IMG/VR virus record: IMGVR_UViG_3300028073_000008
Span: 1 to 64,000 of that record
Source of the DNA: a virus
Reading direction: 5' to 3' (one strand)
Length of the DNA: 64,000 bases
The notes under the pieces are model-generated. The model worked only from the letters and a program-made list of their open reading frames with translations. It was not told the DNA's origin and made no database searches. The position numbers were made by a program, and so were the translations under genes. Below are positions 1-64,000 of the stretch, one piece after another; position 1 is the stretch's first letter, and every line of letters begins with the position of its first letter.

Positions 1-465
1 CTAAGAACCATAGCCTCTGGTGCGACATTGACTATAATGGCCATAAGATTAAAGACAGCATTTAGAACCTATGCTAACCGTATGATAGTTCGTTCTGGCA
101 ACTTAAATGTATTCAGCGACGGCGACAGTATTAAATGGCGTTTGATCAAACTGCCCAATCAGGCCGCACTAACAGGATCTACGTGGGCGGACGTTGATGA
201 TGACAGTGGCGTTCAATATAACGCTACCTGTACAGCATTCACAGGCGGCGATGAAATGGACAACGGATTTGTTGGCGCCAGCACACAGGGCAGTCAAAAA
301 GCAGGCGGCGCTCCAGCAAGTAACTTGCCCAGTGAAGCCAAAAAGAATTACATCGTACAAAACTATGACAGCACAGACAGTGAGATCTATGTTGTAGTAG
401 CAACTAACATAGGCTCACAGAGTACTAACGTGGGTGTAGGTTGGCAGTGGCGGGAAATATATTAG
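1..465 (+). CDS. C-terminal part of a probable virion protein (5' truncated by window edge)
   Basis: The reading frame is open from the first base and stops at TAG 463-465, so only the last 154 codons of a longer gene are present. The ATGs inside it are not likely starts, because the frame continues upstream without a stop. The product is rich in Gly, Ser, Thr, Asn and Asp, has no membrane segment and ends in the aromatic stretch GWQWREIY. This resembles C-termini of phage tail or fibre proteins, but I do not recognise a specific family. The structural role is inferred from composition and from the late-type genes that follow. Confidence 0.6.
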   Translation, partial: LRTIASGATLTIMAIRLKTAFRTYANRMIVRSGNLNVFSDGDSIKWRLIKLPNQAALTGSTWADVDDDSGVQYNATCTAFTGGDEMDNGFVGASTQGSQKAGGAPASNLPSEAKKNYIVQNYDSTDSEIYVVVATNIGSQSTNVGVGWQWREIY

Positions 466-505
466 AAATTATCTAAGAAGTTAGCAAGGAAGGTTCTATT
501 GTTAA

Positions 506-1141
506 ATGATACAGTTAACTCCTAATAAACTAGACCCTAATGGGTACTGGGACAAACCGATAGGCAAGATGTTGTATATTCCTATAGCAGAAGACCTAGC
601 ACTGTTTGATCAGAACGGCTATGACCTAACTGTACTAGAACAACATTTTGCCAGCACAAACGATGCTATCACACAACAGCATCGAAAGCATAGAACAGCA
701 CTCAAACAAGAATGGTTTACACAAGAACCAAAGGTAGAAGGTGCTGTACTAAATCACAGCCTGTTGTTCGAACGCAAAGCCTACGCCGGAGCTGCCCTAG
801 AGCAGCTTAAATTTTGGGCTAAAACTCTACCATTGATATACAAAATTATAGCCATGCGTCCTAAGTGGGGACTAGATTTTAGCATGGATTACGTCGATCG
901 TGAAGGCAATGCTTTTGAAATCATACATTGGGAGTATGACGGGTTTAGCTACGAAGAAATATGCGCAGTTAAAGATGCTATAGAACCTATAATTAAAGCT
1001 ATTGATTTTGAGCAAGCAGGGCGTGATCTGCTTAAATACAAAGACAAATGGCATCATCTGGATTTCTTCGCACAGAGCGATTGGAAATGTGAATTCTTTG
1101 GTATTCCCAAGGAACGATTTAAAATGGTGATCTGGGAATAA
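506..1141 (+). CDS. Conserved T4-like phage protein of unknown function (211 aa)
   Basis: ATG at 506 is preceded by a purine-rich ribosome site (aaggaagg, 487-494). The product is soluble and mixed alpha/beta, with aromatic-rich segments such as DYVDREGNAFEIIHWEYDG near residues 128-146 and a C-terminus FKMVIWE. There is no signal peptide, membrane helix or catalytic motif that I can name. It lies between a virion-type gene and a secreted nuclease, only 2 nt upstream of the latter. The genomic style suggests a conserved gene of marine or freshwater T4-like phages, but its function is unknown. Confidence 0.65.
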   Translation: MIQLTPNKLDPNGYWDKPIGKMLYIPIAEDLALFDQNGYDLTVLEQHFASTNDAITQQHRKHRTALKQEWFTQEPKVEGAVLNHSLLFERKAYAGAALEQLKFWAKTLPLIYKIIAMRPKWGLDFSMDYVDREGNAFEIIHWEYDGFSYEEICAVKDAIEPIIKAIDFEQAGRDLLKYKDKWHHLDFFAQSDWKCEFFGIPKERFKMVIWE

Positions 1142-1143
1142 AA

Positions 1144-1965
1144 ATGAAAAAAATCTTAACAACAATTTTGTTAACACTGGTAGGTTTTACCAGTTCTTAT
1201 GCTTGGGACCAGAGACCACCATTACCTGTACAGAGCTGCCAAGTACACAGCCCATACGGATGGGCACAAACACAGCGACAAGCACAACCTATATGTAGGG
1301 AAGCATATCTTGTAGCATACGATCCTCCTGCTAAGATCCCTATGTATGTCGCCTACACACTACTTCCACAAAATGCCTTAGGATGCTTTCCACGTACGAA
1401 CGCATTCGTCGCAGATCAGTCAATACAGGGCGGACCACGTCCAGATGACTACGCAGGCACAGGCTACGACAAAGGACATGCTGCTCCCGATGGTGACCTA
1501 AGTTGGTCACAGATCGTGGAGTATGAGAGTTTTCTCATGACCAACATGTATCCACAGCATGGCAGCTTAAATCGAGGAATATGGAAACTGTTAGAAACTT
1601 CGATACGAGGCTGGACGGTACAGCAGAACCGCGCTTTTACCATATACGTTGGAGCATTATATGGACCTTCAAATGAAAAGATAGGGTCTGGAGTGATAGT
1701 GCCAACTGGTTTTTACAAGATCGTTATTGATCAACAGACAGGTGCTACAGCCGGTTGGCTGTTTCCGCACACAAAACCTTATCAGAATCTAGGCAACGAT
1801 CTAACTAAATTCCGCTCACCAATAGCACAGATCGAACAACTTTCAGGTATTGATTTTCAATTCCCGGCTAATGCTCGTGAATTACAACCTGGTCAAGAAT
1901 GGCCTGTAGACTATGGTGCGTTGACTAACGCCAAACGTGCCAAGTGTGGGAAGAACGCAGAATGA
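1144..1965 (+). CDS. Secreted DNA/RNA non-specific endonuclease (NucA/Serratia nuclease family)
   Basis: The 273-residue product starts with a clear signal peptide (MKKILTTILLTLVGFTSSYA) and belongs to the beta-beta-alpha-metal nuclease family. The signature DKGH lies at residues 109-112, with His112 as the expected general base. It is followed by TNMYPQ (132-137) and the metal-binding Asn of SLNRGIWKLLE (141-151). Such enzymes cut DNA and RNA with Mg2+. The signal peptide predicts export to the periplasm, which is unusual for a phage genome-degrading enzyme. It may degrade competing or extracellular DNA, or recycle nucleotides at lysis. It overlaps the next gene by 4 nt (ATGA). Confidence 0.85.
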   Translation: MKKILTTILLTLVGFTSSYAWDQRPPLPVQSCQVHSPYGWAQTQRQAQPICREAYLVAYDPPAKIPMYVAYTLLPQNALGCFPRTNAFVADQSIQGGPRPDDYAGTGYDKGHAAPDGDLSWSQIVEYESFLMTNMYPQHGSLNRGIWKLLETSIRGWTVQQNRAFTIYVGALYGPSNEKIGSGVIVPTGFYKIVIDQQTGATAGWLFPHTKPYQNLGNDLTKFRSPIAQIEQLSGIDFQFPANARELQPGQEWPVDYGALTNAKRAKCGKNAE

Positions 1966-2798
1966 AAACATTTAGAGATTACTTAAACGAAGAAGATCGC
2001 AAAAAGAAAAAAGACGATGAGCCAGAATCACGTCCAACGGCTGAACCTCAAGAAAAACCTAACATAGATTGGGGTTGGGATTTCAAAGAACCTACAGACG
2101 ATAATCTACCAGCCAAAGCACCTGAACCAGAACCCGACCAACCTCGCGGCAATGATCAACCTAATGATCCTAGACGCAGAGCTTCACAGCGTGATACACA
2201 AAGAGCAGCTGGCAATGTAGCACCTAATCAACGAATGAGAGATCTGTTGAGTCGTATGCGAGATATAGAAGCCGATCCGGACGATCCCGGTTACCCAGAA
2301 CCAGAAGATGCTAATCTGCCAGCAGTGCGTGTGGATACAGATAACTTGCCAGCAGTAGCAGGAAGGAATCTAGCGGCCGCAGGAGTAGAAAATCCCGAGT
2401 TTCATCAGGTGGCTAACTTGCCTGGAAACATGCAACGTGCTATCCGTACATTAGGACGACAGCTCTTTAGATCTTTTACCCGTACGGATACTAATGATAT
2501 ATGGATGATTGGCAATCTAAACGGACAAGGACCTAACACTAGACAAGAAGTAAATGCTGTAGCCAACTGGGCTCGTGAAAACGGTGAGGATGTAGGTACA
2601 GGAGATATAGATTTTGATACAACTATTCCAGGATATCGAGCACAAATACATCAATATTCTGCGGGAGGAATCCGTTGGCTTCTAGTGCGTGACGAGTTTG
2701 GAGACTACATTTATAGCTGGCCTGAACAGGACAGTGTAGATGCTGAAGCCAATCCTAGAGCCCTAGGACAAGACCGTCCGAGATTACCTAATCGTTAA
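1962..2798 (+). CDS. Hydrophilic protein with T4 internal-protein-like N-terminus (278 aa)
   Basis: I chose ATG 1962 because it overlaps the upstream stop as ATGA; the longer frame has no good start. The N-terminus MKTFRDYLNEED resembles the capsid-targeting sequence of T4 internal head proteins (MKTYQEFIAEA). Residues 12-110 are charged and Pro/Gln/Asp rich, probably disordered, with repeats of the type DNLPAVxxDTDNLPAV. The last 130 residues look folded (NDIWMIGNLNGQGPNTRQEVNAV). No enzyme motif is seen. Head packaging is inference from the N-terminus and the neighbourhood. Confidence 0.6.
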   Translation: MKTFRDYLNEEDRKKKKDDEPESRPTAEPQEKPNIDWGWDFKEPTDDNLPAKAPEPEPDQPRGNDQPNDPRRRASQRDTQRAAGNVAPNQRMRDLLSRMRDIEADPDDPGYPEPEDANLPAVRVDTDNLPAVAGRNLAAAGVENPEFHQVANLPGNMQRAIRTLGRQLFRSFTRTDTNDIWMIGNLNGQGPNTRQEVNAVANWARENGEDVGTGDIDFDTTIPGYRAQIHQYSAGGIRWLLVRDEFGDYIYSWPEQDSVDAEANPRALGQDRPRLPNR

Positions 2799-2809
2799 AA
2801 CTATAGAGA

Positions 2810-2817
2810 AATAAATA
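2810..2817 (+). promoter_or_regulatory. Late-type promoter motif AATAAATA
   Basis: The motif matches the T4 late -10 element (TATAAATA) at 7 of 8 bases. It ends only 4 nt before ATG 2822, so transcription would begin at or within the start codon. An in-frame TAG at 2804-2806 excludes an upstream start. Confidence 0.55.
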
Positions 2818-2821
2818 CGTT

Positions 2822-3709
2822 ATGAGAATAGAAACTTGCCATTTATTTGCCCAATTATGCGAAGGCGTCCTTGCTGAAGTCAGTTCAAGTCTTGACCTAG
2901 TTAAAAACCAGCCTGGAGGACAGGAGGTTATACAGTATCTACACAAAACACAAGGATTAGGACACGATATCAAGTACGGTCCTGTAGAAAAGATTTCCTG
3001 GAGCGAACTAAAGAATGCCTATAGGGGTGCTTGGGTAGTTATACAAGGAACCAAAGGTGTTGCTGCTATCAAAGCATCACAGGGTAGCTATCATTCTGTA
3101 GCCAGCGCAGGCGGTGAGCCAGAAACTTTTAACAATGACCGCGGCGGCAATAATATCGATTTTATCAAAGGCAAGATCGGCAAGCTGACCAAATTTTATG
3201 TAGGTACTAACACAACAACAGTCACTGATAAACGCAAGAAAAGAAAAGAGTATCAAGCTCAGGCAAAGAAGGGAGGGCTGGGCAATGTTACTACAGAATA
3301 TCTCATAGAGAAATTTAGACCTATGTGGGTCAAAGCTATGGAAGCTGCTATCGTTAGCTTACGTGGACATATTGTTACTATGATCAAAAATGATGCTTTC
3401 AGTAAAGCTAAGAAAAAACTAGATTATGTAGAAAGATTAGAAAATCAAATAGATGAGATACGCAGAGGCGGCACAGAAGCACCCGGTATCGTGAAAAAAA
3501 CTATCAATCACGCTGTGCTAATGACCGCAGCACATTATTATCCAGAACAGACAGGAGCATTACAGAGACCACAGTATGCTCGAGGCGATGAATTACAGCC
3601 TCAGTTCGAAGAAGGACCAAAGATGTTATTGAAAGACATCTCTAATGGTGATATGAAAAAGCTAGGAACGATCCTAGGTTTCTTTAAAAGGGTCGTGATA
3701 TCAGGATGA
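2822..3709 (+). CDS. Unknown late protein, possible head-internal protein (295 aa)
   Basis: The gene starts directly behind an AATAAATA motif and has no Shine-Dalgarno. The N-terminal 25 residues contain LCEG (12-15) and LAEV (17-20), which match the L-x-E cleavage rule of the T4 prohead protease gp21. The body has a Lys-rich helical region near residues 130-215 (KRKKRKEYQAQAKKGG, then long helices) and no recognised catalytic motif. It overlaps the next gene by 4 nt. The function is unknown, and packaging in the head is a hypothesis. Confidence 0.6.
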   Translation: MRIETCHLFAQLCEGVLAEVSSSLDLVKNQPGGQEVIQYLHKTQGLGHDIKYGPVEKISWSELKNAYRGAWVVIQGTKGVAAIKASQGSYHSVASAGGEPETFNNDRGGNNIDFIKGKIGKLTKFYVGTNTTTVTDKRKKRKEYQAQAKKGGLGNVTTEYLIEKFRPMWVKAMEAAIVSLRGHIVTMIKNDAFSKAKKKLDYVERLENQIDEIRRGGTEAPGIVKKTINHAVLMTAAHYYPEQTGALQRPQYARGDELQPQFEEGPKMLLKDISNGDMKKLGTILGFFKRVVISG

Positions 3710-4821
3710 AACTAAATCAAGTCATATTAGAAGCCAACGTAGCGGCAAAGATAAAAGATCCACAGATGGTCAAACAGGTCTATCTGGCCCTGATACACGA
3801 CCATACTATCCCCAAAGGCGATTTGGCTAAATTAGGGACAAAACCCGAACCAGAAGAAGTAATGAAACTATGGAGTGACCTATTAGATAGATCATTGTCA
3901 GCGACTGACTACGGTGATGTATCCACAGATGGCAAGTTTGATGAGTGGCTGACCAGACTGTATTCAAAAGGTGTAGTTGACTATGAAGATGTAGACGGTG
4001 AAGGCGGCGATGCTCTAGGTGCGTGGAAAGCTCTCAGTCTGCGTAAAAAACTAAAACCAGAACATCAAGATTTTAACAAGTTTAAGAACCTACGTCAGAT
4101 ACAGGCAATCGTACAAGATAGACATTACAGAGACGAACTAGAACGCATCAAAGATGCCGGTATCATAGAAAAACACAAGAAAGAAAAGAAAGAAACTATT
4201 CTTATAGACGATGATAGATTCTTTGCGGTAATTCCTTATAACTACGGATCATGTTATACATTTAACAACGCAGCAGGATTCCGTGCTAGTTTCTGTACAG
4301 GTTCTAGTTCAGGTATACGTTGGTTCAACAACTATGCTCCCGATGGTCCTTTGATCTCAATCGTCGATAAAGCAAACATAGATGATGTTAATGGTAAGTG
4401 GCAAATACATGCTCCTACTAATCAAATGAACAACGGTAATCAAACCATAAGTTACAGTCGAGGTGATGAAAAATTTGCTGAATTGTTCCCGGGTCTGCTA
4501 CAACGCATAGCCAAGGCTATGAAAGATAATGCTCAAGAGATCAAGACTAATTCTAACGAAATTGCTCGCGGCGGGTATGATATCGACAAAGCTATAACTG
4601 ATTTACAAAATAAGTTTCCACAAAGCTGGAATAGCAAAGCAGCAGAACCAGAACCAGAAGATCAGCCACAAGAAGGTGTTGGCACTTATCTAGTAACACA
4701 GATAGCATCGGGCAGACAAGCTCGCATCGATGGTGAAAGCCGTGCTGACATCATACAGAAGCTGACCACACGTTTTCCTAACACAACAGAAGCTGACTAT
4801 CAGATAGAATTCCAAGGTTAA
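3706..4821 (+). CDS. Phage protein with GPL(Y/I)-type domain, unknown function (371 aa)
   Basis: The N-terminus MKLNQVILEANVA contains ILEA, a perfect gp21-type cleavage sequence. The middle (residues about 160-250) has the block SFCTGSSSGIRWFNNYAPDG followed by GPLISIVDK and KWQIH. This is a pattern I know from many phage proteins of undefined role (a Cys, then a WF..Y segment, then GPLY-I). The C-terminus is Pro/Glu rich and then folded. No catalytic assignment is justified. It sits in a run of ATGA-coupled genes that share targeting-like N-termini. Confidence 0.6.
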   Translation: MKLNQVILEANVAAKIKDPQMVKQVYLALIHDHTIPKGDLAKLGTKPEPEEVMKLWSDLLDRSLSATDYGDVSTDGKFDEWLTRLYSKGVVDYEDVDGEGGDALGAWKALSLRKKLKPEHQDFNKFKNLRQIQAIVQDRHYRDELERIKDAGIIEKHKKEKKETILIDDDRFFAVIPYNYGSCYTFNNAAGFRASFCTGSSSGIRWFNNYAPDGPLISIVDKANIDDVNGKWQIHAPTNQMNNGNQTISYSRGDEKFAELFPGLLQRIAKAMKDNAQEIKTNSNEIARGGYDIDKAITDLQNKFPQSWNSKAAEPEPEDQPQEGVGTYLVTQIASGRQARIDGESRADIIQKLTTRFPNTTEADYQIEFQG

Positions 4822-4822
4822 T

Positions 4823-5443
4823 ATGATGCCTATAAGGTATGAAACATTACCTTTAGGATACCTATACACTGACGGTCTCTGGAATATAGAAGATCATTAT
4901 ATAGAAATTATGGGACCAGTGTTTGGTGCTATTATGTCTAAATGGCATTTGTTTAACGATCTAGAAATATTTGATACCAATAGATACCTAATTAAACAAC
5001 TAGTCTCTAGCGTTAAAAAGACTACATTAGAAAAAAACTTTCTAACTAGATTAGAAAAGATTATCAAGCTGTCATTAATATGGAATAGAGATCGCTGCTG
5101 GAGAGATCCTATACCTGCTATACGATTAAATGACCAACGATATTATGGCGGTATAGATAGAGTAGCTGTAATGAAACACTATGGACAGCAATCATATCGA
5201 TTTTTAGTCATAGAAAAAGATTATGCTGTAGAAGCTAATCTAGAAATCATACGTAGTTATTGGACTCCACCTTATGGAGATAATCTTGTTATCAATAATG
5301 GTAGCATAGAAAATTCTACAGCCGATATGGAAAACTTTAATCCCACACAATTAACAGAATGGCTATCTTCCAAACTGCCGATTTCGTTATATGCTTCAGG
5401 AAATAAAAGAAATCAAGCGATTTATCTAATGCGAAAAATATGA
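4823..5443 (+). CDS. Unknown protein (206 aa)
   Basis: The start is ATG 4823 or the adjacent in-frame ATG 4826, 1 nt after the previous stop. The product is soluble with many aromatic residues, includes WNRDRCWRDPIPAIRL near residues 92-107, and has no recognised domain. It is the last gene of the first plus-strand block; its stop merges into a strong terminator hairpin. Function unknown. Confidence 0.55.
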   Translation: MMPIRYETLPLGYLYTDGLWNIEDHYIEIMGPVFGAIMSKWHLFNDLEIFDTNRYLIKQLVSSVKKTTLEKNFLTRLEKIIKLSLIWNRDRCWRDPIPAIRLNDQRYYGGIDRVAVMKHYGQQSYRFLVIEKDYAVEANLEIIRSYWTPPYGDNLVINNGSIENSTADMENFNPTQLTEWLSSKLPISLYASGNKRNQAIYLMRKI

Positions 5444-5470
5444 AAGGACTCCGAAGAGTCCTTTCTGTTT
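5443..5470 (+). terminator. Rho-independent terminator
   Basis: A 9-bp perfect stem AAAGGACTC/GAGTCCTTT (5443-5451 with 5456-5464) has a CGAA tetraloop and is followed by ctgttt. It separates the plus-strand block from the convergent minus-strand operon. Confidence 0.8.
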
Positions 5471-5507
5471 ACTAATAAAATATATGTAATCCGCTATGCG
5501 GTAATAA

Positions 5508-5789
5508 TTACTTCTTCACGCCTGAGTTAACAAATGCGTACATTTTCTCGGCAGTTTCTAGTACCTTATCGAGCCCTGGGAATTCAGGCATGCTAACAGT
5601 GCTAACGATCTGACCAGTCTTCTCATCACGAGTAGCAGTCATTTCCCAACCTTGAAACTTGACTTGAAAGTCTTGAGCAACAAGGTCTTTAGCCATAGCC
5701 AGAATGTCTGTACGGATTTCATACCCGTTCTTATTAAATTTAACTTCTGGGGCTTTGATCATTTCATGTAGTCCGTTTGATTGTGACAT
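5508..5789 (-). CDS. Conserved small phage protein (93 aa)
   Basis: ATG 5789 has a strong ribosome site (aaggagaatatt). The product has NGYEIRTDILAMAKDLV (22-38), KFQGWEMTATRDEKTGQIV (44-62) and a C-terminal helix, and looks like a single small alpha/beta domain. I recall similar short proteins in T4-like marine phages but cannot name a function. It is the promoter-distal gene of a five-gene minus-strand operon (6588 to 5508). Its leader shares a TACACACA...AGGAG pattern with the other members. Confidence 0.65.
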   Translation of the reverse strand: MSQSNGLHEMIKAPEVKFNKNGYEIRTDILAMAKDLVAQDFQVKFQGWEMTATRDEKTGQIVSTVSMPEFPGLDKVLETAEKMYAFVNSGVKK

Positions 5790-5825
5790 AATATTCTCCT
5801 TTGTGTGTGTGTATGTCTAAGACCT

Positions 5826-6047
5826 TTAGGCGGTCCATTCCTTCTTTGGAAACCAATGTTTGCTAATGGAATCCACAGAATACTTAGCCATGTCGATGGT
5901 ATTGTTGATAGCCATCTTGGCAAATTGCGTCTGTGCATCGATGTATGCGTGTGCTGCTTTATTCAATGCTGGATCTTTGAAAATTTGGTCTGCGACAACT
6001 TTCTTGGTGTTTTGAAAAGTGTCGACGAAAAATTGTGGTGAAAACAT
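5826..6047 (-). CDS. Phasin-like small helical protein (73 aa)
   Basis: The start is ATG 6047, behind acacaggagagttttATG; the longer frame begins without a ribosome site. The sequence is amphipathic helix throughout: MFSPQFFVDTFQNTKKVV, then DAQTQFAKMAINNTIDMAKYSVDS. This resembles bacterial phasins, which coat polyhydroxybutyrate granules, though the protein is much shorter than typical 110-190 aa phasins. If correct, it could act on host storage granules or serve as a chaperone-like surfactant. The assignment is from pattern only. Confidence 0.45.
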   Translation of the reverse strand: MFSPQFFVDTFQNTKKVVADQIFKDPALNKAAHAYIDAQTQFAKMAINNTIDMAKYSVDSISKHWFPKKEWTA

Positions 6048-6102
6048 AAAACTCTCCTGTGTGTATGTGTACATTATATATCCTCGCTTGTTAACAAGTC
6101 AA

Positions 6103-6279
6103 TTATTTATAACCTAATATGCTGGTATCATAATATGGAACTTTACCCAATTTCAACATATGATAAGCATAGTCCGCGTCATTTCGATATTCTGTCCTTG
6201 CCAGCTGTAACCATTCTTTCTCTTGTACTGGATCACAAGAATCAAAAAATGACATGATGGCCTTAACAATATATCTCAT
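6103..6279 (-). CDS. Small protein, DUF3563-like (58 aa)
   Basis: I chose ATG 6279 over an in-frame GTG 6288; it follows the stop of the upstream gene (6281-6283) by one base. The sequence MRYIVKAIMSFFDSCDPVQE then EWLQLARTEYRNDADYAYHM has a short N-terminal amphipathic helix and an acidic linker. Its layout is like small betaproteobacterial DUF3563 proteins, but similarity is by eye only. Function unknown. Confidence 0.45.
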   Translation of the reverse strand: MRYIVKAIMSFFDSCDPVQEKEWLQLARTEYRNDADYAYHMLKLGKVPYYDTSILGYK

Positions 6280-6280
6280 A

Positions 6281-6400
6281 TCAGTCACCAGTCATCAATT
6301 TGAGTGCTGATTCGTAGTCGCCCTTTTGTGCGAAATGTGCTGCTGCTCTAGCTTTACCAATTTGCTCTAGCCAGCTATAAAATGCTTTAATAAACGTCAT
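6281..6400 (-). CDS. Very small protein (39 aa)
   Basis: An ATG at 6400 with ggagggcaacacaATG upstream opens a 39-codon frame ending at TGA 6283-6281. The start overlaps the stop of the upstream gene as ATGA. The product starts MTFIKAFYSWLEQIGKARAA and ends in KLMTGD, with the same KAF/KAI-W-L beginning as its neighbour 6103-6279, so the two may be related. Translational coupling and the ribosome site support it as a real gene. Function unknown. Confidence 0.5.
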   Translation of the reverse strand: MTFIKAFYSWLEQIGKARAAAHFAQKGDYESALKLMTGD

Positions 6401-6588
6401 TGTGTTGCCCTCCATGAATAGGTCGATTGCTGCTTATCAAACTCGCGAGTCCAATGTTCTACATCAGCTACGGAAGTGGGATATTTTGATGATACGTACC
6501 TATCCAGTTCGGATTGGTAGTTTTGTTTGGGGAACATCTCTGCTAGACGTTCTAAGATGCCAAGCATCTTTTCAGATAATTGCTTCAT
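6397..6588 (-). CDS. Small protein with ADVEHW-REFD motif (63 aa)
   Basis: ATG 6588 has cacaggagatagtaATG upstream. It is the first gene of the minus-strand operon. An N-terminal amphipathic helix is followed by YVSSKYPTSVADVEHWTREF, a motif I associate with short DUF3563-type proteins of Betaproteobacteria and some phages. No enzymatic residues are evident. It suggests an adaptor or regulator taken from a host lineage, which is inference. Confidence 0.5.
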   Translation of the reverse strand: MKQLSEKMLGILERLAEMFPKQNYQSELDRYVSSKYPTSVADVEHWTREFDKQQSTYSWRATQ

Positions 6589-6643
6589 TACTATCTCCTG
6601 TGTAAGTGTGTTAGAAACTCATGGTTTCTACTGACTATTTAGT

Positions 6644-6672
6644 ATTTTAGTGTGCGTCGCACAAAAAATCAA
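6644..6672 (-). promoter_or_regulatory. Sigma70-type promoter for the minus-strand operon
   Basis: On the minus strand, TTGATT (6672-6667), a 17-nt spacer and TAAAAT (6649-6644) precede gene 6588. The leader contains a 7-bp hairpin TAGAAAC/GTTTCTA (6612-6618 with 6624-6630). Confidence 0.5.
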
Positions 6673-6724
6673 TACTTGTTGTTTCCGAAAAATCGTGTTA
6701 AATATACTGTCAGGAAGGCATAAA

Positions 6725-7006
6725 ATGAAACTAAGCACAAGATCGATTTTACAAGAACTCAATCAAGTAGCCAGTGTAAGAAACACGGACGCCCTTATGG
6801 AAAGCAGGGCTACCAACATAATCAACAGTGCTATAAATCTTATAGAATCTTTGAATAAGCACTACGATCCCGAGATGGCCGACGAGCTCGAAAGACGATT
6901 GCTCAATGCTATCAAAGGCAAAGACCCTGCTAAATTTACTCGCGGAATACGCAAGATAGCTGAGTCTAGAAAACAAAAGAAGAAATTGGATGAGAGTAAT
7001 GATTGA
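6725..7006 (+). CDS. Small helical protein, possible head-targeted (93 aa)
   Basis: ATG 6725 follows caggaaggcataaa; the 25 codons upstream lack a ribosome site. The N-terminus MKLSTRSILQELNQVASV resembles the targeting leaders of neighbouring genes. The rest is helical and charged, ending KQKKKLDESND. A TTAAATA motif lies about 20 nt upstream. No known domain. It overlaps the next gene by 17 nt. Confidence 0.55.
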   Translation: MKLSTRSILQELNQVASVRNTDALMESRATNIINSAINLIESLNKHYDPEMADELERRLLNAIKGKDPAKFTRGIRKIAESRKQKKKLDESND

Positions 7007-7778
7007 TCTATTAGAAGGTGGAAATGTATTCAAGGGTGCTGACAAACAGCCACTGACACGCAGAATAACCAAGGATGAAATCCCCGGAACTATCGCTTAT
7101 CTAGAACGGATTACCGGATTAGATTTCACATTAGACAAAGACGAAGCAGGTGTGCCTATTAAATGGTTAGGTACTACAGGACGCAAAGCAGATAGCGGAG
7201 ACCTAGATCTCAGCGTTGATGCTAACCAAATAGACAAAAAAGAATTCGCACAGCAATTGATCGCCAAGTTTGGCAAAGAAAGTGTAAAACTCAGCGGCGA
7301 CAATGTACACTTAAAAACAGCCGTATTAGGTGACCCTGCTAATGGGTTTGCTCAAACAGATTTTATGTTTAGCACCAATCCTAAATTCCAACAAGGCAGT
7401 ATGTTGGGCGGGTCGGATGCTTATCGTGGTGAACATAGACATATACTGCTATCTAGCATCGCTCGGGCTAGAGGACTAAAGTATAGTCCTAAGTTTGGTC
7501 TAGTAGATCCAGAGACTAAAGAACCTATCGCTAACGGCGATGACTGGAATGTGATAGCCAAGAAACTGTTAGGACAGACAGCTACGGTCAAAGATATTAG
7601 ATCAGTAGAAAGCATAACTAACTATATCAAGAAGCTGCCCAACTATGAAGAGCTCATTGCTGCGGCACAAGAAACTCTAGGTCGTTCAGGAATAGAACTG
7701 CCAAAGAAAGAAGCTCTAGAACACTACACACCAAACAGTCCTAGTTGGATGAGAAAGATCATAGACCTAGTAAGATGA
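6990..7778 (+). CDS. Pol beta-type nucleotidyltransferase-like phage protein (262 aa)
   Basis: The start is ATG 6990 or the in-frame ATG 6999 (MIDLLEGGNVF); the latter places LLEG, a gp21-type cleavage sequence, at the N-terminus. The segment LGTTGRKADSGDLDLSVD (about residues 60-77) fits the hG[ST]...DhDh pattern of Pol beta-superfamily nucleotidyltransferases, and TDFMF about 50 residues later could supply the third acidic residue. The family is familiar to me from marine T4-like phages, but its reaction is unknown. It is ATGA-coupled to the ligase-like gene downstream. Confidence 0.6.
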   Translation: MRVMIDLLEGGNVFKGADKQPLTRRITKDEIPGTIAYLERITGLDFTLDKDEAGVPIKWLGTTGRKADSGDLDLSVDANQIDKKEFAQQLIAKFGKESVKLSGDNVHLKTAVLGDPANGFAQTDFMFSTNPKFQQGSMLGGSDAYRGEHRHILLSSIARARGLKYSPKFGLVDPETKEPIANGDDWNVIAKKLLGQTATVKDIRSVESITNYIKKLPNYEELIAAAQETLGRSGIELPKKEALEHYTPNSPSWMRKIIDLVR

Positions 7779-9007
7779 GAATAAGAGAAGTCATAAACGA
7801 GAAATGGAGCGAGAAATACAAACGCTCGATCAACTGTTCTAATCCCAAAGGGTTTAGCCAGAAGGCGCATTGTGCTGGTCGCAAGAAAACTAACGAAGCT
7901 GCTACTCCTAAAGTTGGCAGAGCATTACAACACGCAGAAGACCTAGTCATTGTCGATGGGAGCAAAGGCGCATTAGAAGCCATAGACGAATTAGCCAGCA
8001 TGGCCAAGAGCGTAGACGATGTCACTGTCAAATGGGACGGCAGTCCTGCTGTGTTCTTTGGACGCAACGAACAAGGACAGTTCGTGTTAACAGACAACAG
8101 CGGATTCACTGCCAAGGGTTACAATGGTCGTGTTACCAGCGCAGGCGATCTAGAAACTATGTTGTTGAGCAGAGGCAAGCAGGATCCAGAAAAGGAAGCC
8201 AGCCGTAGAGAATTCGCAGGTAGTATGAAAAGTCTTTGGCCTAGACTAGAAAGCATGATAGAACCTAGCTTTAGAGGTTATATCAAAGGCGATCTATTAT
8301 ATTATGCTCGTCCGCCTGTGGACAAGAACGGTGATTATACATTTACTCCTAACACTGTTAGCTATCATATAGATACTAACAGCAGCATAGGACAACGTAT
8401 CACACAAAGCACAGCTGGTATAGTGGTACACAGTTATACAGACCTTGAAGGTAACAGCCAGCCATTGACTGGACCTATCAAAGGCATCAAGGAACAAGGT
8501 CCTGTTATGATCCAGGGTCCAGTAACTGTCAATCATATGCCCACAGTAGATGACAAGAGCATACAGCGAGTCAAACAGTTCGTGGCCAAACATGCCAATG
8601 ACATCGATTCTCTCCTAGATGATCAGAGACTAGCAGCAGAAAAACTCAGCGACCTAAAGAATATACTGTATACTTTTGTAAACCAACAGGTAGATACTGG
8701 TGATCTTACCAATCTTAATACTAAGTTTGACAGCTGGCTAACCAGCAGTAAAGTCAGTGCGCCTAAACAGGCCAAGATACAGCAGTATCGTAAAACACAT
8801 GCCAATTCGTTCGCTGCCATATTCAGTACACTAGAACAGATCATGGCTGTAAAAGACGATATCATATCACAGCTAGATGCTAGAGCAGAAGTGCGTTCTA
8901 GCATAGCAGGTAAACAGGGCGGCGAAGGTTATGTCAAGAGCGGTAGCAGTATCAAACTAGTGCCTAGATTACACTTTACCCAAGCAAACCGCGCAAAACC
9001 ACGCTGA
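7775..9007 (+). CDS. Putative nucleotidyltransferase/ligase-like protein with KWDG motif (410 aa)
   Basis: The start ATG 7775 overlaps the upstream stop. Residues 10-38 contain a Cys-bearing segment SINCSNPKGFSQKAHCAGRK common in phage proteins. VKWDGSPAVFFG matches motif I (K-x-D-G) of covalent nucleotidyltransferases such as ATP-dependent DNA and RNA ligases. GYIKGDLLY, STAGIVVHSY and SIKLVPR are in suitable order for motifs III, IV and V. It may be the family catalogued as DUF6267; I could not check that. Ligase-type chemistry is inferred. The MRIREVINE leader resembles the targeting leaders nearby. Confidence 0.55.
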   Translation: MRIREVINEKWSEKYKRSINCSNPKGFSQKAHCAGRKKTNEAATPKVGRALQHAEDLVIVDGSKGALEAIDELASMAKSVDDVTVKWDGSPAVFFGRNEQGQFVLTDNSGFTAKGYNGRVTSAGDLETMLLSRGKQDPEKEASRREFAGSMKSLWPRLESMIEPSFRGYIKGDLLYYARPPVDKNGDYTFTPNTVSYHIDTNSSIGQRITQSTAGIVVHSYTDLEGNSQPLTGPIKGIKEQGPVMIQGPVTVNHMPTVDDKSIQRVKQFVAKHANDIDSLLDDQRLAAEKLSDLKNILYTFVNQQVDTGDLTNLNTKFDSWLTSSKVSAPKQAKIQQYRKTHANSFAAIFSTLEQIMAVKDDIISQLDARAEVRSSIAGKQGGEGYVKSGSSIKLVPRLHFTQANRAKPR

Positions 9008-9030
9008 TCCTCACGGTTTTTTCCAAAACG

Positions 9031-9063
9031 AATAAATAAACATGCCAGTCCCGGAGCGGGACT
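9031..9063 (+). promoter_or_regulatory. Late-type promoter with 5' leader hairpin
   Basis: AATAAATA (9031-9038) is followed by a 6-bp hairpin AGTCCC/GGGACT with loop GGAGC (9047-9063), near the predicted RNA 5' end, and then by aaggag before ATG 9086. A 5'-terminal hairpin is compatible with a stable, abundant late transcript. Confidence 0.55.
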
Positions 9064-9085
9064 ATACATTTAAGGAGAACTTATC

Positions 9086-9466
9086 ATGGCATGGACATAT
9101 ACCAACGTTCCAGCACCAGACGCAACAGTCAGTGCTAACTACAATCTATTTCAAATCGCAAATGGTCTAAACGGTCGCACATTGATCGTTAAGGTCGCAT
9201 TGACCAACATGACAACCGCAAACCTACGTAGCATCTACGCTGCTATCACCCAATCAGGTGGTTCAGGTGGTACTCTACCAGCTGACACAGGTGATGCGTT
9301 CACAGTAGCAGGTTTTGGTACAGCAAACGGTTCGGCTTTCGAAAGCGGCGTAACCGATGTTGTTTACTTCGCTGTACAAGGTACAGGTACATTTGACACT
9401 ACTGACGCAGCAGCAGGCACAGGCGCAACCGTTACTGTTGAAGCAACTTTCGTAGCTAACAAGTAA
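9086..9466 (+). CDS. Probable abundant virion protein (decoration/tail type, 126 aa)
   Basis: The gene has its own late promoter, a hairpin leader, a strong aaggagaa ribosome site and an excellent terminator, so it looks like a monocistronic high-expression unit. The product is Ala/Thr/Gly/Val rich with few charges and is predicted all-beta (TLIVKVALTNMTTANLRSIY, then VTVEATFVANK at the end). It has no signal peptide. This profile fits a small capsid decoration or tail protein. No family is recognised, so the structural role is inference. Confidence 0.6.
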   Translation: MAWTYTNVPAPDATVSANYNLFQIANGLNGRTLIVKVALTNMTTANLRSIYAAITQSGGSGGTLPADTGDAFTVAGFGTANGSAFESGVTDVVYFAVQGTGTFDTTDAAAGTGATVTVEATFVANK

Positions 9467-9492
9467 TCAATAATTCCTAGGGATGGGAATTG

Positions 9493-9519
9493 AGGGCGGA
9501 AATTTTTCCGCCCTTTTTT
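9493..9519 (+). terminator. Strong Rho-independent terminator
   Basis: An 8-bp GC-rich stem AGGGCGGA/TCCGCCCT (9493-9500 with 9507-9514) is followed by TTTTT. Confidence 0.9.
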
Positions 9520-9524
9520 ATTGA

Positions 9525-9532
9525 CGTAAATA
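9525..9532 (+). promoter_or_regulatory. Late-type promoter motif CGTAAATA
   Basis: The motif ends 10 nt before ATG 9543 and directly follows the upstream terminator. The predicted leader is only a few bases. Confidence 0.45.
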
Positions 9533-9542
9533 ATAGCAGATT

Positions 9543-9950
9543 ATGGAAAGCTATAGAGTTACCACCCTAGTGGACATCACAAGATCAAGACCAACGAGAT
9601 CAGACACCGATCACGTTAGGCAAAGCCAACAGGCCAATTTCAACAGTCTTATACAGGCCATAGGACTGAGGGCCATAATATTCTCCGATAGAGATCCCGT
9701 CTTAAACGAAGGCAGACTGCCTGACCCTTTCGAAGGCAAGGCTAAACATTGGGTCTATGAGTTTACAGTAGATCGTGATGAAATATTCTTATCAAACAAA
9801 GATCCAGTAGGACTGTTAAAACAGGATCTAGACGGTGTGCCTATAATAGATCAACTAAATAATGATGTAGGGTTTAAGATACCCGCATTTAGGACCTTGG
9901 GATCAGAAATAAACACCAAAATAGAAATTCTGTCAAATCCTAATAAATAA
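9543..9950 (+). CDS. Conserved T4-like phage protein (135 aa)
   Basis: The N-terminus MESYRVTTLVDITRSRPTRSD leads into QQANFNSLIQAIGLRA (29-44), a pattern I recall in small hypothetical proteins next to structural genes of marine T4-like phages. It is soluble, with no catalytic motif. The start is ATG 9543; no Shine-Dalgarno is visible. An AATAAATA motif (9942-9949) overlaps its last codons and could drive the next gene. Function unknown. Confidence 0.6.
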   Translation: MESYRVTTLVDITRSRPTRSDTDHVRQSQQANFNSLIQAIGLRAIIFSDRDPVLNEGRLPDPFEGKAKHWVYEFTVDRDEIFLSNKDPVGLLKQDLDGVPIIDQLNNDVGFKIPAFRTLGSEINTKIEILSNPNK

Positions 9951-9997
9951 AATATCAGGCATCAAGTTAGGCTATCATAAAACACATTAAGGCATCG

Positions 9998-10019
9998 GCT
10001 CGGAGCGAGCATTGTTTTT
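9998..10019 (+). terminator. Possible weak terminator or leader hairpin
   Basis: GCTCG-GAG-CGAGC (9998-10010) is followed by attgttttt. It lies between two co-directional genes and could equally be a leader structure for the gene at 10045. Confidence 0.35.
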
Positions 10020-10044
10020 AATTGGTATTTGAATGGAGAGCCTA

Positions 10045-10443
10045 ATGGCAAGAGCAGCTACAGCACTTAGACCGTCTACGACGGAACGAGTAAGTGTACT
10101 AGAAACAAAAGTAGATAATATAGACGTCAAGATCTGCGAATTAAAAGAAGACGTCAAGGACATGCACGACTGCCTAGATCGTACTCGTGACAGCATCATG
10201 GACAAGCTAGAAATAATGAACTCTAGCTATGAAAAAAATAGAGATCTTTACTACGCACACGCAGACAAATTACACCAAGAACAGACAGCACAACATCACG
10301 AGCTAGCTGGCAAGATATCGGAACTAGAAAAATTTAAAAATAAAGGTACTATGTATTTTATGGTGTTGTTGGCTTTCCTAGCAGGTGCTGGATGGTTAGG
10401 ACACATGGATCTCGCAAAGATAATCAAGTTCGTGGGTTTATAA
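10045..10443 (+). CDS. Coiled-coil protein with C-terminal membrane anchor, XhlA-like (132 aa)
   Basis: I chose ATG 10045 because ggagag lies 6 nt upstream; an upstream ATG at 10033 would add 4 residues. Residues 12-100 form a long coiled coil (VSVLETKVDNIDVKICELKE), followed by one hydrophobic helix (TMYFMVLLAFLAGAGWLG) and a short tail. This layout resembles XhlA-type phage proteins that assist holins, but also other membrane-tethered phage coiled coils. It ends just before a terminator. Confidence 0.5.
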   Translation: MARAATALRPSTTERVSVLETKVDNIDVKICELKEDVKDMHDCLDRTRDSIMDKLEIMNSSYEKNRDLYYAHADKLHQEQTAQHHELAGKISELEKFKNKGTMYFMVLLAFLAGAGWLGHMDLAKIIKFVGL

Positions 10444-10461
10444 TATACCCAGATATTAAAT

Positions 10462-10484
10462 AAAGGACCGTAGGTCCTTTTTTT
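10462..10484 (+). terminator. Rho-independent terminator abutting the next start codon
   Basis: AAAGGACC-GTA-GGTCCTTT (10462-10480) is followed by a T run to 10484. ATG of the next gene is at 10485, so its transcript must come from readthrough or be leaderless. Confidence 0.8.
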
Positions 10485-10919
10485 ATGAGTAAAGCACAGC
10501 AGAATCTAGATCTGGTCGTCAGTAATGTCCACAGGCAGCTGCTGGACAAGCAGACTCTAATACCTAAAAAAACAGAACGTGGTATTGAAATCGGTAGATA
10601 TACCATAGTCAGCAACGACTGCCTTAAAGACATTTACAAAGGTGATACTCTGGTATTCAAGGATATCAGTTTAAATCGTGTGGCAGTCAAAGTGGCCAAT
10701 CTGTTAAATTTTGGACAGGATACTAAAATAAACGAGTTGATTTCTATGGATCTTAAATTTGGGCAGAGTCTAGTAGATTACAAGATGTTCAAAGACAAGC
10801 TGTCAAAAGCACACAAAGAACAGGATCAATTCAAGATAGATCTTTATCTAGCCAGGTTGATTTTCGCCAAAGACGCAGCAGAATACTACAAACGCGAAGC
10901 TAACCGTTTGGCTCTTTAA
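10485..10919 (+). CDS. Unknown late protein (144 aa)
   Basis: The reading frame begins immediately after the terminator T-run and has no visible ribosome site. The product is a charged, helical soluble protein: MSKAQQNLDLVVSNVHRQLL at the start and KIDLYLARLIFAKDAAEYYK near the end. A central beta-like segment (GRYTIVSNDCLKDIYKGDTL) could be a small fold. No recognised family. Confidence 0.55.
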   Translation: MSKAQQNLDLVVSNVHRQLLDKQTLIPKKTERGIEIGRYTIVSNDCLKDIYKGDTLVFKDISLNRVAVKVANLLNFGQDTKINELISMDLKFGQSLVDYKMFKDKLSKAHKEQDQFKIDLYLARLIFAKDAAEYYKREANRLAL

Positions 10920-10921
10920 GT

Positions 10922-10929
10922 AATAAATA
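10922..10929 (+). promoter_or_regulatory. Late-type promoter motif AATAAATA
   Basis: It lies 26 nt before ATG 10956, giving a normal-length leader. Confidence 0.5.
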
Positions 10930-10955
10930 TACTACAAACCACCGGATGTGCTCAT

Positions 10956-13043
10956 ATGAAAACAAATGATTTATTTGACAGGGTTGACGCTAAAAAGCTC
11001 AATGAGACTTTGTCTAAAACCTTTGGTCAAAAACTGGATTTAGAATCCTATACTTTACCGCAGCTAGAAGATGCTCGCAACAAGCTAAGGACCCAGATCT
11101 ATACTTACAAGCAAAAAGCCAATTTCAACGAAACTGTAAACAACGAAACATTTACTAAGACACAATGGATGCTGGACACTATCAATAAAGAAATTGCCAG
11201 CAGGATAGATGAAAGCACACAAAGAGTAGACGAATTTTGGGGGTTGCTGGCCAGAGGCGCAGTAGCAGCATTACCTCATCTAGCTAGAATGTTTGGTACA
11301 GTAGGAAGAGGAGCAGCAGCCGGTGCACGTGCGGCAGCACCAGCAGCAGGTGCTGCTGTTAAAGGTGGTGCTGAGATAGCAGCAAAGAATGCTCATAAAC
11401 TGGCATTAGCTGATATCATGTATCAAGCATGGGATCATGTTGAACCGTTGGTCAAAGACCTAGGCGATGTCCATGAAGTATTCAAAGATGCTGACGAATA
11501 TATACAAGCTATTAAGAAATATGCTCCTAGTATAGCAGCGATGGTGGCAACTACAGACCTAGCTGCTCTAGGTACATTAGCAGCTACATATGCTCTGCCA
11601 ATTGGGCTGGTGATCGTGTTAGCATGGGGTGGAAAGAAACTTTGGGATCAATTTACTACTGCTGAAAAACAGCCACAGGGCAAGCCCGCATTGAACATGT
11701 CGGAAGATGAAGGCGGTGATTCTTTAAGAAGTGAAGTTACGCAAATTCTAAGACGGTTCGATCAAAATATGAACGAGATCGGCGGATACGGTGATCCAAA
11801 TTATGATAAAGTTATTAAATTGTTACAACAGGGAGAAGTAGAAGCTGCGGTAGAGGAAGTATCTTATTCATATGCCGATAAAGACGGCGGCGAAATCCGT
11901 TACATGGATGATTATCTTCAAGACCTAGCAGCAGATTTTGAAGCTTTGGTTCCTCCCGAGCCCGACACATATCCAGACGAAGGCGGCGAAACAGATGATG
12001 GATATGCCCTAGCATCAGCGGGTTTCGGTTCCGACGAAGACTACGGTGATTATGGCCAAGATGAAAGTGTAGAAACAGAAGCTGGATACTTTGGCGGTGG
12101 CGGCAGTTACGATCGCAATTGGTCTTTTAGCCGCAGAAATCGAGAAGATGATTGGGACGAAGGCAACACAGAACCGCCAAACAATTTTGCTATCTACATC
12201 AATGGCAAGAAATGGAAAGTATTCCAAGGTCAAGGAACCTATGCCGATGACAACAGAGAAATGGCCCAACTTCGTAGATTACAAGACATGTGCCGCAAAA
12301 AATCTGAACAGACTGGTAAGAAGTGGGAAGTGTCTCGTACAGGTGAAGCAGCAACAGAAAGCATTCAAATGGAGAAGGCACCTCCGGGTGATAAGTACGA
12401 ACGTATGGTCAAACATATCAAGAAAGGCTATGCCAAGGATGGCGAGCTAACTGATAAAGAAAGATCCATTGCCTATGCCACAGCATGGAAGCATAAAAAC
12501 AAAAGCGAATCAACTGAAACAGGAGATAACATGAATCAAGTTAGAGAAAGCGCCACAGATAAAGCCAGTGCGATCGTTACGGCAAAGTCAATGGTGGACA
12601 GAATTACACGTTGGATTGAAGAACTATCCGGCATGGAAAACGATCAATTGCTCAGTCTAGGAGATGATATCCGTGACGAGTTCGGACAGCAAGAAGCCAA
12701 GGCTTTCTTAAGCCAAGTAGCACCTGCTATCCAACAGGCTTTACAAAATCTAAAAGCAACGAGAGAAACTATGGCCAACGGTGTGCGTTCACTATCAGGT
12801 GAAGGTGCCCCCGCAGACATGATCGGTGCTGAACCAGAAGGCGATATGGCTGCTGATACAGGTAGCATCGATGACCTTGCTCCGCCAGCAGACGCAGGCG
12901 CAGACATGGCCGCAGACGCAGAAGCTCCAGCAGATGATTTCGCAGCAGCTGAACCAGCAGCCGGCGGCGCTGAAGAAGCAGGCCGTGCTAAAAGAGAAAG
13001 CATAGAACAACAAAATCGTTTACTCAAAGTATTAGCCGGATGA
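10956..13043 (+). CDS. Large multidomain probable head/virion protein (695 aa)
   Basis: The N-terminus MKTNDLFDRVDAKKLNETLS is leader-like. Residues 90-150 are Ala/Gly rich, residues about 200-225 form one hydrophobic segment (LGTLAATYALPIGLVIVLAW), and residues 240-380 are very acidic. A region near 470-520 reads ERMVKHIKKGYAKDGELTDK then SIAYATAWK, a block I know from several marine T4-like phage proteins. The C-terminus is an Ala/Asp/Pro/Glu-rich tail. This composition suits a packaged or core (scaffold-like) head protein. No enzyme motif is visible. ATGA-coupled to the next gene. Confidence 0.55.
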   Translation: MKTNDLFDRVDAKKLNETLSKTFGQKLDLESYTLPQLEDARNKLRTQIYTYKQKANFNETVNNETFTKTQWMLDTINKEIASRIDESTQRVDEFWGLLARGAVAALPHLARMFGTVGRGAAAGARAAAPAAGAAVKGGAEIAAKNAHKLALADIMYQAWDHVEPLVKDLGDVHEVFKDADEYIQAIKKYAPSIAAMVATTDLAALGTLAATYALPIGLVIVLAWGGKKLWDQFTTAEKQPQGKPALNMSEDEGGDSLRSEVTQILRRFDQNMNEIGGYGDPNYDKVIKLLQQGEVEAAVEEVSYSYADKDGGEIRYMDDYLQDLAADFEALVPPEPDTYPDEGGETDDGYALASAGFGSDEDYGDYGQDESVETEAGYFGGGGSYDRNWSFSRRNREDDWDEGNTEPPNNFAIYINGKKWKVFQGQGTYADDNREMAQLRRLQDMCRKKSEQTGKKWEVSRTGEAATESIQMEKAPPGDKYERMVKHIKKGYAKDGELTDKERSIAYATAWKHKNKSESTETGDNMNQVRESATDKASAIVTAKSMVDRITRWIEELSGMENDQLLSLGDDIRDEFGQQEAKAFLSQVAPAIQQALQNLKATRETMANGVRSLSGEGAPADMIGAEPEGDMAADTGSIDDLAPPADAGADMAADAEAPADDFAAAEPAAGGAEEAGRAKRESIEQQNRLLKVLAG

Positions 13044-13465
13044 GATTCGACGAATTTGCCCCTGTTTCAGAAAAAGAGAAGCTGGATGAATTCCTTCCAG
13101 CTCTTGCCGCTGTAGGTGGGGCTTTGGCCAGAGGCGCATCGGCGATAGGCCAAGGTGCTGTAAAAGTCGGTCAGGGTGCTGTGAAAGGTGCGCAGGCACT
13201 AGGAAGTCTAGCAGTTAAAGGTGGACGAGCAGTCGGAAATGTAGCAAAGAATGTAGCCACTGTAGCAACTGGCGGAGGATCATCAGATACTACAGCGACC
13301 GCAGCACAGACCGGTGCCAACACTACGGCAGGACAGCAACAACAGCAGCAGGCAGATCAACAGGCCATACAGGCCGCAGCCAAACAGCAACAAGATTTAC
13401 AGTCTTATATACAAAACATAGAAAAATCTTTAGCAGCATTAAAACAAACAGCAGGCGTAAAATGA
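13040..13465 (+). CDS. Low-complexity probable head-internal protein (141 aa)
   Basis: The start MRFDEFAPVSEKEKLDEF closely resembles its neighbour MRFYEF and the gene at 40624 (MRFFEF). Residues 20-75 are a run of Gly/Ala/Val near-repeats (GQGAVKVGQGAVKGAQALG) and residues 95-125 are Gln rich, ending in a helix. The repeat region is similar in style to the Ala/Gly segment of the preceding gene. The likely role is a packaged or scaffold-associated protein; this is inferred from the leader and context. Confidence 0.5.
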   Translation: MRFDEFAPVSEKEKLDEFLPALAAVGGALARGASAIGQGAVKVGQGAVKGAQALGSLAVKGGRAVGNVAKNVATVATGGGSSDTTATAAQTGANTTAGQQQQQQADQQAIQAAAKQQQDLQSYIQNIEKSLAALKQTAGVK

Positions 13466-13821
13466 GATTTTATGAATTCCAAGTTGAAGGCGATGATGAG
13501 TTCGTCCTATTATTAAAAAACCTAGTGGGACGTGCTCAAAGCAAAAAGGCTCCTGCTAAGTTCAACTGGGCAAGCATAAACACTCTATTAAAAAATACCA
13601 ATCAGGGACAACTAGATTACGATGCTTTTAAGCAGATGTATGACATGAGCCCTGTCTTACAAAAACTAGTCTATAACTTCAATGCAGATGGTATAGAATT
13701 AAATGTTCCTGGCGTAGGCCAAGACCAGAACCCATCACAGAGTCAAGTAGATAAATCTAAAGAAGAAGTCAATAAAATCGCTGCGCAAGCTGCGCCTAAA
13801 ATGATTGACAAAGGCCTTTAA
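13462..13821 (+). CDS. Small late protein with MRFYEF leader (119 aa)
   Basis: Starts as ATGA overlap with the previous gene. The N-terminus MRFYEFQVEGDDEF contains a VEG sequence compatible with prohead protease cleavage. The centre looks like a compact helical domain (FNWASINTLLKNTNQGQLDY) and the tail is Gln/Ser/Lys rich. No family recognised. It belongs to the same coupled cluster of leader-bearing genes. Confidence 0.5.
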   Translation: MRFYEFQVEGDDEFVLLLKNLVGRAQSKKAPAKFNWASINTLLKNTNQGQLDYDAFKQMYDMSPVLQKLVYNFNADGIELNVPGVGQDQNPSQSQVDKSKEEVNKIAAQAAPKMIDKGL

Positions 13822-13841
13822 TTTATTGTAAACTTGACTAT

Positions 13842-14567
13842 ATGACTACATTCACACCCCCACCTTACGTAGAAAGATATCAATATAAAAACTGTAAACA
13901 GATAACAGATCCTGTGACAGGTAAGAGAGTCTATCAGACTCCAGACGGTGATACTACTCCTAGCGTGACTACCATACTAGGTGCTACCAAAGATATGACA
14001 GCACTTAACGAATGGAAGAAACGTGTGGGTGAGCAAAATGCCAAACAGATCACCCAAGAAGCTGCGGGCATAGGCACAGCGATGCATTCCAATCTAGAAC
14101 GTTTCATGGTCGGCGAAACCAGACAACCCGGAAATGCTCCTGTACATCAACAGGCACACAAGATGGCCGATCAAATCATTATCAACGCATTGAGTCAAGT
14201 AGACGAAGTATGGGCTATGGAACAGAGTTTGTATTTCCCTGGACTGTATTCGGGAACTACTGATTTGGTTTGTGTTTATAAAGGTAATCCCAGCGTCTGT
14301 GACTACAAACAGACTAACAAGCCTAAAAAAGCAGAATGGGTCGAAGATTACTACTTACAATTAACTGCTTATATTATGGCTCACAACGAAGTATATGGAT
14401 CCGATATACGCGAAGGACACGTATTCATGTGTTCTCGAGATTTACAATATCAGCAGTTTGACCTTTGGCCTGATGATTTTAATATGTGGCAGGACAAATG
14501 GTTGGCTAGAGTTGAAGATTACTACACAAAAGGTCTACAGGGCTACAAGCAACTGCTCACGCAATAG
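13842..14567 (+). CDS. PD-(D/E)XK family exonuclease (RecB/Cas4-like, 241 aa)
   Basis: The conserved RecB-type motifs are in order: PSVTTIL (40-46), GTAMHSNLE with His82, GTTDLV with Asp141, CDYKQ with Asp154 and Lys156, and QLTAY with Gln173 and Tyr177. These form the two-metal active site of single-strand or end-processing exonucleases. The protein is full length for the phage version and has no signal peptide. It is probably used in DNA processing, recombination or host DNA degradation. The preceding spacer is 20 nt and no strong ribosome site is visible. Confidence 0.8.
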   Translation: MTTFTPPPYVERYQYKNCKQITDPVTGKRVYQTPDGDTTPSVTTILGATKDMTALNEWKKRVGEQNAKQITQEAAGIGTAMHSNLERFMVGETRQPGNAPVHQQAHKMADQIIINALSQVDEVWAMEQSLYFPGLYSGTTDLVCVYKGNPSVCDYKQTNKPKKAEWVEDYYLQLTAYIMAHNEVYGSDIREGHVFMCSRDLQYQQFDLWPDDFNMWQDKWLARVEDYYTKGLQGYKQLLTQ

Positions 14568-14575
14568 AATAAATA
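14568..14575 (+). promoter_or_regulatory. Late-type promoter motif AATAAATA
   Basis: It overlaps the end of the exonuclease gene and lies 25 nt before ATG 14601 of the tailspike. Confidence 0.5.
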
Positions 14576-14600
14576 CTCTATATAACAAGGGTATCGTTCT

Positions 14601-16169
14601 ATGGCTGTAGTCCAAATTTCAAAAATACAAGTAAGAAGAGGTAGGAAACTCGGTGAATCCGGTATTCCCCAGCTATCCAGCGGAGAAATGGCTTGGACTG
14701 TAGATACCCAAGAACTGTTTATAGGTAACGGTGCTGTAGCCGAAGGTGCTCCCGCAGTAGGCAATACCAAAGTATTGACCGAGCATGATAACTTACTTGA
14801 ACTGATTCAAAGCTATCGTTTTGGTAGGAACAGTCCTAGCATCACTAAGAGTGTGTTTAGGACACTACAGTCTAAACTAGACGATCGAGTTAACGTTAAA
14901 GATTTTGGTGCTAAAGGCGATGGCGTGGCCGATGATACTGAAGCATTTCAAAACGCACTAGATCAGCTGTTTAGAAATACAGACAATGAATTTCGAAAAC
15001 AGCTTTTCGTGCCTACAGGTCATTATAGGATACTAGGCAACATAACTATACCATCGGCTGCTTATATCACTGGTGAATCAGACATTGGTACCATAATCGC
15101 TTTTAACGCAGTCACGGTATCGTTTACTTCTTTCAACGGTACACAACCTATTAATTTTTCTTCATCAGATAGACCACATGATGTTTATATCAATAATCTA
15201 ACGATGAGATTCACAACAGGACATTGTGACTTAACAGGTCTAGCTGACAGCACGTTTGAAGCAGTGATTTTCCAAGGAGCAGAAGCCACGCTGCTCAATG
15301 CTATCAACACAACCAATCAACATTCATTGATCATGATGACCAACACAGACAACATAGGTACTGTGATCAGTAATGTAGAATTCAAAGCCTGTGTTTTCAA
15401 AAATGCGTGGAATGCTGTATTCTTCGAACAGACACAGTCATATCATTCAGAAGTATATTTCAGTCAGTGTAAGTTTAATACATTGAACACAGGCATCATA
15501 GTAGACGGCCAATCTGGACAGATCAATGCTTGGGGTATATCCGAGTCACTGTTTCAATCTATAGGTTCACAGGCGATCAGATCCATCTACGGATCAGGAA
15601 TGAAAATCGTCGACAGCAAATTTATAGATTGCGGTAACGGTATCAACTTAGCTAACAACCCAGAAGACTATATCATAACATTTCTCGAGCCCTATGACAA
15701 TGTGGTATTAAACTGCTATTTTAATAGACAACAGAATGCCTATGCGGATGTTGCCATCGGCGACCAACGTAGAGCAATACAAGAAGTGTTCAATGGTAGC
15801 ATGGTCACGATAGCAGATCAAATCAAACAAGATCTTTATAATTCACTTTCTATCTCTCCGTTGGCAATGTTTTCAGCACTGAATAGATCTACTACATTAG
15901 ACTATACTATAAACTTTGCTTCCGGTAGCGCAAGGTCAGGAACACTGACTATCACTATAGGTGATAATACTCTCAATCCTGTGTTGACAGATAGTTATGC
16001 TGTTACACAAGGTGATTTGGATGCCGAAGCTGTGGAATTCGTCATACAGCTATTAGATAGAAGTGACTCTACTGCCGGATCAGAAACTATAATATTAAAC
16101 TACAAGAATCCCAATAACCCTGGAATCAATCCAGATCAATTGACTTATTTTGTAAAATACAGTGTTTGA
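14601..16169 (+). CDS. Tailspike / tail fibre protein with pectate-lyase-type beta-helix (522 aa)
   Basis: Residues 1-60 (MAVVQISKIQVRRGRKLGES, then LSSGEMAWTVDTQELFIGNG) match the N-terminal module found in phage fibre proteins that attach to the baseplate. Residues about 97-115 (VNVKDFGAKGDGVADDTEAF) are the classic start of a Pectate_lyase_3 right-handed beta-helix, followed by helix rungs to about residue 380 and a C-terminal beta domain. It probably binds or depolymerises a host surface polysaccharide. Catalytic residues cannot be assigned by eye. Confidence 0.85.
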   Translation: MAVVQISKIQVRRGRKLGESGIPQLSSGEMAWTVDTQELFIGNGAVAEGAPAVGNTKVLTEHDNLLELIQSYRFGRNSPSITKSVFRTLQSKLDDRVNVKDFGAKGDGVADDTEAFQNALDQLFRNTDNEFRKQLFVPTGHYRILGNITIPSAAYITGESDIGTIIAFNAVTVSFTSFNGTQPINFSSSDRPHDVYINNLTMRFTTGHCDLTGLADSTFEAVIFQGAEATLLNAINTTNQHSLIMMTNTDNIGTVISNVEFKACVFKNAWNAVFFEQTQSYHSEVYFSQCKFNTLNTGIIVDGQSGQINAWGISESLFQSIGSQAIRSIYGSGMKIVDSKFIDCGNGINLANNPEDYIITFLEPYDNVVLNCYFNRQQNAYADVAIGDQRRAIQEVFNGSMVTIADQIKQDLYNSLSISPLAMFSALNRSTTLDYTINFASGSARSGTLTITIGDNTLNPVLTDSYAVTQGDLDAEAVEFVIQLLDRSDSTAGSETIILNYKNPNNPGINPDQLTYFVKYSV

Positions 16170-16585
16170 TGTTTGATGTCCACAAGACTGACAGGATAAA
16201 AGTCTGGAGAGATTTCAGAGACAGCCTCGAAATGGCTGAGAATCCACTGCGCGATGTCGCAGAATTTTGGAGCAAGGCTCCTTTCGTTTCCAAATACTTA
16301 GATCCATATCGGCCAGACATTTGGCCCGATCCTTGGCATTTGGTTGTCGAAAACCGCTACGACAACCTTGCTATCGCCTTGGGCATGTGTTATACTCTTC
16401 AATTAACAGAACGTTTTAAGGCTTCAGGTTTCGAGATACATATGTCTATATCACCCAAGGACAATTCATATGTATTACTAGTCGATAATTGTTCACTATT
16501 GAACCTGGAACCAAGGGCAGTGAAGGATGTCAGTGAGATTCCATACAATTCTATAAAAATATGGAGCGGAGGTGGGCCTTTATAA
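16169..16585 (+). CDS. Conserved T4-like phage protein (138 aa)
   Basis: The start is ATG 16169, overlapping the tailspike stop as TGATG. The sequence has PDIWPDPWHLVVENRYDNLA (49-68) followed by LGMCYTLQLTERF, a block I recall in short proteins beside tail genes of cyanophages. Soluble; no catalytic motif. Its position suggests a tail-assembly or spike-associated chaperone, which is speculative. Confidence 0.55.
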   Translation: MFDVHKTDRIKVWRDFRDSLEMAENPLRDVAEFWSKAPFVSKYLDPYRPDIWPDPWHLVVENRYDNLAIALGMCYTLQLTERFKASGFEIHMSISPKDNSYVLLVDNCSLLNLEPRAVKDVSEIPYNSIKIWSGGGPL

Positions 16586-16588
16586 ATA
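16581..16588 (+). promoter_or_regulatory. Perfect T4-type late promoter element TATAAATA
   Basis: An exact match to the T4 late -10 consensus, overlapping the end of the preceding gene and 18 nt before ATG 16607 of nrdA. Confidence 0.6.
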
Positions 16589-16606
16589 CTCACCCGGAAA
16601 TGAAAT

Positions 16607-18964
16607 ATGTTAGAGGCGACAAATGAAATGATTACAGTAGTGAAAAGAAATGGTTCTAGAGAACCGCTAGACTTAACGAAATGGCAGACACAGGTAGCAA
16701 AAGTATGTAGAGGTATAGCTGACGTAAGTCAGAGCATGATCGAAATAAAAGCATCGCCTCACTTTTATGATGGGATCACAACTAAAGAAGTAGATGCTCT
16801 TACATTGAGAGCCATCGTTGATCTTATCGATGTAGAAAACAATCCAGATGTAGGCAATACCAATTATCAGTATGTGGCCGGCAAGCAACGTCTCAGTATG
16901 TTGCGCAAGGATGTGTATGGCCAATACGAACCTCCCCACCTCTATGACATCGTAAAGAAGAATGTAGAGGTAGGTCTATATACTCCAGAGTTACTGTCTT
17001 GGTACAGCCAGGATGACTGGAACAAGATGAATGACATGCTCGATCATTCTAAAGATGAGGAGTATTCATATGCTGCTATCGAGCAGTTGATTGAAAAATA
17101 TTTGGTACGCAATCGTGCCACAAAGGAAATTTATGAAACACCGCAAGTCCGATACATGGTTGCTGCCGCAACTGTTTTCCACAAGGAAGAACCAAACACC
17201 GCAAGAATGCGATACATCAAAGAATACTATAACGCCGCTTCTGATGGCCTATTTACTCTCGCTACTCCTGTTCTTGCTGGGCTTGGGACCCCTACAAAGC
17301 AGTTCAGTAGCTGTGTACTCATTCGTAGTGATGATGATCTTGACTCCATTTTCGCTTCTGGAGAAATGATGGCCAAGTATGCTAGCAAACGTGCTGGCAT
17401 TGGTCTAGAGATTGGTCGTCTTCGTCCTTTAGGATCTCCGATCCGTGGTGGAGAAATCATGCACACTGGCATGATTCCCTTCCTTAAGAAGTGGTTCGGG
17501 GACCTACGTTCGTGTTCACAAGGAGGTATCCGTAATGCGAGTGCTACTGTTTTTTATCCTATTTGGCATCATCAGTTTGATGATCTCATCGTTCTTAAAA
17601 ACAATCAAGGAACAGAAGAAACCCGAGTTAGGCACATGGACTATGGAGTTGTCTTATCCGCCTTCTTCTGGAGACGATTTCGAAATAAGGAGAATATAAC
17701 ATTCTTCGATCCTAACGAAGTTCCTGACCTCTACGAAGCATTTTACAAAGACACAGAGCTGTTTGAACAGCTATATGTAAAGTATGAAAAGCGCAAGGAT
17801 CTACGTAAGAAGACTATGAACGCAGAAGATGTGTTCAAAGGTGGCATACTGAAAGAGCGCACTGATACTGGACGCATCTATCTAGTGTTCATAGATAACG
17901 TTATGAACCAAGGACCATTTGATCCTGAGTATCACACTATCTATCAAAGTAACTTATGCTGTGAAATACTATTACCTACTAAACCTTTTAAACGTCTCGA
18001 TGACGCTGACGGCCGCATCGCTCTATGTACGTTGGGCAGTATCAACTGGGGAGCATTCCGTAATCCAGAAGATATGCGCCGTGCTTGCCGCATTTTACAG
18101 CGCAGTCTATGTAACATACTTGATTACCAAGATTTCCTAAGCATACAAAGCAAACTAAGCAATGACGAGATCCAGCCACTAGGCATTGGTGTTACTAATC
18201 TTGCCTACTGGCATGCCAAGCGTGGTTTGAAGTATGGCGACAAAGATGCCCTACAAGATGTTAAGTCTTGGATGGAACATCAGGCCTACTACTTAACAGA
18301 AGCTACAGTTGAACTTGCCCGAGAGCGTGGACCTTGTCTGCATAGCGCACATACACGATACGGCAAGGGAGAGTTTCCATGGGAACATCGTGCCAAGGGC
18401 GTAAATCAACTAGCTGACTTCCGACCAGAACTAGACTGGGAATCACTAAGAGAGGAAATGAAGATCCATGGTGTTAGAAATGCGACTCTTATGGCTATCG
18501 CTCCTGTGGAAAGCAGTAGCGTGGTTATTAATTCTACCAATGGTATTGAGCTTCCGATGAGTCTTATCAGTGTGAAAGAATCTAAAGCAGGATCATTCAC
18601 ACAGGTAGTACCAGAATACGCTAAACTTAAAAACAAATACCAATTGATGTGGGAGCAGAAAGACTGTGTTGGATATCTTAAAACTGCGGCTGTTCTTGCT
18701 GCTTACGTGGATCAGAGCATCAGTACTAATACTTTCTATAACCCTGCTCACTACGCAGATCGTAAAGTACCTACAACGTTGATAGCCAAGAATTTGATGC
18801 AGGCACACCTATGGGGATTGAAGACTTTCTATTACAGTCTAATCAACAAAGCAGGTGCCAAGAAAGAATTTGAAGAACCACAGATCAACGGTTTCCATAT
18901 CGAAACTAATGGTCATAACATATACGAATTAGACGAAGAAGATTGTGAGGCATGTAAACTATGA
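16607..18964 (+). CDS. nrdA: Class Ia ribonucleotide reductase, large subunit
   Basis: The 785-residue protein aligns along its length with NrdA. It has an N-terminal ATP-cone (ITVVKRNGSREPLDL), FSSCVLI with the first active-site Cys, SNLCCEILLPT with the Asn-Cys-Glu radical site, and a C-terminal CEACKL redox Cys pair. It reduces ribonucleoside diphosphates together with NrdB, and the neighbouring glutaredoxin can regenerate it. No intein or split is seen. ATG 16607 gives the longest form; ATG 16628 would start at MITVVKRNG. ATGA-coupled to nrdB. Confidence 0.95.
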   Translation: MLEATNEMITVVKRNGSREPLDLTKWQTQVAKVCRGIADVSQSMIEIKASPHFYDGITTKEVDALTLRAIVDLIDVENNPDVGNTNYQYVAGKQRLSMLRKDVYGQYEPPHLYDIVKKNVEVGLYTPELLSWYSQDDWNKMNDMLDHSKDEEYSYAAIEQLIEKYLVRNRATKEIYETPQVRYMVAAATVFHKEEPNTARMRYIKEYYNAASDGLFTLATPVLAGLGTPTKQFSSCVLIRSDDDLDSIFASGEMMAKYASKRAGIGLEIGRLRPLGSPIRGGEIMHTGMIPFLKKWFGDLRSCSQGGIRNASATVFYPIWHHQFDDLIVLKNNQGTEETRVRHMDYGVVLSAFFWRRFRNKENITFFDPNEVPDLYEAFYKDTELFEQLYVKYEKRKDLRKKTMNAEDVFKGGILKERTDTGRIYLVFIDNVMNQGPFDPEYHTIYQSNLCCEILLPTKPFKRLDDADGRIALCTLGSINWGAFRNPEDMRRACRILQRSLCNILDYQDFLSIQSKLSNDEIQPLGIGVTNLAYWHAKRGLKYGDKDALQDVKSWMEHQAYYLTEATVELARERGPCLHSAHTRYGKGEFPWEHRAKGVNQLADFRPELDWESLREEMKIHGVRNATLMAIAPVESSSVVINSTNGIELPMSLISVKESKAGSFTQVVPEYAKLKNKYQLMWEQKDCVGYLKTAAVLAAYVDQSISTNTFYNPAHYADRKVPTTLIAKNLMQAHLWGLKTFYYSLINKAGAKKEFEEPQINGFHIETNGHNIYELDEEDCEACKL

Positions 18965-20061
18965 GCAAAGCTCAATATAACTTAAACACAAAGACAGACT
19001 ATTTGAAACGTCAAATGTTTTTGGATCCACAGGGTCCTGTTACCATACAGCGTTTTGAAGAATTCCGTTACCCCAAGGTAGCCAAGTTCGAAGAAACAGC
19101 ACGTGGTTTCTTTTGGGTTCCGGAAGAAATTTCATTGACTAAAGATGCTAGCGATTTCAAAGATGCTAGCGACACTGTCAAACATATCTTTACCAGCAAC
19201 CTATTAAGACAGACAGCATTAGACAGTATCCAAGGTCGTGGACCAACGCAGATCTTTACGCCTGTGGTAAGTGTGCCGGAGATGGAAGCATTGTGTTTGC
19301 TTTGGGGATTCTTTGAAACTAATCTACATTCAAAGAGCTACAGCCACATCATCCGTAATATCTACAACGTGCCTAAAGATGTGTTCAACACTATTCACGA
19401 CACTAATGAGATCATCGGCATGGCTGCTGCTGTTGGCAAGTACTATGATGAGCTACATGAAATCAACTGTAAAGCAGAAATGGGTGAAACTATTCCTGAA
19501 AAAGAATACATCCGTGCTATCTGGATGGCACTACATGCCAGCTATGCTCTAGAAGGTCTGCGTTTCATGGTGTCATTTGCCACCAGCTTGGCTATGGTAG
19601 AGAATAAGATTTTTATCGGTAATGGCAATATCATTAGCCTGATCCTACAGGATGAGATCCTACATAGAGATTGGACTGCTTATATCATCAATCAGGTAGT
19701 AAAGGATGATCCACGTTTCCTAGAAGCCAAAAACGAATGCGTTGACGAAGTGTACAAATTGTACATGGATGTGATCCAAGAAGAAAAAAATTGGGCAGAC
19801 TATCTATTCCAAAAAGGACCAGTTATTGGACTAAATGCCAACATCCTAAAAGACTTCATGGATTATACAGCAGCCAACACGCTAAAAGAAATCGGCATCA
19901 AATACAATCAACCTGCTCCAAAGACTACGCCTATTCCTTGGTTCAACAAGCATAGCGACACGCACAAGAAACAGACAGCTCTACAGGAAAACGAATCGAC
20001 CAATTATGTCATTGGTGTGATGAGTGATCAGATAAATTATGATGAGCTACCAGTTTTATAA
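18961..20061 (+). CDS. nrdB: Class Ia ribonucleotide reductase, small subunit
   Basis: The 366-residue NrdB carries the expected metal-site segments: LDSIQGRGP (Asp), FFETNLHSKSY (Glu, His and radical Tyr), LEGLRF (Glu) and DEILHRDW (Glu, His). By hand alignment to E. coli NrdB, the Glu equivalent to E115 and the His equivalent to H118 are separated by three residues rather than two, a one-residue insertion. A short direct repeat encodes KDASDFKDASD (DNA about 19141-19172). It works with NrdA at the same operon. Confidence 0.93.
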   Translation: MSKAQYNLNTKTDYLKRQMFLDPQGPVTIQRFEEFRYPKVAKFEETARGFFWVPEEISLTKDASDFKDASDTVKHIFTSNLLRQTALDSIQGRGPTQIFTPVVSVPEMEALCLLWGFFETNLHSKSYSHIIRNIYNVPKDVFNTIHDTNEIIGMAAAVGKYYDELHEINCKAEMGETIPEKEYIRAIWMALHASYALEGLRFMVSFATSLAMVENKIFIGNGNIISLILQDEILHRDWTAYIINQVVKDDPRFLEAKNECVDEVYKLYMDVIQEEKNWADYLFQKGPVIGLNANILKDFMDYTAANTLKEIGIKYNQPAPKTTPIPWFNKHSDTHKKQTALQENESTNYVIGVMSDQINYDELPVL

Positions 20062-20069
20062 GGAAAGAG

Positions 20070-20300
20070 ATGAAAGCTATCGTTTGGAGCAAGGATCAAT
20101 GTCCATTTTGTGATCAGGCCAAAAACCTGCTCAAGATGAAGAACATTGAATTTGAAGAAAGAAATATACAGAAAGAGTGGACCAAAGAGCAACTGCTAGA
20201 AGCTGTTCCTGGAGCACGTACAGTACCGCAGATTTTCCTAGACGGAGAATTGGTAGGCGGTTTCACAGAACTCAAGAAAAGGTTTACAAATGTTAATTGA
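20070..20300 (+). CDS. Glutaredoxin
   Basis: The 76-residue single-domain protein has CPFC (11-14) as the redox site, the TVP cis-proline turn (about 51-53) and GGF near the C-terminus, as in class I glutaredoxins. It most likely reduces the C-terminal disulfide of the adjacent NrdA. The ribosome site aaggaaagag lies upstream of ATG 20070. It overlaps the next gene by 11 nt. Confidence 0.93.
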   Translation: MKAIVWSKDQCPFCDQAKNLLKMKNIEFEERNIQKEWTKEQLLEAVPGARTVPQIFLDGELVGGFTELKKRFTNVN

Positions 20301-20577
20301 TAAAGGAATATCAGCTGGCGAAGTGATCACGCTCAAGCTGACCAGCGGAGAAGAATTGATCGCGAGACTGTCAGAAGAAACGCCCACAGCCTACAAGCTG
20401 ACCAAGCCTATGGTTATTGGTATGGGACAGAAAGGACCAGGATTGATGCCCTATCTGTTTACAGTATCTCCTGACAAGGAAATCCCATTACTAAAAACTG
20501 CCGTGGCTATGATAGTACACAGCGATAAATCATTCGCAGATCAATATCTTCAGAGTACTACTAATCTAGTGATATAA
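20290..20577 (+). CDS. Small Sm/Lsm-like phage protein (95 aa)
   Basis: The segment EVITLKLTSGEELIARLSEE (11-30) resembles the Sm1 motif of Lsm/Hfq-like small barrels, and KTAVAMIVHSDKS may form later strands. Such proteins recur beside nrd genes in T4-like cyanophages. RNA binding is plausible but unproven. The start ATG 20290 overlaps the glutaredoxin gene. Confidence 0.5.
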   Translation: MLIDKGISAGEVITLKLTSGEELIARLSEETPTAYKLTKPMVIGMGQKGPGLMPYLFTVSPDKEIPLLKTAVAMIVHSDKSFADQYLQSTTNLVI

Positions 20578-20588
20578 GGAGATAAAAT

Positions 20589-21350
20589 ATGCCAGCCGTT
20601 CCACCAGTCTATGTACCACCAACAGTACCTCCTGCGTTTGATGCAACTAATATTCAAAGCGTACCACTCAGTGCTGGCACGGCCGCCGGGGTTGGCCTTC
20701 CAAATTATACTCTCCAGCTTAGTTCTATTGCTGGTTCTTTGTATTCTATCGCGGTCAATTTACAGCAATATCTACAACTAGAAGCAAGCGTAACTGCTGC
20801 GGGAACTGGATCGTCATATAATGTTCAAGCTGTTATAGCCAATTCTCTAGATGGTATCATGCAAAATCTAGATTCTATGAATCAGCTGAGTGCTACCAGC
20901 ACAGGCGCACTGGCAGACATGCAAAAAGCATTCGCAGGCATCAACACTTCGTTGAATGACATGACTGCTAACATACAGCTGGCAGCATCTAATCAGATCG
21001 ACAAAGCAGAATTTGACAAGGCAGCTACTAACGCAGCATTGAAGAGAAACAATCTTCCAGAAGTGGAAGTAGCCGAAAGTACAGTAAGCACGTCTATCAG
21101 CAAGTCTGCTGGTAGAGCAGTCACTATGGCAACAGCAGTACAGACTACCTCGCTGGTCAGCACAGCTATCCAGAAAGGTACTACATTTGCTGGACAACAG
21201 GTGGATCAATATGTAGTAACACCAGCTACTAACTTGTTTACAAAGATATTTGGTTCTACAGCCAAAGCAGCTAGCCCTGACGCATTGGCATCGAAAAGTA
21301 CTACTGAAACCAAAAAAGGTGTAAACTCAACTAAATTGTTTGGACCATGA
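20589..21350 (+). CDS. Probable baseplate/tail-associated protein (253 aa)
   Basis: aaggagataaaatATG precedes the gene. The N-terminus is Pro/Val rich (MPAVPPVYVPPTVPPAFDAT), followed by long Ala/Ser/Thr/Gln-rich helices and a Thr/Ser/Lys-rich tail. It is ATGA-coupled to the PAAR gene, so it may be a spike- or baseplate-linked virion protein. No family recognised; the structural role is from context. Confidence 0.5.
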   Translation: MPAVPPVYVPPTVPPAFDATNIQSVPLSAGTAAGVGLPNYTLQLSSIAGSLYSIAVNLQQYLQLEASVTAAGTGSSYNVQAVIANSLDGIMQNLDSMNQLSATSTGALADMQKAFAGINTSLNDMTANIQLAASNQIDKAEFDKAATNAALKRNNLPEVEVAESTVSTSISKSAGRAVTMATAVQTTSLVSTAIQKGTTFAGQQVDQYVVTPATNLFTKIFGSTAKAASPDALASKSTTETKKGVNSTKLFGP

Positions 21351-21595
21351 GCAAAGGTATAGCCAGAGTAGCCAATGACATAGCAGACACCAACATACAA
21401 AGTGGTGCTACGTCTATCATTTCCAACAACTTCGTGACTGCGCACGAAGGCAGCATCATGAGCTCCGGCAGTTCTATCGCTCAAGGATCTAGGACAGTGT
21501 TCGTGGAAAACAAACCTGTGGCTAGACAAAGCGATCTAACCAATAACGGAGAAGCACTGCGTACAGGCAGTGAAAATATAATAGTAGGTGGTTGA
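21347..21595 (+). CDS. PAAR-domain spike tip protein (82 aa)
   Basis: The sequence has the PAAR layout, with polar turns: GSIMSSGSSIAQGSRTVFVE (35-54), PVARQSDLTNNG and GSENIIVGG at the end. PAAR proteins cap the gp5-type needle of contractile tails and are pointed by a bound metal. T4 gp5.4 has the same size and role. This supports a myovirus-type tail. Confidence 0.8.
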   Translation: MSKGIARVANDIADTNIQSGATSIISNNFVTAHEGSIMSSGSSIAQGSRTVFVENKPVARQSDLTNNGEALRTGSENIIVGG

Positions 21596-22005
21596 TGAAA
21601 AAGATTCTATGGAACACATTGGGTTTTGCCAGTCTTGGCATGGCCTATATTGGATTTGTCACACCCGGCATACCGTTTAGTATCTTTCTAGTATTTTCAG
21701 CTTACTGTTTTGCCAAAGTCAATCCCAAGATGCATGCGTGGCTATACAATCACAAATGGTTTGGACCTTTCCTTACCAATTGGGGTGAGAAGCGTGTGTT
21801 TCCATTCTACGGCAAGATAGCCATGGTGTTGGTCATGGACAGCAGTTTGATCATCATGTGGTTCACTACTAAAAATCCTGTAGCAGTAGCAGCTACAGGC
21901 ATCACTATGTTGTTGGTAGCTATTTGGGCATGGCGCTTTCCATCTACCGTGGAAGAATGGAAGAGACGCAAAGACGCAGGTGAGAAGATTGGATGGTTTA
22001 GATGA
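21595..22005 (+). CDS. DUF454 (YbaN-type) inner-membrane protein (136 aa)
   Basis: I chose ATG 21595, which overlaps the PAAR stop. LGMAYIGFVTPGIPFSIFLV and SAYCFAKVNPKMHAWLYNHK followed by WFGPF are the hallmark blocks of DUF454. There are three to four membrane helices (about residues 8-30, 75-95 and 95-112). The function of DUF454 is unknown. A host-derived membrane protein in a phage suggests envelope modification. Confidence 0.85.
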   Translation: MKKILWNTLGFASLGMAYIGFVTPGIPFSIFLVFSAYCFAKVNPKMHAWLYNHKWFGPFLTNWGEKRVFPFYGKIAMVLVMDSSLIIMWFTTKNPVAVAATGITMLLVAIWAWRFPSTVEEWKRRKDAGEKIGWFR

Positions 22006-22649
22006 AATCCGATGTGTTAGGTCTGTTTGCGGTACCGCTTTATCGCTCTAGCATCGATCCTATAGATCCTATTACTCTTAACAGGCTGTTCAATTTCGAA
22101 TATGAAAAAAGTTCATACGATCAAGACATAATCACACATAAAGAAACTGCCGAAAGGCATCTATTAGATCGTCCAGAATTCGCTGGCCTGAAGAAAAGCC
22201 TACAGGCCAAGATAGATGAATATGCTTATGAATATCTAGGCACAGATAAAAACCTGTCTTGGCAGATCACTACCAGTTGGGTCAATAAAGCAGAACCTGG
22301 CGGCTATCATGCTGCTCATGTACATAGCAACAGTCTCTTGAGTGGTGTGCTGTATCTCAAGACCAATCCAAAATCCGGTGCTATCTGTTTCTATAAAAAT
22401 TCAGCTTATCATACATTATTCACCCAAACAATCAATGTAGATTTTGATAAAACTACAGATTGGAATATGGAAAGCGTAGGCTTGACACCCAAGGACTTTG
22501 ATGTTTTAATATTTCCATCAACACTTAGTCATTCAGTGATGAGCAATGACTCGCAGGAAGATCGATACAGTTTGGCATTCAATGTATTTCCTGTAGGGAC
22601 TGTCGCTGTTGGCAGCAACAGCGAACTAACCATAGGGAGAAAGATATGA
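22002..22649 (+). CDS. Putative 2OG-Fe(II) oxygenase (TIGR02466-like, 215 aa)
   Basis: ATGA-coupled start. SWVNKAEPGGYHAAHVHSNS, then LLSGVLYLK, then LSHSVMSND, then RYSLAFNVF gives the His-x-Asp/Asn...His...Arg layout of the double-stranded beta-helix dioxygenases of this uncharacterised phage and bacterial family. It needs Fe(II) and 2-oxoglutarate. The substrate is unknown; virion protein hydroxylation has been proposed for such enzymes in phages. Confidence in the fold is good; confidence in the role is low. Confidence 0.8.
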   Translation: MKSDVLGLFAVPLYRSSIDPIDPITLNRLFNFEYEKSSYDQDIITHKETAERHLLDRPEFAGLKKSLQAKIDEYAYEYLGTDKNLSWQITTSWVNKAEPGGYHAAHVHSNSLLSGVLYLKTNPKSGAICFYKNSAYHTLFTQTINVDFDKTTDWNMESVGLTPKDFDVLIFPSTLSHSVMSNDSQEDRYSLAFNVFPVGTVAVGSNSELTIGRKI

Positions 22650-22837
22650 TAGTCAATATAGCTAACAAGATCGGACAGGCACACGGAAAGTTTTTTCTGT
22701 GGCTGAGCAAGAAAGCTGAAAGCCATCCTTTGTGGGCAGTGGCATTGACGCTGTGGGCATTGTATGAAATCTTTGAACACATAGCACTACCGACGATTGG
22801 TGTGTTATGGGCGACAGGTGACCTCACACTGCGCTAG
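22646..22837 (+). CDS. Small membrane protein (63 aa)
   Basis: ATGA-coupled to the oxygenase gene. One or two hydrophobic stretches (LWAVALTLWALYEIFEHIAL and following) after a basic N-terminus indicate an inner-membrane peptide. The last 7 nt of the gene are the first 7 nt of the tRNA. Function unknown. Confidence 0.6.
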   Translation: MIVNIANKIGQAHGKFFLWLSKKAESHPLWAVALTLWALYEIFEHIALPTIGVLWATGDLTLR

Positions 22838-22904
22838 AAGCTCAATGGATAGGCAGAGACTTCTAAACTCTCGATAGCAGGTTCGATTCCTGTCTGGCGC
22901 ACCA
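22831..22904 (+). tRNA. tRNA-Arg (anticodon UCU)
   Basis: The acceptor stem GCGCTAG/CTGGCGC (22831-22837 with 22894-22900, one G-U), T arm GCAGG-TTCGATT-CCTGT and encoded CCA (22902-22904) are clear. The anticodon loop CTTCTAA (22860-22866) gives anticodon TCT for AGA/AGG. The anticodon stem has one A-A mismatch at its top. AGA is frequent in these genes, so the tRNA probably supports phage codon use. Confidence 0.9.
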
Positions 22905-22918
22905 TTTAAGGAAACTGT

Positions 22919-23371
22919 ATGAAAATTCAAACGGCAACTATTACTCATGTATATCCTACTGAAGTTTGGTTCGAAAAAGATTTCTTCGGAACTATACATA
23001 TCAAGATACAACACATGGCTCCGGGTGAAAAACCATTTACTTTCATCCAGTTACATTACAATTATGCCTACACCAGCAACAGCCATCAACGAGACATGGC
23101 CAAGCAGATTGGAAAGTTGCTAGGGCAGGATGACATCCAGGAGCGTCCTTATGACATGCCCAATATAATGCCAGCTAACGATGATAGCGAAACTGACTGT
23201 TACTGTTTTAACTGTAACAAAGACAAAAAGACTTTCTCGGGCATTCCTTTTGTTGCCACTGTGATGATAGTATGTCCTACCTGCGGCAACAAACGCTGCC
23301 CACACGCAACTGATCACAATCTAGAATGTACAGGTTCTAACGAACCCGGACAACCAGGAAGTAGGTATTAA
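22919..23371 (+). CDS. Phage zinc-ribbon protein (150 aa)
   Basis: The N-terminal 75 residues form a beta-rich domain. The C-terminus has two Cys pairs (CYCFNC and CPTCGNKRCPHATDHNLEC) followed by GSNEPGQPGS. This Cys/His tail is widespread in tailed phages and probably binds one or two Zn ions. Its function is unknown; it is usually annotated as hypothetical. ATG 22919 lies 14 nt after the tRNA. Confidence 0.7.
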   Translation: MKIQTATITHVYPTEVWFEKDFFGTIHIKIQHMAPGEKPFTFIQLHYNYAYTSNSHQRDMAKQIGKLLGQDDIQERPYDMPNIMPANDDSETDCYCFNCNKDKKTFSGIPFVATVMIVCPTCGNKRCPHATDHNLECTGSNEPGQPGSRY

Positions 23372-23390
23372 AATTCATAAGACAAAATCG

Positions 23391-23398
23391 CATAAATA
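23391..23398 (+). promoter_or_regulatory. Late-type promoter motif CATAAATA
   Basis: It is followed by actacaggaggg, giving the 23419 gene a leader with a perfect AGGAGG ribosome site. Confidence 0.5.
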
Positions 23399-23418
23399 CA
23401 CTACAGGAGGGACTGGCT

Positions 23419-23577
23419 ATGAAACAGAAAAAACTGCTTCAGAAACTGTATCAGGCTTGTCTTTCACACGATGAAGAAGCGATTTCCAAACTCCGTAAAA
23501 AAGAGTTTGCCAAGATACTGAAACACCGCGCTGAAGGCAAACCATTTGGTACAAAGTGGACTTTGGTAAGGATTTAG
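23419..23577 (+). CDS. Small basic protein (52 aa)
   Basis: ATG 23419 follows aggaggGACTGGCT, an optimal ribosome site, and the frame runs 52 codons to TAG 23575-23577. The product begins MKQKKLLQKLYQACLSHDEE and ends KPFGTKWTLVRI; it is helical and basic. I recall similar short proteins in proteobacteria and phages, but no function. The start signal argues for real expression. Confidence 0.65.
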   Translation: MKQKKLLQKLYQACLSHDEEAISKLRKKEFAKILKHRAEGKPFGTKWTLVRI

Positions 23578-23609
23578 TTTCGTAACAGAAACGTAATCTT
23601 TCTACGTCG

Positions 23610-23655
23610 ATGCTGCGATAAATATGGGTATGATGCCTAAGACTTATCGCAGCAT
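23610..23655 (+). repeat. 12-bp inverted repeat enclosing the plcP-like start codon
   Basis: ATGCTGCGATAA (23610-23621) and TTATCGCAGCAT (23644-23655) are perfect inverted repeats. The 22-nt loop holds three ATG codons, including the start at 23624. A late-type GATAAATA (23617-23624) overlaps the left arm. The RNA hairpin would hide or present the start codon. Confidence 0.65.
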
Positions 23656-24426
23656 TTTTATTTCAGATGTTCACCTTGGTACTCGTGACTGTAAGGCTGA
23701 ACAGCTCAACAACTTCCTCAAACACAACACCTGCGAAACGCTCTACATGGTAGGCGATATAATCGACGCATGGAAAATCCAACAGAACAAATGGCGCTGG
23801 AAGCAGAGCCATACCAATGTGGTACGCCGTATCATGGGGCATGCCAAGCGTGTACCCGTGTGGTCTACATAGCAGGCAATCACGATGAGTTCCTGCGCCC
23901 TTTGATGCCCTATGGTATTGGGTTTGGTTTGATAGAAGTCTGTAATCAAACAGAACATGTGGGGCTGGATGGCAAACACTATTTGGTCACACACGGTGAT
24001 CTATTTGACGGCATCACTAGACTGGCACCATGGTTATCATTCCTAGGTGATAAAGCCTATGATTTTGTCTTAGCCGTCAATAGCAAATACAACTGGATAC
24101 GACATCGTCTAGGCTTTGGCTACTGGAGTCTCAGCAAATATCTCAAAGGACGAGTCAAGAAGGCCGTGGACTTCATGTTCCAGTTTGAACGAAACCTAGC
24201 TGCCTACTGTAAGAAGCGAGGCTTTGATGGTGTCATCTGCGGACACATACATCACGCAGAAATCAAAGACATAGATGGTATAACATACATGAACGACGGC
24301 GACTGGGTTGAGTCCATGACTGCTCTAGTCGAACATTGGGACGGCCGTTGGGAAATAGTTACATGGACTAAACAGAATGACAAAGACGATACTGATAATA
24401 ACAGACAACCTGCCGGAACAGATTAA
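23624..24426 (+). pseudogene. PlcP/LpxH-like metallophosphoesterase, interrupted by a -1 frameshift
   Basis: Frame one (23624-23872) encodes SIFISDVHLGTRDCKAEQLN and MVGDIIDAW; the -1 frame (to 24426) continues with TRVVYIAGNHDEFL, THGDLFD, YWSLSKYLKGRVKKAVDFM, ICGHIHHA and NDGDWVES. Joined near 23852-23856 the two give a complete, roughly 265-residue calcineurin-like phosphoesterase of the family annotated UDP-2,3-diacylglucosamine diphosphatase, which includes the phospholipase PlcP. All metal-ligand blocks are present. No slippery heptamer is visible at the junction, so this is a true 1-nt deletion, an assembly error, or unusual recoding. It overlaps the glycosyltransferase gene by 50 nt. 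Confidence 0.75.
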
Positions 24427-25381
24427 TGGCGTGGTTACCACTTACAAAAATATTGAAGCGTGTGCGACTCTGGACGGTTATAACATTGTGGTGCTTCATC
24501 CCGGGTGGTTCCGCTACATTGATTGCCCTTTCTATAACGAAGTCAAACTTGCCTATCCCCGGGCGTTGGGCAAGAAGATTGAGGAGATACGTCCGGATCA
24601 TATCCATATCGCCACAGAGGGTCCTCTTGGTCTGTGGGCTAGAGCATATCTTTCATTGGATACTAGCTATTCTGGGCGTAGGTACAATACTGCTTACCAT
24701 ACTAAGTTCCCTGAAGGTCTAAAGAAACTCTTAGGTATCCCCGAATGGATCACGTGGCTGTACATACGTTGGTTCCATAAACACGCAGGCAAGGTCTTGA
24801 CCACTACAGATACCATGGTGCGAGAGCTACACGCACACGGATTAGAAATGCCCATAGTGCCTTGGACACGCGGTGTTGATCGTGACATATTCAATCCCAG
24901 CTCTAGGACGACCACACAGTGTACCAAACCCTTGATGGTCTGTGTCAGCCGAGTTAGCAAAGAAAAGAATCTAGAAAAGTTCTTTGAACTGGATCATCCT
25001 GGCACCAAGATCATGGTAGGCGGCGGTCCTATGTTGGAAACCTACAAACGGAAATATCCTGATGTACATTTCGTAGGGCCAAAAACTGGCAAAGATCTTG
25101 CCAAATATTTTGCCAATGCTGATGTGTTTGTGTTCCCTAGTCGTTGGGAAACGTTTGGATTGGTCATGATAGAAGCCATGGCCTGCGGTACACCTGTTGC
25201 TGCCTATCCCTGCCAAGGACCACTCGATGTCGTGGAAGAAGGTGTCACGGGCTGTATGAACGAAAGTCTAGAACAGGCCGTACAAGATGCTCTCAAGCTG
25301 GATCGCGATCGAGTATTAGAAGGCAGCTATCGTTGGACCTGGGAACGAGCCTGGGAAATCTTTAAAATCAATTTGGTCTAA
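24377..25381 (+). CDS. GT4 glycosyltransferase, Agt/SQDX-like (334 aa)
   Basis: A full-length GT-B enzyme. The N-terminal domain has INGVVTTYKNIEACA and HIATEGPLGLWARAY; the C-terminal nucleotide-sugar domain has VSRVSKEKNLEKFFEL, VGPKTGKDLAKYFANADVFV and the E-x7-E block FPSRWETFGLVMIEAMACG. The adjacent PlcP-like phosphoesterase matches the known PlcP-Agt pair. In that pathway PlcP releases diacylglycerol from phospholipids and Agt glycosylates it under phosphate limitation. The substrate is inferred from that context only. Confidence 0.82.
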   Translation: MTKTILIITDNLPEQINGVVTTYKNIEACATLDGYNIVVLHPGWFRYIDCPFYNEVKLAYPRALGKKIEEIRPDHIHIATEGPLGLWARAYLSLDTSYSGRRYNTAYHTKFPEGLKKLLGIPEWITWLYIRWFHKHAGKVLTTTDTMVRELHAHGLEMPIVPWTRGVDRDIFNPSSRTTTQCTKPLMVCVSRVSKEKNLEKFFELDHPGTKIMVGGGPMLETYKRKYPDVHFVGPKTGKDLAKYFANADVFVFPSRWETFGLVMIEAMACGTPVAAYPCQGPLDVVEEGVTGCMNESLEQAVQDALKLDRDRVLEGSYRWTWERAWEIFKINLV

Positions 25382-25405
25382 TCGCTCAAAACGTAGTATT
25401 GGGTC

Positions 25406-25434
25406 TTGACGGGCCCACAGTTTAGCTATACACT
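25406..25434 (+). promoter_or_regulatory. Possible sigma70 promoter
   Basis: TTGACG (25406-25411), a 17-nt spacer and TACACT (25429-25434) lie upstream of the AAA+ gene. The -35 is good and the -10 weak. Confidence 0.35.
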
Positions 25435-25466
25435 ATACAAGCATTAACTAACTTCGAAAGAGCGAA

Positions 25467-26543
25467 ATGACTTACTTTCTCAAATCAGGCAATACCTATC
25501 GTGTTTCTAAGAAAGAAGCACTGGATCTACGCGAAACTCTTCCTGCTGGCAACTATGTCATCAAGAAGAACGAACTGACCGGTGAGCTTTTCTTAGAAGC
25601 TATCGATAAGTTTGAGATCAAGGGCAAGGTCTACGGTGACACTACTAAACGTGCGGATCGTATCCTTTATTCTTTTAACGATCGTCCTGCGACCACTGGT
25701 GTGATGCTTACTGGCGAAAAGGGTTCTGGTAAGACCCTGCTGGCCAAGATGCTGTCAGTCAAAGGCTACGACCAAGGCATCCCTACTATCGTTATCAATC
25801 AACCTTGGTGTGGTGAATCTTTCAATGCTTTTATCCAAAGCATCGAGCAGCCTGTGATCGTTGTGTTCGACGAATTCGAAAAGGTCTACGATGAGCAAGA
25901 ACAGGAAATGATGCTGACTTTGCTGGATGGTGTGTACCCAACCAAGAAGCTGTTTGTGTTGACCTGTAACGACAAGTGGCGTGTTAATCAACACATGCGC
26001 AATCGTCCTGGTCGTATCTTCTACAGCCTAGAGTACAAAGGTCTTGAAGCAGAGTTCATCCGTGAATACTGCGAAGACAATCTCAATGCCAAAGAACATA
26101 TCGATCGTATCATCGGTATCGCTGGTACGTTTGATCAGTTCAACTTTGACATGCTGAAAGCATTGGTTGAAGAAATGAATCGCTTTGGTGAAACACCTCA
26201 AGAAGCTATGACCATGCTCAACACCAAACCAGAATACAGCAGCGAGTCTCGTTATAAGATCAAACTGCTGGTTAATGGTGAGGAAGTTGGCGATGCTGAC
26301 TTCGAAGATAAAGAGTGGCATGGTAACCCGCTGAACAAGCGTGTGCGTATTAGCTACAAGAGCTACTCACCAGATCCTGAAGCAGATGGTGACTGGGATT
26401 GGGACACGCTGACCTTCGAGCCTCAACAGCTCAAGAAGATCGATGACAATGGCAATAAGTATGTGTTCGCTAACACAGATGGCGCACAGCTGGTATTGAC
26501 CAAAGTCAAAGAACAAAGCTACCGTTACTGGGACGCTTTCTAA
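25467..26543 (+). CDS. AAA+ ATPase (358 aa)
   Basis: Walker A GEKGSGKTLLAK (about 83-94), Walker B VIVVFDEFEKV (about 131-141) and sensor-1 LTCNDKW define a classical AAA+ module. It is flanked by an N-terminal 55-residue domain and a C-terminal acidic region of about 120 residues. Closest in style to MoxR/Bcs1-like phage ATPases. It probably remodels a protein complex; the partner is unknown. It ends before a G/C hairpin. Confidence 0.8.
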   Translation: MTYFLKSGNTYRVSKKEALDLRETLPAGNYVIKKNELTGELFLEAIDKFEIKGKVYGDTTKRADRILYSFNDRPATTGVMLTGEKGSGKTLLAKMLSVKGYDQGIPTIVINQPWCGESFNAFIQSIEQPVIVVFDEFEKVYDEQEQEMMLTLLDGVYPTKKLFVLTCNDKWRVNQHMRNRPGRIFYSLEYKGLEAEFIREYCEDNLNAKEHIDRIIGIAGTFDQFNFDMLKALVEEMNRFGETPQEAMTMLNTKPEYSSESRYKIKLLVNGEEVGDADFEDKEWHGNPLNKRVRISYKSYSPDPEADGDWDWDTLTFEPQQLKKIDDNGNKYVFANTDGAQLVLTKVKEQSYRYWDAF

Positions 26544-26556
26544 TTAAATAAAAACA

Positions 26557-26575
26557 TGGGGGTGAAAGTCCCCCA
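26557..26575 (+). promoter_or_regulatory. Intergenic G/C hairpin
   Basis: TGGGGG-TGAAAGT-CCCCCA (26557-26575) lacks a T run, so it is more likely an RNA-processing or stability element than a terminator. Confidence 0.5.
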
Positions 26576-26630
26576 ACTAACTTAAAGGAAAAACAAAATG
26601 AAATAGATTGAATATGCTTGTAAGGACGTA

Positions 26631-27173
26631 GTGTTCCATTTTAACAAAAAACACTTAGAAGACCAAACCATACCCATGTGGGTCTTAAAATTTCATGGGG
26701 AGACGTTATACGTCAATCATGTGGATTGTTCAGTTCCTTGGAGTACTAAGGAAACACCTGATAACAGTCATACAAAAGGTAGTATCAAAGTCAAAGATGT
26801 TTTATTACAAATTGACGATGAAAACAACGCTACTATTAAAACTCTCACACTCGTAGACAAATACAGACTTCGTAATCAGAAGTTGGGTATCACACGAGTC
26901 ATGTTTAGTCCCCACAGCGCCTTTCATAAGGCCCTACAGAAAAACGAGTTCAAACACAGTCCATTTAAGACTATCATAGGTCGTTGTTCTAGTTCGTTCA
27001 TTATCTGTGATCTGCTGAACAAGTCTGATATCACTATAGCAGCGTTGAAGTATACTGATAAGTTCCGTATCGTCAAACCAAACGAAAGTTACTTTACTGA
27101 GTATGACGAAATCAAAGGAGATAACATTCCTGTAGATTACGGACATCCTAGCACACCTTACGAGTACAGTTGA
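26631..27173 (+). CDS. Conserved T4-like phage protein; gene has an in-frame TAG at codon 3 of the natural start
   Basis: The frame from ATG 26598, behind a good aaagga site, reads M-K-stop(TAG 26604-26606)-IEYACKDVVFHFNKKHLEDQ and continues open to 27173. The conserved part clearly begins upstream of the only later start, GTG 26631, which itself has aagga 6 nt before it. So either GTG 26631 is used or the TAG is read through. The body (PMWVLKFHGETLYVNHV, then PWSTKETPDNSHTKGSIKVK) is a family I know from marine T4-like phages, function unknown. Confidence 0.65.
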   Translation: MFHFNKKHLEDQTIPMWVLKFHGETLYVNHVDCSVPWSTKETPDNSHTKGSIKVKDVLLQIDDENNATIKTLTLVDKYRLRNQKLGITRVMFSPHSAFHKALQKNEFKHSPFKTIIGRCSSSFIICDLLNKSDITIAALKYTDKFRIVKPNESYFTEYDEIKGDNIPVDYGHPSTPYEYS

Positions 27174-27181
27174 TCGGTTCA

Positions 27182-27210
27182 AAAATAGGGCTGTAAAGGC
27201 CCTATTTTTA
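27182..27210 (+). terminator. Rho-independent terminator
   Basis: A 10-bp stem AAAATAGGGC/GCCCTATTTT (27182-27191 with 27199-27208) has a 7-nt loop and flanking A and T runs; it could act in both directions. Confidence 0.85.
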
Positions 27211-27221
27211 TGGCTAGACCC

Positions 27222-27229
27222 ATTAAATA
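27222..27229 (+). promoter_or_regulatory. Late-type promoter motif ATTAAATA
   Basis: It lies 24 nt before ATG 27254, directly after the terminator. Confidence 0.4.
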
Positions 27230-27253
27230 TGTATATGGCCTGGGAGCAATGTC

Positions 27254-28039
27254 ATGGATCCAGTGACCCTATTTGCCCTAGCCAACGGAGCGGTTAGTGC
27301 CGTTAAGGCGGGGTGTAAACTTTATAAAGATATAAAAAGTGCTGCTGGGGACGTTAAAGACGTCCTCAAGGATCTGGACGCCCAATTCCATAAAGCCTAC
27401 GAAGGCAAAGGCAAAGCACCCCCTCCCGAAGCTGTCAAGCAACTAAAAGAAGAAAAAGCCCGTGTAGTCGAGCTTAATAAAAAAGCCAACAACAATGAAC
27501 AATCTAACATCTATACAGAAATCGGCAACGAGCTGGGCAAGTACTACGACAATTATTACAAATGTCAAGCGATATTCGAAGAAGAAGAACGACGCAGTCG
27601 TACTGAAGCTTACCACGGCGATGACAGTCTAGGCAAACGTGCTTTACAAAGAGTCTTGATGCGCAAACAGCTAGAGCAAATGGGCACAGAGCTGCGTGAA
27701 ATTATGGTCTATCAAAGCCCACCAGAACTTGGCGCACTCTATACAGAAGTAGAAGAAATGATGAAAGTCATGGGTAAAGAACAAAAAGCTGCCATGGCTC
27801 GAGAAATACAACAATATCAAAGAGAAGAACGCAGACGACAAATTAGAAAAGAACAGTTAACCAAACAGTTTACAGTAGGTATAGGCATCATGATAGTGAT
27901 ATTTGTCACTATGTTCATGTTCATGTATGTCATAGATTATAGACAAGAGCGTTTTCCTGATTTAGGTAATTGCCCTATGCCAAAAGGATCTTGGCTATAC
28001 AAAAAATGGACTAATACTATTTGGGCTACCTGTGAATAA
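27254..28039 (+). CDS. Coiled-coil protein with membrane segment, conserved in T4-like phages (261 aa)
   Basis: The N-terminus MDPVTLFALANGAVSAVKAG is a hydrophobic glycine-rich helix. Residues 40-205 are a long charged coiled coil (REIQQYQREERRRQIRKEQL), followed by one membrane helix (VGIGIMIVIFVTMFMFMYVI) and a short Trp/Cys tail. A similar architecture occurs in hypothetical proteins of cyanophages. Possible roles include tail tape-measure-associated or membrane-adaptor protein; none is established. Confidence 0.6.
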   Translation: MDPVTLFALANGAVSAVKAGCKLYKDIKSAAGDVKDVLKDLDAQFHKAYEGKGKAPPPEAVKQLKEEKARVVELNKKANNNEQSNIYTEIGNELGKYYDNYYKCQAIFEEEERRSRTEAYHGDDSLGKRALQRVLMRKQLEQMGTELREIMVYQSPPELGALYTEVEEMMKVMGKEQKAAMAREIQQYQREERRRQIRKEQLTKQFTVGIGIMIVIFVTMFMFMYVIDYRQERFPDLGNCPMPKGSWLYKKWTNTIWATCE

Positions 28040-28045
28040 AAGCTC

Positions 28046-28075
28046 TTGACAGAATATAAATAAACCTGCTACAGT
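28046..28075 (+). promoter_or_regulatory. Promoter for the tmRNA locus (overlapping sigma70 and late-type elements)
   Basis: TTGACA (28046-28051), an 18-nt spacer and TACAGT (28070-28075) form a sigma70-type promoter. A perfect late element TATAAATA (28055-28062) lies inside the spacer, so the tmRNA could be transcribed both early and late. Confidence 0.55.
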
Positions 28076-28076
28076 G

Positions 28077-28147
28077 TAGCACTATTGCTGTATGAAGCGA
28101 TGAAAAAGGTGTTCTGGACGCCGGGGCAGTACCGGCCAGGTCCACCA
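28077..28147 (+). ncRNA. ssrA: Acceptor (3') piece of a permuted two-piece tmRNA
   Basis: The right end is certain. T arm GCCGG-GGCAGTA-CCGGC (28120-28136) is followed by acceptor strand CAGGTCC (28137-28143), discriminator A and encoded CCA (28145-28147). CAGGTCC pairs over 7 bp with GGGCCTG at the start of the coding piece (28285-28291), and the pairing gives a G3-U70 wobble, the alanine identity element. The 5' limit is approximate. The acceptor piece lies upstream of the coding piece, the gene order of permuted tmRNAs known in Alphaproteobacteria, some cyanobacteria and some Betaproteobacteria. Confidence 0.85.
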
Positions 28148-28284
28148 AAAGCACAGAGGTTAGAGATGATTTTTTTACTTTGGAATTGGTTTGCTTACTC
28201 GAATCAAGATTCGGGTGATCTAAGTAGACACCGTAAACACACTACATTGTATGAAGATCTCTGTATGTGATCTGTGTTTTTGAT

Positions 28285-28448
28285 GGGCCTGAATTAGGTT
28301 CGACAGGGCAATGAGTATCAGAGTGGACAGCAGGGTAGGCGATGACCCTAAATCAAGCAAACAAACTAGACGCAAACGACAACGTTTACGCACTAGCTGC
28401 CTGAACAAGGTAAGCAGGGGCTGGTAAGCCTGGCAACAGAAACTTCCA
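28285..28448 (+). ncRNA. ssrA: Coding (5') piece of the permuted two-piece tmRNA, tag ANDNVYALAA
   Basis: GGGCCTGAATTAGGTTCGAC at 28285 matches the conserved tmRNA 5' end (E. coli GGGGCTGATTCTGGATTCGAC). The resume codon GCA is at 28372 and the open frame encodes A-N-D-N-V-Y-A-L-A-A followed by TGA (28402-28404). The tag differs from E. coli ANDENYALAA at two positions and keeps the C-terminal LAA degradation signal. A strong terminator follows. Between the two pieces lie 137 nt that would be removed by processing. No tRNA-like end follows the terminator, which confirms permutation. Confidence 0.88.
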
Positions 28449-28480
28449 AGATAGGCTACTTCGGTAGCCTATCTCTTTTA
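28449..28480 (+). terminator. Rho-independent terminator of the tmRNA locus
   Basis: An 11-bp perfect stem AGATAGGCTAC/GTAGCCTATCT (28449-28474) has a TTCG tetraloop and is followed by ctttta. Confidence 0.9.
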
Positions 28481-28500
28481 TGACAGAAAAGGAGAAAGAA

Positions 28501-28866
28501 ATGTCATATTGGGGGTATCATTTGATTTTGGACTGCGGAGATTGTAATGTAGACGCTATCCAAGACTACAATACGATCTATAATTTTACCAAGCAGTTGG
28601 TCAAAGACATTGACATGGTAGCTTTTGGTGAACCTCAGATCGTGAATTTTGGCACTGGTAATAAAGCCGGTTACACATTGGTACAGCTGATCGAAACCAG
28701 CAACATCTGCGCACACTTTGTTCCAGATGACGGCAAGGGTGGCAATGCTATGTATCTGGATGTGTTTTCCTGTAAAACATACGATGACCAAACTGTAATC
28801 GATTTGGTTAGAAAGTATTTTGGTGCTAAGACTATACGTCCATCATATCTAACTAGACAGGCGTGA
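28501..28866 (+). CDS. speD: S-adenosylmethionine decarboxylase-like protein (SpeD family, 121 aa)
   Basis: ATG 28501 has aaggagaaagaa upstream; the earlier ATG lies in the terminator tail. The length and layout match cyanophage-type SpeD: MSYWGYHLILDC at the start, GYTLVQLIETSNICAHF (58-74), LDVFSCKTYDD and VRKYFGAKTIR. AdoMet decarboxylase makes decarboxylated AdoMet for spermidine synthesis and needs a self-cleaving Ser. Ser67 and His72 are present, but the usual E-S-H around the site is T-S-N, so activity is uncertain. Confidence 0.72.
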   Translation: MSYWGYHLILDCGDCNVDAIQDYNTIYNFTKQLVKDIDMVAFGEPQIVNFGTGNKAGYTLVQLIETSNICAHFVPDDGKGGNAMYLDVFSCKTYDDQTVIDLVRKYFGAKTIRPSYLTRQA

Positions 28867-28907
28867 TCTGCCAGTTTTATGGCAGTCTTAGACCGTTAAT
28901 GATATAT

Positions 28908-28946
28908 AAAATCGTGTGTCGCTAAAAAGCGTACACGATTTTTTAT
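28908..28946 (+). terminator. Strong two-tier terminator hairpin
   Basis: Outer stem AAAATCGTGT/ACACGATTTT and inner CGCT-AAAA-AGCG (28908-28942) are followed by TT. A weaker hairpin CTGCCA/TGGCAG lies just upstream (about 28869-28885). Confidence 0.85.
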
Positions 28947-28961
28947 CTATAAGGAAAAACA

Positions 28962-29414
28962 ATGAAGAAATTTGTATTGGCATTTTTGCTCGCTTCAGGT
29001 CTTTCTTCAGCTGCTATGGCAGCAGAAGTTGGCGTTCGCGGCAGCTATGATTGGGGCTCAAACCCAGAACGTGGTGGCTATGGTGTAACATTGGGACAGA
29101 AGTTCGGTCCAGCAGGTGTGGAACTTGGTTTTGATCGTTATACTAAGAACGAAGATTTGAACAAGTGGAGCGTGGTGGGTTCATACGATGTTCTAACAGT
29201 GAACAACGCTACTTTCGCAGTCAAGGCCGGTGGCGCATATCTAGATCCATCAGTTTCAAAGAACGGTTATGCTGCTTTGGTTGGCGCAGGAGTTACTATT
29301 CCTGTAACCAAATCATTGGCCGCTACAGTTGACTACCGCTATCAAATTGGACAAGATCGTGTTAGTCAATTCGACGGCAGTTCTGTTCTCGCTGGTTTCA
29401 AGTATTCATTCTAA
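28962..29414 (+). CDS. Small outer-membrane beta-barrel protein (150 aa)
   Basis: aaggaaaaacaATG starts the gene. A signal peptide (MKKFVLAFLLASGLSSAAMA) precedes about 128 residues with alternating hydrophobic and polar strands, Gly-rich turns and a terminal aromatic strand (SSVLAGFKYSF), as in 8-stranded OmpA/OmpW-type barrels. It forms a monocistronic unit between two strong terminators. A phage-made outer-membrane barrel could block receptors against superinfection; this is inference. Confidence 0.75.
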   Translation: MKKFVLAFLLASGLSSAAMAAEVGVRGSYDWGSNPERGGYGVTLGQKFGPAGVELGFDRYTKNEDLNKWSVVGSYDVLTVNNATFAVKAGGAYLDPSVSKNGYAALVGAGVTIPVTKSLAATVDYRYQIGQDRVSQFDGSSVLAGFKYSF

Positions 29415-29427
29415 TTCTTGATATTGA

Positions 29428-29455
29428 AAAGGGCTGCTTCGGCGGCCCTTTCTCT
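29428..29455 (+). terminator. Rho-independent terminator
   Basis: AAAGGGC-T-GC-TTCG-GC-G-GCCCTTT (29428-29451) is followed by ctctt. Confidence 0.85.
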
Positions 29456-29483
29456 TGACTAATTTTCCTATTTGTTATAAACT
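29455..29483 (+). promoter_or_regulatory. Sigma70-type promoter
   Basis: TTGACT (29455-29460), a 17-nt spacer and TAAACT (29478-29483) precede gene 29509, which has taggagaatctcATG. Confidence 0.5.
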
Positions 29484-29508
29484 GTAACAAAACTTGTAGG
29501 AGAATCTC

Positions 29509-29892
29509 ATGTCGATGCATTTGGTTGGTCCCTGGTTATCAACTACCAGTACCAAGAAACGCAAGCATATCAAATTTAAAAGCGCAGAGCACAAGCGCAA
29601 GTACGAGGAAGAACGAGCAGAATGGGAAAAGCTAGTCAAGAAATATGGCATAGACAAGCTGCCCAAAACTACCAAATCCAAAGATACTTTCAAACCTACT
29701 GAAAGCTATCGTAGAGAAACTCCGCATATCCCTAGCTTAGATCCTACCAATATGGCTCCTTGCCTCAAGAAGGAAAGCCACAAATATACAGGTACGTTGA
29801 TCAAGGGTATAGCCACGATGCACAAGAGCAATGCGGTTCCTGTGCTTAACGATGAACAGGCTATAGAAATTTCCAAAATGCGCAGAGGTTGA
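29509..29892 (+). CDS. Conserved small phage protein (127 aa)
   Basis: The N-terminus MSMHLVGPWLSTTSTKKRKH, a Lys/Glu-rich middle and the C-terminal block YTGTLIKGIATMHKSNAVPV ending EISKMRRG form a family I recall in many proteobacterial phages. It is soluble, basic and of unknown function. A sigma70-type promoter suggests early expression. Its stop codon lies within the -35 box of the next promoter. Confidence 0.65.
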   Translation: MSMHLVGPWLSTTSTKKRKHIKFKSAEHKRKYEEERAEWEKLVKKYGIDKLPKTTKSKDTFKPTESYRRETPHIPSLDPTNMAPCLKKESHKYTGTLIKGIATMHKSNAVPVLNDEQAIEISKMRRG

Positions 29893-29918
29893 CAACTACT
29901 GTTGAAAAACTGTATAAT
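29889..29918 (+). promoter_or_regulatory. Consensus sigma70 promoter for a non-coding transcript
   Basis: TTGACA (29889-29894), an 18-nt spacer and TATAAT (29913-29918), both boxes perfect. No ribosome site or plausible start codon follows for a protein. Confidence 0.75.
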
Positions 29919-29924
29919 ATGCGT

Positions 29925-30234
29925 ATATTAAGTAAAAAAACAGTCAAAATCGACCTATATACTGGACGATCAGGACTAATTACTTTAAATATTATGCGGA
30001 AGAAACTCCGTGTAGCAATGAGCAAGGTGTTAGCAGGTAACTGCGAAACATCAAGCGATAGGGATCTTCGGAAGATTCCATCGTTGACAACTGGTATTGG
30101 TACATATGATCATCTGATAGCAAAGATGAAAGTGTGCCCGAGAGAGTATGCCAAAGATCGGTCCGAGGTCCGTGAAAATTCTCTGTCCATATGTCAACGC
30201 ATCGGTACGCTCAAAAAGTGTTACCGATTTTTTG
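29925..30234 (+). ncRNA. Structured non-coding RNA of about 310 nt with RNase P RNA-like motifs
   Basis: The unit is bounded by a perfect promoter and a terminator. Five segments match E. coli RNase P RNA in order: GGAAGAAACTCC (29998-30009; GGAGGAAAGTCC), GAGCAAGGTG then GCAGGTAACTGC (30020-30043; GGCAGGGTG then CCAGGTAACGCC), GATGAAAGTGTGCC then GAGAG (30125-30147; GGTGAAAGGGTGCG then AAGAG), GTGAAAATTC, and CTGTCCA then ATCGGT near the 3' end. Hairpins GCAG-GTAA-CTGC and GGGATCT-TCGGA-AGATTCC fit P8- and P12-like positions. The region of P15-P18 appears absent and a convincing P4 pairing is not seen, so it is reduced, degenerate or something else. Confidence 0.4.
30201..30234 (+). terminator. 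Rho-independent terminator of the non-coding RNA
   Basis: ATCGGTA-CGCT-caaaa-AGTG-T-TACCGAT (30201-30228) is followed by TTTTT. A second hairpin TTCACAC/GTGTGAA lies at about 30257-30280. Confidence 0.8.
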
Positions 30235-30307
30235 TTTCCGATAGTGACGATATAGTTCACACCTGTATTTTAAGTGTGAATTAAACAATAACATAGGAGG
30301 TTATTTT

Positions 30308-30871
30308 ATGGATAAAATCATTAGGATAGGAGCCGCTGCCCTAGGGTTTTTTGTAGTATTTTGTATCGTGTCTTCAGTGACACAGGCCAAGATGTTAAAG
30401 CTCAAGGAAAGCAATGCCCAAACTACTGATGTAGTCACAGTAAAGACCAGAGAAAAGCAACTGGACTGTTTGGCCATCAACATCTACCGAGAAGCCGGTG
30501 GTGAATCATTCGAAGGCAAGGTCGCAGTAGCACAGGTCACGATAAACAGGACAGAGTCGGGTAAGTTCCCTAAAGACATTTGCTCTGTGGTTTATCAAAA
30601 GAATGTCATAATGGAAAAAGTCGTATGCCAATTTTCTTGGGCATGTGGTCCAGATCATCTGAGAGCCCCAGTCAAGAATGACGCATATCGCGAAAGCTAT
30701 GAAGTAGCCAAGAAGGTGCTTCTGGAAGGTTTCCGTTTAGACATGCTCAAGCAGGCATTGTATTATCATGCCGATTATGTTAACCCAAGGTGGCCTTTTG
30801 AAAAGATCGGCAAAGTCGGTCAACACGTTTTCTATAAGGCACCGTTCTTAGGAGAAACAAATGGATCTTAA
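30308..30871 (+). CDS. Cell wall hydrolase, SleB/CwlJ family (signal-anchored endolysin, 187 aa)
   Basis: A perfect ataggaggttattttATG start. An N-terminal hydrophobic segment (residues 5-27) could serve as a signal-arrest anchor. The Hydrolase_2 domain follows, with CLAINIYREAGGESFEGKVA (catalytic Glu in YREAGGE), NRTESGKFP, CQFSWAC and ALYYHADYVNPRW. These enzymes cut peptidoglycan glycan strands. Its neighbour is a holin-like membrane protein, so this is the likely phage endolysin. Confidence 0.88.
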   Translation: MDKIIRIGAAALGFFVVFCIVSSVTQAKMLKLKESNAQTTDVVTVKTREKQLDCLAINIYREAGGESFEGKVAVAQVTINRTESGKFPKDICSVVYQKNVIMEKVVCQFSWACGPDHLRAPVKNDAYRESYEVAKKVLLEGFRLDMLKQALYYHADYVNPRWPFEKIGKVGQHVFYKAPFLGETNGS

Positions 30872-31184
30872 ATCTCTAAAATTTGATTTTGATTTAGAGA
30901 AGTTCCGTAACAACATTAGTGAAACATTTTCACATATTTCAGCAGAGACTTTGGGATGGGTCGCTATTTTGCTACTACACGCATCCACTATACCCAGTCT
31001 ACTTGCTGTGATGAGCGGCTTGACTGATAGGATGCCGCCAGTGGACATCGTTCTTTTAGTATGGACTGGCTTAACACTGTTATTCATCCGAGCAGCCATC
31101 CAAAAAGACATGCTTAATTTAATTACTATAGGTGTTGGTTTTATCGTCCAATCAGCACTTATGGCATTTATATTCTTTAAGTAA
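30861..31184 (+). CDS. Holin-like membrane protein (107 aa)
   Basis: It overlaps the endolysin gene by 11 nt. A charged amphipathic N-terminus (MDLKSLKFDFDLEKFRNNIS) precedes three membrane helices (about 32-52, 60-77 and 86-105). Similar proteins occur beside other genes in marine T4-like phages. The location next to the endolysin suggests a lysis role, but holins cannot be proved from sequence alone. Confidence 0.6.
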   Translation: MDLKSLKFDFDLEKFRNNISETFSHISAETLGWVAILLLHASTIPSLLAVMSGLTDRMPPVDIVLLVWTGLTLLFIRAAIQKDMLNLITIGVGFIVQSALMAFIFFK

Positions 31185-31191
31185 TTTGGTA

Positions 31192-31230
31192 AACACCACT
31201 ATTGACTTCGGTTGGTAGTGGTGTTATCAT
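31192..31230 (+). promoter_or_regulatory. Hairpin with a sigma70 promoter in its loop
   Basis: AACACCACTA/TAGTGGTGTT (31192-31201 with 31216-31225) encloses TTGACT (31202-31207); after a 17-nt spacer TATCAT (31225-31230) follows. The hairpin may terminate upstream transcription while the promoter starts the lipoprotein genes. Confidence 0.6.
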
Positions 31231-31264
31231 TTAAGCTATCAGTAATTCACACAGAAAGGCACAA

Positions 31265-31741
31265 ATGAAAAAGGCACTATTAATGGTACCAGTACTGGCT
31301 GCGTTGACAGCTTGTTCCACCATGAAAGAAATCGAAGAACGCAAGACTTATGCCCAACCGAGTTGGTATTCCGACTGCGCACAAGAAGGTGTCAAAGGTT
31401 GGTTCTGGTGGTCTAAAGATTATGTCTATGCCTGTGGTGCTGGCGAATCAACATTTTCGCAGGCAGCAGAAGAACAGATGGACGCTATCGCGATGAATAA
31501 CTTTGCCAAGCGTATCAACGGCACAGTTAATTCCGAAACTGTTATCGATATCAAAGACGACAAGAAAACTACTCGTACTATGATTAGTTACAAAGTCGAT
31601 AATACAGCCATCCGCAAACACGTTAAGACTGAAAAAGGTCATTTCACTATGAATGGACGTCATTACACGTTTGTTCGTTTAGAAATGCCCAAGGATACAT
31701 TCGAACAATTGGTCACCGAAGCTAAAGCCAAAGGCCAATAA
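31265..31741 (+). CDS. Outer-membrane lipoprotein, LPP20-like (158 aa)
   Basis: MKKALLMVPVLAALTAC ends in a lipobox (LTAC), so Cys17 is the predicted lipidated residue. The mature part (GAGESTFSQAAEEQMDAIAM, then NNFAKRI) resembles LPP20-type lipoproteins with a swapped-hairpin domain. It probably sits at the outer-membrane inner face. Its stop overlaps the next start. Confidence 0.7.
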   Translation: MKKALLMVPVLAALTACSTMKEIEERKTYAQPSWYSDCAQEGVKGWFWWSKDYVYACGAGESTFSQAAEEQMDAIAMNNFAKRINGTVNSETVIDIKDDKKTTRTMISYKVDNTAIRKHVKTEKGHFTMNGRHYTFVRLEMPKDTFEQLVTEAKAKGQ

Positions 31742-32112
31742 TGAATCCTTATCGATTGAAAGAGATCTTTTGGGTGGTGATCGCACTACTCTATTGTATT
31801 CTATTTCTGATCCTTGGGGGTTGTTCTTCGGTACCTCAATCAAAGATGTCTCCGGCTATGGCGGAACCTCAGTTTTGTTATACCAAAAAAACTATAGAGG
31901 TACAAGACGATGAACAAGTGTCAAGTCGGACTGTAGTAGAATGCGATGACGATCGAGTTGGCAGAGTGGCTATCAAGCGAGCTGGGTTGGCACAGAATTG
32001 TGGTGTTTATAACTATTGGATGAAACGCGGAAATGACATTGTTTGGAAAAAAGGCGTCAGTTGTTTCAAGCCTGATGGTACTTGGGAAATTATTGATACT
32101 GACTTTCGCTAG
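31741..32112 (+). CDS. Putative lipoprotein (123 aa)
   Basis: TAATG overlap with the previous gene. A long signal (MNPYRLKEIFWVVIALLYCI, then LFLILGGCSS) ends in LGGC, compatible with a lipobox. The mature domain is small with three further Cys. No family recognised. It is part of a run of three secreted proteins (31265-32455), implying envelope modification. Confidence 0.55.
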   Translation: MNPYRLKEIFWVVIALLYCILFLILGGCSSVPQSKMSPAMAEPQFCYTKKTIEVQDDEQVSSRTVVECDDDRVGRVAIKRAGLAQNCGVYNYWMKRGNDIVWKKGVSCFKPDGTWEIIDTDFR

Positions 32113-32455
32113 TTCAACTGCGTTGGCTGGTGAACCGTTCAAGTATGATTCTACCCTAGTAAACAGGCCAGCTGATCTTTCATTTGGTTGGTTTAAAAAA
32201 CTGGATGAAGATCAAGAAACGGCCTATGTTTCATCTATGGTACATGCCTTGATGTATGCGGATAACGGTCAAAGAGTAGAATGGTATAAAAACGGTGCTT
32301 ATGGGTTTGCTGTGCCAGTTTATACTAAATCTACAGGGGGTGGCTATTGTAGGCGCATACAGGCCTATGTATATGCTTTTAATCAGGAAAGGCAATTTAG
32401 CGAAACTGCCTGTTATACTAATTTCAACGACAGTTGGAGATGGGTAGTTGAGTAA
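32075..32455 (+). CDS. Secreted protein, 17-kDa surface-antigen-like (126 aa)
   Basis: I chose ATG 32075 because it gives a clean signal peptide (MVLGKLLILTFASSTALA); a longer frame from 32033 adds a non-hydrophobic prefix. The mature part has GQRVEWYKNGAYGFAVPVYT, then GGYCRRIQAYVY and ETACYTNFNDSWRWV, the pattern of the C-terminal half of the 17-kDa outer-membrane surface antigens. It starts inside the preceding gene in another frame. Confidence 0.55.
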   Translation: MVLGKLLILTFASSTALAGEPFKYDSTLVNRPADLSFGWFKKLDEDQETAYVSSMVHALMYADNGQRVEWYKNGAYGFAVPVYTKSTGGGYCRRIQAYVYAFNQERQFSETACYTNFNDSWRWVVE

Positions 32456-32461
32456 TAAATA
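32454..32461 (+). promoter_or_regulatory. Late-type promoter motif AATAAATA
   Basis: It ends 7 nt before ATG 32469, predicting a leaderless or nearly leaderless transcript. No ribosome site is present. Confidence 0.5.
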
Positions 32462-32468
32462 TACAACG

Positions 32469-33800
32469 ATGAAAATAAGAATCACAGATAAAATAATTGC
32501 CTATTTGACTCTATTAAGCGGCCTTAGCATCAGTGCTGTGGCCGTTTATTATTCTGTGGCGGGATTGGTATCTATATTTGCTGCCGCTGCTGTACCTATT
32601 ATGGTCATGGGCATCACACTGGAAGTCAGCAAACTAATAGCCACTGTATGGCTAAAGCAGAATTGGTCTATAGCACCTAAATTAATCAGAGCCTATTTAA
32701 TGATAGCGGTATTCACGCTGATGTTGATTACCTCTATGGGTATTTTTGGATACCTTTCAAAGGCACATCTTGATCAAGCAGTGCCAACTGGTGACGTAGC
32801 CGCAAAAATTGAACTGATCGACGAAAAGATAAAAACACAAAGAGATAACATCTCTACCGCTCAGGCTGCTATCAGGCAAATGGATAATCAAGTCAACGAG
32901 ATGTTGAGCCGTAGTACCGATAATAAAGGTACAGAACGTGCTGTTCAGATTCGACGTAACCAAGCCAAGGAAAGAGAAAAGCTAGCAGCAGATATTGGTA
33001 GAGCCCAAACAGAAATAGCCAAGCTCAACGAAGAACGAGCTCCTATAGCCAAAGAGCTTCGCAAAGTAGAAGCCGAAGTTGGACCTATCAAATATATTGC
33101 TGCCTTGATATATGATACCAACCCCGGCCCCGAACTGTTAGAAAAAGCAGTACGTTGGGTTATCATATTGATCGTGTTCATCTTCGATCCTTTGGCCGTG
33201 GTGTTGCTACTGGCCAGTCAATACAGCTTCAGTTGGTTTAGAAAACGTGAAGATGAAGAATTTGAACAAGAATTAGAAAAGAAACGAGCAGTCGCAGAAG
33301 CACTAGATAAGAAAGAAGATCTGCCAGTGCCTACGACTATAGTTCCTGTAAACCTAGACAATGAAGATGCCGACAACGATGTTGTAGTTGTTAAAGAAGA
33401 TCATACCCAATCATGGCCTCCAGTTTCTGACAAATGGCCGTTTCCGGTAGCTCAACGTCCGGATGAAGAAAAAGAACCTGAGATTACAGCTGACAGTTTG
33501 AATCCTGTTGACCAATGGAACAAACTGATAGCAGAAGCTGAAAAAGCTGCCGAAGAAGAAAATAAAAAACTAAAAGAAGAAGATCCTATCGAAGAAGAAG
33601 GCGATACCGAAGAACTAGTAAAAGCCAAGACACAGTGGAAACAGGATCATCCCGATGACAGCCTCAAACATCAAAGACAACTGCTAGAGCTTGGTGTTAT
33701 CAAAGTTCTACCTTGGACAGTACCGCCATATTTTGATCCAACTCCTACTGGTTTACAGATCATACCTGACCTCGAAGAAGATCTAAAAAAAAAGATCTGA
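32469..33800 (+). CDS. Conserved T4-like phage membrane protein, short (0-frame) product (443 aa)
   Basis: ATG 32469 is the first sensible start; the upstream TTG has no support. Membrane helices lie near residues 10-60 and 75-100, followed by a coiled coil (residues about 105-205), another membrane helix (WVIILIVFIFDPLAVVLLLA) and a long acidic cytoplasmic tail. The membrane core is familiar from marine T4-like phages, function unknown. The gene ends in LKKKI just after a run of nine A, with a -1 frame open for 106 more codons (see next entries). Confidence 0.7.
   Translation: MKIRITDKIIAYLTLLSGLSISAVAVYYSVAGLVSIFAAAAVPIMVMGITLEVSKLIATVWLKQNWSIAPKLIRAYLMIAVFTLMLITSMGIFGYLSKAHLDQAVPTGDVAAKIELIDEKIKTQRDNISTAQAAIRQMDNQVNEMLSRSTDNKGTERAVQIRRNQAKEREKLAADIGRAQTEIAKLNEERAPIAKELRKVEAEVGPIKYIAALIYDTNPGPELLEKAVRWVIILIVFIFDPLAVVLLLASQYSFSWFRKREDEEFEQELEKKRAVAEALDKKEDLPVPTTIVPVNLDNEDADNDVVVVKEDHTQSWPPVSDKWPFPVAQRPDEEKEPEITADSLNPVDQWNKLIAEAEKAAEEENKKLKEEDPIEEEGDTEELVKAKTQWKQDHPDDSLKHQRQLLELGVIKVLPWTVPPYFDPTPTGLQIIPDLEEDLKKKI
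33788..33794 (+). promoter_or_regulatory. Candidate programmed -1 frameshift site A AAA AAG
   Basis: In the 0 frame the codons are CTA AAA AAA AAG ATC TGA. The heptamer A-AAA-AAG is the same as in E. coli dnaX. A tandem -1 slip continues as GAT CTG ACC TAC with no stop for 106 codons. No clear downstream stimulator is seen; an indel in the nine-A run is the alternative. Confidence 0.5.
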
Positions 33801-34114
33801 CCTACATTGAAAAAATAGGCAAGGATCAAATAACTAAAACTGTTTCTTATGTACAAAATGCCGAGCAAGGTAACAGCACTATATGGGCTAAATTGAACAA
33901 GAACGCCGAAACTGTTCGATTCCAATATCTTAATAATCTATACGGCTATCTAAACAATGACAAGATTGATGCTTACGAATTTCCTGAAGTAGAAGATGAA
34001 GAATATAAACGTATAGTAGGCATGATTATACAATTAAGAAATAGGTTGATTACTCCAGATGATCTCAACAATGACGATCTAGTCACTATCGTAGAAATAT
34101 TAGCCAAGATATGA
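33794..34114 (+). CDS. C-terminal extension reached by -1 frameshift (106 codons)
   Basis: The frame is open from the slippery site to TGA 34112-34114 and has no ATG; the first possible start is TTG 33893. It reads DLTYIEKIGKDQITKTVSYV and ends VTIVEILAKI, a helical, acidic domain. The next gene overlaps its stop as ATGA, which would be odd unless this frame is translated. Joined to the 443-residue product it gives about 548 residues. Confidence 0.5.
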   Translation, partial: DLTYIEKIGKDQITKTVSYVQNAEQGNSTIWAKLNKNAETVRFQYLNNLYGYLNNDKIDAYEFPEVEDEEYKRIVGMIIQLRNRLITPDDLNNDDLVTIVEILAKI

Positions 34115-34479
34115 TTACTATAGTAACACCGCCAGATAACAACCTAGGAGACGAATTTAAGATACTCTTAGTAGGGCTTACCGCGGAACAAACGGATACT
34201 GCTAGCAAAGCACTGTTAGATCACGAAGGTCCAGATATCATAGTCTATATGTGGACACAAGGCGAAACACATTGGCTCTTAGATAAAAAGCTCAAGAGCG
34301 ATCTTATCGTATTCAATGCCGAACACGATGACCAAATAGTAGTGGGATATATGGCTGCTCAATTAAATGCTTATTATTTTGGTAATCTCAGATCTTTGAA
34401 CAGTATTAACAAACGTGTATTATATACACAGTCAGATTTTTCTGATATTCTAAGGAGAACTATTAACTCACATGAGTAA
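34111..34479 (+). CDS. Conserved small phage protein (122 aa)
   Basis: ATGA-coupled to the frameshift extension. The product is alpha/beta (EFKILLVGLTAEQTDTASKA, DIIVYMWTQGETHWLLDKK, DLIVFNAEHDDQIVVGYMAA) and resembles a small flavodoxin/Rossmann-like fold without a recognised binding loop. Cyanophage relatives are likely. Function unknown. Confidence 0.6.
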   Translation: MITIVTPPDNNLGDEFKILLVGLTAEQTDTASKALLDHEGPDIIVYMWTQGETHWLLDKKLKSDLIVFNAEHDDQIVVGYMAAQLNAYYFGNLRSLNSINKRVLYTQSDFSDILRRTINSHE

Positions 34480-34723
34480 ACATTTTAACAACGGCGACTT
34501 TCCTAAGAAAGGTACCAAAGTCTATCTCAGAGAAGGTGAGCCTATCGAACGAGCTTTAAAGAAGCTCAAAAACAAAGTCAATGACGCTAAGATTTTTGAT
34601 GCTCTAAGAGAAAAAGAGCATTACGTGAAACCGTCCGAACGCAGGAAGAAAGCCAAATCGGCTGCTGTGGCAAGATGGAAGAAATTCCTAAAAAGCCAAG
34701 ATCTACCAAAAAGAATGTATTGA
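34472..34723 (+). CDS. rpsU: Ribosomal protein bS21 homologue (83 aa)
   Basis: After a 14-residue N-terminal extension the protein matches bS21: KVYLREGEPIERALKKLKNK, REKEHYVKPSERRKKAKSAA and a C-terminus SQDLPKRMY that resembles the betaproteobacterial form. bS21 sits near the mRNA exit on the 30S subunit and helps initiation. A phage copy can replace the host protein and bias initiation towards phage mRNA. Its stop overlaps the next promoter. Confidence 0.88.
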   Translation: MSKHFNNGDFPKKGTKVYLREGEPIERALKKLKNKVNDAKIFDALREKEHYVKPSERRKKAKSAAVARWKKFLKSQDLPKRMY

Positions 34724-34749
34724 CAAATACTTAAGAAAGGTGTTATAAT
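34720..34749 (+). promoter_or_regulatory. Consensus sigma70 promoter giving a leaderless mRNA
   Basis: TTGACA (34720-34725), an 18-nt spacer and TATAAT (34744-34749). The start codon at 34756 is where transcription should begin, so the mRNA is predicted to be leaderless. Confidence 0.75.
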
Positions 34750-34755
34750 AATATC

Positions 34756-35337
34756 ATGAATACAGATATCATGATAGACCTTGAAACATTGGCCACATCA
34801 CCTGATGCGGCCATTCTCACAATTGGTGCTGTTCGTTTTGATCCATTTGGTATGGATCTTAAAGAGCCCAAGATGGATAGTTTTTATGTCAAGGTTGACA
34901 TAGACACCTGTCACAATATTGGATTGACGACCAGCGATGCTACACTAGATTGGTGGGCATCACAATCCCCAGAAGCACAAGCAGAAGCGTTCGGAGCAGA
35001 AGGTCGCATAGCTATTCACGAAGCTATGAATCAGCTGTATAAATTCTGTTGGGGTGCTAAACGTGTTTGGAGTCACGGTGCTGGCTTCGATGTCGTTATC
35101 TGCGAAAATATCTTTAGAAAGCTCAATAAGGCTATTCCCTGGAACTTTTGGCAGGTACGTGACACACGTACACTTTATGACCTCGGCTTAGAATTCGATA
35201 GGCCGCAGGTACTCAAACATCATGCTCTACATGATGCTTATAGTCAAGCAGTAGGCGTACAAAACATCATCCGTAAATTGCGTGGTTCTACTACCTACGA
35301 CGGACAGATGATACAACCATTCAAAGAGTTCAAATGA
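34756..35337 (+). CDS. DEDD-family 3'-5' exonuclease, DexA/RNase T-like (193 aa)
   Basis: The exonuclease motifs are IMIDLETLA (Asp and Glu, 6-14), WSHGAGFDVVI (Asp, about 113) and HHALHDAYSQA (His and Asp, about 158-168), the order of the DnaQ/RNase T fold. T4 DexA is comparable in role: it degrades DNA 3' to 5'. It probably takes part in host DNA breakdown or repair. It is transcribed from a consensus promoter and lacks a ribosome site. Confidence 0.85.
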   Translation: MNTDIMIDLETLATSPDAAILTIGAVRFDPFGMDLKEPKMDSFYVKVDIDTCHNIGLTTSDATLDWWASQSPEAQAEAFGAEGRIAIHEAMNQLYKFCWGAKRVWSHGAGFDVVICENIFRKLNKAIPWNFWQVRDTRTLYDLGLEFDRPQVLKHHALHDAYSQAVGVQNIIRKLRGSTTYDGQMIQPFKEFK

Positions 35338-35507
35338 AAAAGTTTTTATCTTGGTTCCAGCAACATAGACAGACTATCGGTTATACTATTGGTGCGTTAA
35401 ACGCACTGACAGGAGTAGCCAACATCGCGATAGGTCATTTCTTAGAAGGAATTTTCTGGGTCGTGATCGGGACAGCTATCATCGTAGATACAAAATACTT
35501 CAAATGA
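35334..35507 (+). CDS. Small membrane protein (57 aa)
   Basis: ATG 35334 overlaps the exonuclease stop as ATGA and the frame runs to TGA 35505-35507. The sequence MKKFLSWFQQHRQTIGYTIG then IAIGHFLEGIFWVVIGTAII has two hydrophobic stretches separated by a short loop. Coupling and length support a real gene. Function unknown. Confidence 0.6.
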   Translation: MKKFLSWFQQHRQTIGYTIGALNALTGVANIAIGHFLEGIFWVVIGTAIIVDTKYFK

Positions 35508-35518
35508 TGGGTTGATCG

Positions 35519-36538
35519 ATGAGAATCGAAGACGAAATTAAACTTGATTTCAGCGACGTGCTGATTAGACCAAAACGCAGTACTCTAGCAAGCCGTAAAG
35601 AAGTAGATCTAACTCGCACATACAAATTTAAACACAGTGGGTTTGAATGGACTGGTGTACCGGTTATGGCATCCAACATGGATGGAGTCGGTACTATTGA
35701 GATGGCTCGGGCATTGTACAAGCATCAGCTGTTTACCTGTTTGGTCAAAAGCTACGCAGAAGATGATCTATATGAACTAGCAAGTAAATTTGGCGGAAAC
35801 TATTTTGCTGTTAGCACAGGTACCAGTGACGCCGATTTCAATAAGCTGAAAAGAATCTTAAATTCTTACCCCGAAGTACACTTTATCTGTATAGACATAG
35901 CTAATGGATATAGTGAACATTTTGGTGACTATGTTGCTAGAGTAAGAACAGAATTTCCTAAAGCAACAATTATCGCAGGTAATGTAGTTACCGCTGATAT
36001 GACACAGGAGTTGATTCTACGTGGCGCAGATATTATCAAAGTTGGGATTGGGCCAGGAAGCGTATGTACGACTAGGGTTCAAACTGGTGTTGGGTATCCT
36101 CAGCTTTCCGCTATTATTGAATGTGCTGATGCTGCTCATGGCCTTGGCGGACACATCATTGCTGATGGAGGATGTACCTGTCCTGGAGACATCGCAAAAG
36201 CTTTTGGTGCTGGCGCTGATTTTGTCATGCTTGGCGGTATGCTAGCAGGGCACGATGAGGGCGGTGGCACAGTAGAAAACGATATGGTAACATTTTATGG
36301 AATGAGTTCAGATACTGCTATGAACAAACATCACGGTGGTGTTGCTGAATATCGTAGTAGCGAAGGACGTACAGTTAGTATTCCATATCGCGGAGCAGTA
36401 AAAGACACAGTACTAAATATTCTAGGCGGGTTGCGTAGTACCTGTACATATGTTGGCGCACCCACGCTAAAACAGCTTTCAAAGTGTACTACATTTATTC
36501 GTGTCAGTAGACAAATAAATGATGTATTTCTGAGATAA
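35519..36538 (+). CDS. guaC: GMP reductase / IMPDH-family protein
   Basis: The 339-residue TIM-barrel lacks CBS domains, as in GMP reductase. Key blocks are [25 protein letters not shown] with the catalytic Cys, [35 protein letters not shown] and [14 protein letters not shown]. It converts GMP to IMP with NADPH, shifting purines recovered from host RNA and DNA. Assignment to GMP reductase rather than IMP dehydrogenase rests on the TRxxTG active site and C-terminal STCTYVGA block. Confidence 0.85.
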
Positions 36539-36617
36539 ATAAATTTGTTACGGTGCCCAGGTGGGGCTGTAACAGGGGCAGTTGCCCAAAACTTACTCGC
36601 TTATTAAAGGAGAAAAC
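36534..36617 (+). promoter_or_regulatory. dnaK leader: late promoter, structured RNA element and ribosome site
   Basis: GATAAATA (36534-36541) is followed by an element with outer stem GTTACG/TGTAAC (36547-36552 with 36568-36573), inner stem GCCC/GGGC and loop AGGTG. Next come a GGGC-AGTT-GCCC hairpin (36576-36587) and GCTTATTAAAGGAGAAAAC (36599-36617). The 16-nt core GGTGCCCAGGTGGGGC and the ribosome-site block recur before hsp20. Confidence 0.65.
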
Positions 36618-36618
36618 G

Positions 36619-38508
36619 ATGAGTAAAATCATAGGTATCGATCTAGGTACCACTAATTCATGCGTTGCTATTATCGAAAGCAACATTCCAAAAGTAATCG
36701 AAAACAGCGAGGGTGCTAGAACTACACCGTCTATTATCGCTTATAGTGATGACGAAGTCCTAGTAGGAGCACCAGCTAAACGACAAGCTGTAACAAACCC
36801 TAAAAATACTCTATATGCTGTCAAGCGTTTGATTGGACGCAAGTTCAAAGAAGATGCTGTACAGAAAGATATCGACTTGATGCCGTTTGAGATCATGGAA
36901 TCTAAGAATGGCGATGCTTGGGTAAAGGCTAACGGAAAAGAATTGGCTCCTCCACAAGTATCAGCAGAAGTTCTGCGCAAGATGAAAAAGACCGCAGAAG
37001 ACTATCTCGGTCATGAAGTCACCCAAGCAGTTATTACTGTACCTGCGTACTTCAACGACAGCCAACGCCAAGCTACTAAGGACGCTGGCAAGATCGCAGG
37101 ACTAGAAGTACTGCGTATTATCAATGAACCAACAGCAGCCGCACTGGCCTACGGTGTTGACAAAGCAGACAAGCGTGATCGTAAGATTGCGGTCTACGAC
37201 TTAGGTGGTGGTACATTTGATATTTCAATCATCGAAATCGCTAACGTCGACGGCGACAAGCAAATCGAAGTGTTGTCTACAAACGGTGACACATTCCTGG
37301 GTGGTGAAGACTTTGACCAACGTATCATGGACTACCTAGTAGATGAGTTCAAAAAAGAAAGTGGTATCGATCTCAAGAAAGACACATTGGCGCTACAGCG
37401 TTTGAAAGATTCAGCTGAAAAGGCCAAGATCGAACTGTCTAGCAGTTCACAAACTGAAGTCAACTTGCCATACATCACAGCTGATGCTTCAGGTCCTAAG
37501 CATCTAAATGTCAAGATCACTCGCGCTAAGTTTGAAGCATTAGTTGACGATTTGATCAAACGTTCTCTAGAACCTTGTAAGACCGCTATGAAAGACGCGG
37601 GTGTAAGTGCCAGCGACATTGACGAAGTTATCCTAGTCGGTGGTCAGACACGTATGCCTAAAGTACAAGAAGCAGTTGAGAAACTGTTTGGTAAAGCACC
37701 ACGTAAAGATGTCAATCCAGACGAAGCAGTAGCAGCTGGTGCTGCTATCCAAGGTGCCGTACTAGGTGGCGATCGCACAGACGTTCTATTGCTAGACGTT
37801 ACACCATTGAGTCTTGGTATCGAAACCATGGGCGGTGTGTTTGCTAGATTGATCGACAAGAACACTACTATTCCTACCAAGAAGAGTCAGATCTTTAGCA
37901 CAGCAGAAGATAATCAACCTGCTGTTACTATTAAGGTATATCAAGGCGAACGTGATTTGGTACAATACAATAAGATGTTGGGTGTGTTCAATCTAGAAGG
38001 TATCGCCCCTGCTCCTAGAGGTATTCCGCAGATTGAAGTGACCTTTGATATCGATGCTAATGGTATCATGAACATCGGTGCTAAAGACAAAGGTACTAAC
38101 AAGGAAGCCAAGATCACTATCAAAAGCGATAGCGGTCTAAGCGAATCCGAGATCCAGACGATGATCAAGGAAGCAGAAGAAAACGCCGAGAGCGATAAGA
38201 AACAACGTGAACTTATCGAAGCTCGCAACAGTGCTGAAGCTTTGATTAACTCTACCAAGAAAGATTTGGAAGAACTCAAAGATCAGTTGACAGCTGATGA
38301 TATCACTAAGTTAGAAGAAGCTGTCAAGGCAGCAGAAGACTCATTAGGCTCCGACGATAAAGAAACTATCGGCGAAAAGGTCAATGAAATCTACGCTGCT
38401 TCTAAACCTCTGTTTGACGCCAAAGCCAAGAAAATGGAAGACAGCCAAAAAACAGAGGATAAGAAAGACGATAATGTGGTTGACGCAGAGTTCAAGCAGA
38501 CTACATAA
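36619..38508 (+). CDS. dnaK: Chaperone DnaK (Hsp70)
   Basis: I chose ATG 36619, behind aaaggagaaaacg; the longer frame runs through the leader hairpins. At 629 residues it is full length: [14 protein letters not shown] at the N-terminus, [13 protein letters not shown], the adenosine site [21 protein letters not shown] at the start of the substrate domain, a helical lid and a C-terminal DNVVDAEF-type tail. It uses ATP to hold unfolded proteins and probably assists phage assembly or host stress control. No dnaJ or grpE is seen in the window. Confidence 0.95.
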
Positions 38509-38515
38509 TCGTATA

Positions 38516-38570
38516 GTGCGGTGCCCGGGTGGGGCCGCACATAACGTTCTTGCTTATTAAAGGAGAAAAC
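38516..38570 (+). promoter_or_regulatory. hsp20 leader with the same structured RNA element as dnaK
   Basis: Outer stem GTGCGG/CCGCAC (38516-38521 with 38535-38540) encloses the core GGTGCCCGGGTGGGGC, and GCTTATTAAAGGAGAAAAC follows (38552-38570). Compared with the dnaK leader the outer stem has paired base changes (GTTACG/TGTAAC to GTGCGG/CCGCAC), so pairing is conserved. Confidence 0.65.
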
Positions 38571-38571
38571 T

Positions 38572-39012
38572 ATGAACGCATTAAATAGATTTGACGCAAA
38601 CGCTCTTAATAGGGCTCTAATTGGTTTTGATACAATGTTCGATCAACTCGAACGTCGTTTCGCTAACCAAATCCAAAACAATTATCCACCTCACAATATT
38701 ATCAGGACTGGTGAAAACACCTACGCCATCGAAGTGGCTGTAGCTGGCTTTGCCAAGAATGAAGTTTCAGTCACCATCGAAAATAATGAACTTTCGATCA
38801 AGGGCGAAAAGGTAGATACCGTCGTAGACGAAAATATCCAGTATCTACATCGCGGGCTAGCTAGTCGCGATTTTGTTCGCGTGTTCCCTCTTGCTGAACA
38901 CATCGAAGTTAAAGGTGCCGAAATCAAGGACGGAATTCTCACAGTTAAGTTGGAGCGAATCGTCCCTGAAGAACTGAAACCACGTGTTATCGACGTAGTG
39001 GAAGTCAAGTAA
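38572..39012 (+). CDS. Small heat shock protein Hsp20 (IbpA-type, 146 aa)
   Basis: The alpha-crystallin domain spans about residues 40-135, with YPPHNIIRTGENTYAIEVAV, GEKVDTVVDENIQYLHRGLA, FVRVFPLAEHI and the G-[IV]-L motif DGILTVKLERIVPE. Such proteins hold aggregating proteins for refolding by DnaK, whose gene is just upstream. Hsp20 genes are also common in cyanophages. Confidence 0.93.
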   Translation: MNALNRFDANALNRALIGFDTMFDQLERRFANQIQNNYPPHNIIRTGENTYAIEVAVAGFAKNEVSVTIENNELSIKGEKVDTVVDENIQYLHRGLASRDFVRVFPLAEHIEVKGAEIKDGILTVKLERIVPEELKPRVIDVVEVK

Positions 39013-39023
39013 ATAGTAAAACA

Positions 39024-39045
39024 GAGGGAGGGGAAACTCTCCCTC
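39024..39045 (+). promoter_or_regulatory. Hairpin between hsp20 and clpS
   Basis: GAGGGAG/CTCCCTC (39024-39030 with 39039-39045) has an 8-nt loop and no T run. It is placed 15 nt before ATG 39061 and could stabilise mRNA or moderate translation. Confidence 0.5.
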
Positions 39046-39060
39046 ACCATGGAGCCTAAA

Positions 39061-39360
39061 ATGACAACTGATATTCAAATTGATCAAAAGATTAAAATCG
39101 AAATTTCACCTCCTAAGTACTGGAAAGTGATTTTTCTGAATGACGATCAAACGCCAATGGAATTCGTAATTGACGTTCTAAAAACTATTTTTAGGCACGA
39201 CGAAGGCAAAGCACGTGAACTAACTTTAGAAGTACATGAATCTGGTTCTGCTGTAGCAGGTGTTTATACATATGAAATCGCAGAACACAAAGGTACTGAA
39301 GCTAGTAGAGCTGCTTTAGAAAATGGATTTCCTCTACAGATTCGTGTAGAAGAAGAATAA
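39061..39360 (+). CDS. clpS: ATP-dependent Clp protease adaptor ClpS (99 aa)
   Basis: ATG 39061 has ggag 8 nt upstream, so I prefer it to ATG 39049. The ClpS core is clear: YWKVIFLNDDQTPMEFVIDV, LKTIFRHDEGKARELTLEVH and GVYTYEIAEHK. ClpS delivers N-degron proteins to ClpAP. With the phage ClpP (61616) and the LAA-tagging tmRNA it suggests phage steering of host proteolysis. Confidence 0.9.
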   Translation: MTTDIQIDQKIKIEISPPKYWKVIFLNDDQTPMEFVIDVLKTIFRHDEGKARELTLEVHESGSAVAGVYTYEIAEHKGTEASRAALENGFPLQIRVEEE

Positions 39361-39383
39361 TTTTTCGGCCACCGTCCAGGCTC

Positions 39384-39391
39384 ACTAAATA
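39384..39391 (+). promoter_or_regulatory. Late-type promoter motif ACTAAATA
   Basis: It lies 21 nt before ATG 39413, with aggagacagc as ribosome site. Confidence 0.4.
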
Positions 39392-39412
39392 CCTTGACAT
39401 TTAGGAGACAGC

Positions 39413-39961
39413 ATGAGCCTTAAAGAACTCACACAAGAAAAACACAAAGACGCAGAACGTACCGCTTTTGCTAAATTGTTACTAAGCGGTTCTATTGATA
39501 AAGAACAATATGCCAACTATCTTTTACAGATGTTGGAAATCTACAGCGTGTTAGAATACCACGCTGCCAATCATGGGTTGCTTACAGACCTAACAGGTCT
39601 ACCTAGATCAAAAGCTATCTATGAAGATCTAATCGAACTATCAGAAGATGGTACAGGTCGAGTGTTACAGGCAACAGTAGACTATGTTAGCTATCTACAT
39701 CAATTGGCTGAAACTAATCCTAACAATCTAATGGCTCACTTGTATGTCCGCCACATGGGTGATCTATATGGCGGCCAGATGATAGCTAAAAAAGTACCTG
39801 GTAAAGGTAAGTTTTATCAGTTCACAGACAAAGACGGACTCATAGCCAAGATTCGTGCCAAACTAGACGACAGTATGGGTGACGAAGCCAACGTAGCATT
39901 TGATCACGCTATCAATATCATGAAGGAACTAAATGAGTCAAGTTTGGTCCACGCTGATTGA
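39413..39961 (+). CDS. ho1: Heme oxygenase (182 aa)
   Basis: EKHKDAER carries the proximal heme ligand His11, and HMGDLYGGQMIAKKVPG is the distal-helix signature. Length and order fit bacterial and cyanophage heme oxygenases, which open heme to biliverdin IXalpha, Fe2+ and CO using ferredoxin. It overlaps the downstream bilin reductase gene by 29 nt, so the two steps are coupled. Confidence 0.92.
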   Translation: MSLKELTQEKHKDAERTAFAKLLLSGSIDKEQYANYLLQMLEIYSVLEYHAANHGLLTDLTGLPRSKAIYEDLIELSEDGTGRVLQATVDYVSYLHQLAETNPNNLMAHLYVRHMGDLYGGQMIAKKVPGKGKFYQFTDKDGLIAKIRAKLDDSMGDEANVAFDHAINIMKELNESSLVHAD

Positions 39962-40613
39962 TATTCAGCATTTGCTAGAAGAAAGGTTTAATGCCACAGG
40001 AACCGAGATCAACGAACCAGGAATGGATAGGTTTAATCAGCCTGGTTGGGTTAATCGTGTGTGGACTTCTGATGTTTATCGTCGTGCTCACATCGATGTG
40101 GTAGATGCTCGTGAAACTCGCAGCCTATGGATGATGCACTGCTGTATATTTCCCCACACACATAATCCTGCTCCTATATGGGGTTTTGATGTAGTAGCTG
40201 GTAAAAACAAAATCACGGGCTGTTTCCACGACTACTCGGCAGCAGGAGACAAACATCATCCTATGATGGATTGGTTTGGCGATTATGTCAGTAATCTAGA
40301 ATGGCGCAAGGTACGTGAATTACCTGACTGGGCACAGCGTATATTCAGCCCACATATGGTGGCTGCTAGCAATATACAAGCAGAAGAAGAACTAGAACAG
40401 ATCACACAGATGGCCCGAGATACGCTAGAACACTATCTTAGCACAGTAGCTGAAACTAATAACACCCACGCAGATACCACAGAATATCAAAATTACTATG
40501 CTATAAATCAAAAGCAAAACCCGCATACACCGCGTGTAATGGCTAGTTTAGGGTTAGATGAAGAAGATGTACGTGTTTTTATCCAAGATTGCCTGTTCCC
40601 AGAGATTCGATAA
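39933..40613 (+). CDS. Ferredoxin-dependent bilin reductase (PcyX/PebS-type, 226 aa)
   Basis: The family core is present: VWTSDVYRRAHIDVVDARET, then LWMMHCCIFPHTHNPAPIWG and FDVVAG with the catalytic Asp86, ITGCFHDYS, and the C-terminal LGLDEEDVRVFIQDCLFPEI. These enzymes reduce biliverdin to coloured phycobilins. To my knowledge the non-cyanobacterial phage member is PcyX, which makes phycoerythrobilin. Which bilin this one makes cannot be told by eye. It is coupled to heme oxygenase. Confidence 0.85.
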   Translation: MSQVWSTLIDIQHLLEERFNATGTEINEPGMDRFNQPGWVNRVWTSDVYRRAHIDVVDARETRSLWMMHCCIFPHTHNPAPIWGFDVVAGKNKITGCFHDYSAAGDKHHPMMDWFGDYVSNLEWRKVRELPDWAQRIFSPHMVAASNIQAEEELEQITQMARDTLEHYLSTVAETNNTHADTTEYQNYYAINQKQNPHTPRVMASLGLDEEDVRVFIQDCLFPEIR

Positions 40614-40617
40614 ATAT
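40610..40617 (+). promoter_or_regulatory. Late-type promoter motif GATAAATA
   Basis: It ends 6 nt before ATG 40624, again predicting a leaderless transcript. Confidence 0.5.
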
Positions 40618-40623
40618 TAAACT

Positions 40624-42204
40624 ATGAGATTTTTCGAATTCAAACTTCCCAGTGCTAACTCACCTCTTTTAAACAAGATCGTAAGCTCTATTACAGATCT
40701 TGTAAATTCTGCTAAAAAACTGCCCGAAAATGATCCAGCACGTAAAGAAGCCGACGATCTCATTAATTCTCTTAAAAATAAAGCAGGTATAACAGAATCC
40801 GATGCTATTTCAGAATTAGAACATGATATGATTGTTGCCATAGCCAAAGCATTGATTTCGACAGGAAATCAACAGGCAACATTAAGTTTGATTGATATAG
40901 AAAAAATCAAGAAAAATATCGAAGTACAACAAAAAACTAAAAAGGTAGCACAAGCACATCAAGAGCTTGGTAAACAGCAATACGTAAAATCTCAAGAAAC
41001 TGATACTAGCGATCTTGACGAGATAGGAGCAGCGATCGAGAAAAAATTAGGAACACCTAAAGGATGGACTAAATCTAAAATCATTAATCCTTTATTGTCT
41101 GTAGGAATTGACAAAGAACTACTTTATGTGTTTCTAGATCAATGTGCGTCCGGCACGGCTATGAATTGGAATTTCAACGATGGAATTCACCCTATCACTG
41201 ATTTTAAATCGTTAATGTCTGACGAATCTAAAGAAATATTTTCTAACAAACAAGCTAAAGATATTCTTTTAACAGCCAGGTGGTCAGAAGCCGGCGGCGA
41301 AGGCGACGGAGAAGTGATGATAGGATTACTAGCAGATGCTAGCCATCCAGAGAAAGGTGATATCACAGTCAAAGGTGTTCCTTATGAAGTCAAAGCCACA
41401 GGATGGAGATTTAACAAAAAAGGCGATGTTAGTGGTACAGAAGCATGGTTAGATGCTGGTCCTTACTCGTCTAATATCGAAGGTGTTAAAGCTATCTTTA
41501 AGAAATTAATTAATGCCAGGGGTATTACTGCTTCTGAAGAAAATATAGCATTAGCTGATTTTAGAAAAGCAGGAACACAAAGTCTTAAACAGATAATGTC
41601 TCGTGTTAAAGATCCTGTTGATTTAATGTCGTCTTTACATTCTGCTGTGTTCCCTAATGCTGATAAAAATCAAATCAAACAGGCTTCTGAAAATATTGTA
41701 GCATCACAATATGATTACAGAGTATCGGCTAAGGAACAGGGATTACTAGCTATGGCAGAATATGCTGCCGAGCATGACAATTTTGGTTTTGTTTTTATCG
41801 ATAAAACTAATTTTAGTGGAATGATTTCTAAAAACGCAGTAGGAGAAAGTGAAGCATTTACATTTAGTTCTCCTATGACTATGTCAACAGCCAAAACCAC
41901 AGATGCTACAACTACTACTAAGAAAAGAAAAGCTAGTCCAGGAATAATGACTGGTTCTAGAGCACAAGCACAAAAGACTCTAGGTTGGCAATCTAAAAGA
42001 CAACCAGCACAACCAGCAGTATCTACAGCGTTAGCTAATGATCCAAAAAAGGGATTTTATTCTAAGTACGACAAAGCTACTATGGATCAAATCCTAACAA
42101 CTTTTAAAGATAGAAAACAATTAGTCGCCGATTACAAAAGTTTAACTCTGCCAGAGTTTGAAAAGAAGTATGTAGAACCCATACTTCAACCTAAACTTAT
42201 ATAA
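40624..42204 (+). CDS. Large protein with MRFFEF leader and PD-(D/E)XK-like motif (526 aa)
   Basis: The N-terminus MRFFEFKLPS matches the leader-bearing genes at 13040 and 13462. Residues 20-130 are helical. ARWSEAGGEGDGEVMIGLLA followed by GDITVKGVPYEVKATGW (about 219-262) has the G-E, G-D and E-x-K spacing of PD-(D/E)XK nucleases. The C-terminal third is Thr/Lys/Ala rich and then helical. A virion-packaged nuclease is possible. The motif reading is mine and unverified. Confidence 0.5.
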   Translation: MRFFEFKLPSANSPLLNKIVSSITDLVNSAKKLPENDPARKEADDLINSLKNKAGITESDAISELEHDMIVAIAKALISTGNQQATLSLIDIEKIKKNIEVQQKTKKVAQAHQELGKQQYVKSQETDTSDLDEIGAAIEKKLGTPKGWTKSKIINPLLSVGIDKELLYVFLDQCASGTAMNWNFNDGIHPITDFKSLMSDESKEIFSNKQAKDILLTARWSEAGGEGDGEVMIGLLADASHPEKGDITVKGVPYEVKATGWRFNKKGDVSGTEAWLDAGPYSSNIEGVKAIFKKLINARGITASEENIALADFRKAGTQSLKQIMSRVKDPVDLMSSLHSAVFPNADKNQIKQASENIVASQYDYRVSAKEQGLLAMAEYAAEHDNFGFVFIDKTNFSGMISKNAVGESEAFTFSSPMTMSTAKTTDATTTTKKRKASPGIMTGSRAQAQKTLGWQSKRQPAQPAVSTALANDPKKGFYSKYDKATMDQILTTFKDRKQLVADYKSLTLPEFEKKYVEPILQPKLI

Positions 42205-43273
42205 TCTTTTCCCAAGAAATATATTCAGGATCTGTAAATTCCTGTAGACGTGCTGTAGGATTTGTCTTGAACATGCCGCTGGCATATCTCACATAAACAT
42301 CTAGCAGTGCGTTATTCTCCGCACCAGGTTTGCCTATCTTGGCAACGAACAACTGTCCAGTACCGTCTGGATTCCCATATTTGAGATCATTAAGACTCAA
42401 TTCGCCTACTTGCTCTTTAGTAGGCACGAGGTAGAGACTGTCACCGTTGGTATAGAAGTAAGGAGTGTCTGTAAACTGTAGCAGATCAACTAATAGATCA
42501 CTGTTCTGTAGATGACCTTTGATCGTGGTTTCAAACTTTTCTGCTATCTCTGAAAAGTATGGTTTGATGAGATCTCTGTAAGTTTCCCAATTGGCATTAA
42601 ACCAATCACCGAACACACGCTGCCATGTCTTGTTCTGTTTGAGATTACTTAAAATCTGCTCTCTAGTAAAGTCTTTGATTTTTACACCATTACTGATCTC
42701 ATAACCAGTTTCTGTAGTCCTGATAAAATACTTGGCATCATCGGATGGCCATACATTGGCTACTGTGATATGATCTAGAAGATCAGTAAACACCTTGTGT
42801 TTGATAGATACCCATTGTTCGACATTGCCATATGTGACAAAGATATCTTCACCGCGTACAGTTTCCAAACCTAAAGATTTAGGTTTAAGGTTAGCCAACA
42901 TCTTAGAGCCAGCTTTTACCTGTATACCGCCTGTAGCAGCATCGTGGAATCGAACGTCATATGGACCACCGGCGATATTATTACCAGCTGCCCAACTGTA
43001 TTTGGTATTATTTGTAATACCGCCACGTTTTTCTAAAGTGGGTTTTTGTTGTTTGGCTGTAGCTGCCCAACTGTTGAATACTTCGGGTTCGTATGCTTTA
43101 GCCAAAAAAGTCTTTATATAACCATATACTTTGTTAGGATCATATAGCTTATCAGATGGCAGTGATTTTTCAGGTTCTAGTGGGTCGAAATTTCCGGAAC
43201 CTATAAGCCCGAATAGGTAACCCACTTCGCTGTTAAATCTTACTGTGTTTGTAGATTTACGTTCTTTAGTCAT
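42197..43273 (-). CDS. Minus-strand protein, possible PD-(D/E)XK endonuclease (358 aa)
   Basis: It is convergent with the preceding gene, overlapping by 8 nt, and isolated on the minus strand. GGPYDVRFHDAATGGIQVKA (about 102-121) could be the D...Q-x-K active site of a restriction-like nuclease. The rest is mixed alpha/beta with many aromatic residues. The isolated orientation and the lack of coupling to neighbours suggest an independently acquired gene, such as an exclusion or homing-type enzyme. This is a weak inference. Confidence 0.45.
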   Translation of the reverse strand: MTKERKSTNTVRFNSEVGYLFGLIGSGNFDPLEPEKSLPSDKLYDPNKVYGYIKTFLAKAYEPEVFNSWAATAKQQKPTLEKRGGITNNTKYSWAAGNNIAGGPYDVRFHDAATGGIQVKAGSKMLANLKPKSLGLETVRGEDIFVTYGNVEQWVSIKHKVFTDLLDHITVANVWPSDDAKYFIRTTETGYEISNGVKIKDFTREQILSNLKQNKTWQRVFGDWFNANWETYRDLIKPYFSEIAEKFETTIKGHLQNSDLLVDLLQFTDTPYFYTNGDSLYLVPTKEQVGELSLNDLKYGNPDGTGQLFVAKIGKPGAENNALLDVYVRYASGMFKTNPTARLQEFTDPEYISWEKII

Positions 43274-43339
43274 ATTACGTTAATTTTAGCATTATACAGA
43301 TAATTTGTAAAGTCTGTTTTTAATTTATAGCCGGGATTG

Positions 43340-43347
43340 GGTAAATA
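43340..43347 (+). promoter_or_regulatory. Late-type promoter motif GGTAAATA
   Basis: It heads the curli-like operon, 32 nt before ATG 43380; the ribosome site is gggag. Confidence 0.45.
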
Positions 43348-43379
43348 CCTATAAGAAAGATTCGTCCCGGGAGTGAACA

Positions 43380-43823
43380 ATGTATAAAAGGATATGTATT
43401 CTTCTAGTAGCACTGACTACGTCAGCACAGGCTACAGAACTGGTACATCAATTCCAAAGTCCGGCCTTTATACCGGGCAATGGATACTCCTCTCATGTCC
43501 TAGCTATTGAGCAGCTAGAGTCGCAGCGCAAACAAAAGATCAAAGATGACGAAAAAGCAGCCATAGAAGCAGAAGCATTGGCTAAGAAAAATACGAACCT
43601 ATCCAAGTTTCTAGTAAACGTAGAAGCTAGAATATATGCGCAGTTATCTAAGCAGCTAGCAGATCAGCTGTTTGCCGAAGGTGGAGCTACGAACGGCACT
43701 ATGAACTTCCAGGGAACCAATATTAGTTGGGTTAAGACAGGCACAGAAGTTACTTTAACCATTATCGAATCTAATGGCAGCAAAACAGAAATAACAGTAC
43801 CTATAGCGAGCTTTTCTTTCTAA
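43380..43823 (+). CDS. csgF: Curli assembly protein CsgF homologue (147 aa)
   Basis: The signal peptide MYKRICILLVALTTSAQA is followed by TELVHQFQSPAFIPGNGYSS, which aligns with the mature CsgF N-terminus ([20 protein letters not shown]), the part that inserts into the CsgG pore. A charged helix and a C-terminal beta region (GTEVTLTIIESNGSKTEITV) follow, as in CsgF. In bacteria CsgF couples secretion to fibre nucleation at the surface. TAATG overlap with csgG. Confidence 0.85.
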   Translation: MYKRICILLVALTTSAQATELVHQFQSPAFIPGNGYSSHVLAIEQLESQRKQKIKDDEKAAIEAEALAKKNTNLSKFLVNVEARIYAQLSKQLADQLFAEGGATNGTMNFQGTNISWVKTGTEVTLTIIESNGSKTEITVPIASFSF

Positions 43824-45001
43824 TGAAAAAAATATTATTGATACCGCTGCTAGCATTGGTTTTGTCTGGGTGTGCTACAGTTCACATGGAACTGGCACAG
43901 GAAGAACCTGTGGCTATACAACCAAAACAAAACCTGTATGATAAGATACCACCATTAGATGGTCCACCTATGACTGTAGCAGTGTATGGTTTTACTGACA
44001 AAACTGGACAGATGAAACCCAATGATAAATTGGCAGTTTTCAGTAAAGCGGTAACACAAGGAGCAGAAGTATTTCTTATCAAAGCTCTACAAGATACCAA
44101 ATGGTTCCGTGTAGTAGAACGTGTTGGTCTTGATAATCTAATCAAAGAACGCCAGCTGATACGCAATCAACGAGAAGTATATGAAGGTAAAGATGCTAAA
44201 CCATTAGCACCTATGGTAGTAGCCGGAGTGATGATCGAAGGTGGTATCATAGGCTACGACAGTAACATTAGATCAGGTGGTAATGGTGCTAGATTCTTAG
44301 GTATCGGAGGAAGCCAACAATACAGAGTAGATGAGATAGTTATATCTATGCGTTTGATCAGTGTAAACACAGGAGAAGTTATATTAACTAACTCTGTTAG
44401 TAAAACAATTTATAGCACACAGCATAATGTGGGTGTGCTACGTTTCGTAGATGCAGGTACCAAAGCAGTAGAGCTAGAAAATGGTCAAGCATTAAACGAA
44501 CCAACTACTTATGCTGTTCGTGTTGCGATCGAACAGGCTGTTTATGACATGATCATGGACGGACAACGCAGAGGTTTTTGGCGTTTCAAACTTCCATTGC
44601 GTCAAACACCTCCTTTACCTGAGGAGAAAAAAGATGAGTTGGTTCAACCACAGAGCGAGACGCAGAAAGAAACCAATCCAGCCGCCGCCACAAGAGCAGC
44701 GCCTGCCGCAGAAACCAAACCAGCAGTAGTAGCAACTCCTGCTGAAACCAGATTAATAGTTACACCATCACAACAGGCACAATTAGTTGGCAAAAAAGGC
44801 AAAATGAAAGACACGATTTATGTTAGGAGAGAACCTAACGAAACTTCTACTCGAGTTTGGCTGTTTACAAAAAGCACAGTAGTAAATGTAACAGAAGAAA
44901 ACGGAGAGTGGATCAAAATAGTTGCCGAGGACGGCAAGAAAGGATATGTTAAGAGAGATAGCATAACTGTAGATAGTAGTACCAACAATACTGGTCGATA
45001 A
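43823..45001 (+). CDS. csgG: Curli secretion pore CsgG with C-terminal SH3-like extension (392 aa)
   Basis: A lipobox (LSGC) makes this a lipoprotein. The CsgG domain (about 45-265) includes PPMTVAVYGFTDKTGQMKPN, VVERVGLDNLIKERQLIRNQ, GGIIGYDSNIRSGG and YRVDEIVISMRLISVNTGEV. CsgG forms a nonameric outer-membrane channel. Typical CsgG has about 277 residues; here a Pro/Ala linker and an SH3b-like domain (TIYVRREPNETSTRVWLFTK, then GKKGYVKRDSI) are added, suggesting peptidoglycan or surface contact. csgF precedes it and a curlin follows. Confidence 0.92.
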   Translation: MKKILLIPLLALVLSGCATVHMELAQEEPVAIQPKQNLYDKIPPLDGPPMTVAVYGFTDKTGQMKPNDKLAVFSKAVTQGAEVFLIKALQDTKWFRVVERVGLDNLIKERQLIRNQREVYEGKDAKPLAPMVVAGVMIEGGIIGYDSNIRSGGNGARFLGIGGSQQYRVDEIVISMRLISVNTGEVILTNSVSKTIYSTQHNVGVLRFVDAGTKAVELENGQALNEPTTYAVRVAIEQAVYDMIMDGQRRGFWRFKLPLRQTPPLPEEKKDELVQPQSETQKETNPAAATRAAPAAETKPAVVATPAETRLIVTPSQQAQLVGKKGKMKDTIYVRREPNETSTRVWLFTKSTVVNVTEENGEWIKIVAEDGKKGYVKRDSITVDSSTNNTGR

Positions 45002-45021
45002 ATTGGCCAAGGCGGAGCGAA

Positions 45022-45684
45022 ATGAAAACGAGAATGACGGGTATAGGCAAACCTAGCACAATTGCCTTAGTAGCGGCAATGCTATTTTCAAGCGTAGCAT
45101 TAGCCAACGATCTTTACATCGAACAATCGGGCGATGATACGGCTGTGACTATCTTACAAGACGGATCGCAGAATAAGATCGAAGGACTTACTCCTGGAGA
45201 TAATGCTTATATCGGAGGTGGCGGTAACGTTGTTAATATCCAACAAGTTGGCGCTAACAACCTTATTTCTCTATCTTTGAATAACCCTAACATGGGTGGA
45301 GTGGGTACAGGTACAGCTCTTACGATAAATCAGCTTGGTAACGATAATATTTCTACTGTACAATGCGGTACATCTTTGGCTGCTACCTGTAATGCTTCAG
45401 TTATCACTCAAAACATCACTGGTAGTAGCAACGATGTAACTCAGACCTTGACAGGTGGCGGTGCTTACAGCAGCGTGGTCAATGTCACAGGCGATTGGAC
45501 CAAAGTCACTCATACACAAACAGGTGCAGGAGCGCACACAGGAAACATCACCGTGAACAGCACAGCGACTTCGCTAGCTGATAAAAATAATGTATCCTTG
45601 ACGCAGACAGGAGCGATAGCGAAAAGTGCCACGATCAGCAGTTCAGGAGCTAATATTAATATTTCTGTTACTCAGCACGACTAA
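45022..45684 (+). CDS. Curlin-like fibre subunit (220 aa)
   Basis: The signal peptide (to ALA, about residue 28) is followed by about six curlin-type repeats of the form I-x-Q-x-G-x-x-N: YIEQSGDDTAVTILQDGSQN, VNIQQVGANNLISLSLNNPN, LTINQLGNDNIST, VITQNITGSSNDVTQT, THTQTGAGAHTGNITVN and SLTQTGAIAKSATIS. This is the amyloid repeat of CsgA/CsgB. It is the natural cargo for the CsgG/CsgF pore upstream. ggcggagcgaaATG supplies the start. Confidence 0.85.
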   Translation: MKTRMTGIGKPSTIALVAAMLFSSVALANDLYIEQSGDDTAVTILQDGSQNKIEGLTPGDNAYIGGGGNVVNIQQVGANNLISLSLNNPNMGGVGTGTALTINQLGNDNISTVQCGTSLAATCNASVITQNITGSSNDVTQTLTGGGAYSSVVNVTGDWTKVTHTQTGAGAHTGNITVNSTATSLADKNNVSLTQTGAIAKSATISSSGANINISVTQHD

Positions 45685-46723
45685 TGTCTGGGCAGGAGTA
45701 GGAACAGTAACTGAACAAACTGGTCCTACAGAAATATTTAGAGCTAAGAAATCTATACCTTCGAGCCTAAACACGGCTGTGGAAATGAATGACGCAGTTT
45801 CCACAGCCAAGGCTACTGCTCAGCTGACCTTTGAAGACAAGACTACAGTAAAGATCAACGAGCATAGCAAAATAGTCATAGATGATTTTGTCTACGATCC
45901 TAACAAAGGTTCAGGAAAACTGGCCATGAAGATGGCCATAGGCACTGCTCGCTATACGTCAGGACAGATAGCTAAAAATAGTCCACAACAGGTAGCCATC
46001 AATACTCCTACAGCCAGTGTAGGTGTGCGTGGTACTGATTTTTCTATGACTGTAGACGAGATGGGGCGCAGTCTTATCGTGCTATTACCTAGCTGCGATA
46101 AAAAAGGCTGTGTAACTGGTGCTATCGAAGTGCGCAATGAAGGAGGTGTTGTCATATTAGATGTTCCTTTCCAAGCTACCATGGTCAACACTGCTTATCA
46201 AGCACCTAGCCAACCAGTGGTAGTTAGATTAGATCAAGCTAGTATCAGTAATATGTTGATCATCAGTAAACCAGCAGAAATACAAGATGACGGTAGTGAA
46301 CATAAAAAAGCTCTAAGAGAAAGAGGACTACTTGACTTTGATAAACTAGATGTAGATCTATTGAAATATACCAAGCTAGATGAAAATAAACTAGATGATA
46401 ACAGAGCACTAGATCGTAACGATCTTAATGCTGACCTACTGGCTTTTTATGCGTGGAACGAGTTAGACGCACAGAATAAAACACTGTTAGCTAATGACAT
46501 GGATAATAGTCTGTTACCTAACTATAATGCTGCTAGCGGCCTATTATATTATTTCAATGAAGATCAAAGCAAAGTCACGCTATACCGTGTGACTAATCAT
46601 ACAGCCGTAGTCACACTGCCTACTACACAAAATACTACGCTGAGTATAAACCAAGACGGCCAGCAGGTCGTACAGCAGGTAAACAAGGGTGCTACATCCA
46701 CTATTACTATAACTCAAAAGTAA
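45626..46723 (+). CDS. Secreted FecR-domain protein (365 aa)
   Basis: The start is GTG 45626 (aggagcg upstream), overlapping the curlin gene by 59 nt; it gives a signal peptide ending NVWA. The FecR domain follows: TAQLTFEDKTTVKINEHSKI, VIDDFVYDPNKGSGKLAM and VAINTPTASVGVRGTDFSMT. The C-terminal half is Asp/Leu/Lys rich and ends in beta strands with Gln/Asn (NTTLSINQDGQQVVQQVNKG) that look curlin-like. FecR-domain secreted proteins often accompany CHASE2-cyclases and surface proteins in Proteobacteria. Confidence 0.8.
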   Translation: MPRSAVQELILIFLLLSTTNVWAGVGTVTEQTGPTEIFRAKKSIPSSLNTAVEMNDAVSTAKATAQLTFEDKTTVKINEHSKIVIDDFVYDPNKGSGKLAMKMAIGTARYTSGQIAKNSPQQVAINTPTASVGVRGTDFSMTVDEMGRSLIVLLPSCDKKGCVTGAIEVRNEGGVVILDVPFQATMVNTAYQAPSQPVVVRLDQASISNMLIISKPAEIQDDGSEHKKALRERGLLDFDKLDVDLLKYTKLDENKLDDNRALDRNDLNADLLAFYAWNELDAQNKTLLANDMDNSLLPNYNAASGLLYYFNEDQSKVTLYRVTNHTAVVTLPTTQNTTLSINQDGQQVVQQVNKGATSTITITQK

Positions 46724-46747
46724 TAGTTTAATTTTTACCGACTTATC

Positions 46748-46755
46748 TTTAAATA
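46748..46755 (+). promoter_or_regulatory. Late-type promoter motif TTTAAATA
   Basis: It lies 26 nt before ATG 46782 of the autotransporter, with cgggagcgaatcgg as leader. Confidence 0.4.
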
Positions 46756-46781
46756 ACTATACTAACCGGGAGCGAATCGGT

Positions 46782-49343
46782 ATGAAAATTAAAAGAAGCC
46801 TTCTGGCGGTTGCCATCACCGCCTTATTGTCAGGTACGGCCATGGCGCAAAACTATGGTTTCGAGGATGGAACATTAACAGGATGGACAGTCGGTGGTGA
46901 CACTGGCGCTACTCCAACAACAGGTACTGTAAATGGTTTTACAGGCACTGTTAACAATATTACACAACAAGGCATGGGAGTTAAGCTCTTAAACGGTCCT
47001 ATCGCCTTCCAAGCAGGTTCACACCCAGCAGTAGGTACGCCAGGTACTGATTATTATCAACCTGCTGTTACTCCAAAGACTTGGGTATTCAGTCCTTATG
47101 GTAACTACATGGTTGGTCTACAACCTAACCAAGGACAAAGCTCAGCAGCATTTACAGCATTGGGTCTAACAAGTTCTTCTGTAGCAGCTATCAATCAAAC
47201 GATCACGGATCAAAAGAACGCAGCTGGTTATGGTATGACTGGTATCACAACAGCAGCATGGATCTATCGTGATGTTGCTATGACCCCAGGAACTACTGTG
47301 AAGTTTGGTTGGAACTATATCGGTACAGACTATGTGCCATTCAATGATGGTTCTATAGCATCATTGGTCCACACAACGGACAACACCATACTAGGTACGG
47401 TCAACAACTATAATGCTCAGTATGCGTTATTAGGTTTTACTAATCCTAAGACAGGTGACTACTCAGCAGGAACATTTGGTTCTACTGGTTGGCAGATCGC
47501 TACATTCGATGTCACAACAGCAGGTACATATAAACTAGGTTTTGCTTCTTTCAACCTAGGCGACACTGCTCTTAGTCCACTACTGCTAGTAGACGAATGG
47601 CAAGGCGCTACAGTGACCTGTGTCACAGGAACTTGTACTACATTTGGTGTAGTTGCTCCTAACAACTCAACAGCACCAACAGCAGACTCAGCCGGTGGTT
47701 CGGGTTCGGGAGGCAGTGGTTCGAGTGGAAGTGGATCAGGTGGCGGATCAAGTGGTCCTACATTAGTCAACAATATCACTGGCGCGGTAACAACAGCGAC
47801 TCTAGACACAGCACCTAAGTTCAACGGTGGTACACTGACAGTATCAGACGGTGACATTATTGTCAAGAACTTTACTGTGGCAACAGCTGGTGGTACGATC
47901 AACACAGGTACAGGCGCAGTATCACAGATAAACGGTGTCATCAGCAATGACGGAACAGATACCGCAGGTCCTATAACAGTAACAGGTAACGGCACACTTA
48001 AACTAAATGCTGCCAATACCTACACAGGCGCGACCACTATCGACAATGGCGCTACAGTGGTAGCACTGAACTCAAATGCTCTAGGGGGAAGTTCCAGTGT
48101 TACTAACAATGGTGGCTTGAACATCACTGGCACAGGCGCTACTGGCCTTAATGTAAACAGCTACACACAGGGTGCTAATGGCGGCTTGATCGGAAAACTA
48201 TGGGCTAACGGAGATGCTACTAAAATCAACTCCACAGGTCCAGTGAGCCTAGCAGGCACATACTCATTGTATGGCGATGCTACAGGCACATATAGCATTG
48301 GCAAGTATCCATTGATCACCGGATCTAGTGTGTCTGGACAGTTTGACACATTTGCCAGCAACTTGGGCAACTACACAGATCTAGGCTACTACTTAAAGTA
48401 TACACCAACAGGCGTACAACTTTGGATGACTCCTAATGCTGCTGCCACACAGGCCAGCATCGACACAACGGCCAACAGCATTAGCAGTAACAACAGCCTA
48501 CAGGCCAGCGTGTTGAACAGCAGTCTAGGCAATGACTCTAATATGTACGGTGATACAAACAGTTCTGTAACAGTCAGTTACGGTAACACTAAAGTTGGCA
48601 CAGGCGATCTAAACACAGCAGGCATCACAGCTTCTAAGAAGATCAACGACAACTGGCGTGTTGGCGTGTTTGCTGATCAACCATTGAACAGCTCAACAGT
48701 CGGTGGCGTCACACAAAAGAACGACATGGGCTTTGGTGGATTTGTAGCATGGAATCAAAATGCTGATCAGACAGGTCTAGGCATACAGGCCAGTGCTGTA
48801 CAGAACAAAGGCGAAGCTACCATTACACGTACAGGTCCAGAGACAGGTGTAGGCAAGGCAGCTACAGAAGGCAAGGCATATCAAGTTAAAGTTTCCTATG
48901 CTAAACCAATCAATGAAAAAACTACCGTAACTCCTTATGTTGGCATCCGTCAGACCGAAGTCAAGACAAATGGTTACACAGAACAAGGCGCGGTGTTTCC
49001 TTTGACTGTGAACAGCAATACACATTCAACGACAGATGCTCTAGCAGGTGTTGGTGTTAGCCATAAACTAACAGACAAACTAACAGCTACAGGCGCAGTT
49101 GGTGTTACACAGAATGTGAGTTCTAGCACAGGCAGCTTCAGCGGCACAAGCGACATTGCTGGCAAAGGCACATTCAACAACGCATTACCTAACAATGGTA
49201 AGACCAGCGTTGGTGTAGGTGCTGGACTAAGCTATCAGCTAACCAAGAACTCAAAGATCGGCGTAAATGTAGGTTTCCAAGACAAGACACCTAGCGGTAA
49301 TAATGTAGGATCAATAGGCATAAGCTATACACTAGCGTTCTAA
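46782..49343 (+). CDS. Type Va autotransporter adhesin (853 aa)
   Basis: The signal peptide ends GTAMAQ. The passenger has a lectin-like N-terminal part (NYGFEDGTLTGWTVGGDTGA), a Gly/Ser linker (about residues 305-325) and autotransporter-associated beta-strand repeats (GNGTLKLNAANTYTGATTID). The last 270 residues form a 12-strand beta-barrel (ITASKKINDNWRVGVFADQP, YQVKVSYAKPINEKTTVTPY) ending in VGSIGISYTLAF with the terminal Phe needed for BAM recognition. The full-length, intact gene predicts surface display. It is a remarkable gene for a phage. Confidence 0.88.
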   Translation: MKIKRSLLAVAITALLSGTAMAQNYGFEDGTLTGWTVGGDTGATPTTGTVNGFTGTVNNITQQGMGVKLLNGPIAFQAGSHPAVGTPGTDYYQPAVTPKTWVFSPYGNYMVGLQPNQGQSSAAFTALGLTSSSVAAINQTITDQKNAAGYGMTGITTAAWIYRDVAMTPGTTVKFGWNYIGTDYVPFNDGSIASLVHTTDNTILGTVNNYNAQYALLGFTNPKTGDYSAGTFGSTGWQIATFDVTTAGTYKLGFASFNLGDTALSPLLLVDEWQGATVTCVTGTCTTFGVVAPNNSTAPTADSAGGSGSGGSGSSGSGSGGGSSGPTLVNNITGAVTTATLDTAPKFNGGTLTVSDGDIIVKNFTVATAGGTINTGTGAVSQINGVISNDGTDTAGPITVTGNGTLKLNAANTYTGATTIDNGATVVALNSNALGGSSSVTNNGGLNITGTGATGLNVNSYTQGANGGLIGKLWANGDATKINSTGPVSLAGTYSLYGDATGTYSIGKYPLITGSSVSGQFDTFASNLGNYTDLGYYLKYTPTGVQLWMTPNAAATQASIDTTANSISSNNSLQASVLNSSLGNDSNMYGDTNSSVTVSYGNTKVGTGDLNTAGITASKKINDNWRVGVFADQPLNSSTVGGVTQKNDMGFGGFVAWNQNADQTGLGIQASAVQNKGEATITRTGPETGVGKAATEGKAYQVKVSYAKPINEKTTVTPYVGIRQTEVKTNGYTEQGAVFPLTVNSNTHSTTDALAGVGVSHKLTDKLTATGAVGVTQNVSSSTGSFSGTSDIAGKGTFNNALPNNGKTSVGVGAGLSYQLTKNSKIGVNVGFQDKTPSGNNVGSIGISYTLAF

Positions 49344-49349
49344 TAAATA
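49342..49349 (+). promoter_or_regulatory. Late-type promoter motif AATAAATA
   Basis: It overlaps the autotransporter stop and lies 20 nt before ATG 49370 (gaagggagacagccATG). Confidence 0.5.
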
Positions 49350-49369
49350 TTAGCAGAAGGGAGACAGCC

Positions 49370-49693
49370 ATGCGTACAAAAATATACATGGCGTTCCTAT
49401 TTTGCTTGACCAGCTCTATAGCCAACGCCGATTCGGTATTATTTCAAACTAACAAACCAGTCGTTTGTTCTGATTTAAAATCTATTGTTGAAACTTTAGG
49501 TGAGTCTGAAATAGATGAAAAGCCTATCTTCAAAGGTAAAGATGATAGAGCTACTTATTTTCTCAGTCTGAATAAGAAAACCGGATCCTGGACTATGGTA
49601 CAATTTAGAGAAGATGTTGCCTGTATCCTAGGATTTGGTAAAGATGGAAAGACTTATAATCTAGACGAAGTATTATCTAAGCGTAGAGATTAA
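49370..49693 (+). CDS. Small secreted protein (107 aa)
   Basis: A signal peptide (MRTKIYMAFLFCLTSSIANA) precedes an 87-residue domain with two Cys (VCSDLK and VACILGF), which could form a disulfide in the periplasm. No family recognised. It is convergent with, and overlaps by 4 nt, the minus-strand gene downstream. Confidence 0.6.
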   Translation: MRTKIYMAFLFCLTSSIANADSVLFQTNKPVVCSDLKSIVETLGESEIDEKPIFKGKDDRATYFLSLNKKTGSWTMVQFREDVACILGFGKDGKTYNLDEVLSKRRD

Positions 49694-50523
49694 AGATTAG
49701 CTTTCCACCCAAAAAGGGCCGTCTTTGCGTTCTTGCGCAATATGTCGGTCCTTTCTTGTGATCGCTTCTCGCTCAATTCTTTTTTGATAAACTCTGGATC
49801 TAGGATAGTTTTCTCTGTCAAAATACCTTGTATGAATCCTTCAGTGACATCTAACGGAACGCCGTTTGTAAATGTATCAAATAACTTTTGTGCGAACACT
49901 TCGTGATTGCTAAGACACATGTGATTAAATCTAGGATCAAACATCTTGATCACTCTGTTATAATCATCACCGTCTTTGATATTTGGTATTTCTTTGAAGC
50001 TTACACATTCGGTTAGATCGCCCGTACCGAATATGATATGTTCATATTCTTTTGCTATAAAGTAATCCTGCTTGTGGGCGTTGATAACTATAGGTCTACG
50101 CCATTTGCGGAAGTATGTATTGTAAGCCAACCATCCCAATCTGTTTTCTACTTCTGTACTATCTAATAAAGGACGTTGTATGTGTTTATCCCACAGTTCT
50201 CCGGCCTTGGCCAGATCCCAAGATACCTTGCCTTCTCTAGCATAGACATGTAGGTGCGCGGGTTTACCGATAGAAGGGTCATCGTGTACGTACCATTTAC
50301 GAGCAGGATGCGTCATTACGATGACCTGATAATCATCGGGTTGTATTTCTTTACACAACGCATGTTGCGCAGCAAAAGTATATTCTTGGCTGCTGCCTAA
50401 CACACCATAATTTCTAACTTCAGTGATACCTAATTTAGTCGCCAACAGTCCCGGCCAGCAATTCATCTCTCCTTTTGTCTCGAAGTTGACAAAACTATCT
50501 CCCCACACCCACAATCTACTCAT
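49690..50523 (-). CDS. SGNH/GDSL-hydrolase-like protein, copy 2 (277 aa)
   Basis: It opens with WVWGDSFVNF, the GDS block of SGNH hydrolases. A conserved VIVMTHPARKWYV block and FNHMCLSNHEVFAQ (candidate catalytic His near the C-terminal third) match its paralogue upstream. The overall length is right for a single SGNH domain. Substrate unknown; carbohydrate esterase activity on surface glycans is a common role. ATGA-coupled to the paralogue. Confidence 0.6.
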   Translation of the reverse strand: MSRLWVWGDSFVNFETKGEMNCWPGLLATKLGITEVRNYGVLGSSQEYTFAAQHALCKEIQPDDYQVIVMTHPARKWYVHDDPSIGKPAHLHVYAREGKVSWDLAKAGELWDKHIQRPLLDSTEVENRLGWLAYNTYFRKWRRPIVINAHKQDYFIAKEYEHIIFGTGDLTECVSFKEIPNIKDGDDYNRVIKMFDPRFNHMCLSNHEVFAQKLFDTFTNGVPLDVTEGFIQGILTEKTILDPEFIKKELSEKRSQERTDILRKNAKTALFGWKANL

Positions 50524-51347
50524 TTTCTTAACCCTAACTTTTCTGCCCAGGGCACACGGAATTCGTTTTTGCTCTGTTTGAATACTTCTACCCTAGCTTT
50601 ACATAATTCATTTTCTACAAATGTTGAATCGTCTATACGAGACCTATCTATGATGTCTGCGATAAATCCTGTGGTTAGATCTATATCTTTTCCTTCGGTC
50701 ATATATGATTTTATCTTATCAGCTAGTATAGCATGATTGGATAAGCACATATGATTGTACCTGACATCTCTACCTTTGAATAATGAACTACGAAACTCGT
50801 AGGTTTTAGGTCCTATAGGTTCGCCGTCGGCTATATCATTTAGACAACCGTTAGCAAAAGTTAAACCAGGATATAACGAACGATCTTCTATAAATTGATC
50901 AAAGGCTAACAGGATAATAGGTTTGCGCCATCCATGTATAGTAACCATATGATTCAACCAACCTAGCCTATGTTCTAATTGTAGACTGTCTAGTTGCATT
51001 CTCTGTATATGTTTGATATAAAGTTCTGCTGCTTTAAGTCTTTCTGGTTCGATTACTTTGTCAATGTCCGCGATATGGATATTAGTCGCTCCAGGTCTAT
51101 CTTCAAAAAACCAATATCTGCTAGGATGTGTAAGTACAATTAGTAACTGATCATCTTTGGTAAGATTTGGACGGAGTCTGTTTATACCCTCCCATGACCA
51201 ATCTTGGCTAACGCCTGCTTGGCTGTAGTTCTTTAGCGTATAGCCGAGATCATTGGCTACTTTGTAAAACCATACATTTGGATTGTCGTCGTCGGGCTCT
51301 GAAAAACTGAAACTGTCTCCAGTGACCCATAATGTTGAATTAGGCAT
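50520..51347 (-). CDS. SGNH/GDSL-hydrolase-like protein, copy 1 (275 aa)
   Basis: The sequence starts LWVTGDSFSFSEPDDDNPNV and shares with the downstream gene the blocks LIVLTHPSRYWF, KHIQRMQLDSLQLEHRLGWL and YNHMCLSNHAILADK. The two are clearly a tandem duplication with moderate divergence. The minus-strand orientation sets them apart from the surface-protein genes around them. The leader on the minus strand runs through 51348-51360. Confidence 0.6.
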   Translation of the reverse strand: MPNSTLWVTGDSFSFSEPDDDNPNVWFYKVANDLGYTLKNYSQAGVSQDWSWEGINRLRPNLTKDDQLLIVLTHPSRYWFFEDRPGATNIHIADIDKVIEPERLKAAELYIKHIQRMQLDSLQLEHRLGWLNHMVTIHGWRKPIILLAFDQFIEDRSLYPGLTFANGCLNDIADGEPIGPKTYEFRSSLFKGRDVRYNHMCLSNHAILADKIKSYMTEGKDIDLTTGFIADIIDRSRIDDSTFVENELCKARVEVFKQSKNEFRVPWAEKLGLRK

Positions 51348-51400
51348 AATCTAATTTATGCTTTAGAAATTTTACGTTCAAAGATCTAGGTTTTATGTGT

Positions 51401-51408
51401 GCTAAATA
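51401..51408 (+). promoter_or_regulatory. Late-type promoter motif GCTAAATA
   Basis: It lies upstream of the lipoprotein and cyclase genes. Confidence 0.4.
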
Positions 51409-51431
51409 TTCTAGCATTATGGATTCTACGT

Positions 51432-51584
51432 ATGAAACTTAAAACTTCTGTGATTATCTTGATATCAAGTATATTACTATCCGGCTGCGCAGGCATACGT
51501 TTCTGCGAAAAAGAAGAATCATCTAAAACTGGTTGTCGTCCTTGGGATCCTGCTACGAGATCAGGGGGGTCAGTTAGATCATGA
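51432..51584 (+). CDS. Small lipoprotein (50 aa)
   Basis: ATG 51432 gives a compact lipoprotein signal MKLKTSVIILISSILLSGCA with lipobox LSGC (Cys19) and a 30-residue mature peptide with two further Cys. It is ATGA-coupled to the cyclase gene. Comparable short lipoproteins are often entry-exclusion or lysis (Rz1-like) peptides. The mature part is not strikingly Pro rich, so no spanin claim is made. Confidence 0.6.
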   Translation: MKLKTSVIILISSILLSGCAGIRFCEKEESSKTGCRPWDPATRSGGSVRS

Positions 51585-53650
51585 AAAAGTTTCTAAAAAA
51601 TATTTTATTATCGCCATGGACAGCATTGCTAACATTGGCCCTTGTATTAAGTATAAGAATTACTGATCCTGCCTTTGTAGAAAGTATAAGACTACGTTAT
51701 TTTGATACTCTGATAGCGGCCAAAGAACCGACAGTTAATAATATCTTCACAGTAAATATCGACGAAGCAGCATTAGACAAATATGGACAGTGGCCTTTAC
51801 CTAGAGCAGAATATGCCAAAATCATACGAGATCTATACCAGAGGGGAGCAGGTCTTGTGGTACTTAATGTACTCATGCCAGAACCGGACCGTACAGGTGG
51901 TGACGGTGCGCTGGGTCAAGCTCTAAAAGAATTTCCTGTAGTGCTAGGATCTGCTCCTAGCCAAAAGACTAAAAATACTCCTAAAGTTCCCGGCAGTGCT
52001 GTACTCAATCCAGAATGGTTAGATCAGATTGTACAATATCCTGGATTGATAGCCAACGTTCCGCAAATAGAACAAAACGCTGCTGGAGTGGGTATCACTA
52101 ATACACTGCCAGAGATAGATGGTGTTAACCGTAGGATACCATTGATAGTCGCAGTAGACGATAAATTGTATCCAGGATTATCTTTAGAAACTCTGCGTGT
52201 AGCTACAGGCAATGATACATTCCAGGTTAAATTGTTCGAAGGCGGAGTTGAAAAAATGCGCTTGCCGGGAGATATCGGTATCATACCTACAGATAATTTA
52301 GGCCGTGTATGGATAGATTGGAGTCAAAAATCTCAGTCAATGAGTCTTTCTGATGCCATGTCTATAAAAACGTTCGAAGGTGCTATAGTAGTTTTAGGAC
52401 CAACCGCAGCTGGCATAGGCAATCCTGTGCCTACTAGTATAGGTGCTGTGTTTCCTCACGAAGTACAGGCTGCTGTCATCGGCACTATGATCAATAAAAC
52501 AAACATACAGCGACCTGATTGGGCAGACGGAGCAGAGATACTTACATTGGCCTTGTTGGGATTGATAATCATTGGAATGTCGAGGTGGACTTATGTGGGT
52601 ATTTTTACAACTGTTGGTGGTATCGCTGCCGTTGTTTTTGCCAGTCGTTATGGTTTCACTAACTACCAAATCTTGGGAGACGCGACGGCAAGCACAGCTG
52701 GCCTTGTGCTCGTGGCTCTTCATACTTATGGGATTAAGTTTATAAGCGAGTTTTTACAAAAGCAACAGATCAAGAAACAATTCGGCACTTATCTTAGCCC
52801 AGACCTTGTGGCAAGACTACAACGTCAACCAGAACTACTACAGCTAGGAGGTGATAGCCGTGAACTGTCAATCATGTTTACAGATGTTAGAGGATTTACT
52901 AGTATTTCTGAACACTACGGTAAAGATGTTCAAGGACTTACTAAGATCATGAATCGTTATATGACTGCCATGACTAAAAAGATTCTAGAAAATCATGGCA
53001 CGTTAGACAAGTACATCGGAGACGCACAGATGGCGTTCTGGAATGCTCCGTTGGATAATGCTAAACACGCCAAAGATGCTGTAAAGACAGCTTTAGAAAT
53101 GTTAGGAAGTCTCGATGAGTTTAATAGAGAAATCAAAGAAGAAGGTGTCCCACCTTTTGGTATGGGGCTGGGAATTAATACTGATGTTGTCGTGGTTGGC
53201 AATATGGGCAGCGATCAGCGGTTTGACTATACTTGCCTTGGTGATGGAGTCAACCTTGCGTCAAGGTTAGAAGGACAGAGCAAGCCTTACCATGTTGCTA
53301 TGGTTATAGGACCTAAGACACACGAATATGTCAAAGATGAATACTATTGCCTAGAACTAGATTGTCTAGCTGTCAAAGGCAAGCACGAAGGAGTTAATGT
53401 TTATACAGTGTTGGGTCGTATAGACGAATTAAAAATCCCATTATCAGACACACAGATGCACGCTGCCATGTTACATCTATACAGAAATCAAAACTTCGTA
53501 AGAGCTATTACATTCTGTAAAGATCTCAAAGGTCGTTTCAACGGAGCGATGGATGGGTACTACGATATGTGGATAGAACGCTGCGAGGAGATGAAAGATG
53601 CAGGACTACCAAAAGATTGGGACGGAGTATTTAGGACTAATACAAAGTAA
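51581..53650 (+). CDS. CHASE2-domain transmembrane adenylate cyclase (689 aa)
   Basis: Layout: N-terminal membrane helix (15-30), periplasmic CHASE2 sensor domain (about 35-310), three membrane helices (about 318-386), a short linker helix and a class III cyclase domain (about 425-615). The two metal-binding Asp are in IMFTDVRGFT (Asp435) and KYIGDAQMAFWNAP (Asp481); TCLGDGVNLASRLEG carries the transition-state Asn/Arg. It should make cAMP in response to a periplasmic signal. FecR-domain genes often accompany such cyclases in bacteria, and one lies upstream here. Confidence 0.9.
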   Translation: MKKFLKNILLSPWTALLTLALVLSIRITDPAFVESIRLRYFDTLIAAKEPTVNNIFTVNIDEAALDKYGQWPLPRAEYAKIIRDLYQRGAGLVVLNVLMPEPDRTGGDGALGQALKEFPVVLGSAPSQKTKNTPKVPGSAVLNPEWLDQIVQYPGLIANVPQIEQNAAGVGITNTLPEIDGVNRRIPLIVAVDDKLYPGLSLETLRVATGNDTFQVKLFEGGVEKMRLPGDIGIIPTDNLGRVWIDWSQKSQSMSLSDAMSIKTFEGAIVVLGPTAAGIGNPVPTSIGAVFPHEVQAAVIGTMINKTNIQRPDWADGAEILTLALLGLIIIGMSRWTYVGIFTTVGGIAAVVFASRYGFTNYQILGDATASTAGLVLVALHTYGIKFISEFLQKQQIKKQFGTYLSPDLVARLQRQPELLQLGGDSRELSIMFTDVRGFTSISEHYGKDVQGLTKIMNRYMTAMTKKILENHGTLDKYIGDAQMAFWNAPLDNAKHAKDAVKTALEMLGSLDEFNREIKEEGVPPFGMGLGINTDVVVVGNMGSDQRFDYTCLGDGVNLASRLEGQSKPYHVAMVIGPKTHEYVKDEYYCLELDCLAVKGKHEGVNVYTVLGRIDELKIPLSDTQMHAAMLHLYRNQNFVRAITFCKDLKGRFNGAMDGYYDMWIERCEEMKDAGLPKDWDGVFRTNTK

Positions 53651-53828
53651 TCCGTTTTATCAGTTATGGGAACATCAAATTTGTAATACGATTGATTTGG
53701 CTGTTTGGTTTATGTTACAATCGTATTTCTTCTTTCCTTATGTCGTAAGTAAACAAGACGATTGGGGTAAGTGGATTTCTATTTCTAGCCTTAATGGGTT
53801 GAAAGGCAATATCTGTAGACCAAGTTAA
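53598..53828 (+). CDS. Small protein overlapping the cyclase gene (76 aa)
   Basis: ATG 53598 has gaggag 7-12 nt upstream and overlaps the cyclase C-terminus by 53 nt. The product is aromatic rich (NPFYQLWEHQICNTIDLAVW, then MLQSYFFFPYVV) with a possible membrane-associated helix. Coding status is plausible, but it rests on the ribosome site and frame length only. Confidence 0.4.
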   Translation: MQDYQKIGTEYLGLIQSNPFYQLWEHQICNTIDLAVWFMLQSYFFFPYVVSKQDDWGKWISISSLNGLKGNICRPS

Positions 53829-54124
53829 GAAGCTTTCTTTTCTTCTTCGACTTCGTTGATTTTCTTTTCAGCTTCTACACGCTCATGATCTATAGTCTTA
53901 CCTCTAAGGTGTAGGACTACATCTACTTTCTGATTGAGCCTAATAAGATCATTATCTAACATACGGATACGATCTATTAGAGCTATCAACACAGTATTAG
54001 CATTGCTCAGGACCGGCTTGACTTCTTTCGTGGCCCATGTCCAGACGTAATATATCATATAGCCCATGCCACCTGCTGCTACTATCGGAAAACCATACTT
54101 GTTGATTAGCTCTACTAAATCCAT
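53825..54124 (-). CDS. Holin-like (UviB/BhlA-type) membrane protein (99 aa)
   Basis: A single N-terminal membrane segment (YGFPIVAAGGMGYMIYYVWT) is followed by a helical cytoplasmic region (ALIDRIRMLDNDLIRLNQKV) and a charged tail rich in Lys/Glu. This is the layout of UviB/BhlA phage holin-like proteins. A paralogue heads the same minus-strand operon (54868-55149). Final gene of the operon. Confidence 0.6.
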   Translation of the reverse strand: MDLVELINKYGFPIVAAGGMGYMIYYVWTWATKEVKPVLSNANTVLIALIDRIRMLDNDLIRLNQKVDVVLHLRGKTIDHERVEAEKKINEVEEEKKAS

Positions 54125-54133
54125 AACTCTACC

Positions 54134-54667
54134 TCAAATGAATAAGAAATATCCTTGTGCTAACAAAGCAGCACCTAGAGCACCTACCCATATGCTGGCT
54201 TTGAACATGCGATTATCTACAGCCAAGATACTGGCAGACAATAGCACGATAGCCAATTGAAACAGCATACCAGAAAATGTTAACCAAGGACCATGTGCTC
54301 TGGCCGCATCTCGTTCTGCTTCTAATTGTTTAGCTTTGGCTAATAGCTCTTTCTTGCCTTCGCCTGTTAGTGGATCGCTTTCATAGCGATCAATCTTGGC
54401 CTGTAGTTGATCTATTCTAGACTTGTTACCTACTTGTCTAGCATCTTCTAATTGGCCTTCTGCTATGCTCTGTTTGATGCTCTTGGCTTGATAAAAGCCA
54501 TAGGTGTTAGTTGCTTGTAAAAGTTTAGTCTGTGCTGTACCACTGAATCCGTTAGCTAGATAAGTGTTACCCGCTAGGAACAGGGCCATGATAACGATGA
54601 CTAATCCTGCTTTATCTTTGATAGCAGCTTCTCTTTCGCTGCGCGATGGCTTTTTTACTTCTTCCAT
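54134..54667 (-). CDS. DUF4337-like membrane protein (177 aa)
   Basis: Membrane helices lie near residues 20-40, 128-148 and 155-175, with a coiled-coil loop. The segment LLQATNTYGFYQAKSIKQSI matches the FYQAKSIKQ hallmark of DUF4337 proteins. Function of DUF4337 is unknown. It sits between a holin-like gene and a small soluble protein in a minus-strand operon. Confidence 0.65.
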   Translation of the reverse strand: MEEVKKPSRSEREAAIKDKAGLVIVIMALFLAGNTYLANGFSGTAQTKLLQATNTYGFYQAKSIKQSIAEGQLEDARQVGNKSRIDQLQAKIDRYESDPLTGEGKKELLAKAKQLEAERDAARAHGPWLTFSGMLFQLAIVLLSASILAVDNRMFKASIWVGALGAALLAQGYFLFI

Positions 54668-54669
54668 TA

Positions 54670-54867
54670 TCAGTCCTTTCTATAGGCTTCTTCGCCTTCT
54701 TTGATAAATTTTACTAACGGATCTACTTTCCTCAAGATCTGTCTCCCGTTGACATTGATCAGTTGAAAATAATCTCCACCCTTCCATCCTAGAGCATCAG
54801 AGTTAAACTCTTCGTCTAGGATAATTCCATTTGGGCTCACATCCCAATTGTAGTCTATGTATAGCAT
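54670..54867 (-). CDS. Small conserved phage protein (65 aa)
   Basis: Sequence starts MLYIDYNWDVSPNGIILDEE and includes LGWKGGDYFQLINVNGRQIL, a pattern familiar from small T4-like cyanophage proteins. It immediately follows the stop of the first operon gene. Soluble, beta rich, function unknown. Confidence 0.6.
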   Translation of the reverse strand: MLYIDYNWDVSPNGIILDEEFNSDALGWKGGDYFQLINVNGRQILRKVDPLVKFIKEGEEAYRKD

Positions 54868-55149
54868 TTAGTCCCTTCTGGCATCATTTTTACCGTCTGC
54901 TCTAGCGATCCTGTTAATATCAGGTTTGAGACCCAATGCGTTAGATACGACAGTGTCTATTCTTATGACATCATGATTCATAGTCTTGACACGGTTGTCT
55001 AGAGCTGTGATGATTCCAGCTAGGCCCTGTACAGAACCCATAACACCTGCCAAAATAAACTTTAGTGTTAGAAAAATGAAATAGCCGCCCGCACAAGCTG
55101 CTGCTATTGGAAATCCTACTTCTGCTACTAATTTGAAAAATTCTGTCAT
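54868..55149 (-). CDS. Holin-like (UviB/BhlA-type) membrane protein, paralogue (93 aa)
   Basis: ATG 55149 has cggagcgagaac upstream; the longer frame extends into the promoter. Membrane segment VGFPIAAACAGGYFIFLTLK, then a helical region (ALDNRVKTMNHDVIRIDTVV) similar in layout to gene 53825-54124. First gene of the minus-strand operon. Confidence 0.6.
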   Translation of the reverse strand: MTEFFKLVAEVGFPIAAACAGGYFIFLTLKFILAGVMGSVQGLAGIITALDNRVKTMNHDVIRIDTVVSNALGLKPDINRIARADGKNDARRD

Positions 55150-55168
55150 GTTCTCGCTCCGTACATGG

Positions 55169-55176
55169 TATTTATT
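55169..55176 (-). promoter_or_regulatory. Late-type promoter motif AATAAATA (minus strand)
   Basis: It reads AATAAATA on the minus strand, 19 nt before ATG 55149. It is back to back with the sigma70 promoter of the plus strand. Confidence 0.5.
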
Positions 55177-55178
55177 AA

Positions 55179-55207
55179 TTGACAAGCCCAAAATACGAAG
55201 CTATAAT
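55179..55207 (+). promoter_or_regulatory. Consensus sigma70 promoter
   Basis: TTGACA (55179-55184), a 17-nt spacer and TATAAT (55202-55207), perfect in both boxes and spacing. It opens the 55-64 kb early-type gene block. Confidence 0.85.
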
Positions 55208-55235
55208 AGTAGCATATATTAAATACGGATACCCT

Positions 55236-55811
55236 ATGAAAAACGAACTAGATAACTATCTCTGTCAGACTTATCCCAAGATTTTTGCGGATAGACACAA
55301 GCCCATGACTGAGACTTGTATGTGCTGGGGATTTGAATGCGGTGACGGTTGGTTCAATATCCTCAACCATCTGTGTTCTAACATACAGCATCATATCGAT
55401 TGGTCCATTAAAAACAATCAGTGGGATCAAGATTGGAATGATGCTGTACACGCAGGACTAGCTGGTAATCTAGAACCTCTAGAAAAGCGATTTGGATCGT
55501 TTGTTAATGCTGATGAACGTATCCAAGAAGCACTAGAAAATGGTGTCCGTACAGTCAGGCCAGTTATTCCTCAAGTAATAGCACAGCAGGTCAAAGAAAA
55601 GTTTGGTACTTTGCGTTTCTATTATCAAGGAGGCGACGACTACATCAACGGGTTAGTTGCTATGGCCGAAAGCCTAAGCGGTAATACCTGCGAAACTTGC
55701 GGCAAGCCAGGACACAGGACTAGTGGTGGTTGGATCAAGACTGCGTGTGTAGAACACGGTGGTAAAGATCTAACCGAAGAAGACTATCTTAAACAAGGTT
55801 TCGAAGGATGA
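55236..55811 (+). CDS. Conserved phage protein with CxxC motif (191 aa)
   Basis: I chose ATG 55236; the longer frame runs back into the -35 box. The block MCWGFECGDGWFNILNHLCS (28-47), VKEKFGTLRFYYQGGDDYIN and CETCGKPGHRTSGGWIKTAC are a combination I recognise from a family spread in phages and bacteria. The two CxxC-type pairs may bind zinc. Function unknown. ATGA-coupled to the phosphoesterase. Confidence 0.7.
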   Translation: MKNELDNYLCQTYPKIFADRHKPMTETCMCWGFECGDGWFNILNHLCSNIQHHIDWSIKNNQWDQDWNDAVHAGLAGNLEPLEKRFGSFVNADERIQEALENGVRTVRPVIPQVIAQQVKEKFGTLRFYYQGGDDYINGLVAMAESLSGNTCETCGKPGHRTSGGWIKTACVEHGGKDLTEEDYLKQGFEG

Positions 55812-56608
55812 AAATAAAATTAGTATCAGATCTACATCTTGAGTTTTCCGATATAAACATCAAGAACGACAACGACTACGATGTGCTCATCCTAGGCGGC
55901 GATATCCTTGTGGCTGAATATCTCAAGAGAGAAAACGGAGAGCGAGGCAAACGTTTTCATGATTTCCTCAAGCGTGTGAGCTTTCAGTTTCCGCACGTAG
56001 TCTATGTTGCCGGTAACCACGAGTTTTACAATGGCAAGTTTTATGACTGCCTTGATATATTAGAAAGTCTTAAAGACCTTTATCCTAACATCTACTTCTT
56101 GGAAAATGGTGCTAGGACTATAGGCGATGTGACTTTCATCGGCTGTACTCTTTGGACAGATATGAACAAGGCTGATCCACTTACACTGTTACATGTCAGC
56201 CAAATGATGAATGACTTTAGAGCTATCCGTAATGACAAGGCCGGATATCGTCCTTGGTCTACGGAGGACGCAGTAAGACGTCATAGACTCAGTCTTGAGT
56301 ACATCAGCGCAGTGGTAGCCGAAAAGCATGATCAAAAGTTCGTAGTGGTCGGACATCATAGTCCTAGCCATCAGAGCATACATCCACAGTATCATTACGA
56401 TCAGATCATGAACGGTGGATACCACAGCAACTTAGATGAGTTTATCTTAGATAGACCGCAGATTAAACTTTGGACACATGGTCATACCCATCATCCTTTC
56501 GATTATATGATCGGTGAGACTCGTATAGTATGTAACCCACGTGGCTATGAAGATGGCCACTACAGCGAGAACACAGGATGGGATCCAAATATAGTAATCG
56601 AAGTCTAG
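55808..56608 (+). CDS. Calcineurin-like metallophosphoesterase (266 aa)
   Basis: All metallophosphoesterase motifs are visible: DLHLEF (8-13), LGGDIL, AGNHEFY, VVGHHSPS and THGHTHHPFD. Intact and unrelated in detail to the PlcP-like gene at 23624. Phage members hydrolyse nucleotides or cyclic nucleotides or remove phosphates from RNA; cAMP or another signalling nucleotide is a possible substrate here. No direct evidence for the substrate. Confidence 0.85.
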   Translation: MKIKLVSDLHLEFSDINIKNDNDYDVLILGGDILVAEYLKRENGERGKRFHDFLKRVSFQFPHVVYVAGNHEFYNGKFYDCLDILESLKDLYPNIYFLENGARTIGDVTFIGCTLWTDMNKADPLTLLHVSQMMNDFRAIRNDKAGYRPWSTEDAVRRHRLSLEYISAVVAEKHDQKFVVVGHHSPSHQSIHPQYHYDQIMNGGYHSNLDEFILDRPQIKLWTHGHTHHPFDYMIGETRIVCNPRGYEDGHYSENTGWDPNIVIEV

Positions 56609-56640
56609 AAGATCAGATAGTCGAATCTCTAGGAAACGAA

Positions 56641-56853
56641 ATGCGGAAAGAGATTGACTTTGAAGTCATGACTGGTCTCTTACAGGAACTAGGATGGCGC
56701 AAAGTCGTTCTCTCTCCCATGACGCACGAAAAAGGCGAAGCTATCGATCGTTGGGTCAAAGACAACTGTAAAGACCGTGTACACACTATGGGTTTGGTTT
56801 GGGTTTTCGAAAACGACAAAGAAGCCAATTGGTTTACTCTAAAATGGGCGTAA
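56641..56853 (+). CDS. Small WC-FENDxDA-LKWA family protein, member 1 (70 aa)
   Basis: ATG 56641 has ctaggaaacga upstream; a longer start at 56578 would overlap the phosphoesterase gene. The C-terminus WVFENDKEANWFTLKWA is the family signature shared with the next genes. It ends at TAA 56851-56853 directly followed by ATG 56854. Function unknown. Confidence 0.6.
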   Translation: MRKEIDFEVMTGLLQELGWRKVVLSPMTHEKGEAIDRWVKDNCKDRVHTMGLVWVFENDKEANWFTLKWA

Positions 56854-57243
56854 ATGAAAATACATCCTTGGCAAATAGATATGCTTGATAAAATGACAAA
56901 ATACAAAGGGCGCGGCATGGTACAGGTAACTGGTAGACAGATCGGTAAAAGCATGGTATCGGCATTAAACGCTGTCTTTCGTGATGTCTATTATCCACAG
57001 CTTACAGATATAGTGTTATCTGAAGGTAAAGTCTACGGTGCTAGATACTATACCGCACAGCCTATAGGCGGCAACTGGCACGAAATGACCGCATGGTGTT
57101 TAGAACATTTTGGTTCTTCTGGAAGCAACATGTGGGGAGAAGATAAGGCTCCCGAACCTGCTGAACGTTGGTATATGAATAATCGCAAGTTTTGGTTCCG
57201 CGATGAAATGGATCGTATGATTTTTGTGTTGAAGTGGAGATAA
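56854..57243 (+). CDS. Small LKW-tail family protein, member 2 (129 aa)
   Basis: The N-terminus MKIHPWQIDMLDKMTKYKGR then GMVQVTGRQIGKSM resembles the start of a terminase or helicase ATPase motif region (GRQIGKS, Walker A-like) but is too short for an ATPase. The C-terminus (EMTAWCLEHFG, then FRDEMDRMIFVLKWR) matches its neighbours, so it looks like a fusion of a truncated ATPase-like N-terminus with the family tail. Confidence 0.6.
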   Translation: MKIHPWQIDMLDKMTKYKGRGMVQVTGRQIGKSMVSALNAVFRDVYYPQLTDIVLSEGKVYGARYYTAQPIGGNWHEMTAWCLEHFGSSGSNMWGEDKAPEPAERWYMNNRKFWFRDEMDRMIFVLKWR

Positions 57244-57244
57244 C

Positions 57245-57526
57245 ATGAAAAAGAAAAGGCTATTGACAGATAGAGAAGGACAGTATCAATTGCCTTTTGG
57301 AATGATCGGATTATCTTGGTCGCGAACACGAGAACATCCTATCACTTTAGAATGCCAGGCTCTTTACGAAAACGGTGCCGTGACTATGACTGGACTTAGA
57401 GAAGAAACATTTGTAGAAATAGCCAACTGGTGTTCAGAACACAACTGCGGTAAACGCATGGCTTGGAACCAATTTCAATTCAAAAGTGAAAAACAAGTAA
57501 CTATGTTTTTGTTAAAATGGGCGTAA
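57245..57526 (+). CDS. Small LKWA-tail family protein, member 3 (93 aa)
   Basis: The C-terminal 35 residues (EIANWCSEHNCGKRMAWNQF, then KSEKQVTMFLLKWA) carry the W-C-x-E-H-x-C and T-M-F-x-L-K-W-A signatures. The N-terminal part is unique. It follows member 2 by one base and overlaps member 4 by 10 nt. Confidence 0.6.
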   Translation: MKKKRLLTDREGQYQLPFGMIGLSWSRTREHPITLECQALYENGAVTMTGLREETFVEIANWCSEHNCGKRMAWNQFQFKSEKQVTMFLLKWA

Positions 57527-57768
57527 AAGTAGCTGACATCAGATCTATACTATCTACACGATCTCGCGCCACGTTTCCTTATAGGATTAATTTTGATACT
57601 GTGGGTTACGAAACTTTGCCGAAGATGAACAAGTGGTGCGAAGAACAGTGTAAAGGATTATGGAGAGCTCAATCAGTACATGCTCTTTACTGGCAGTTTG
57701 AAAATGATCACGATGCTACTATGTTTATGTTAAAATGGGCCAATGCTGAAGGGAACAAAATAAAATGA
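57517..57768 (+). CDS. Small LKWA-tail family protein, member 4 (83 aa)
   Basis: The sequence has MNKWCEEQCKGLWRAQSVHA then LYWQFENDHDATMFMLKWAN, the clearest family signature. Its ATG lies in the last codons of member 3 in another frame. It is ATGA-coupled to the HAD nucleotidase. Function unknown. Confidence 0.65.
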   Translation: MGVKVADIRSILSTRSRATFPYRINFDTVGYETLPKMNKWCEEQCKGLWRAQSVHALYWQFENDHDATMFMLKWANAEGNKIK

Positions 57769-58256
57769 ATATCTATGTCGACATGGACGATGTTGTAGCC
57801 GATTGGTTTGGCTATGCTAGAGAATATCTTAACGAACCTTTGTTCAAGGACGGAGACATACTGCCAGACGCTACTTGGCAAAAGCTCAAAGATGATCAAC
57901 GCATGTATAGCAAACTACCAGTCAAGGAAGGAGCATACCAATTGATCAATTGGTTAACTGCTTATGCTACAGAACATGCCTGTGGTCTATACTTCTTAAC
58001 TGCTATCCCCAAAGGCAACGACATGCCTTGGGCGCCAACTGACAAAATATTTTGGGCTAACAAATATTTTCCACAAGTGCCTGTATTCTTGGGACCATAC
58101 AGTTTCGACAAATGGGTTCGCTGCCAACCCGGAGATATCTTGATCGACGATCGCAAATCTAACTGTGAAGATTGGAAACGTGCCGGAGGCAGGGCACACA
58201 TGTATAGATCTTGGGAAGAATGTAAGCCATGGCTGGAAGAGACCCTTGGGGTGTAA
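57765..58256 (+). CDS. 5'(3')-deoxyribonucleotidase-like HAD phosphatase (163 aa)
   Basis: HAD motif I is YVDMDDVVADW (nucleophile and acid Asp, residues 5-9), motif II is FLTAIPKG and motif IV is ILIDDRKSNCEDWKRAGG. This matches the NT5C family, which dephosphorylates deoxynucleoside monophosphates. In phages it can adjust nucleotide pools. Complete length. Overlaps the next gene by 28 nt. Confidence 0.85.
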   Translation: MNIYVDMDDVVADWFGYAREYLNEPLFKDGDILPDATWQKLKDDQRMYSKLPVKEGAYQLINWLTAYATEHACGLYFLTAIPKGNDMPWAPTDKIFWANKYFPQVPVFLGPYSFDKWVRCQPGDILIDDRKSNCEDWKRAGGRAHMYRSWEECKPWLEETLGV

Positions 58257-58609
58257 GCGATAGGATGATCAACCATTGGCTACACGAATCGTGGTGTAGC
58301 CAAGATCCTGGCAGGATTCGATATCCTGTGATAAACAACTATATGCTTATAGATGACAAACTGTACGAAGTAAAAGAAATCACAGTACATGAGTTTACCA
58401 TGGGCGATGTAGAAGATCCTGATCTATATGCTGCCGAACCTTTATACAATTGGCAAAAAAGTGAACAAGGGCAATGGGTAATGAAAAATGCTCTCGAAAC
58501 CCCCAGTTGGTACAGGATGACGGACCATGTAGCATTTGGATACAAGTATGCCATACGTGCTAAATTCATAGGTCCAAAAATCACTGAGTGGTATCTTAAA
58601 TTCAAATGA
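58229..58609 (+). CDS. Conserved T4-like phage protein (126 aa)
   Basis: Starts inside the nucleotidase gene (ATG 58229). The C-terminal part (WQKSEQGQWVMKNALETPSW, then FGYKYAIRAKFIGPKITEWY) is a pattern I recall in several marine T4-like phage proteins. Soluble, function unknown. ATGA-coupled to the next gene. Confidence 0.6.
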   Translation: MAGRDPWGVSDRMINHWLHESWCSQDPGRIRYPVINNYMLIDDKLYEVKEITVHEFTMGDVEDPDLYAAEPLYNWQKSEQGQWVMKNALETPSWYRMTDHVAFGYKYAIRAKFIGPKITEWYLKFK

Positions 58610-58839
58610 AAGTAGTTGCCTATGGTCAACTTAATCTTTTAGACGATCAACGACTGATGTCGTTGCTCGATACATATCATCCAATAAAGTCTTTCGATGA
58701 TCAATTTCCAGAAAAATTAGTTTGGTGTTTGGAACACTGTAATAGCAAATTTAGAGATATCAAAGATGAAAATTATCGAATTTGGTATTTCCAAAATGAG
58801 CATGATGCTACTATGTTTGCTATGCGATGGGCTTCTTGA
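58606..58839 (+). CDS. Small WC-DATMF-RWA family protein, member 5 (77 aa)
   Basis: KLVWCLEHCNSKFRDIKDEN followed by IWYFQNEHDATMFAMRWAS shows the same signature as the genes at 56641-57768, with RWA in place of KWA. Separated from the array by two other genes. Function unknown. Confidence 0.65.
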   Translation: MKVVAYGQLNLLDDQRLMSLLDTYHPIKSFDDQFPEKLVWCLEHCNSKFRDIKDENYRIWYFQNEHDATMFAMRWAS

Positions 58840-58864
58840 CTTTTCAATTTAGCTGTGCTATAAT
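58836..58864 (+). promoter_or_regulatory. Sigma70 promoter
   Basis: TTGACT (58836-58841), a 17-nt spacer and TATAAT (58859-58864), followed by cttaaaggagtctatATG 58888. It overlaps the stop codon of the preceding gene. Confidence 0.8.
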
Positions 58865-58887
58865 ATAGAACACTTAAAGGAGTCTAT

Positions 58888-59289
58888 ATGAAAATCGGTT
58901 TCAGTCTCGGTCGTTGTGTTCGTGACATCGTCGAAGGATATCTGTCTGTGGATGATGTAGCATTTATCATAGCGGCTACAGCTATCGATGATGAAAAGCA
59001 TCTAGTAGGTGTTATCAAAAATTATATGGGGCGCCCCGGATATCTATACGGGCTTGACGAAGAAATCTGTTTAGATGTAGCACATCAGTTATGGTATGCT
59101 AATAAGATCCTACAGCCTCGCAAGCAAGGTATTATGCGACACATGCAACCTGAAAACGCAATTTGGGTAGACATGTATCCTACACAACTAAGTGAAAACG
59201 AATCTGTCAAGAAAGCCTGGGACGCTTATCGTTTCATGTTACACATGACAGAAAATGTTGATAACGAAGCTATGGAGGCATTCCAATAG
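58888..59289 (+). CDS. Conserved phage protein (133 aa)
   Basis: aaaggagtctat precedes the start. The product begins MKIGFSLGRCVRDIVEGYLS, then DDVAFIIAATAIDDEKHLVG, and ends in acidic helices. It looks like a small alpha/beta protein common in T4-like phages. No known activity. Its stop overlaps the following GTG start. Confidence 0.65.
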   Translation: MKIGFSLGRCVRDIVEGYLSVDDVAFIIAATAIDDEKHLVGVIKNYMGRPGYLYGLDEEICLDVAHQLWYANKILQPRKQGIMRHMQPENAIWVDMYPTQLSENESVKKAWDAYRFMLHMTENVDNEAMEAFQ

Positions 59290-59546
59290 TGAAAGATAAA
59301 TTACGAGAATTGTTAAAACATCTCAAACCTTCAAATCTAGATAAAGAAACTTTGCCCGTAGTGGTCATAGTTCTTGTCTGCGCAGGAATATTGTTGTTTA
59401 GCGATCTTGGTAAAGGCAGTACCAGAGTCTATGATTGTCGCCTAGCTGAAATCAGTCCAGACTTTCCACCAAAGGTCAGAGATGAGTGCCGCAAGCGTAG
59501 AATGGAATACCAAAAAAACAGTAACGAAAACGCACAAGGAATCTAA
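59289..59546 (+). CDS. Small membrane protein (85 aa)
   Basis: The start is GTG 59289, overlapping the previous TAG. One membrane helix (LPVVVIVLVCAGILLFSDLG, about 22-41) follows a basic amphipathic N-terminus; the C-terminal half is charged with two Cys. Possibly a membrane-tethered early protein. Function unknown. Confidence 0.55.
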   Translation: MKDKLRELLKHLKPSNLDKETLPVVVIVLVCAGILLFSDLGKGSTRVYDCRLAEISPDFPPKVRDECRKRRMEYQKNSNENAQGI

Positions 59547-59547
59547 T

Positions 59548-59805
59548 ATGTTTTTTAAAAGAAACCGAAAGGAAAATGTAATGACGTCAAATTCACAGCC
59601 TCCGACAAAAGAAACCCGAGAAGAATACTTTAGAGTAGGCGCCACTACAGATGGACGTACCACTTTGACGTTGACAGATGGTACTACCAGCATGACGCTG
59701 ACTATGAACCAACTAGCTTGTGAGCAGATGATTCGTATGATTAGAGCTACGTATGTCGAAGAGCAAAAAAATGAAGTAACCGAGGAAGCAAAGGAAGAAG
59801 CATGA
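59548..59805 (+). CDS. Small protein (85 aa)
   Basis: ATG 59548 has aaggaatctaat upstream; ATG 59581 is a second candidate with aaagga. The segment YFRVGATTDGRTTLTLTDGT followed by MTLTMNQLACEQMIRMIRAT suggests a small beta-strand plus helix fold. The C-terminus is Glu/Lys rich. ATGA-coupled to the next gene. Function unknown. Confidence 0.55.
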   Translation: MFFKRNRKENVMTSNSQPPTKETREEYFRVGATTDGRTTLTLTDGTTSMTLTMNQLACEQMIRMIRATYVEEQKNEVTEEAKEEA

Positions 59806-60338
59806 TCACCCTCAAGCAATGGTTGGAAGTCTGTGACTATCGCATCACTGAAGGTAGCGATTACCAATGGCAATGTTTTGGCCCTACAGCCTATCGTCTA
59901 GATAGCTGGAACGGTGACCACGACGGACATACAGTCACTATCTTGTTTGATACTGCTACACAAGAAGTCTATCAAGTGGAAGCATTTGACTACAAGCGTG
60001 AACGTGCTTATCGTATGACCAATCCAGAATACCTCGAAGCGTTTGAAGCCGAATGTAAACAACGTGCCGTTATCGACGAAGCATGGGAACGCGACGACGG
60101 TACACCGGTCAAGTTCACCGATCTTGATGTTGAAGAAGATTGGATCGAAAAAGCCGTTGCTATCGTTAACGAAGAAGATTACGACACCCGAGTACAGGTG
60201 CCAGTTAACTTCACAGATGAAGAATTGCTTACTTATATGAAGATGGCTCATGAACGCGACATGACTTTTAACGAGTTTGTCGAACACGCACTCAAGTCAG
60301 CTATAGAGGCACATGATGAACTTACAGCAGATAATTGA
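59802..60338 (+). CDS. Conserved phage protein with C-terminal helix-turn segment (178 aa)
   Basis: YRITEGSDYQWQCFGPTAYR, then YRMTNPEYLEAFEAECKQRA, WIEKAVAIVNEEDYDTRVQV and MAHERDMTFNEFVEHALKSA form a family I know from many T4-like phages. The C-terminal 45 residues look like a ribbon-helix-helix type segment (VPVNFTDEELLTYMKMAHER), suggesting DNA binding or dimerisation. Function unknown. Confidence 0.7.
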   Translation: MITLKQWLEVCDYRITEGSDYQWQCFGPTAYRLDSWNGDHDGHTVTILFDTATQEVYQVEAFDYKRERAYRMTNPEYLEAFEAECKQRAVIDEAWERDDGTPVKFTDLDVEEDWIEKAVAIVNEEDYDTRVQVPVNFTDEELLTYMKMAHERDMTFNEFVEHALKSAIEAHDELTADN

Positions 60339-60480
60339 TTCTATAGCATCTCTAAACGATCAAGAATTGCTCGAGTTAGCTGAGGGTCTATTTAAATATG
60401 ATCCTGTATTGGCAAGTGATCTAGAATTCTTGATACATGTCTGCCAAATGGACGAAACTTTTTCTAAGGAAGATTTATGA
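60313..60480 (+). CDS. Small acidic protein (55 aa)
   Basis: Tandem ATGs at 60313 and 60316 open a frame to TGA 60478-60480 that overlaps both neighbours; the stop overlaps the next ATG (ATGA at 60477). The product begins MMNLQQIIDSIASLNDQELL and is helical and acidic, ending KEDL. Coupling on both sides supports it as a real gene. Function unknown. Confidence 0.6.
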   Translation: MMNLQQIIDSIASLNDQELLELAEGLFKYDPVLASDLEFLIHVCQMDETFSKEDL

Positions 60481-61229
60481 TAGTTGTTTTCGGCAAAGGT
60501 ATAGTAGGTCAAGCCACAGGTCTTGTTTTTAACAAGGAAGTGTCTTATATAGATCCAGCATTTGGTTTATCTATCGATGATCTTAAACCATATAAACATG
60601 CTGTGATCACTGTGCCTACACCTGCGGCCGAACATGGACTAGATCATTCTGGTATAGTTAGATGTATCGACGAACTTAAACAAAAAGGGTTTGGTGGTAT
60701 TGTGATCATACGTTCTACCTGCCAAACTGAGTTTCTTGCCAACATAAGCGATCATTATCATTCTGTCGTTTATTGGCCAGAATTCTTACGTGAAGAAAAT
60801 TACAAATATGAAGCCATCCATCCTAGTATCGTTGTGTTAGGTGGATCCAATCATATGTGTCAGTCTGTTGAATCTCTGCTTAAAGAATATCAACATGGTA
60901 CACGATCTAAATGGCATCTGACAGATATCGTAACTGCCAGTATCATAAAGCTAGGTTTGAACACAGCATTAGCAGCCAAAATAACCATGTTCAACAGCTT
61001 ATATTCCATAGCAGAAAAAAATGAAGCAAATTGGAATGTAATACACGATGCTATCTGCGAAGATTGGCGTATCGGTTTTGGGCAAAGCGAAGTACCTGGG
61101 CCAGATGGCAAAGTCGGGTTCGGGGGTAAATGTCTACCAAAAGATGTAGCTACTATGGCTAATATGGATGTGGACAACGTTTACCTTCAATCGATAATGT
61201 CGTATAATAAACTACTAAGGGATGAGTGA
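60477..61229 (+). CDS. UDP-glucose/GDP-mannose dehydrogenase-like protein, short form (250 aa)
   Basis: Rossmann start MIVVFGKGIVGQATGLVFNK, then VITVPTPAAEHGLDHSGIVR, VYWPEFLREENYKYEAIHPS, and the catalytic-Cys block GFGGKCLPKDVATM. Normal enzymes have about 390-440 residues; the C-terminal UDP-binding domain is missing here, as in some phage versions. It would oxidise a nucleotide sugar to the uronic acid, possibly for surface or DNA sugar modification. Confidence 0.8.
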   Translation: MIVVFGKGIVGQATGLVFNKEVSYIDPAFGLSIDDLKPYKHAVITVPTPAAEHGLDHSGIVRCIDELKQKGFGGIVIIRSTCQTEFLANISDHYHSVVYWPEFLREENYKYEAIHPSIVVLGGSNHMCQSVESLLKEYQHGTRSKWHLTDIVTASIIKLGLNTALAAKITMFNSLYSIAEKNEANWNVIHDAICEDWRIGFGQSEVPGPDGKVGFGGKCLPKDVATMANMDVDNVYLQSIMSYNKLLRDE

Positions 61230-61234
61230 CTGAA

Positions 61235-61594
61235 ATGATAACAGACGAAGTTATAGTAATTTTGGCGTTGTTAGCTATCAAGCACTTTTTGATAGATTTT
61301 GTTTTCCAAACTAACGAACAGGTAAAACAAAAAGGTGTATATGGTAATCTAGTGGGTATCACACATAGTTTCCAACACGGAGTTGGTACTATTATAGTTT
61401 TCCTGATCTATCTGAACTTTTGGTTTTCTCTAATCTTTGCTATTTTTGACAGTCTTATACATTATCATATAGATTGGATTAAATCTAAATTCGGTGAAAA
61501 GGATATCACCAAAAAATCTTTTTGGATTTGGTTCGGCGGTGATCAACTTTTACACTGGATGACTTACATTTGGTTTATATGGATCTTACTCTAG
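61235..61594 (+). CDS. DUF3307-like membrane protein (119 aa)
   Basis: KHFLIDFVFQTNEQVKQKGV followed by HSFQHGVGTIIVFLIY and SLIHYHIDWIKSKFG shows the conserved His/Asp pattern of DUF3307. Three to four membrane helices. I prefer ATG 61235; GTG 61226 overlaps the upstream stop and is possible. Function of the family is unknown. Confidence 0.7.
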   Translation: MITDEVIVILALLAIKHFLIDFVFQTNEQVKQKGVYGNLVGITHSFQHGVGTIIVFLIYLNFWFSLIFAIFDSLIHYHIDWIKSKFGEKDITKKSFWIWFGGDQLLHWMTYIWFIWILL

Positions 61595-61615
61595 GCTAAG
61601 TAATACAAATACTAT

Positions 61616-62188
61616 ATGGAGCCAAGGTTGAAAAAATTCCACGAGTTCAACGCAGAAGATCGCATTGACCTCAAACTATTAGAGAATTCGATGTATTTCC
61701 TCACGGGCGAAATCGATGAAGAAACTATCACACCCGCTATCAAATGGATCACTTACGAGAATCTCGAATCTAAAGACAAGGTTCTGACCCTTTATATAAA
61801 TTCTACGGGTGGTGATCTGTATCAAGCATTTGCTCTAATAGATGTCATGCGCTCTAGTCCACATACGATTAGAACCGTCGCTATAGGTTGCGCCATGAGC
61901 GCAGCTTTCTTGATTTTTACCAGCGGTGATAGAGGACAGAGATACGTGTCCAAAAATGCCAGTTTGATGTGTCATCAATTCACTGAAACTATGGATGCTA
62001 AATATCATGACCTTAAAGCCACTATGAGAGAAAATGATTTGTGTAATGACAAGATGCTAAACATTTTGAAAGAAGCTACAGGATTAGCACCTAGCGTGAT
62101 AAAGAAGAAACTTCTAGCAGCCAGTGATGTATATCTCACAGTTGAAGAAGCAATTGGATTGAATATCGCAGATCATCTGTTGTCATAA
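61616..62188 (+). CDS. clpP: ClpP-family serine protease (190 aa)
   Basis: The triad is present at nearly the same positions as in E. coli ClpP: Ser95 in GCAMSAAFL, His120 in LMCHQFTE and Asp171 in [30 protein letters not shown] is the oxyanion-side block. No propeptide is evident. T4-like phages often carry ClpP-like proteases, either for head maturation or regulated proteolysis. With ClpS and a tmRNA in the same window, regulated proteolysis is favoured. TAATG overlap with infA. Confidence 0.88.
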
Positions 62189-62403
62189 TGGCTAAGCAAG
62201 ATCTTATTACTGCCGAGGGGAAGGTCGTTGACGTTCTTCCGAATACGATGTTTAAGGTTCAGCTAAATGAGGGACCGAATATTATCGCTCATTTGAGCGG
62301 TAAGATGAGACAGAATAACATAAAGGTGTTATTGGGCGATGAAGTCAAAATAGAGCTTAGTGTATATGACCTCTCTAAAGGACGCATTATTTACAGAAAG
62401 TGA
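62188..62403 (+). CDS. infA: Translation initiation factor IF-1
   Basis: At 71 residues this is full-length IF-1: [20 protein letters not shown], then [29 protein letters not shown] and [12 protein letters not shown], aligning without gaps to E. coli IF-1. IF-1 binds the A site of the 30S subunit during initiation. Its presence with bS21 implies that the phage modifies initiation complexes. It overlaps the clpP stop. Confidence 0.93.
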
Positions 62404-63028
62404 TATCATTGATCCCTTTTGGGTGATACGATATCTCGAAAATCATGTTCCTCTAGAAAAGATCAGTGCTAAATCTCTGATACAGATCATACGCAGAATG
62501 AAGCGCCGCCATATGGTAGGCATCAAAGTAACTTATCGTAGAGTGTCAGGATTAAAGGATTGTTTTACCATACACGGATTCTACGAAAAAACTCATAAGA
62601 AATCTATAGAGCTACAGGTCTGCTGTTCTAGCGAAAAGAAAAAATTCAATCTCACAGAAAAACTACACAGGCTGTTGATCAACGAAATAGCCGATGCTCT
62701 GTGTCACGAGAGCATACATAGATATCAATTTCAATTTAAAGACTATCAAGAAAGCTGTATACACAACGGCACTGAAGAACAGATCTATTACAGCGATAAA
62801 GATGAAATGTTCTGTTTCGCTGTAAACATAGCTCACAATCTTTATAGGCAATACGGAATAGAGTCATTAAGACAGTTACAACATCTTACCGAAGCTGTTA
62901 AGTTTGATCCTTATCTAGCAGACTACTATAGCCTGTTTTCACACACTAAGATTTTTAATAAGGTAATTAAAATGGTATACCTTAACATTCTCGCCATAGA
63001 CAGAGGAGAGATATGTCATAGACCATGA
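62366..63028 (+). CDS. Putative zincin metallopeptidase-like protein (220 aa)
   Basis: The HExxH motif appears as [12 protein letters not shown] (about residues 112-123) in a helix, followed by acidic residues ([11 protein letters not shown]) that could supply the third ligand. The N-terminal 60 residues are basic. Length and motif suggest a small phage zincin; the substrate is unknown. The start ATG 62366 overlaps infA. ATGA-coupled to the radical SAM gene. Confidence 0.55.
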
Positions 63029-63996
63029 TTAAAGAAATTCCATTCAACAACATAAAACATTTCGGTCAAATCAATATGTTAGATCGCCCTTTATTCAACA
63101 TCAGTTGGATACTAGGGCGTTTTTGTAACTACAAGTGTTCTTACTGTTGGCCATATGCTAACAGTGATAAGTTAGATTTCCAAAGCATCGATGTTTATAA
63201 AAGAACAGTAGATGAAATCAAAAGACAGGCAAGGCTGAATGGTTTCAATGAATTCCACTGGAGTTTCAGCGGAGGAGAACCTACGACTTTCAAACAGTTG
63301 TTGGAACTGACTAGACACCTCGACGAAATGGAAAGCAGCTATCAAAGCATACACATGACTACTAATCTAAGTCCTAGCATCAACTGGTGGAAGTCTTGGG
63401 CTAACGCTGTGAGCATGTTACAAAGAAAAAGTATTACTGCCAGCTATCATGCTGAGTTTGCCAAAGAATCAGAGTTTGGAGACAAGTGTCTGAAGCTGAT
63501 GGATGAGTTTGTGTACGTGACTGTAAATCAAGTCATGGTGCCAGAACAGTTTTTTGAACTTTATGAACGCTGCGAACGTTTACACAAGAGAGGAATCAAT
63601 GTTACTCTTAAACCACAGAGCAACGAAACTGCTAGTGCCATCGTAGATGGATACACGCCAGAGATGATCAACATAATGAAGCAGGGATTCCCACAGAAAG
63701 CATTTGATGAAAACATTTATCAGATAAGATTAAATGATGGTGGACAAGACTATCTATTTGATCAAGCAGAAAGATTCAATGCGTTTGGATTTAATAGTTT
63801 TAAAGGATGGGACTGTAATAGCGGATATCAAAGTCTAGTAATAAGAGGTAACGAAGTCAGGCGAGGTTATAGCTGTAGAGAAGAACCGATTGGCACCCTA
63901 GACTCATTCCAATTGTTTGCCAAACCTATGCCCTGTGTTACTGAAAGATGCGTAAGTAGTGCTGACAGCAAGATACCAAAGATAAAAAATGTTTAA
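63025..63996 (+). CDS. Radical SAM protein (323 aa)
   Basis: CNYKCSYCW (Cys34, Cys38, Cys41) is the 4Fe-4S cluster motif and FHWSFSGGEPT is the SAM-binding GGE block. A C-terminal Cys set (GWDCNSG, YSCREE, MPCVTERC) suggests an auxiliary cluster (SPASM/twitch-like). Enzymes of this type modify peptides or nucleotides. No precursor peptide is recognised in the window. The gene ends 4 nt before the window edge. Confidence 0.85.
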   Translation: MIKEIPFNNIKHFGQINMLDRPLFNISWILGRFCNYKCSYCWPYANSDKLDFQSIDVYKRTVDEIKRQARLNGFNEFHWSFSGGEPTTFKQLLELTRHLDEMESSYQSIHMTTNLSPSINWWKSWANAVSMLQRKSITASYHAEFAKESEFGDKCLKLMDEFVYVTVNQVMVPEQFFELYERCERLHKRGINVTLKPQSNETASAIVDGYTPEMINIMKQGFPQKAFDENIYQIRLNDGGQDYLFDQAERFNAFGFNSFKGWDCNSGYQSLVIRGNEVRRGYSCREEPIGTLDSFQLFAKPMPCVTERCVSSADSKIPKIKNV

Positions 63997-64000
63997 GTTC

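Follow-up and report, generated by a model that had tools for sequence, protein, structure and literature searches.

A heme oxygenase and PcyX bilin reductase gene pair in a conserved dnaK-hsp20-clpS block of non-cyanobacterial phages

The window analysed here, the first 64,000 bases of a virus record of 169,155 bases (a linear fragment), carries a heme oxygenase gene, hemO, overlapping a gene for a ferredoxin-dependent bilin reductase (FDBR) of the PcyX class. The pair, heme oxygenase plus PcyX, is of an already known sort. The block in which it is set, dnaK-hsp20-clpS-hemO-pcyX, is new here; no paper describing it was found among those searched, although supplements and figures may show it. 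The whole is explained tentatively, at somewhat less than an even chance, as a heme-to-reduced-bilin pathway (to phycoerythrobilin, PEB, in this phage) that would serve controlled heme turnover in an infected heterotroph.

The hemO-pcyX gene pair

The hemO gene (39413..39961, + strand) encodes a predicted biliverdin-forming heme oxygenase of 182 amino acids. The protein has the features of canonical HO-1/HmuO-type enzymes, namely a match to PF01126 (E 5.5e-24), the proximal histidine (H11) and the distal GDxxGGQ motif (GDLYGGQ, residues 116-122), the latter two being conserved in 83-85 of 85 aligned sequences. Heme oxygenases of the PDB match it at E 8e-15 and weaker. The pcyX gene (39933..40613, + strand, 226 amino acids) begins within hemO, the two sharing 29 bp (39933-39961), and a Shine-Dalgarno-like AGGAG/AAGGA sequence lies about 5 nt before the ATG of each. 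The initial annotation had described an overlapping heme oxygenase and bilin reductase pair at 39413-40613, and both reading frames are indeed found there, with matches to PF01126 and PF05996.

hemO and pcyX occur together in all of the best 80 relatives and overlap in nearly all of them. The median dN/dS, taken from pairs of 85-98.5% identity, is 0.059 for pcyX and 0.060 for hemO, values that indicate strong purifying selection on both genes. Shared presence in relatives, the overlap and dN/dS near 0.06 together confirm that the pair is real and not due to chance. Judged from their sequences both enzymes are intact, and it is very probable that both are active. Selection of the first 80 loci by their FDBR partly accounts for the contrast among them between high FDBR identity (74-84%) and low heme oxygenase identity; in deeper loci (L166-L168) the two identities are about equal. 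A viral scan seeded with the heme oxygenase was too strict and returned a single record, with an identical cassette.

Assignment of the reductase to PcyX

The FDBR domain of the reductase is recognized by PF05996 (E 1.1e-16) and PHROG 7278 (E 6e-21). Its closest match in the PDB is PcyX_EBK42635 (5owg, E 5e-67), with PcyA far behind (E 6e-11), and matches to the NCBIfam equivalogs for PcyA and PebB fall far below cut-off. In a joint alignment D55, H69 and D86 of the window enzyme stand at the residue numbers of PcyX_EBK42635 (chain numbering minus 8); Asp55 of PcyX, shared by the window, occupies the place of Glu76 in PcyA. The AlphaFold2 model has a mean pLDDT of 92, and a Foldseek search of the PDB with this model ranks 5owg first (TM 0.92 by target length), followed by PcyA, with PebS much lower.

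The phylogeny with PcyA, PebS and PcyX proposed in the initial annotation was run on 45 representatives with PcyA and PcyX but lacks PebS, as it does alphaproteobacterial PcyA and CB_2, and its branches are long. With support of 100/100 it places the window and 5owg in a PcyX clade of 39 rows, apart from 6 PcyA sequences (five from cyanophages and one from Synechocystis). Within the PcyX clade the sequences of the marine pelagiphage type group together with support; the window falls elsewhere, among lineages whose order is unresolved. Grouping and catalytic aspartates had been named beforehand as the points on which the PcyX likeness should stand or fall; the enzyme groups with PcyX and retains both D55 and D86, plus H69. 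By sequence, tree, predicted fold and diagnostic residues it is a PcyX, that is, a phage four-electron FDBR, and for these reasons PEB is its probable product.

Variation at position 55

PcyX makes PEB, and Asp55 is a PcyX-specific catalytic residue (Wegner 2024, PMC11480375). The same study found that the phage enzyme CB_2, which is without Asp55, yields PCB and not PEB, and that the HemO of this phage is active. Among 208 FDBRs neither H69 nor D86 ever varies. At position 55, 190 of the 202 rows of the PcyX clade have D, and the other 12 have N (9) or V, Y and C (1 each). These 12 relatives carry the same genomic block. Since H69 and D86 are fixed, position 55 varies and an enzyme without Asp55 yields PCB, it seems from the sequences that reduction of biliverdin is always kept and that the product is free to change in some lineages. 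The retention of D55 in most rows means that product identity may nevertheless be under selection in most lineages.

This variation bears on the alternative that the pair supplies a chromophore, the reduced bilin being attached to a phytochrome or a bilin-binding globin of the host so that the phage retunes the light or redox sensing of its heterotroph. The product of the CB_2 enzymes has been loaded onto the phytochrome Cph1 (Wegner 2024, PMC11480375), bilin-binding globins are found in bacterial pre-PcyA clusters (PMC10151467), and the FDBR is as constrained as the heme oxygenase, as a bilin-using role predicts. Set against this, the product-setting position 55 varies inside one syntenic family, and a PHY domain is absent from the 14 records searched for it. 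PEB, moreover, forms photoinactive adducts with classical phytochromes, and PEB is what the D55 enzymes would be expected to make. Chromophore supply is thus considered unlikely.

The dnaK-hsp20-clpS-hemO-pcyX block

The immediate 5' neighbour of hemO is clpS (39049..39360, 103 amino acids, PF02617 E 1.2e-27), encoding a putative adaptor of the host ClpAP protease. It is preceded by hsp20, for a small heat-shock chaperone (38572..39012, 146 amino acids, PF00011 E 7.7e-17), and by dnaK, for an Hsp70 chaperone (36553..38508, 651 amino acids as listed, 65% identity to annotated DnaK by tblastn), whose listed start may lie upstream of the true ATG. All are on the + strand, as is guaC, for a GMP reductase (35519..36538, 339 amino acids, NF003470 at 555.6 bits, over cut-off), which adjoins the block in the window and in L167, L168 and L204-L206. 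The order dnaK-hsp20-clpS-hemO-pcyX is nearly fixed in 83 FDBR loci, with dnaK in 80, hsp20 and clpS in 81 each and hemO in all 83. A 4-bp overlap joins clpS to hemO in 71 of 80 loci; the window belongs to the small number in which a gap, here of 52 bp, precedes hemO.

Because the 83 loci had been picked by their reductase, the search was repeated with a ClpS seed, a check blind to the reductase. Both hemO and pcyX lie downstream in 36 of the 46 loci so found; the remaining ten comprise two loci truncated at a contig end, five with a distant ClpS (44-48% identity) and three without the pair. The block also occurs, at about 50% identity, in L166-L168, contigs binned into bacterial genomes. Contigs with the block or the pair (L165, L166, L167 and L168) are assigned to MAGs of Arcticimaribacter, Halobacteroidaceae, Pirellulales and Neomarinimicrobiota, probably because phage sequences have contaminated the bins. 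In the 80 pelagiphage-type loci neither dnaK nor hsp20 nor clpS was found beside the pair within the stretches covered, many of which are short contigs.

As genes upstream of the block and csgF/csgG downstream are conserved too in the 83 loci, the linkage to chaperone genes may partly be general gene-order conservation of this phage group. The gene overlaps are a stronger argument than synteny for a shared operon. Scans for promoters and terminators across the block yielded little or nothing beyond what shuffled sequences gave.

The fixed neighbours DnaK, Hsp20 and ClpS are stress proteins, and in one relative (L193, 1460-3374) GroES-like and GroEL-like genes are inserted in the same block, between dnaK and hsp20. 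Both observations would suit a stress package, with bilin and CO acting to shield the infected cell or to adjust the respiration of the host. Hsp20, however, belongs to the core genes of related cyanophages and may have a part in capsid maturation (PMC7674155), so that the neighbours could be uninformative about the pathway, and nothing found here links the bilin with stress. An antioxidant or signalling role is accordingly regarded as rather improbable.

Other variations surround the block. The open reading frame 3' of pcyX (40624..42204, + strand, 526 amino acids) has no significant Pfam or PHROG match and belongs to a cluster of 12 only; most relatives have another family at this place, between conserved neighbours. 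Its N-terminus, MRFFEFKL, is resembled by MRYHEIRL and MRYSDFKQ in L167 and L168. Between clpS and hemO, L196 (4341-5054) and L202 (4300-4893) carry NUMOD3 homing-endonuclease-like genes in the opposite orientation. A second, inverted hsp20-clpS-hemO-pcyX copy is found about 7 kb away on one contig (L074); its identities to the window are those of L080/L081, and for this reason the contig could be a chimeric assembly.

Insertions between hemO and pcyX

In six loci a flavin halogenase gene, a CN-hydrolase gene or both are placed between hemO and pcyX, an arrangement that is new here. The gene of the tryptophan-halogenase family, which overlaps or abuts its neighbours, is found in L037, L198, L199 and L201, and the CN-hydrolase in L168, L198, L201 and L204, the loci L168 and L204 being near-identical. 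The arrangement is seen at 6506-8050 in L037 and at 2479-4763 in L198. Of the pelagiphage-type loci that extend 3 kb or more upstream of hemO, 38 in number, 9 have a halogenase homologue in that stretch or nearby. The insertions may be common phage genes picked up by chance, or they may point to further modification of the bilin. In an extended form of the latter, the reduced bilin from heme oxygenase and PcyX would be altered in some lineages by flavin halogenase and CN-hydrolase, and phage ClpS would steer host ClpAP to remove host heme-synthesis enzymes or regulators. The product would then be a phage-specific bilin for a heterotroph, not a light-harvesting pigment. Such a pathway of tetrapyrrole modification, coupled to protein quality control, is highly improbable.

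A trace of the pair was also observed in a bacterial strain, though PcyX was thought to be confined to phages. In Shewanella surugensis DSM 17177 (L169, 7453-8225) an intact heme oxygenase gene is followed by a broken PcyX-like remnant (an RRAHIDVVD motif and then a stop), near a transposase-like open reading frame.

The phage and its host

The relatives of the window are T4-like contigs. A T4-type portal was identified in 3 of 6 larger relatives tested, with Pelagibacter phage Mosig as the control; a search for Gp23 in the window's own record, run with no positive control, gave no match. Among records that share the block, lengths go up to 363,943 bases. Two relatives carry pmoC, the marker of large freshwater phages of methanotrophs (Chen 2020, PMC7674155). 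alaS (5-aminolevulinate synthase) is present in 8 of 13 relatives, with none in the window's 169-kb record, itself a fragment.

Directly after the bilin block a curli-export cluster (43380-46723) runs in the order csgF-csgG(+SH3)-curlin-like-FecR. It includes csgF (43380..43823, + strand, PF10614 E 9.7e-20; 62 of 83 loci) and csgG (43823..45001, + strand, PF03783 E 1e-54; 59 of 83 loci), which encodes a curli outer-membrane pore with an extra C-terminal SH3 domain (PF08239 E 5.6e-9). A CHASE2-adenylate/guanylate cyclase gene follows at 51581-53650, the curli-to-cyclase order being that of Methylophilales phage Melnitz. Melnitz and pelagiphage HTVC008M are the closest named phages for these downstream curli and cyclase genes.

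The window also encodes a permuted two-piece tmRNA of betaproteobacterial type (28032..28476, + strand; RF01850 114 bits, RF04321 138.7 bits, ARAGORN) with the tag ANDNVYALAA. The same type occurs in 15 of 21 records, the window's included. In the controls the tmRNA of Mosig (SAR11 host) is of alpha type as expected, but that of Melnitz is of alpha type too despite its Methylophilales host, and the tmRNA type is for this reason a host hint only. The heterotrophic proteobacterial host of the initial annotation stands at the level of that hint; the hosts are probably heterotrophs of water, and on sequence a heterotrophic betaproteobacterium is likely. A tRNA with a CTA anticodon (22831-22904), called tRNA-Pyl by ARAGORN and a plain tRNA by Rfam (42.7 bits), is a possible amber suppressor.

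Searches of the 169-kb record with Photo_RC, Phycobilisome, PHY and Fer2 gave no gene for a photosystem reaction centre, phycobilisome, phytochrome or 2Fe-2S ferredoxin; the record is a fragment, in whose missing part photoreceptor or ferredoxin genes could lie. The absence of photosystem and phycobilisome genes noted initially for the window thus extends to the record. Across 21 records there was no reaction-centre gene and no phycobilisome gene over cut-off; matches to Phycobilisome in four relatives were weak, below cut-off and mostly in very long open reading frames, and were dismissed.

For pmoC phages, close relatives of cyanophages by phylogeny, it has been suggested that photosynthesis genes serve a cyanobacterial host within a broad host range (Chen 2020, PMC7674155), and the bilin pair of the window could by analogy be kept for light harvesting. 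The gene searches above and the betaproteobacterial-type tmRNA speak against this, as do the separation of the PcyX clade from cyanophage PcyA and the heme oxygenase, which is nearest to that of pelagiphages and not of cyanophages. The earlier description of the phage as of non-cyanobacterial type holds. That relatives vary the product-setting residue within a strictly conserved block further argues against light harvesting as the purpose, which is very unlikely.

A possible role in heme turnover

Heme turnover is the most likely reading because no light-harvesting or photoreceptor gene was found, the residues for reduction are fixed while position 55 drifts, and the pair is locked behind dnaK-hsp20-clpS. 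HemO would open host heme to give biliverdin IXa, Fe2+ and CO, and PcyX would reduce the biliverdin with electrons from host ferredoxin, to PEB in the phage of the window. The freed iron could pass to iron enzymes of the infected heterotroph, and the draining of biliverdin to a reduced bilin would keep the heme oxygenase running. Removal of biliverdin is known to speed heme oxygenase in the mammalian pair of heme oxygenase and biliverdin reductase. Since a heme oxygenase alone would release iron, conservation of the FDBR is just as compatible with a need for the bilin itself. A role in heme catabolism, read from genomic context, is held at somewhat less than even odds. Of the roles offered by the initial annotation, the phytochrome chromophore finds no support inside the phage, and the operon and the variable product residue lean to heme catabolism, iron and redox functions.

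The block, the D/N/V/Y/C series at position 55 of one genomic site and the halogenase insertions provide direct handles on the purpose of the bilin. They predict the product of each phage, and can tell a biliverdin-clearing role from that of a specific chromophore.

Comparison with known systems

The initial annotation implied that such a cassette was surprising in a non-cyanobacterial phage, yet hemO-pcyX is already published from such phages (pelagiphage Mosig; Wegner 2024, PMC11480375). In the 2024 study PcyX had until then been known only from viruses of marine environments, and the purpose of bilin synthesis in non-cyanobacterial phages was called enigmatic.

Phages Melnitz and HTVC008M share with the window the order csgF-csgG-curlin repeat-FecR-cyclase, which in the window lies just 3' of the bilin pair; in Melnitz the stretch ahead of csgF has no hemO-pcyX or clpS. 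The marine phage-derived PEB synthase PcyX_EBK42635 (5owg) is identical to the window enzyme at about half of its residues and has D55, H69 and D86 at the same numbers. Unlike the window it falls in the marine pelagiphage-type clade, whose loci are those that have no clpS, dnaK or hsp20 beside the pair. Pelagibacter phage Mosig EXVC030M (MT647606) is a cultured phage with a heterotrophic host and likewise has overlapping hemO and pcyX genes, at 48%/38% identity to the window; its pair lies by the neck genes with hsp20 elsewhere and, unlike the window, it has its own 2Fe-2S ferredoxin and an alphaproteobacterial-type tmRNA. The CB_2 phage, with vHemO-vPcyA/X-vAlaS (Wegner 2024; Chen 2020, pmoC phages), differs in lacking Asp55, which the window retains, in yielding PCB and in carrying alaS, a gene not found in the 169 kb of the window's record, but it resembles the window in being a large phage of a heterotroph that carries a hemO-FDBR pair.
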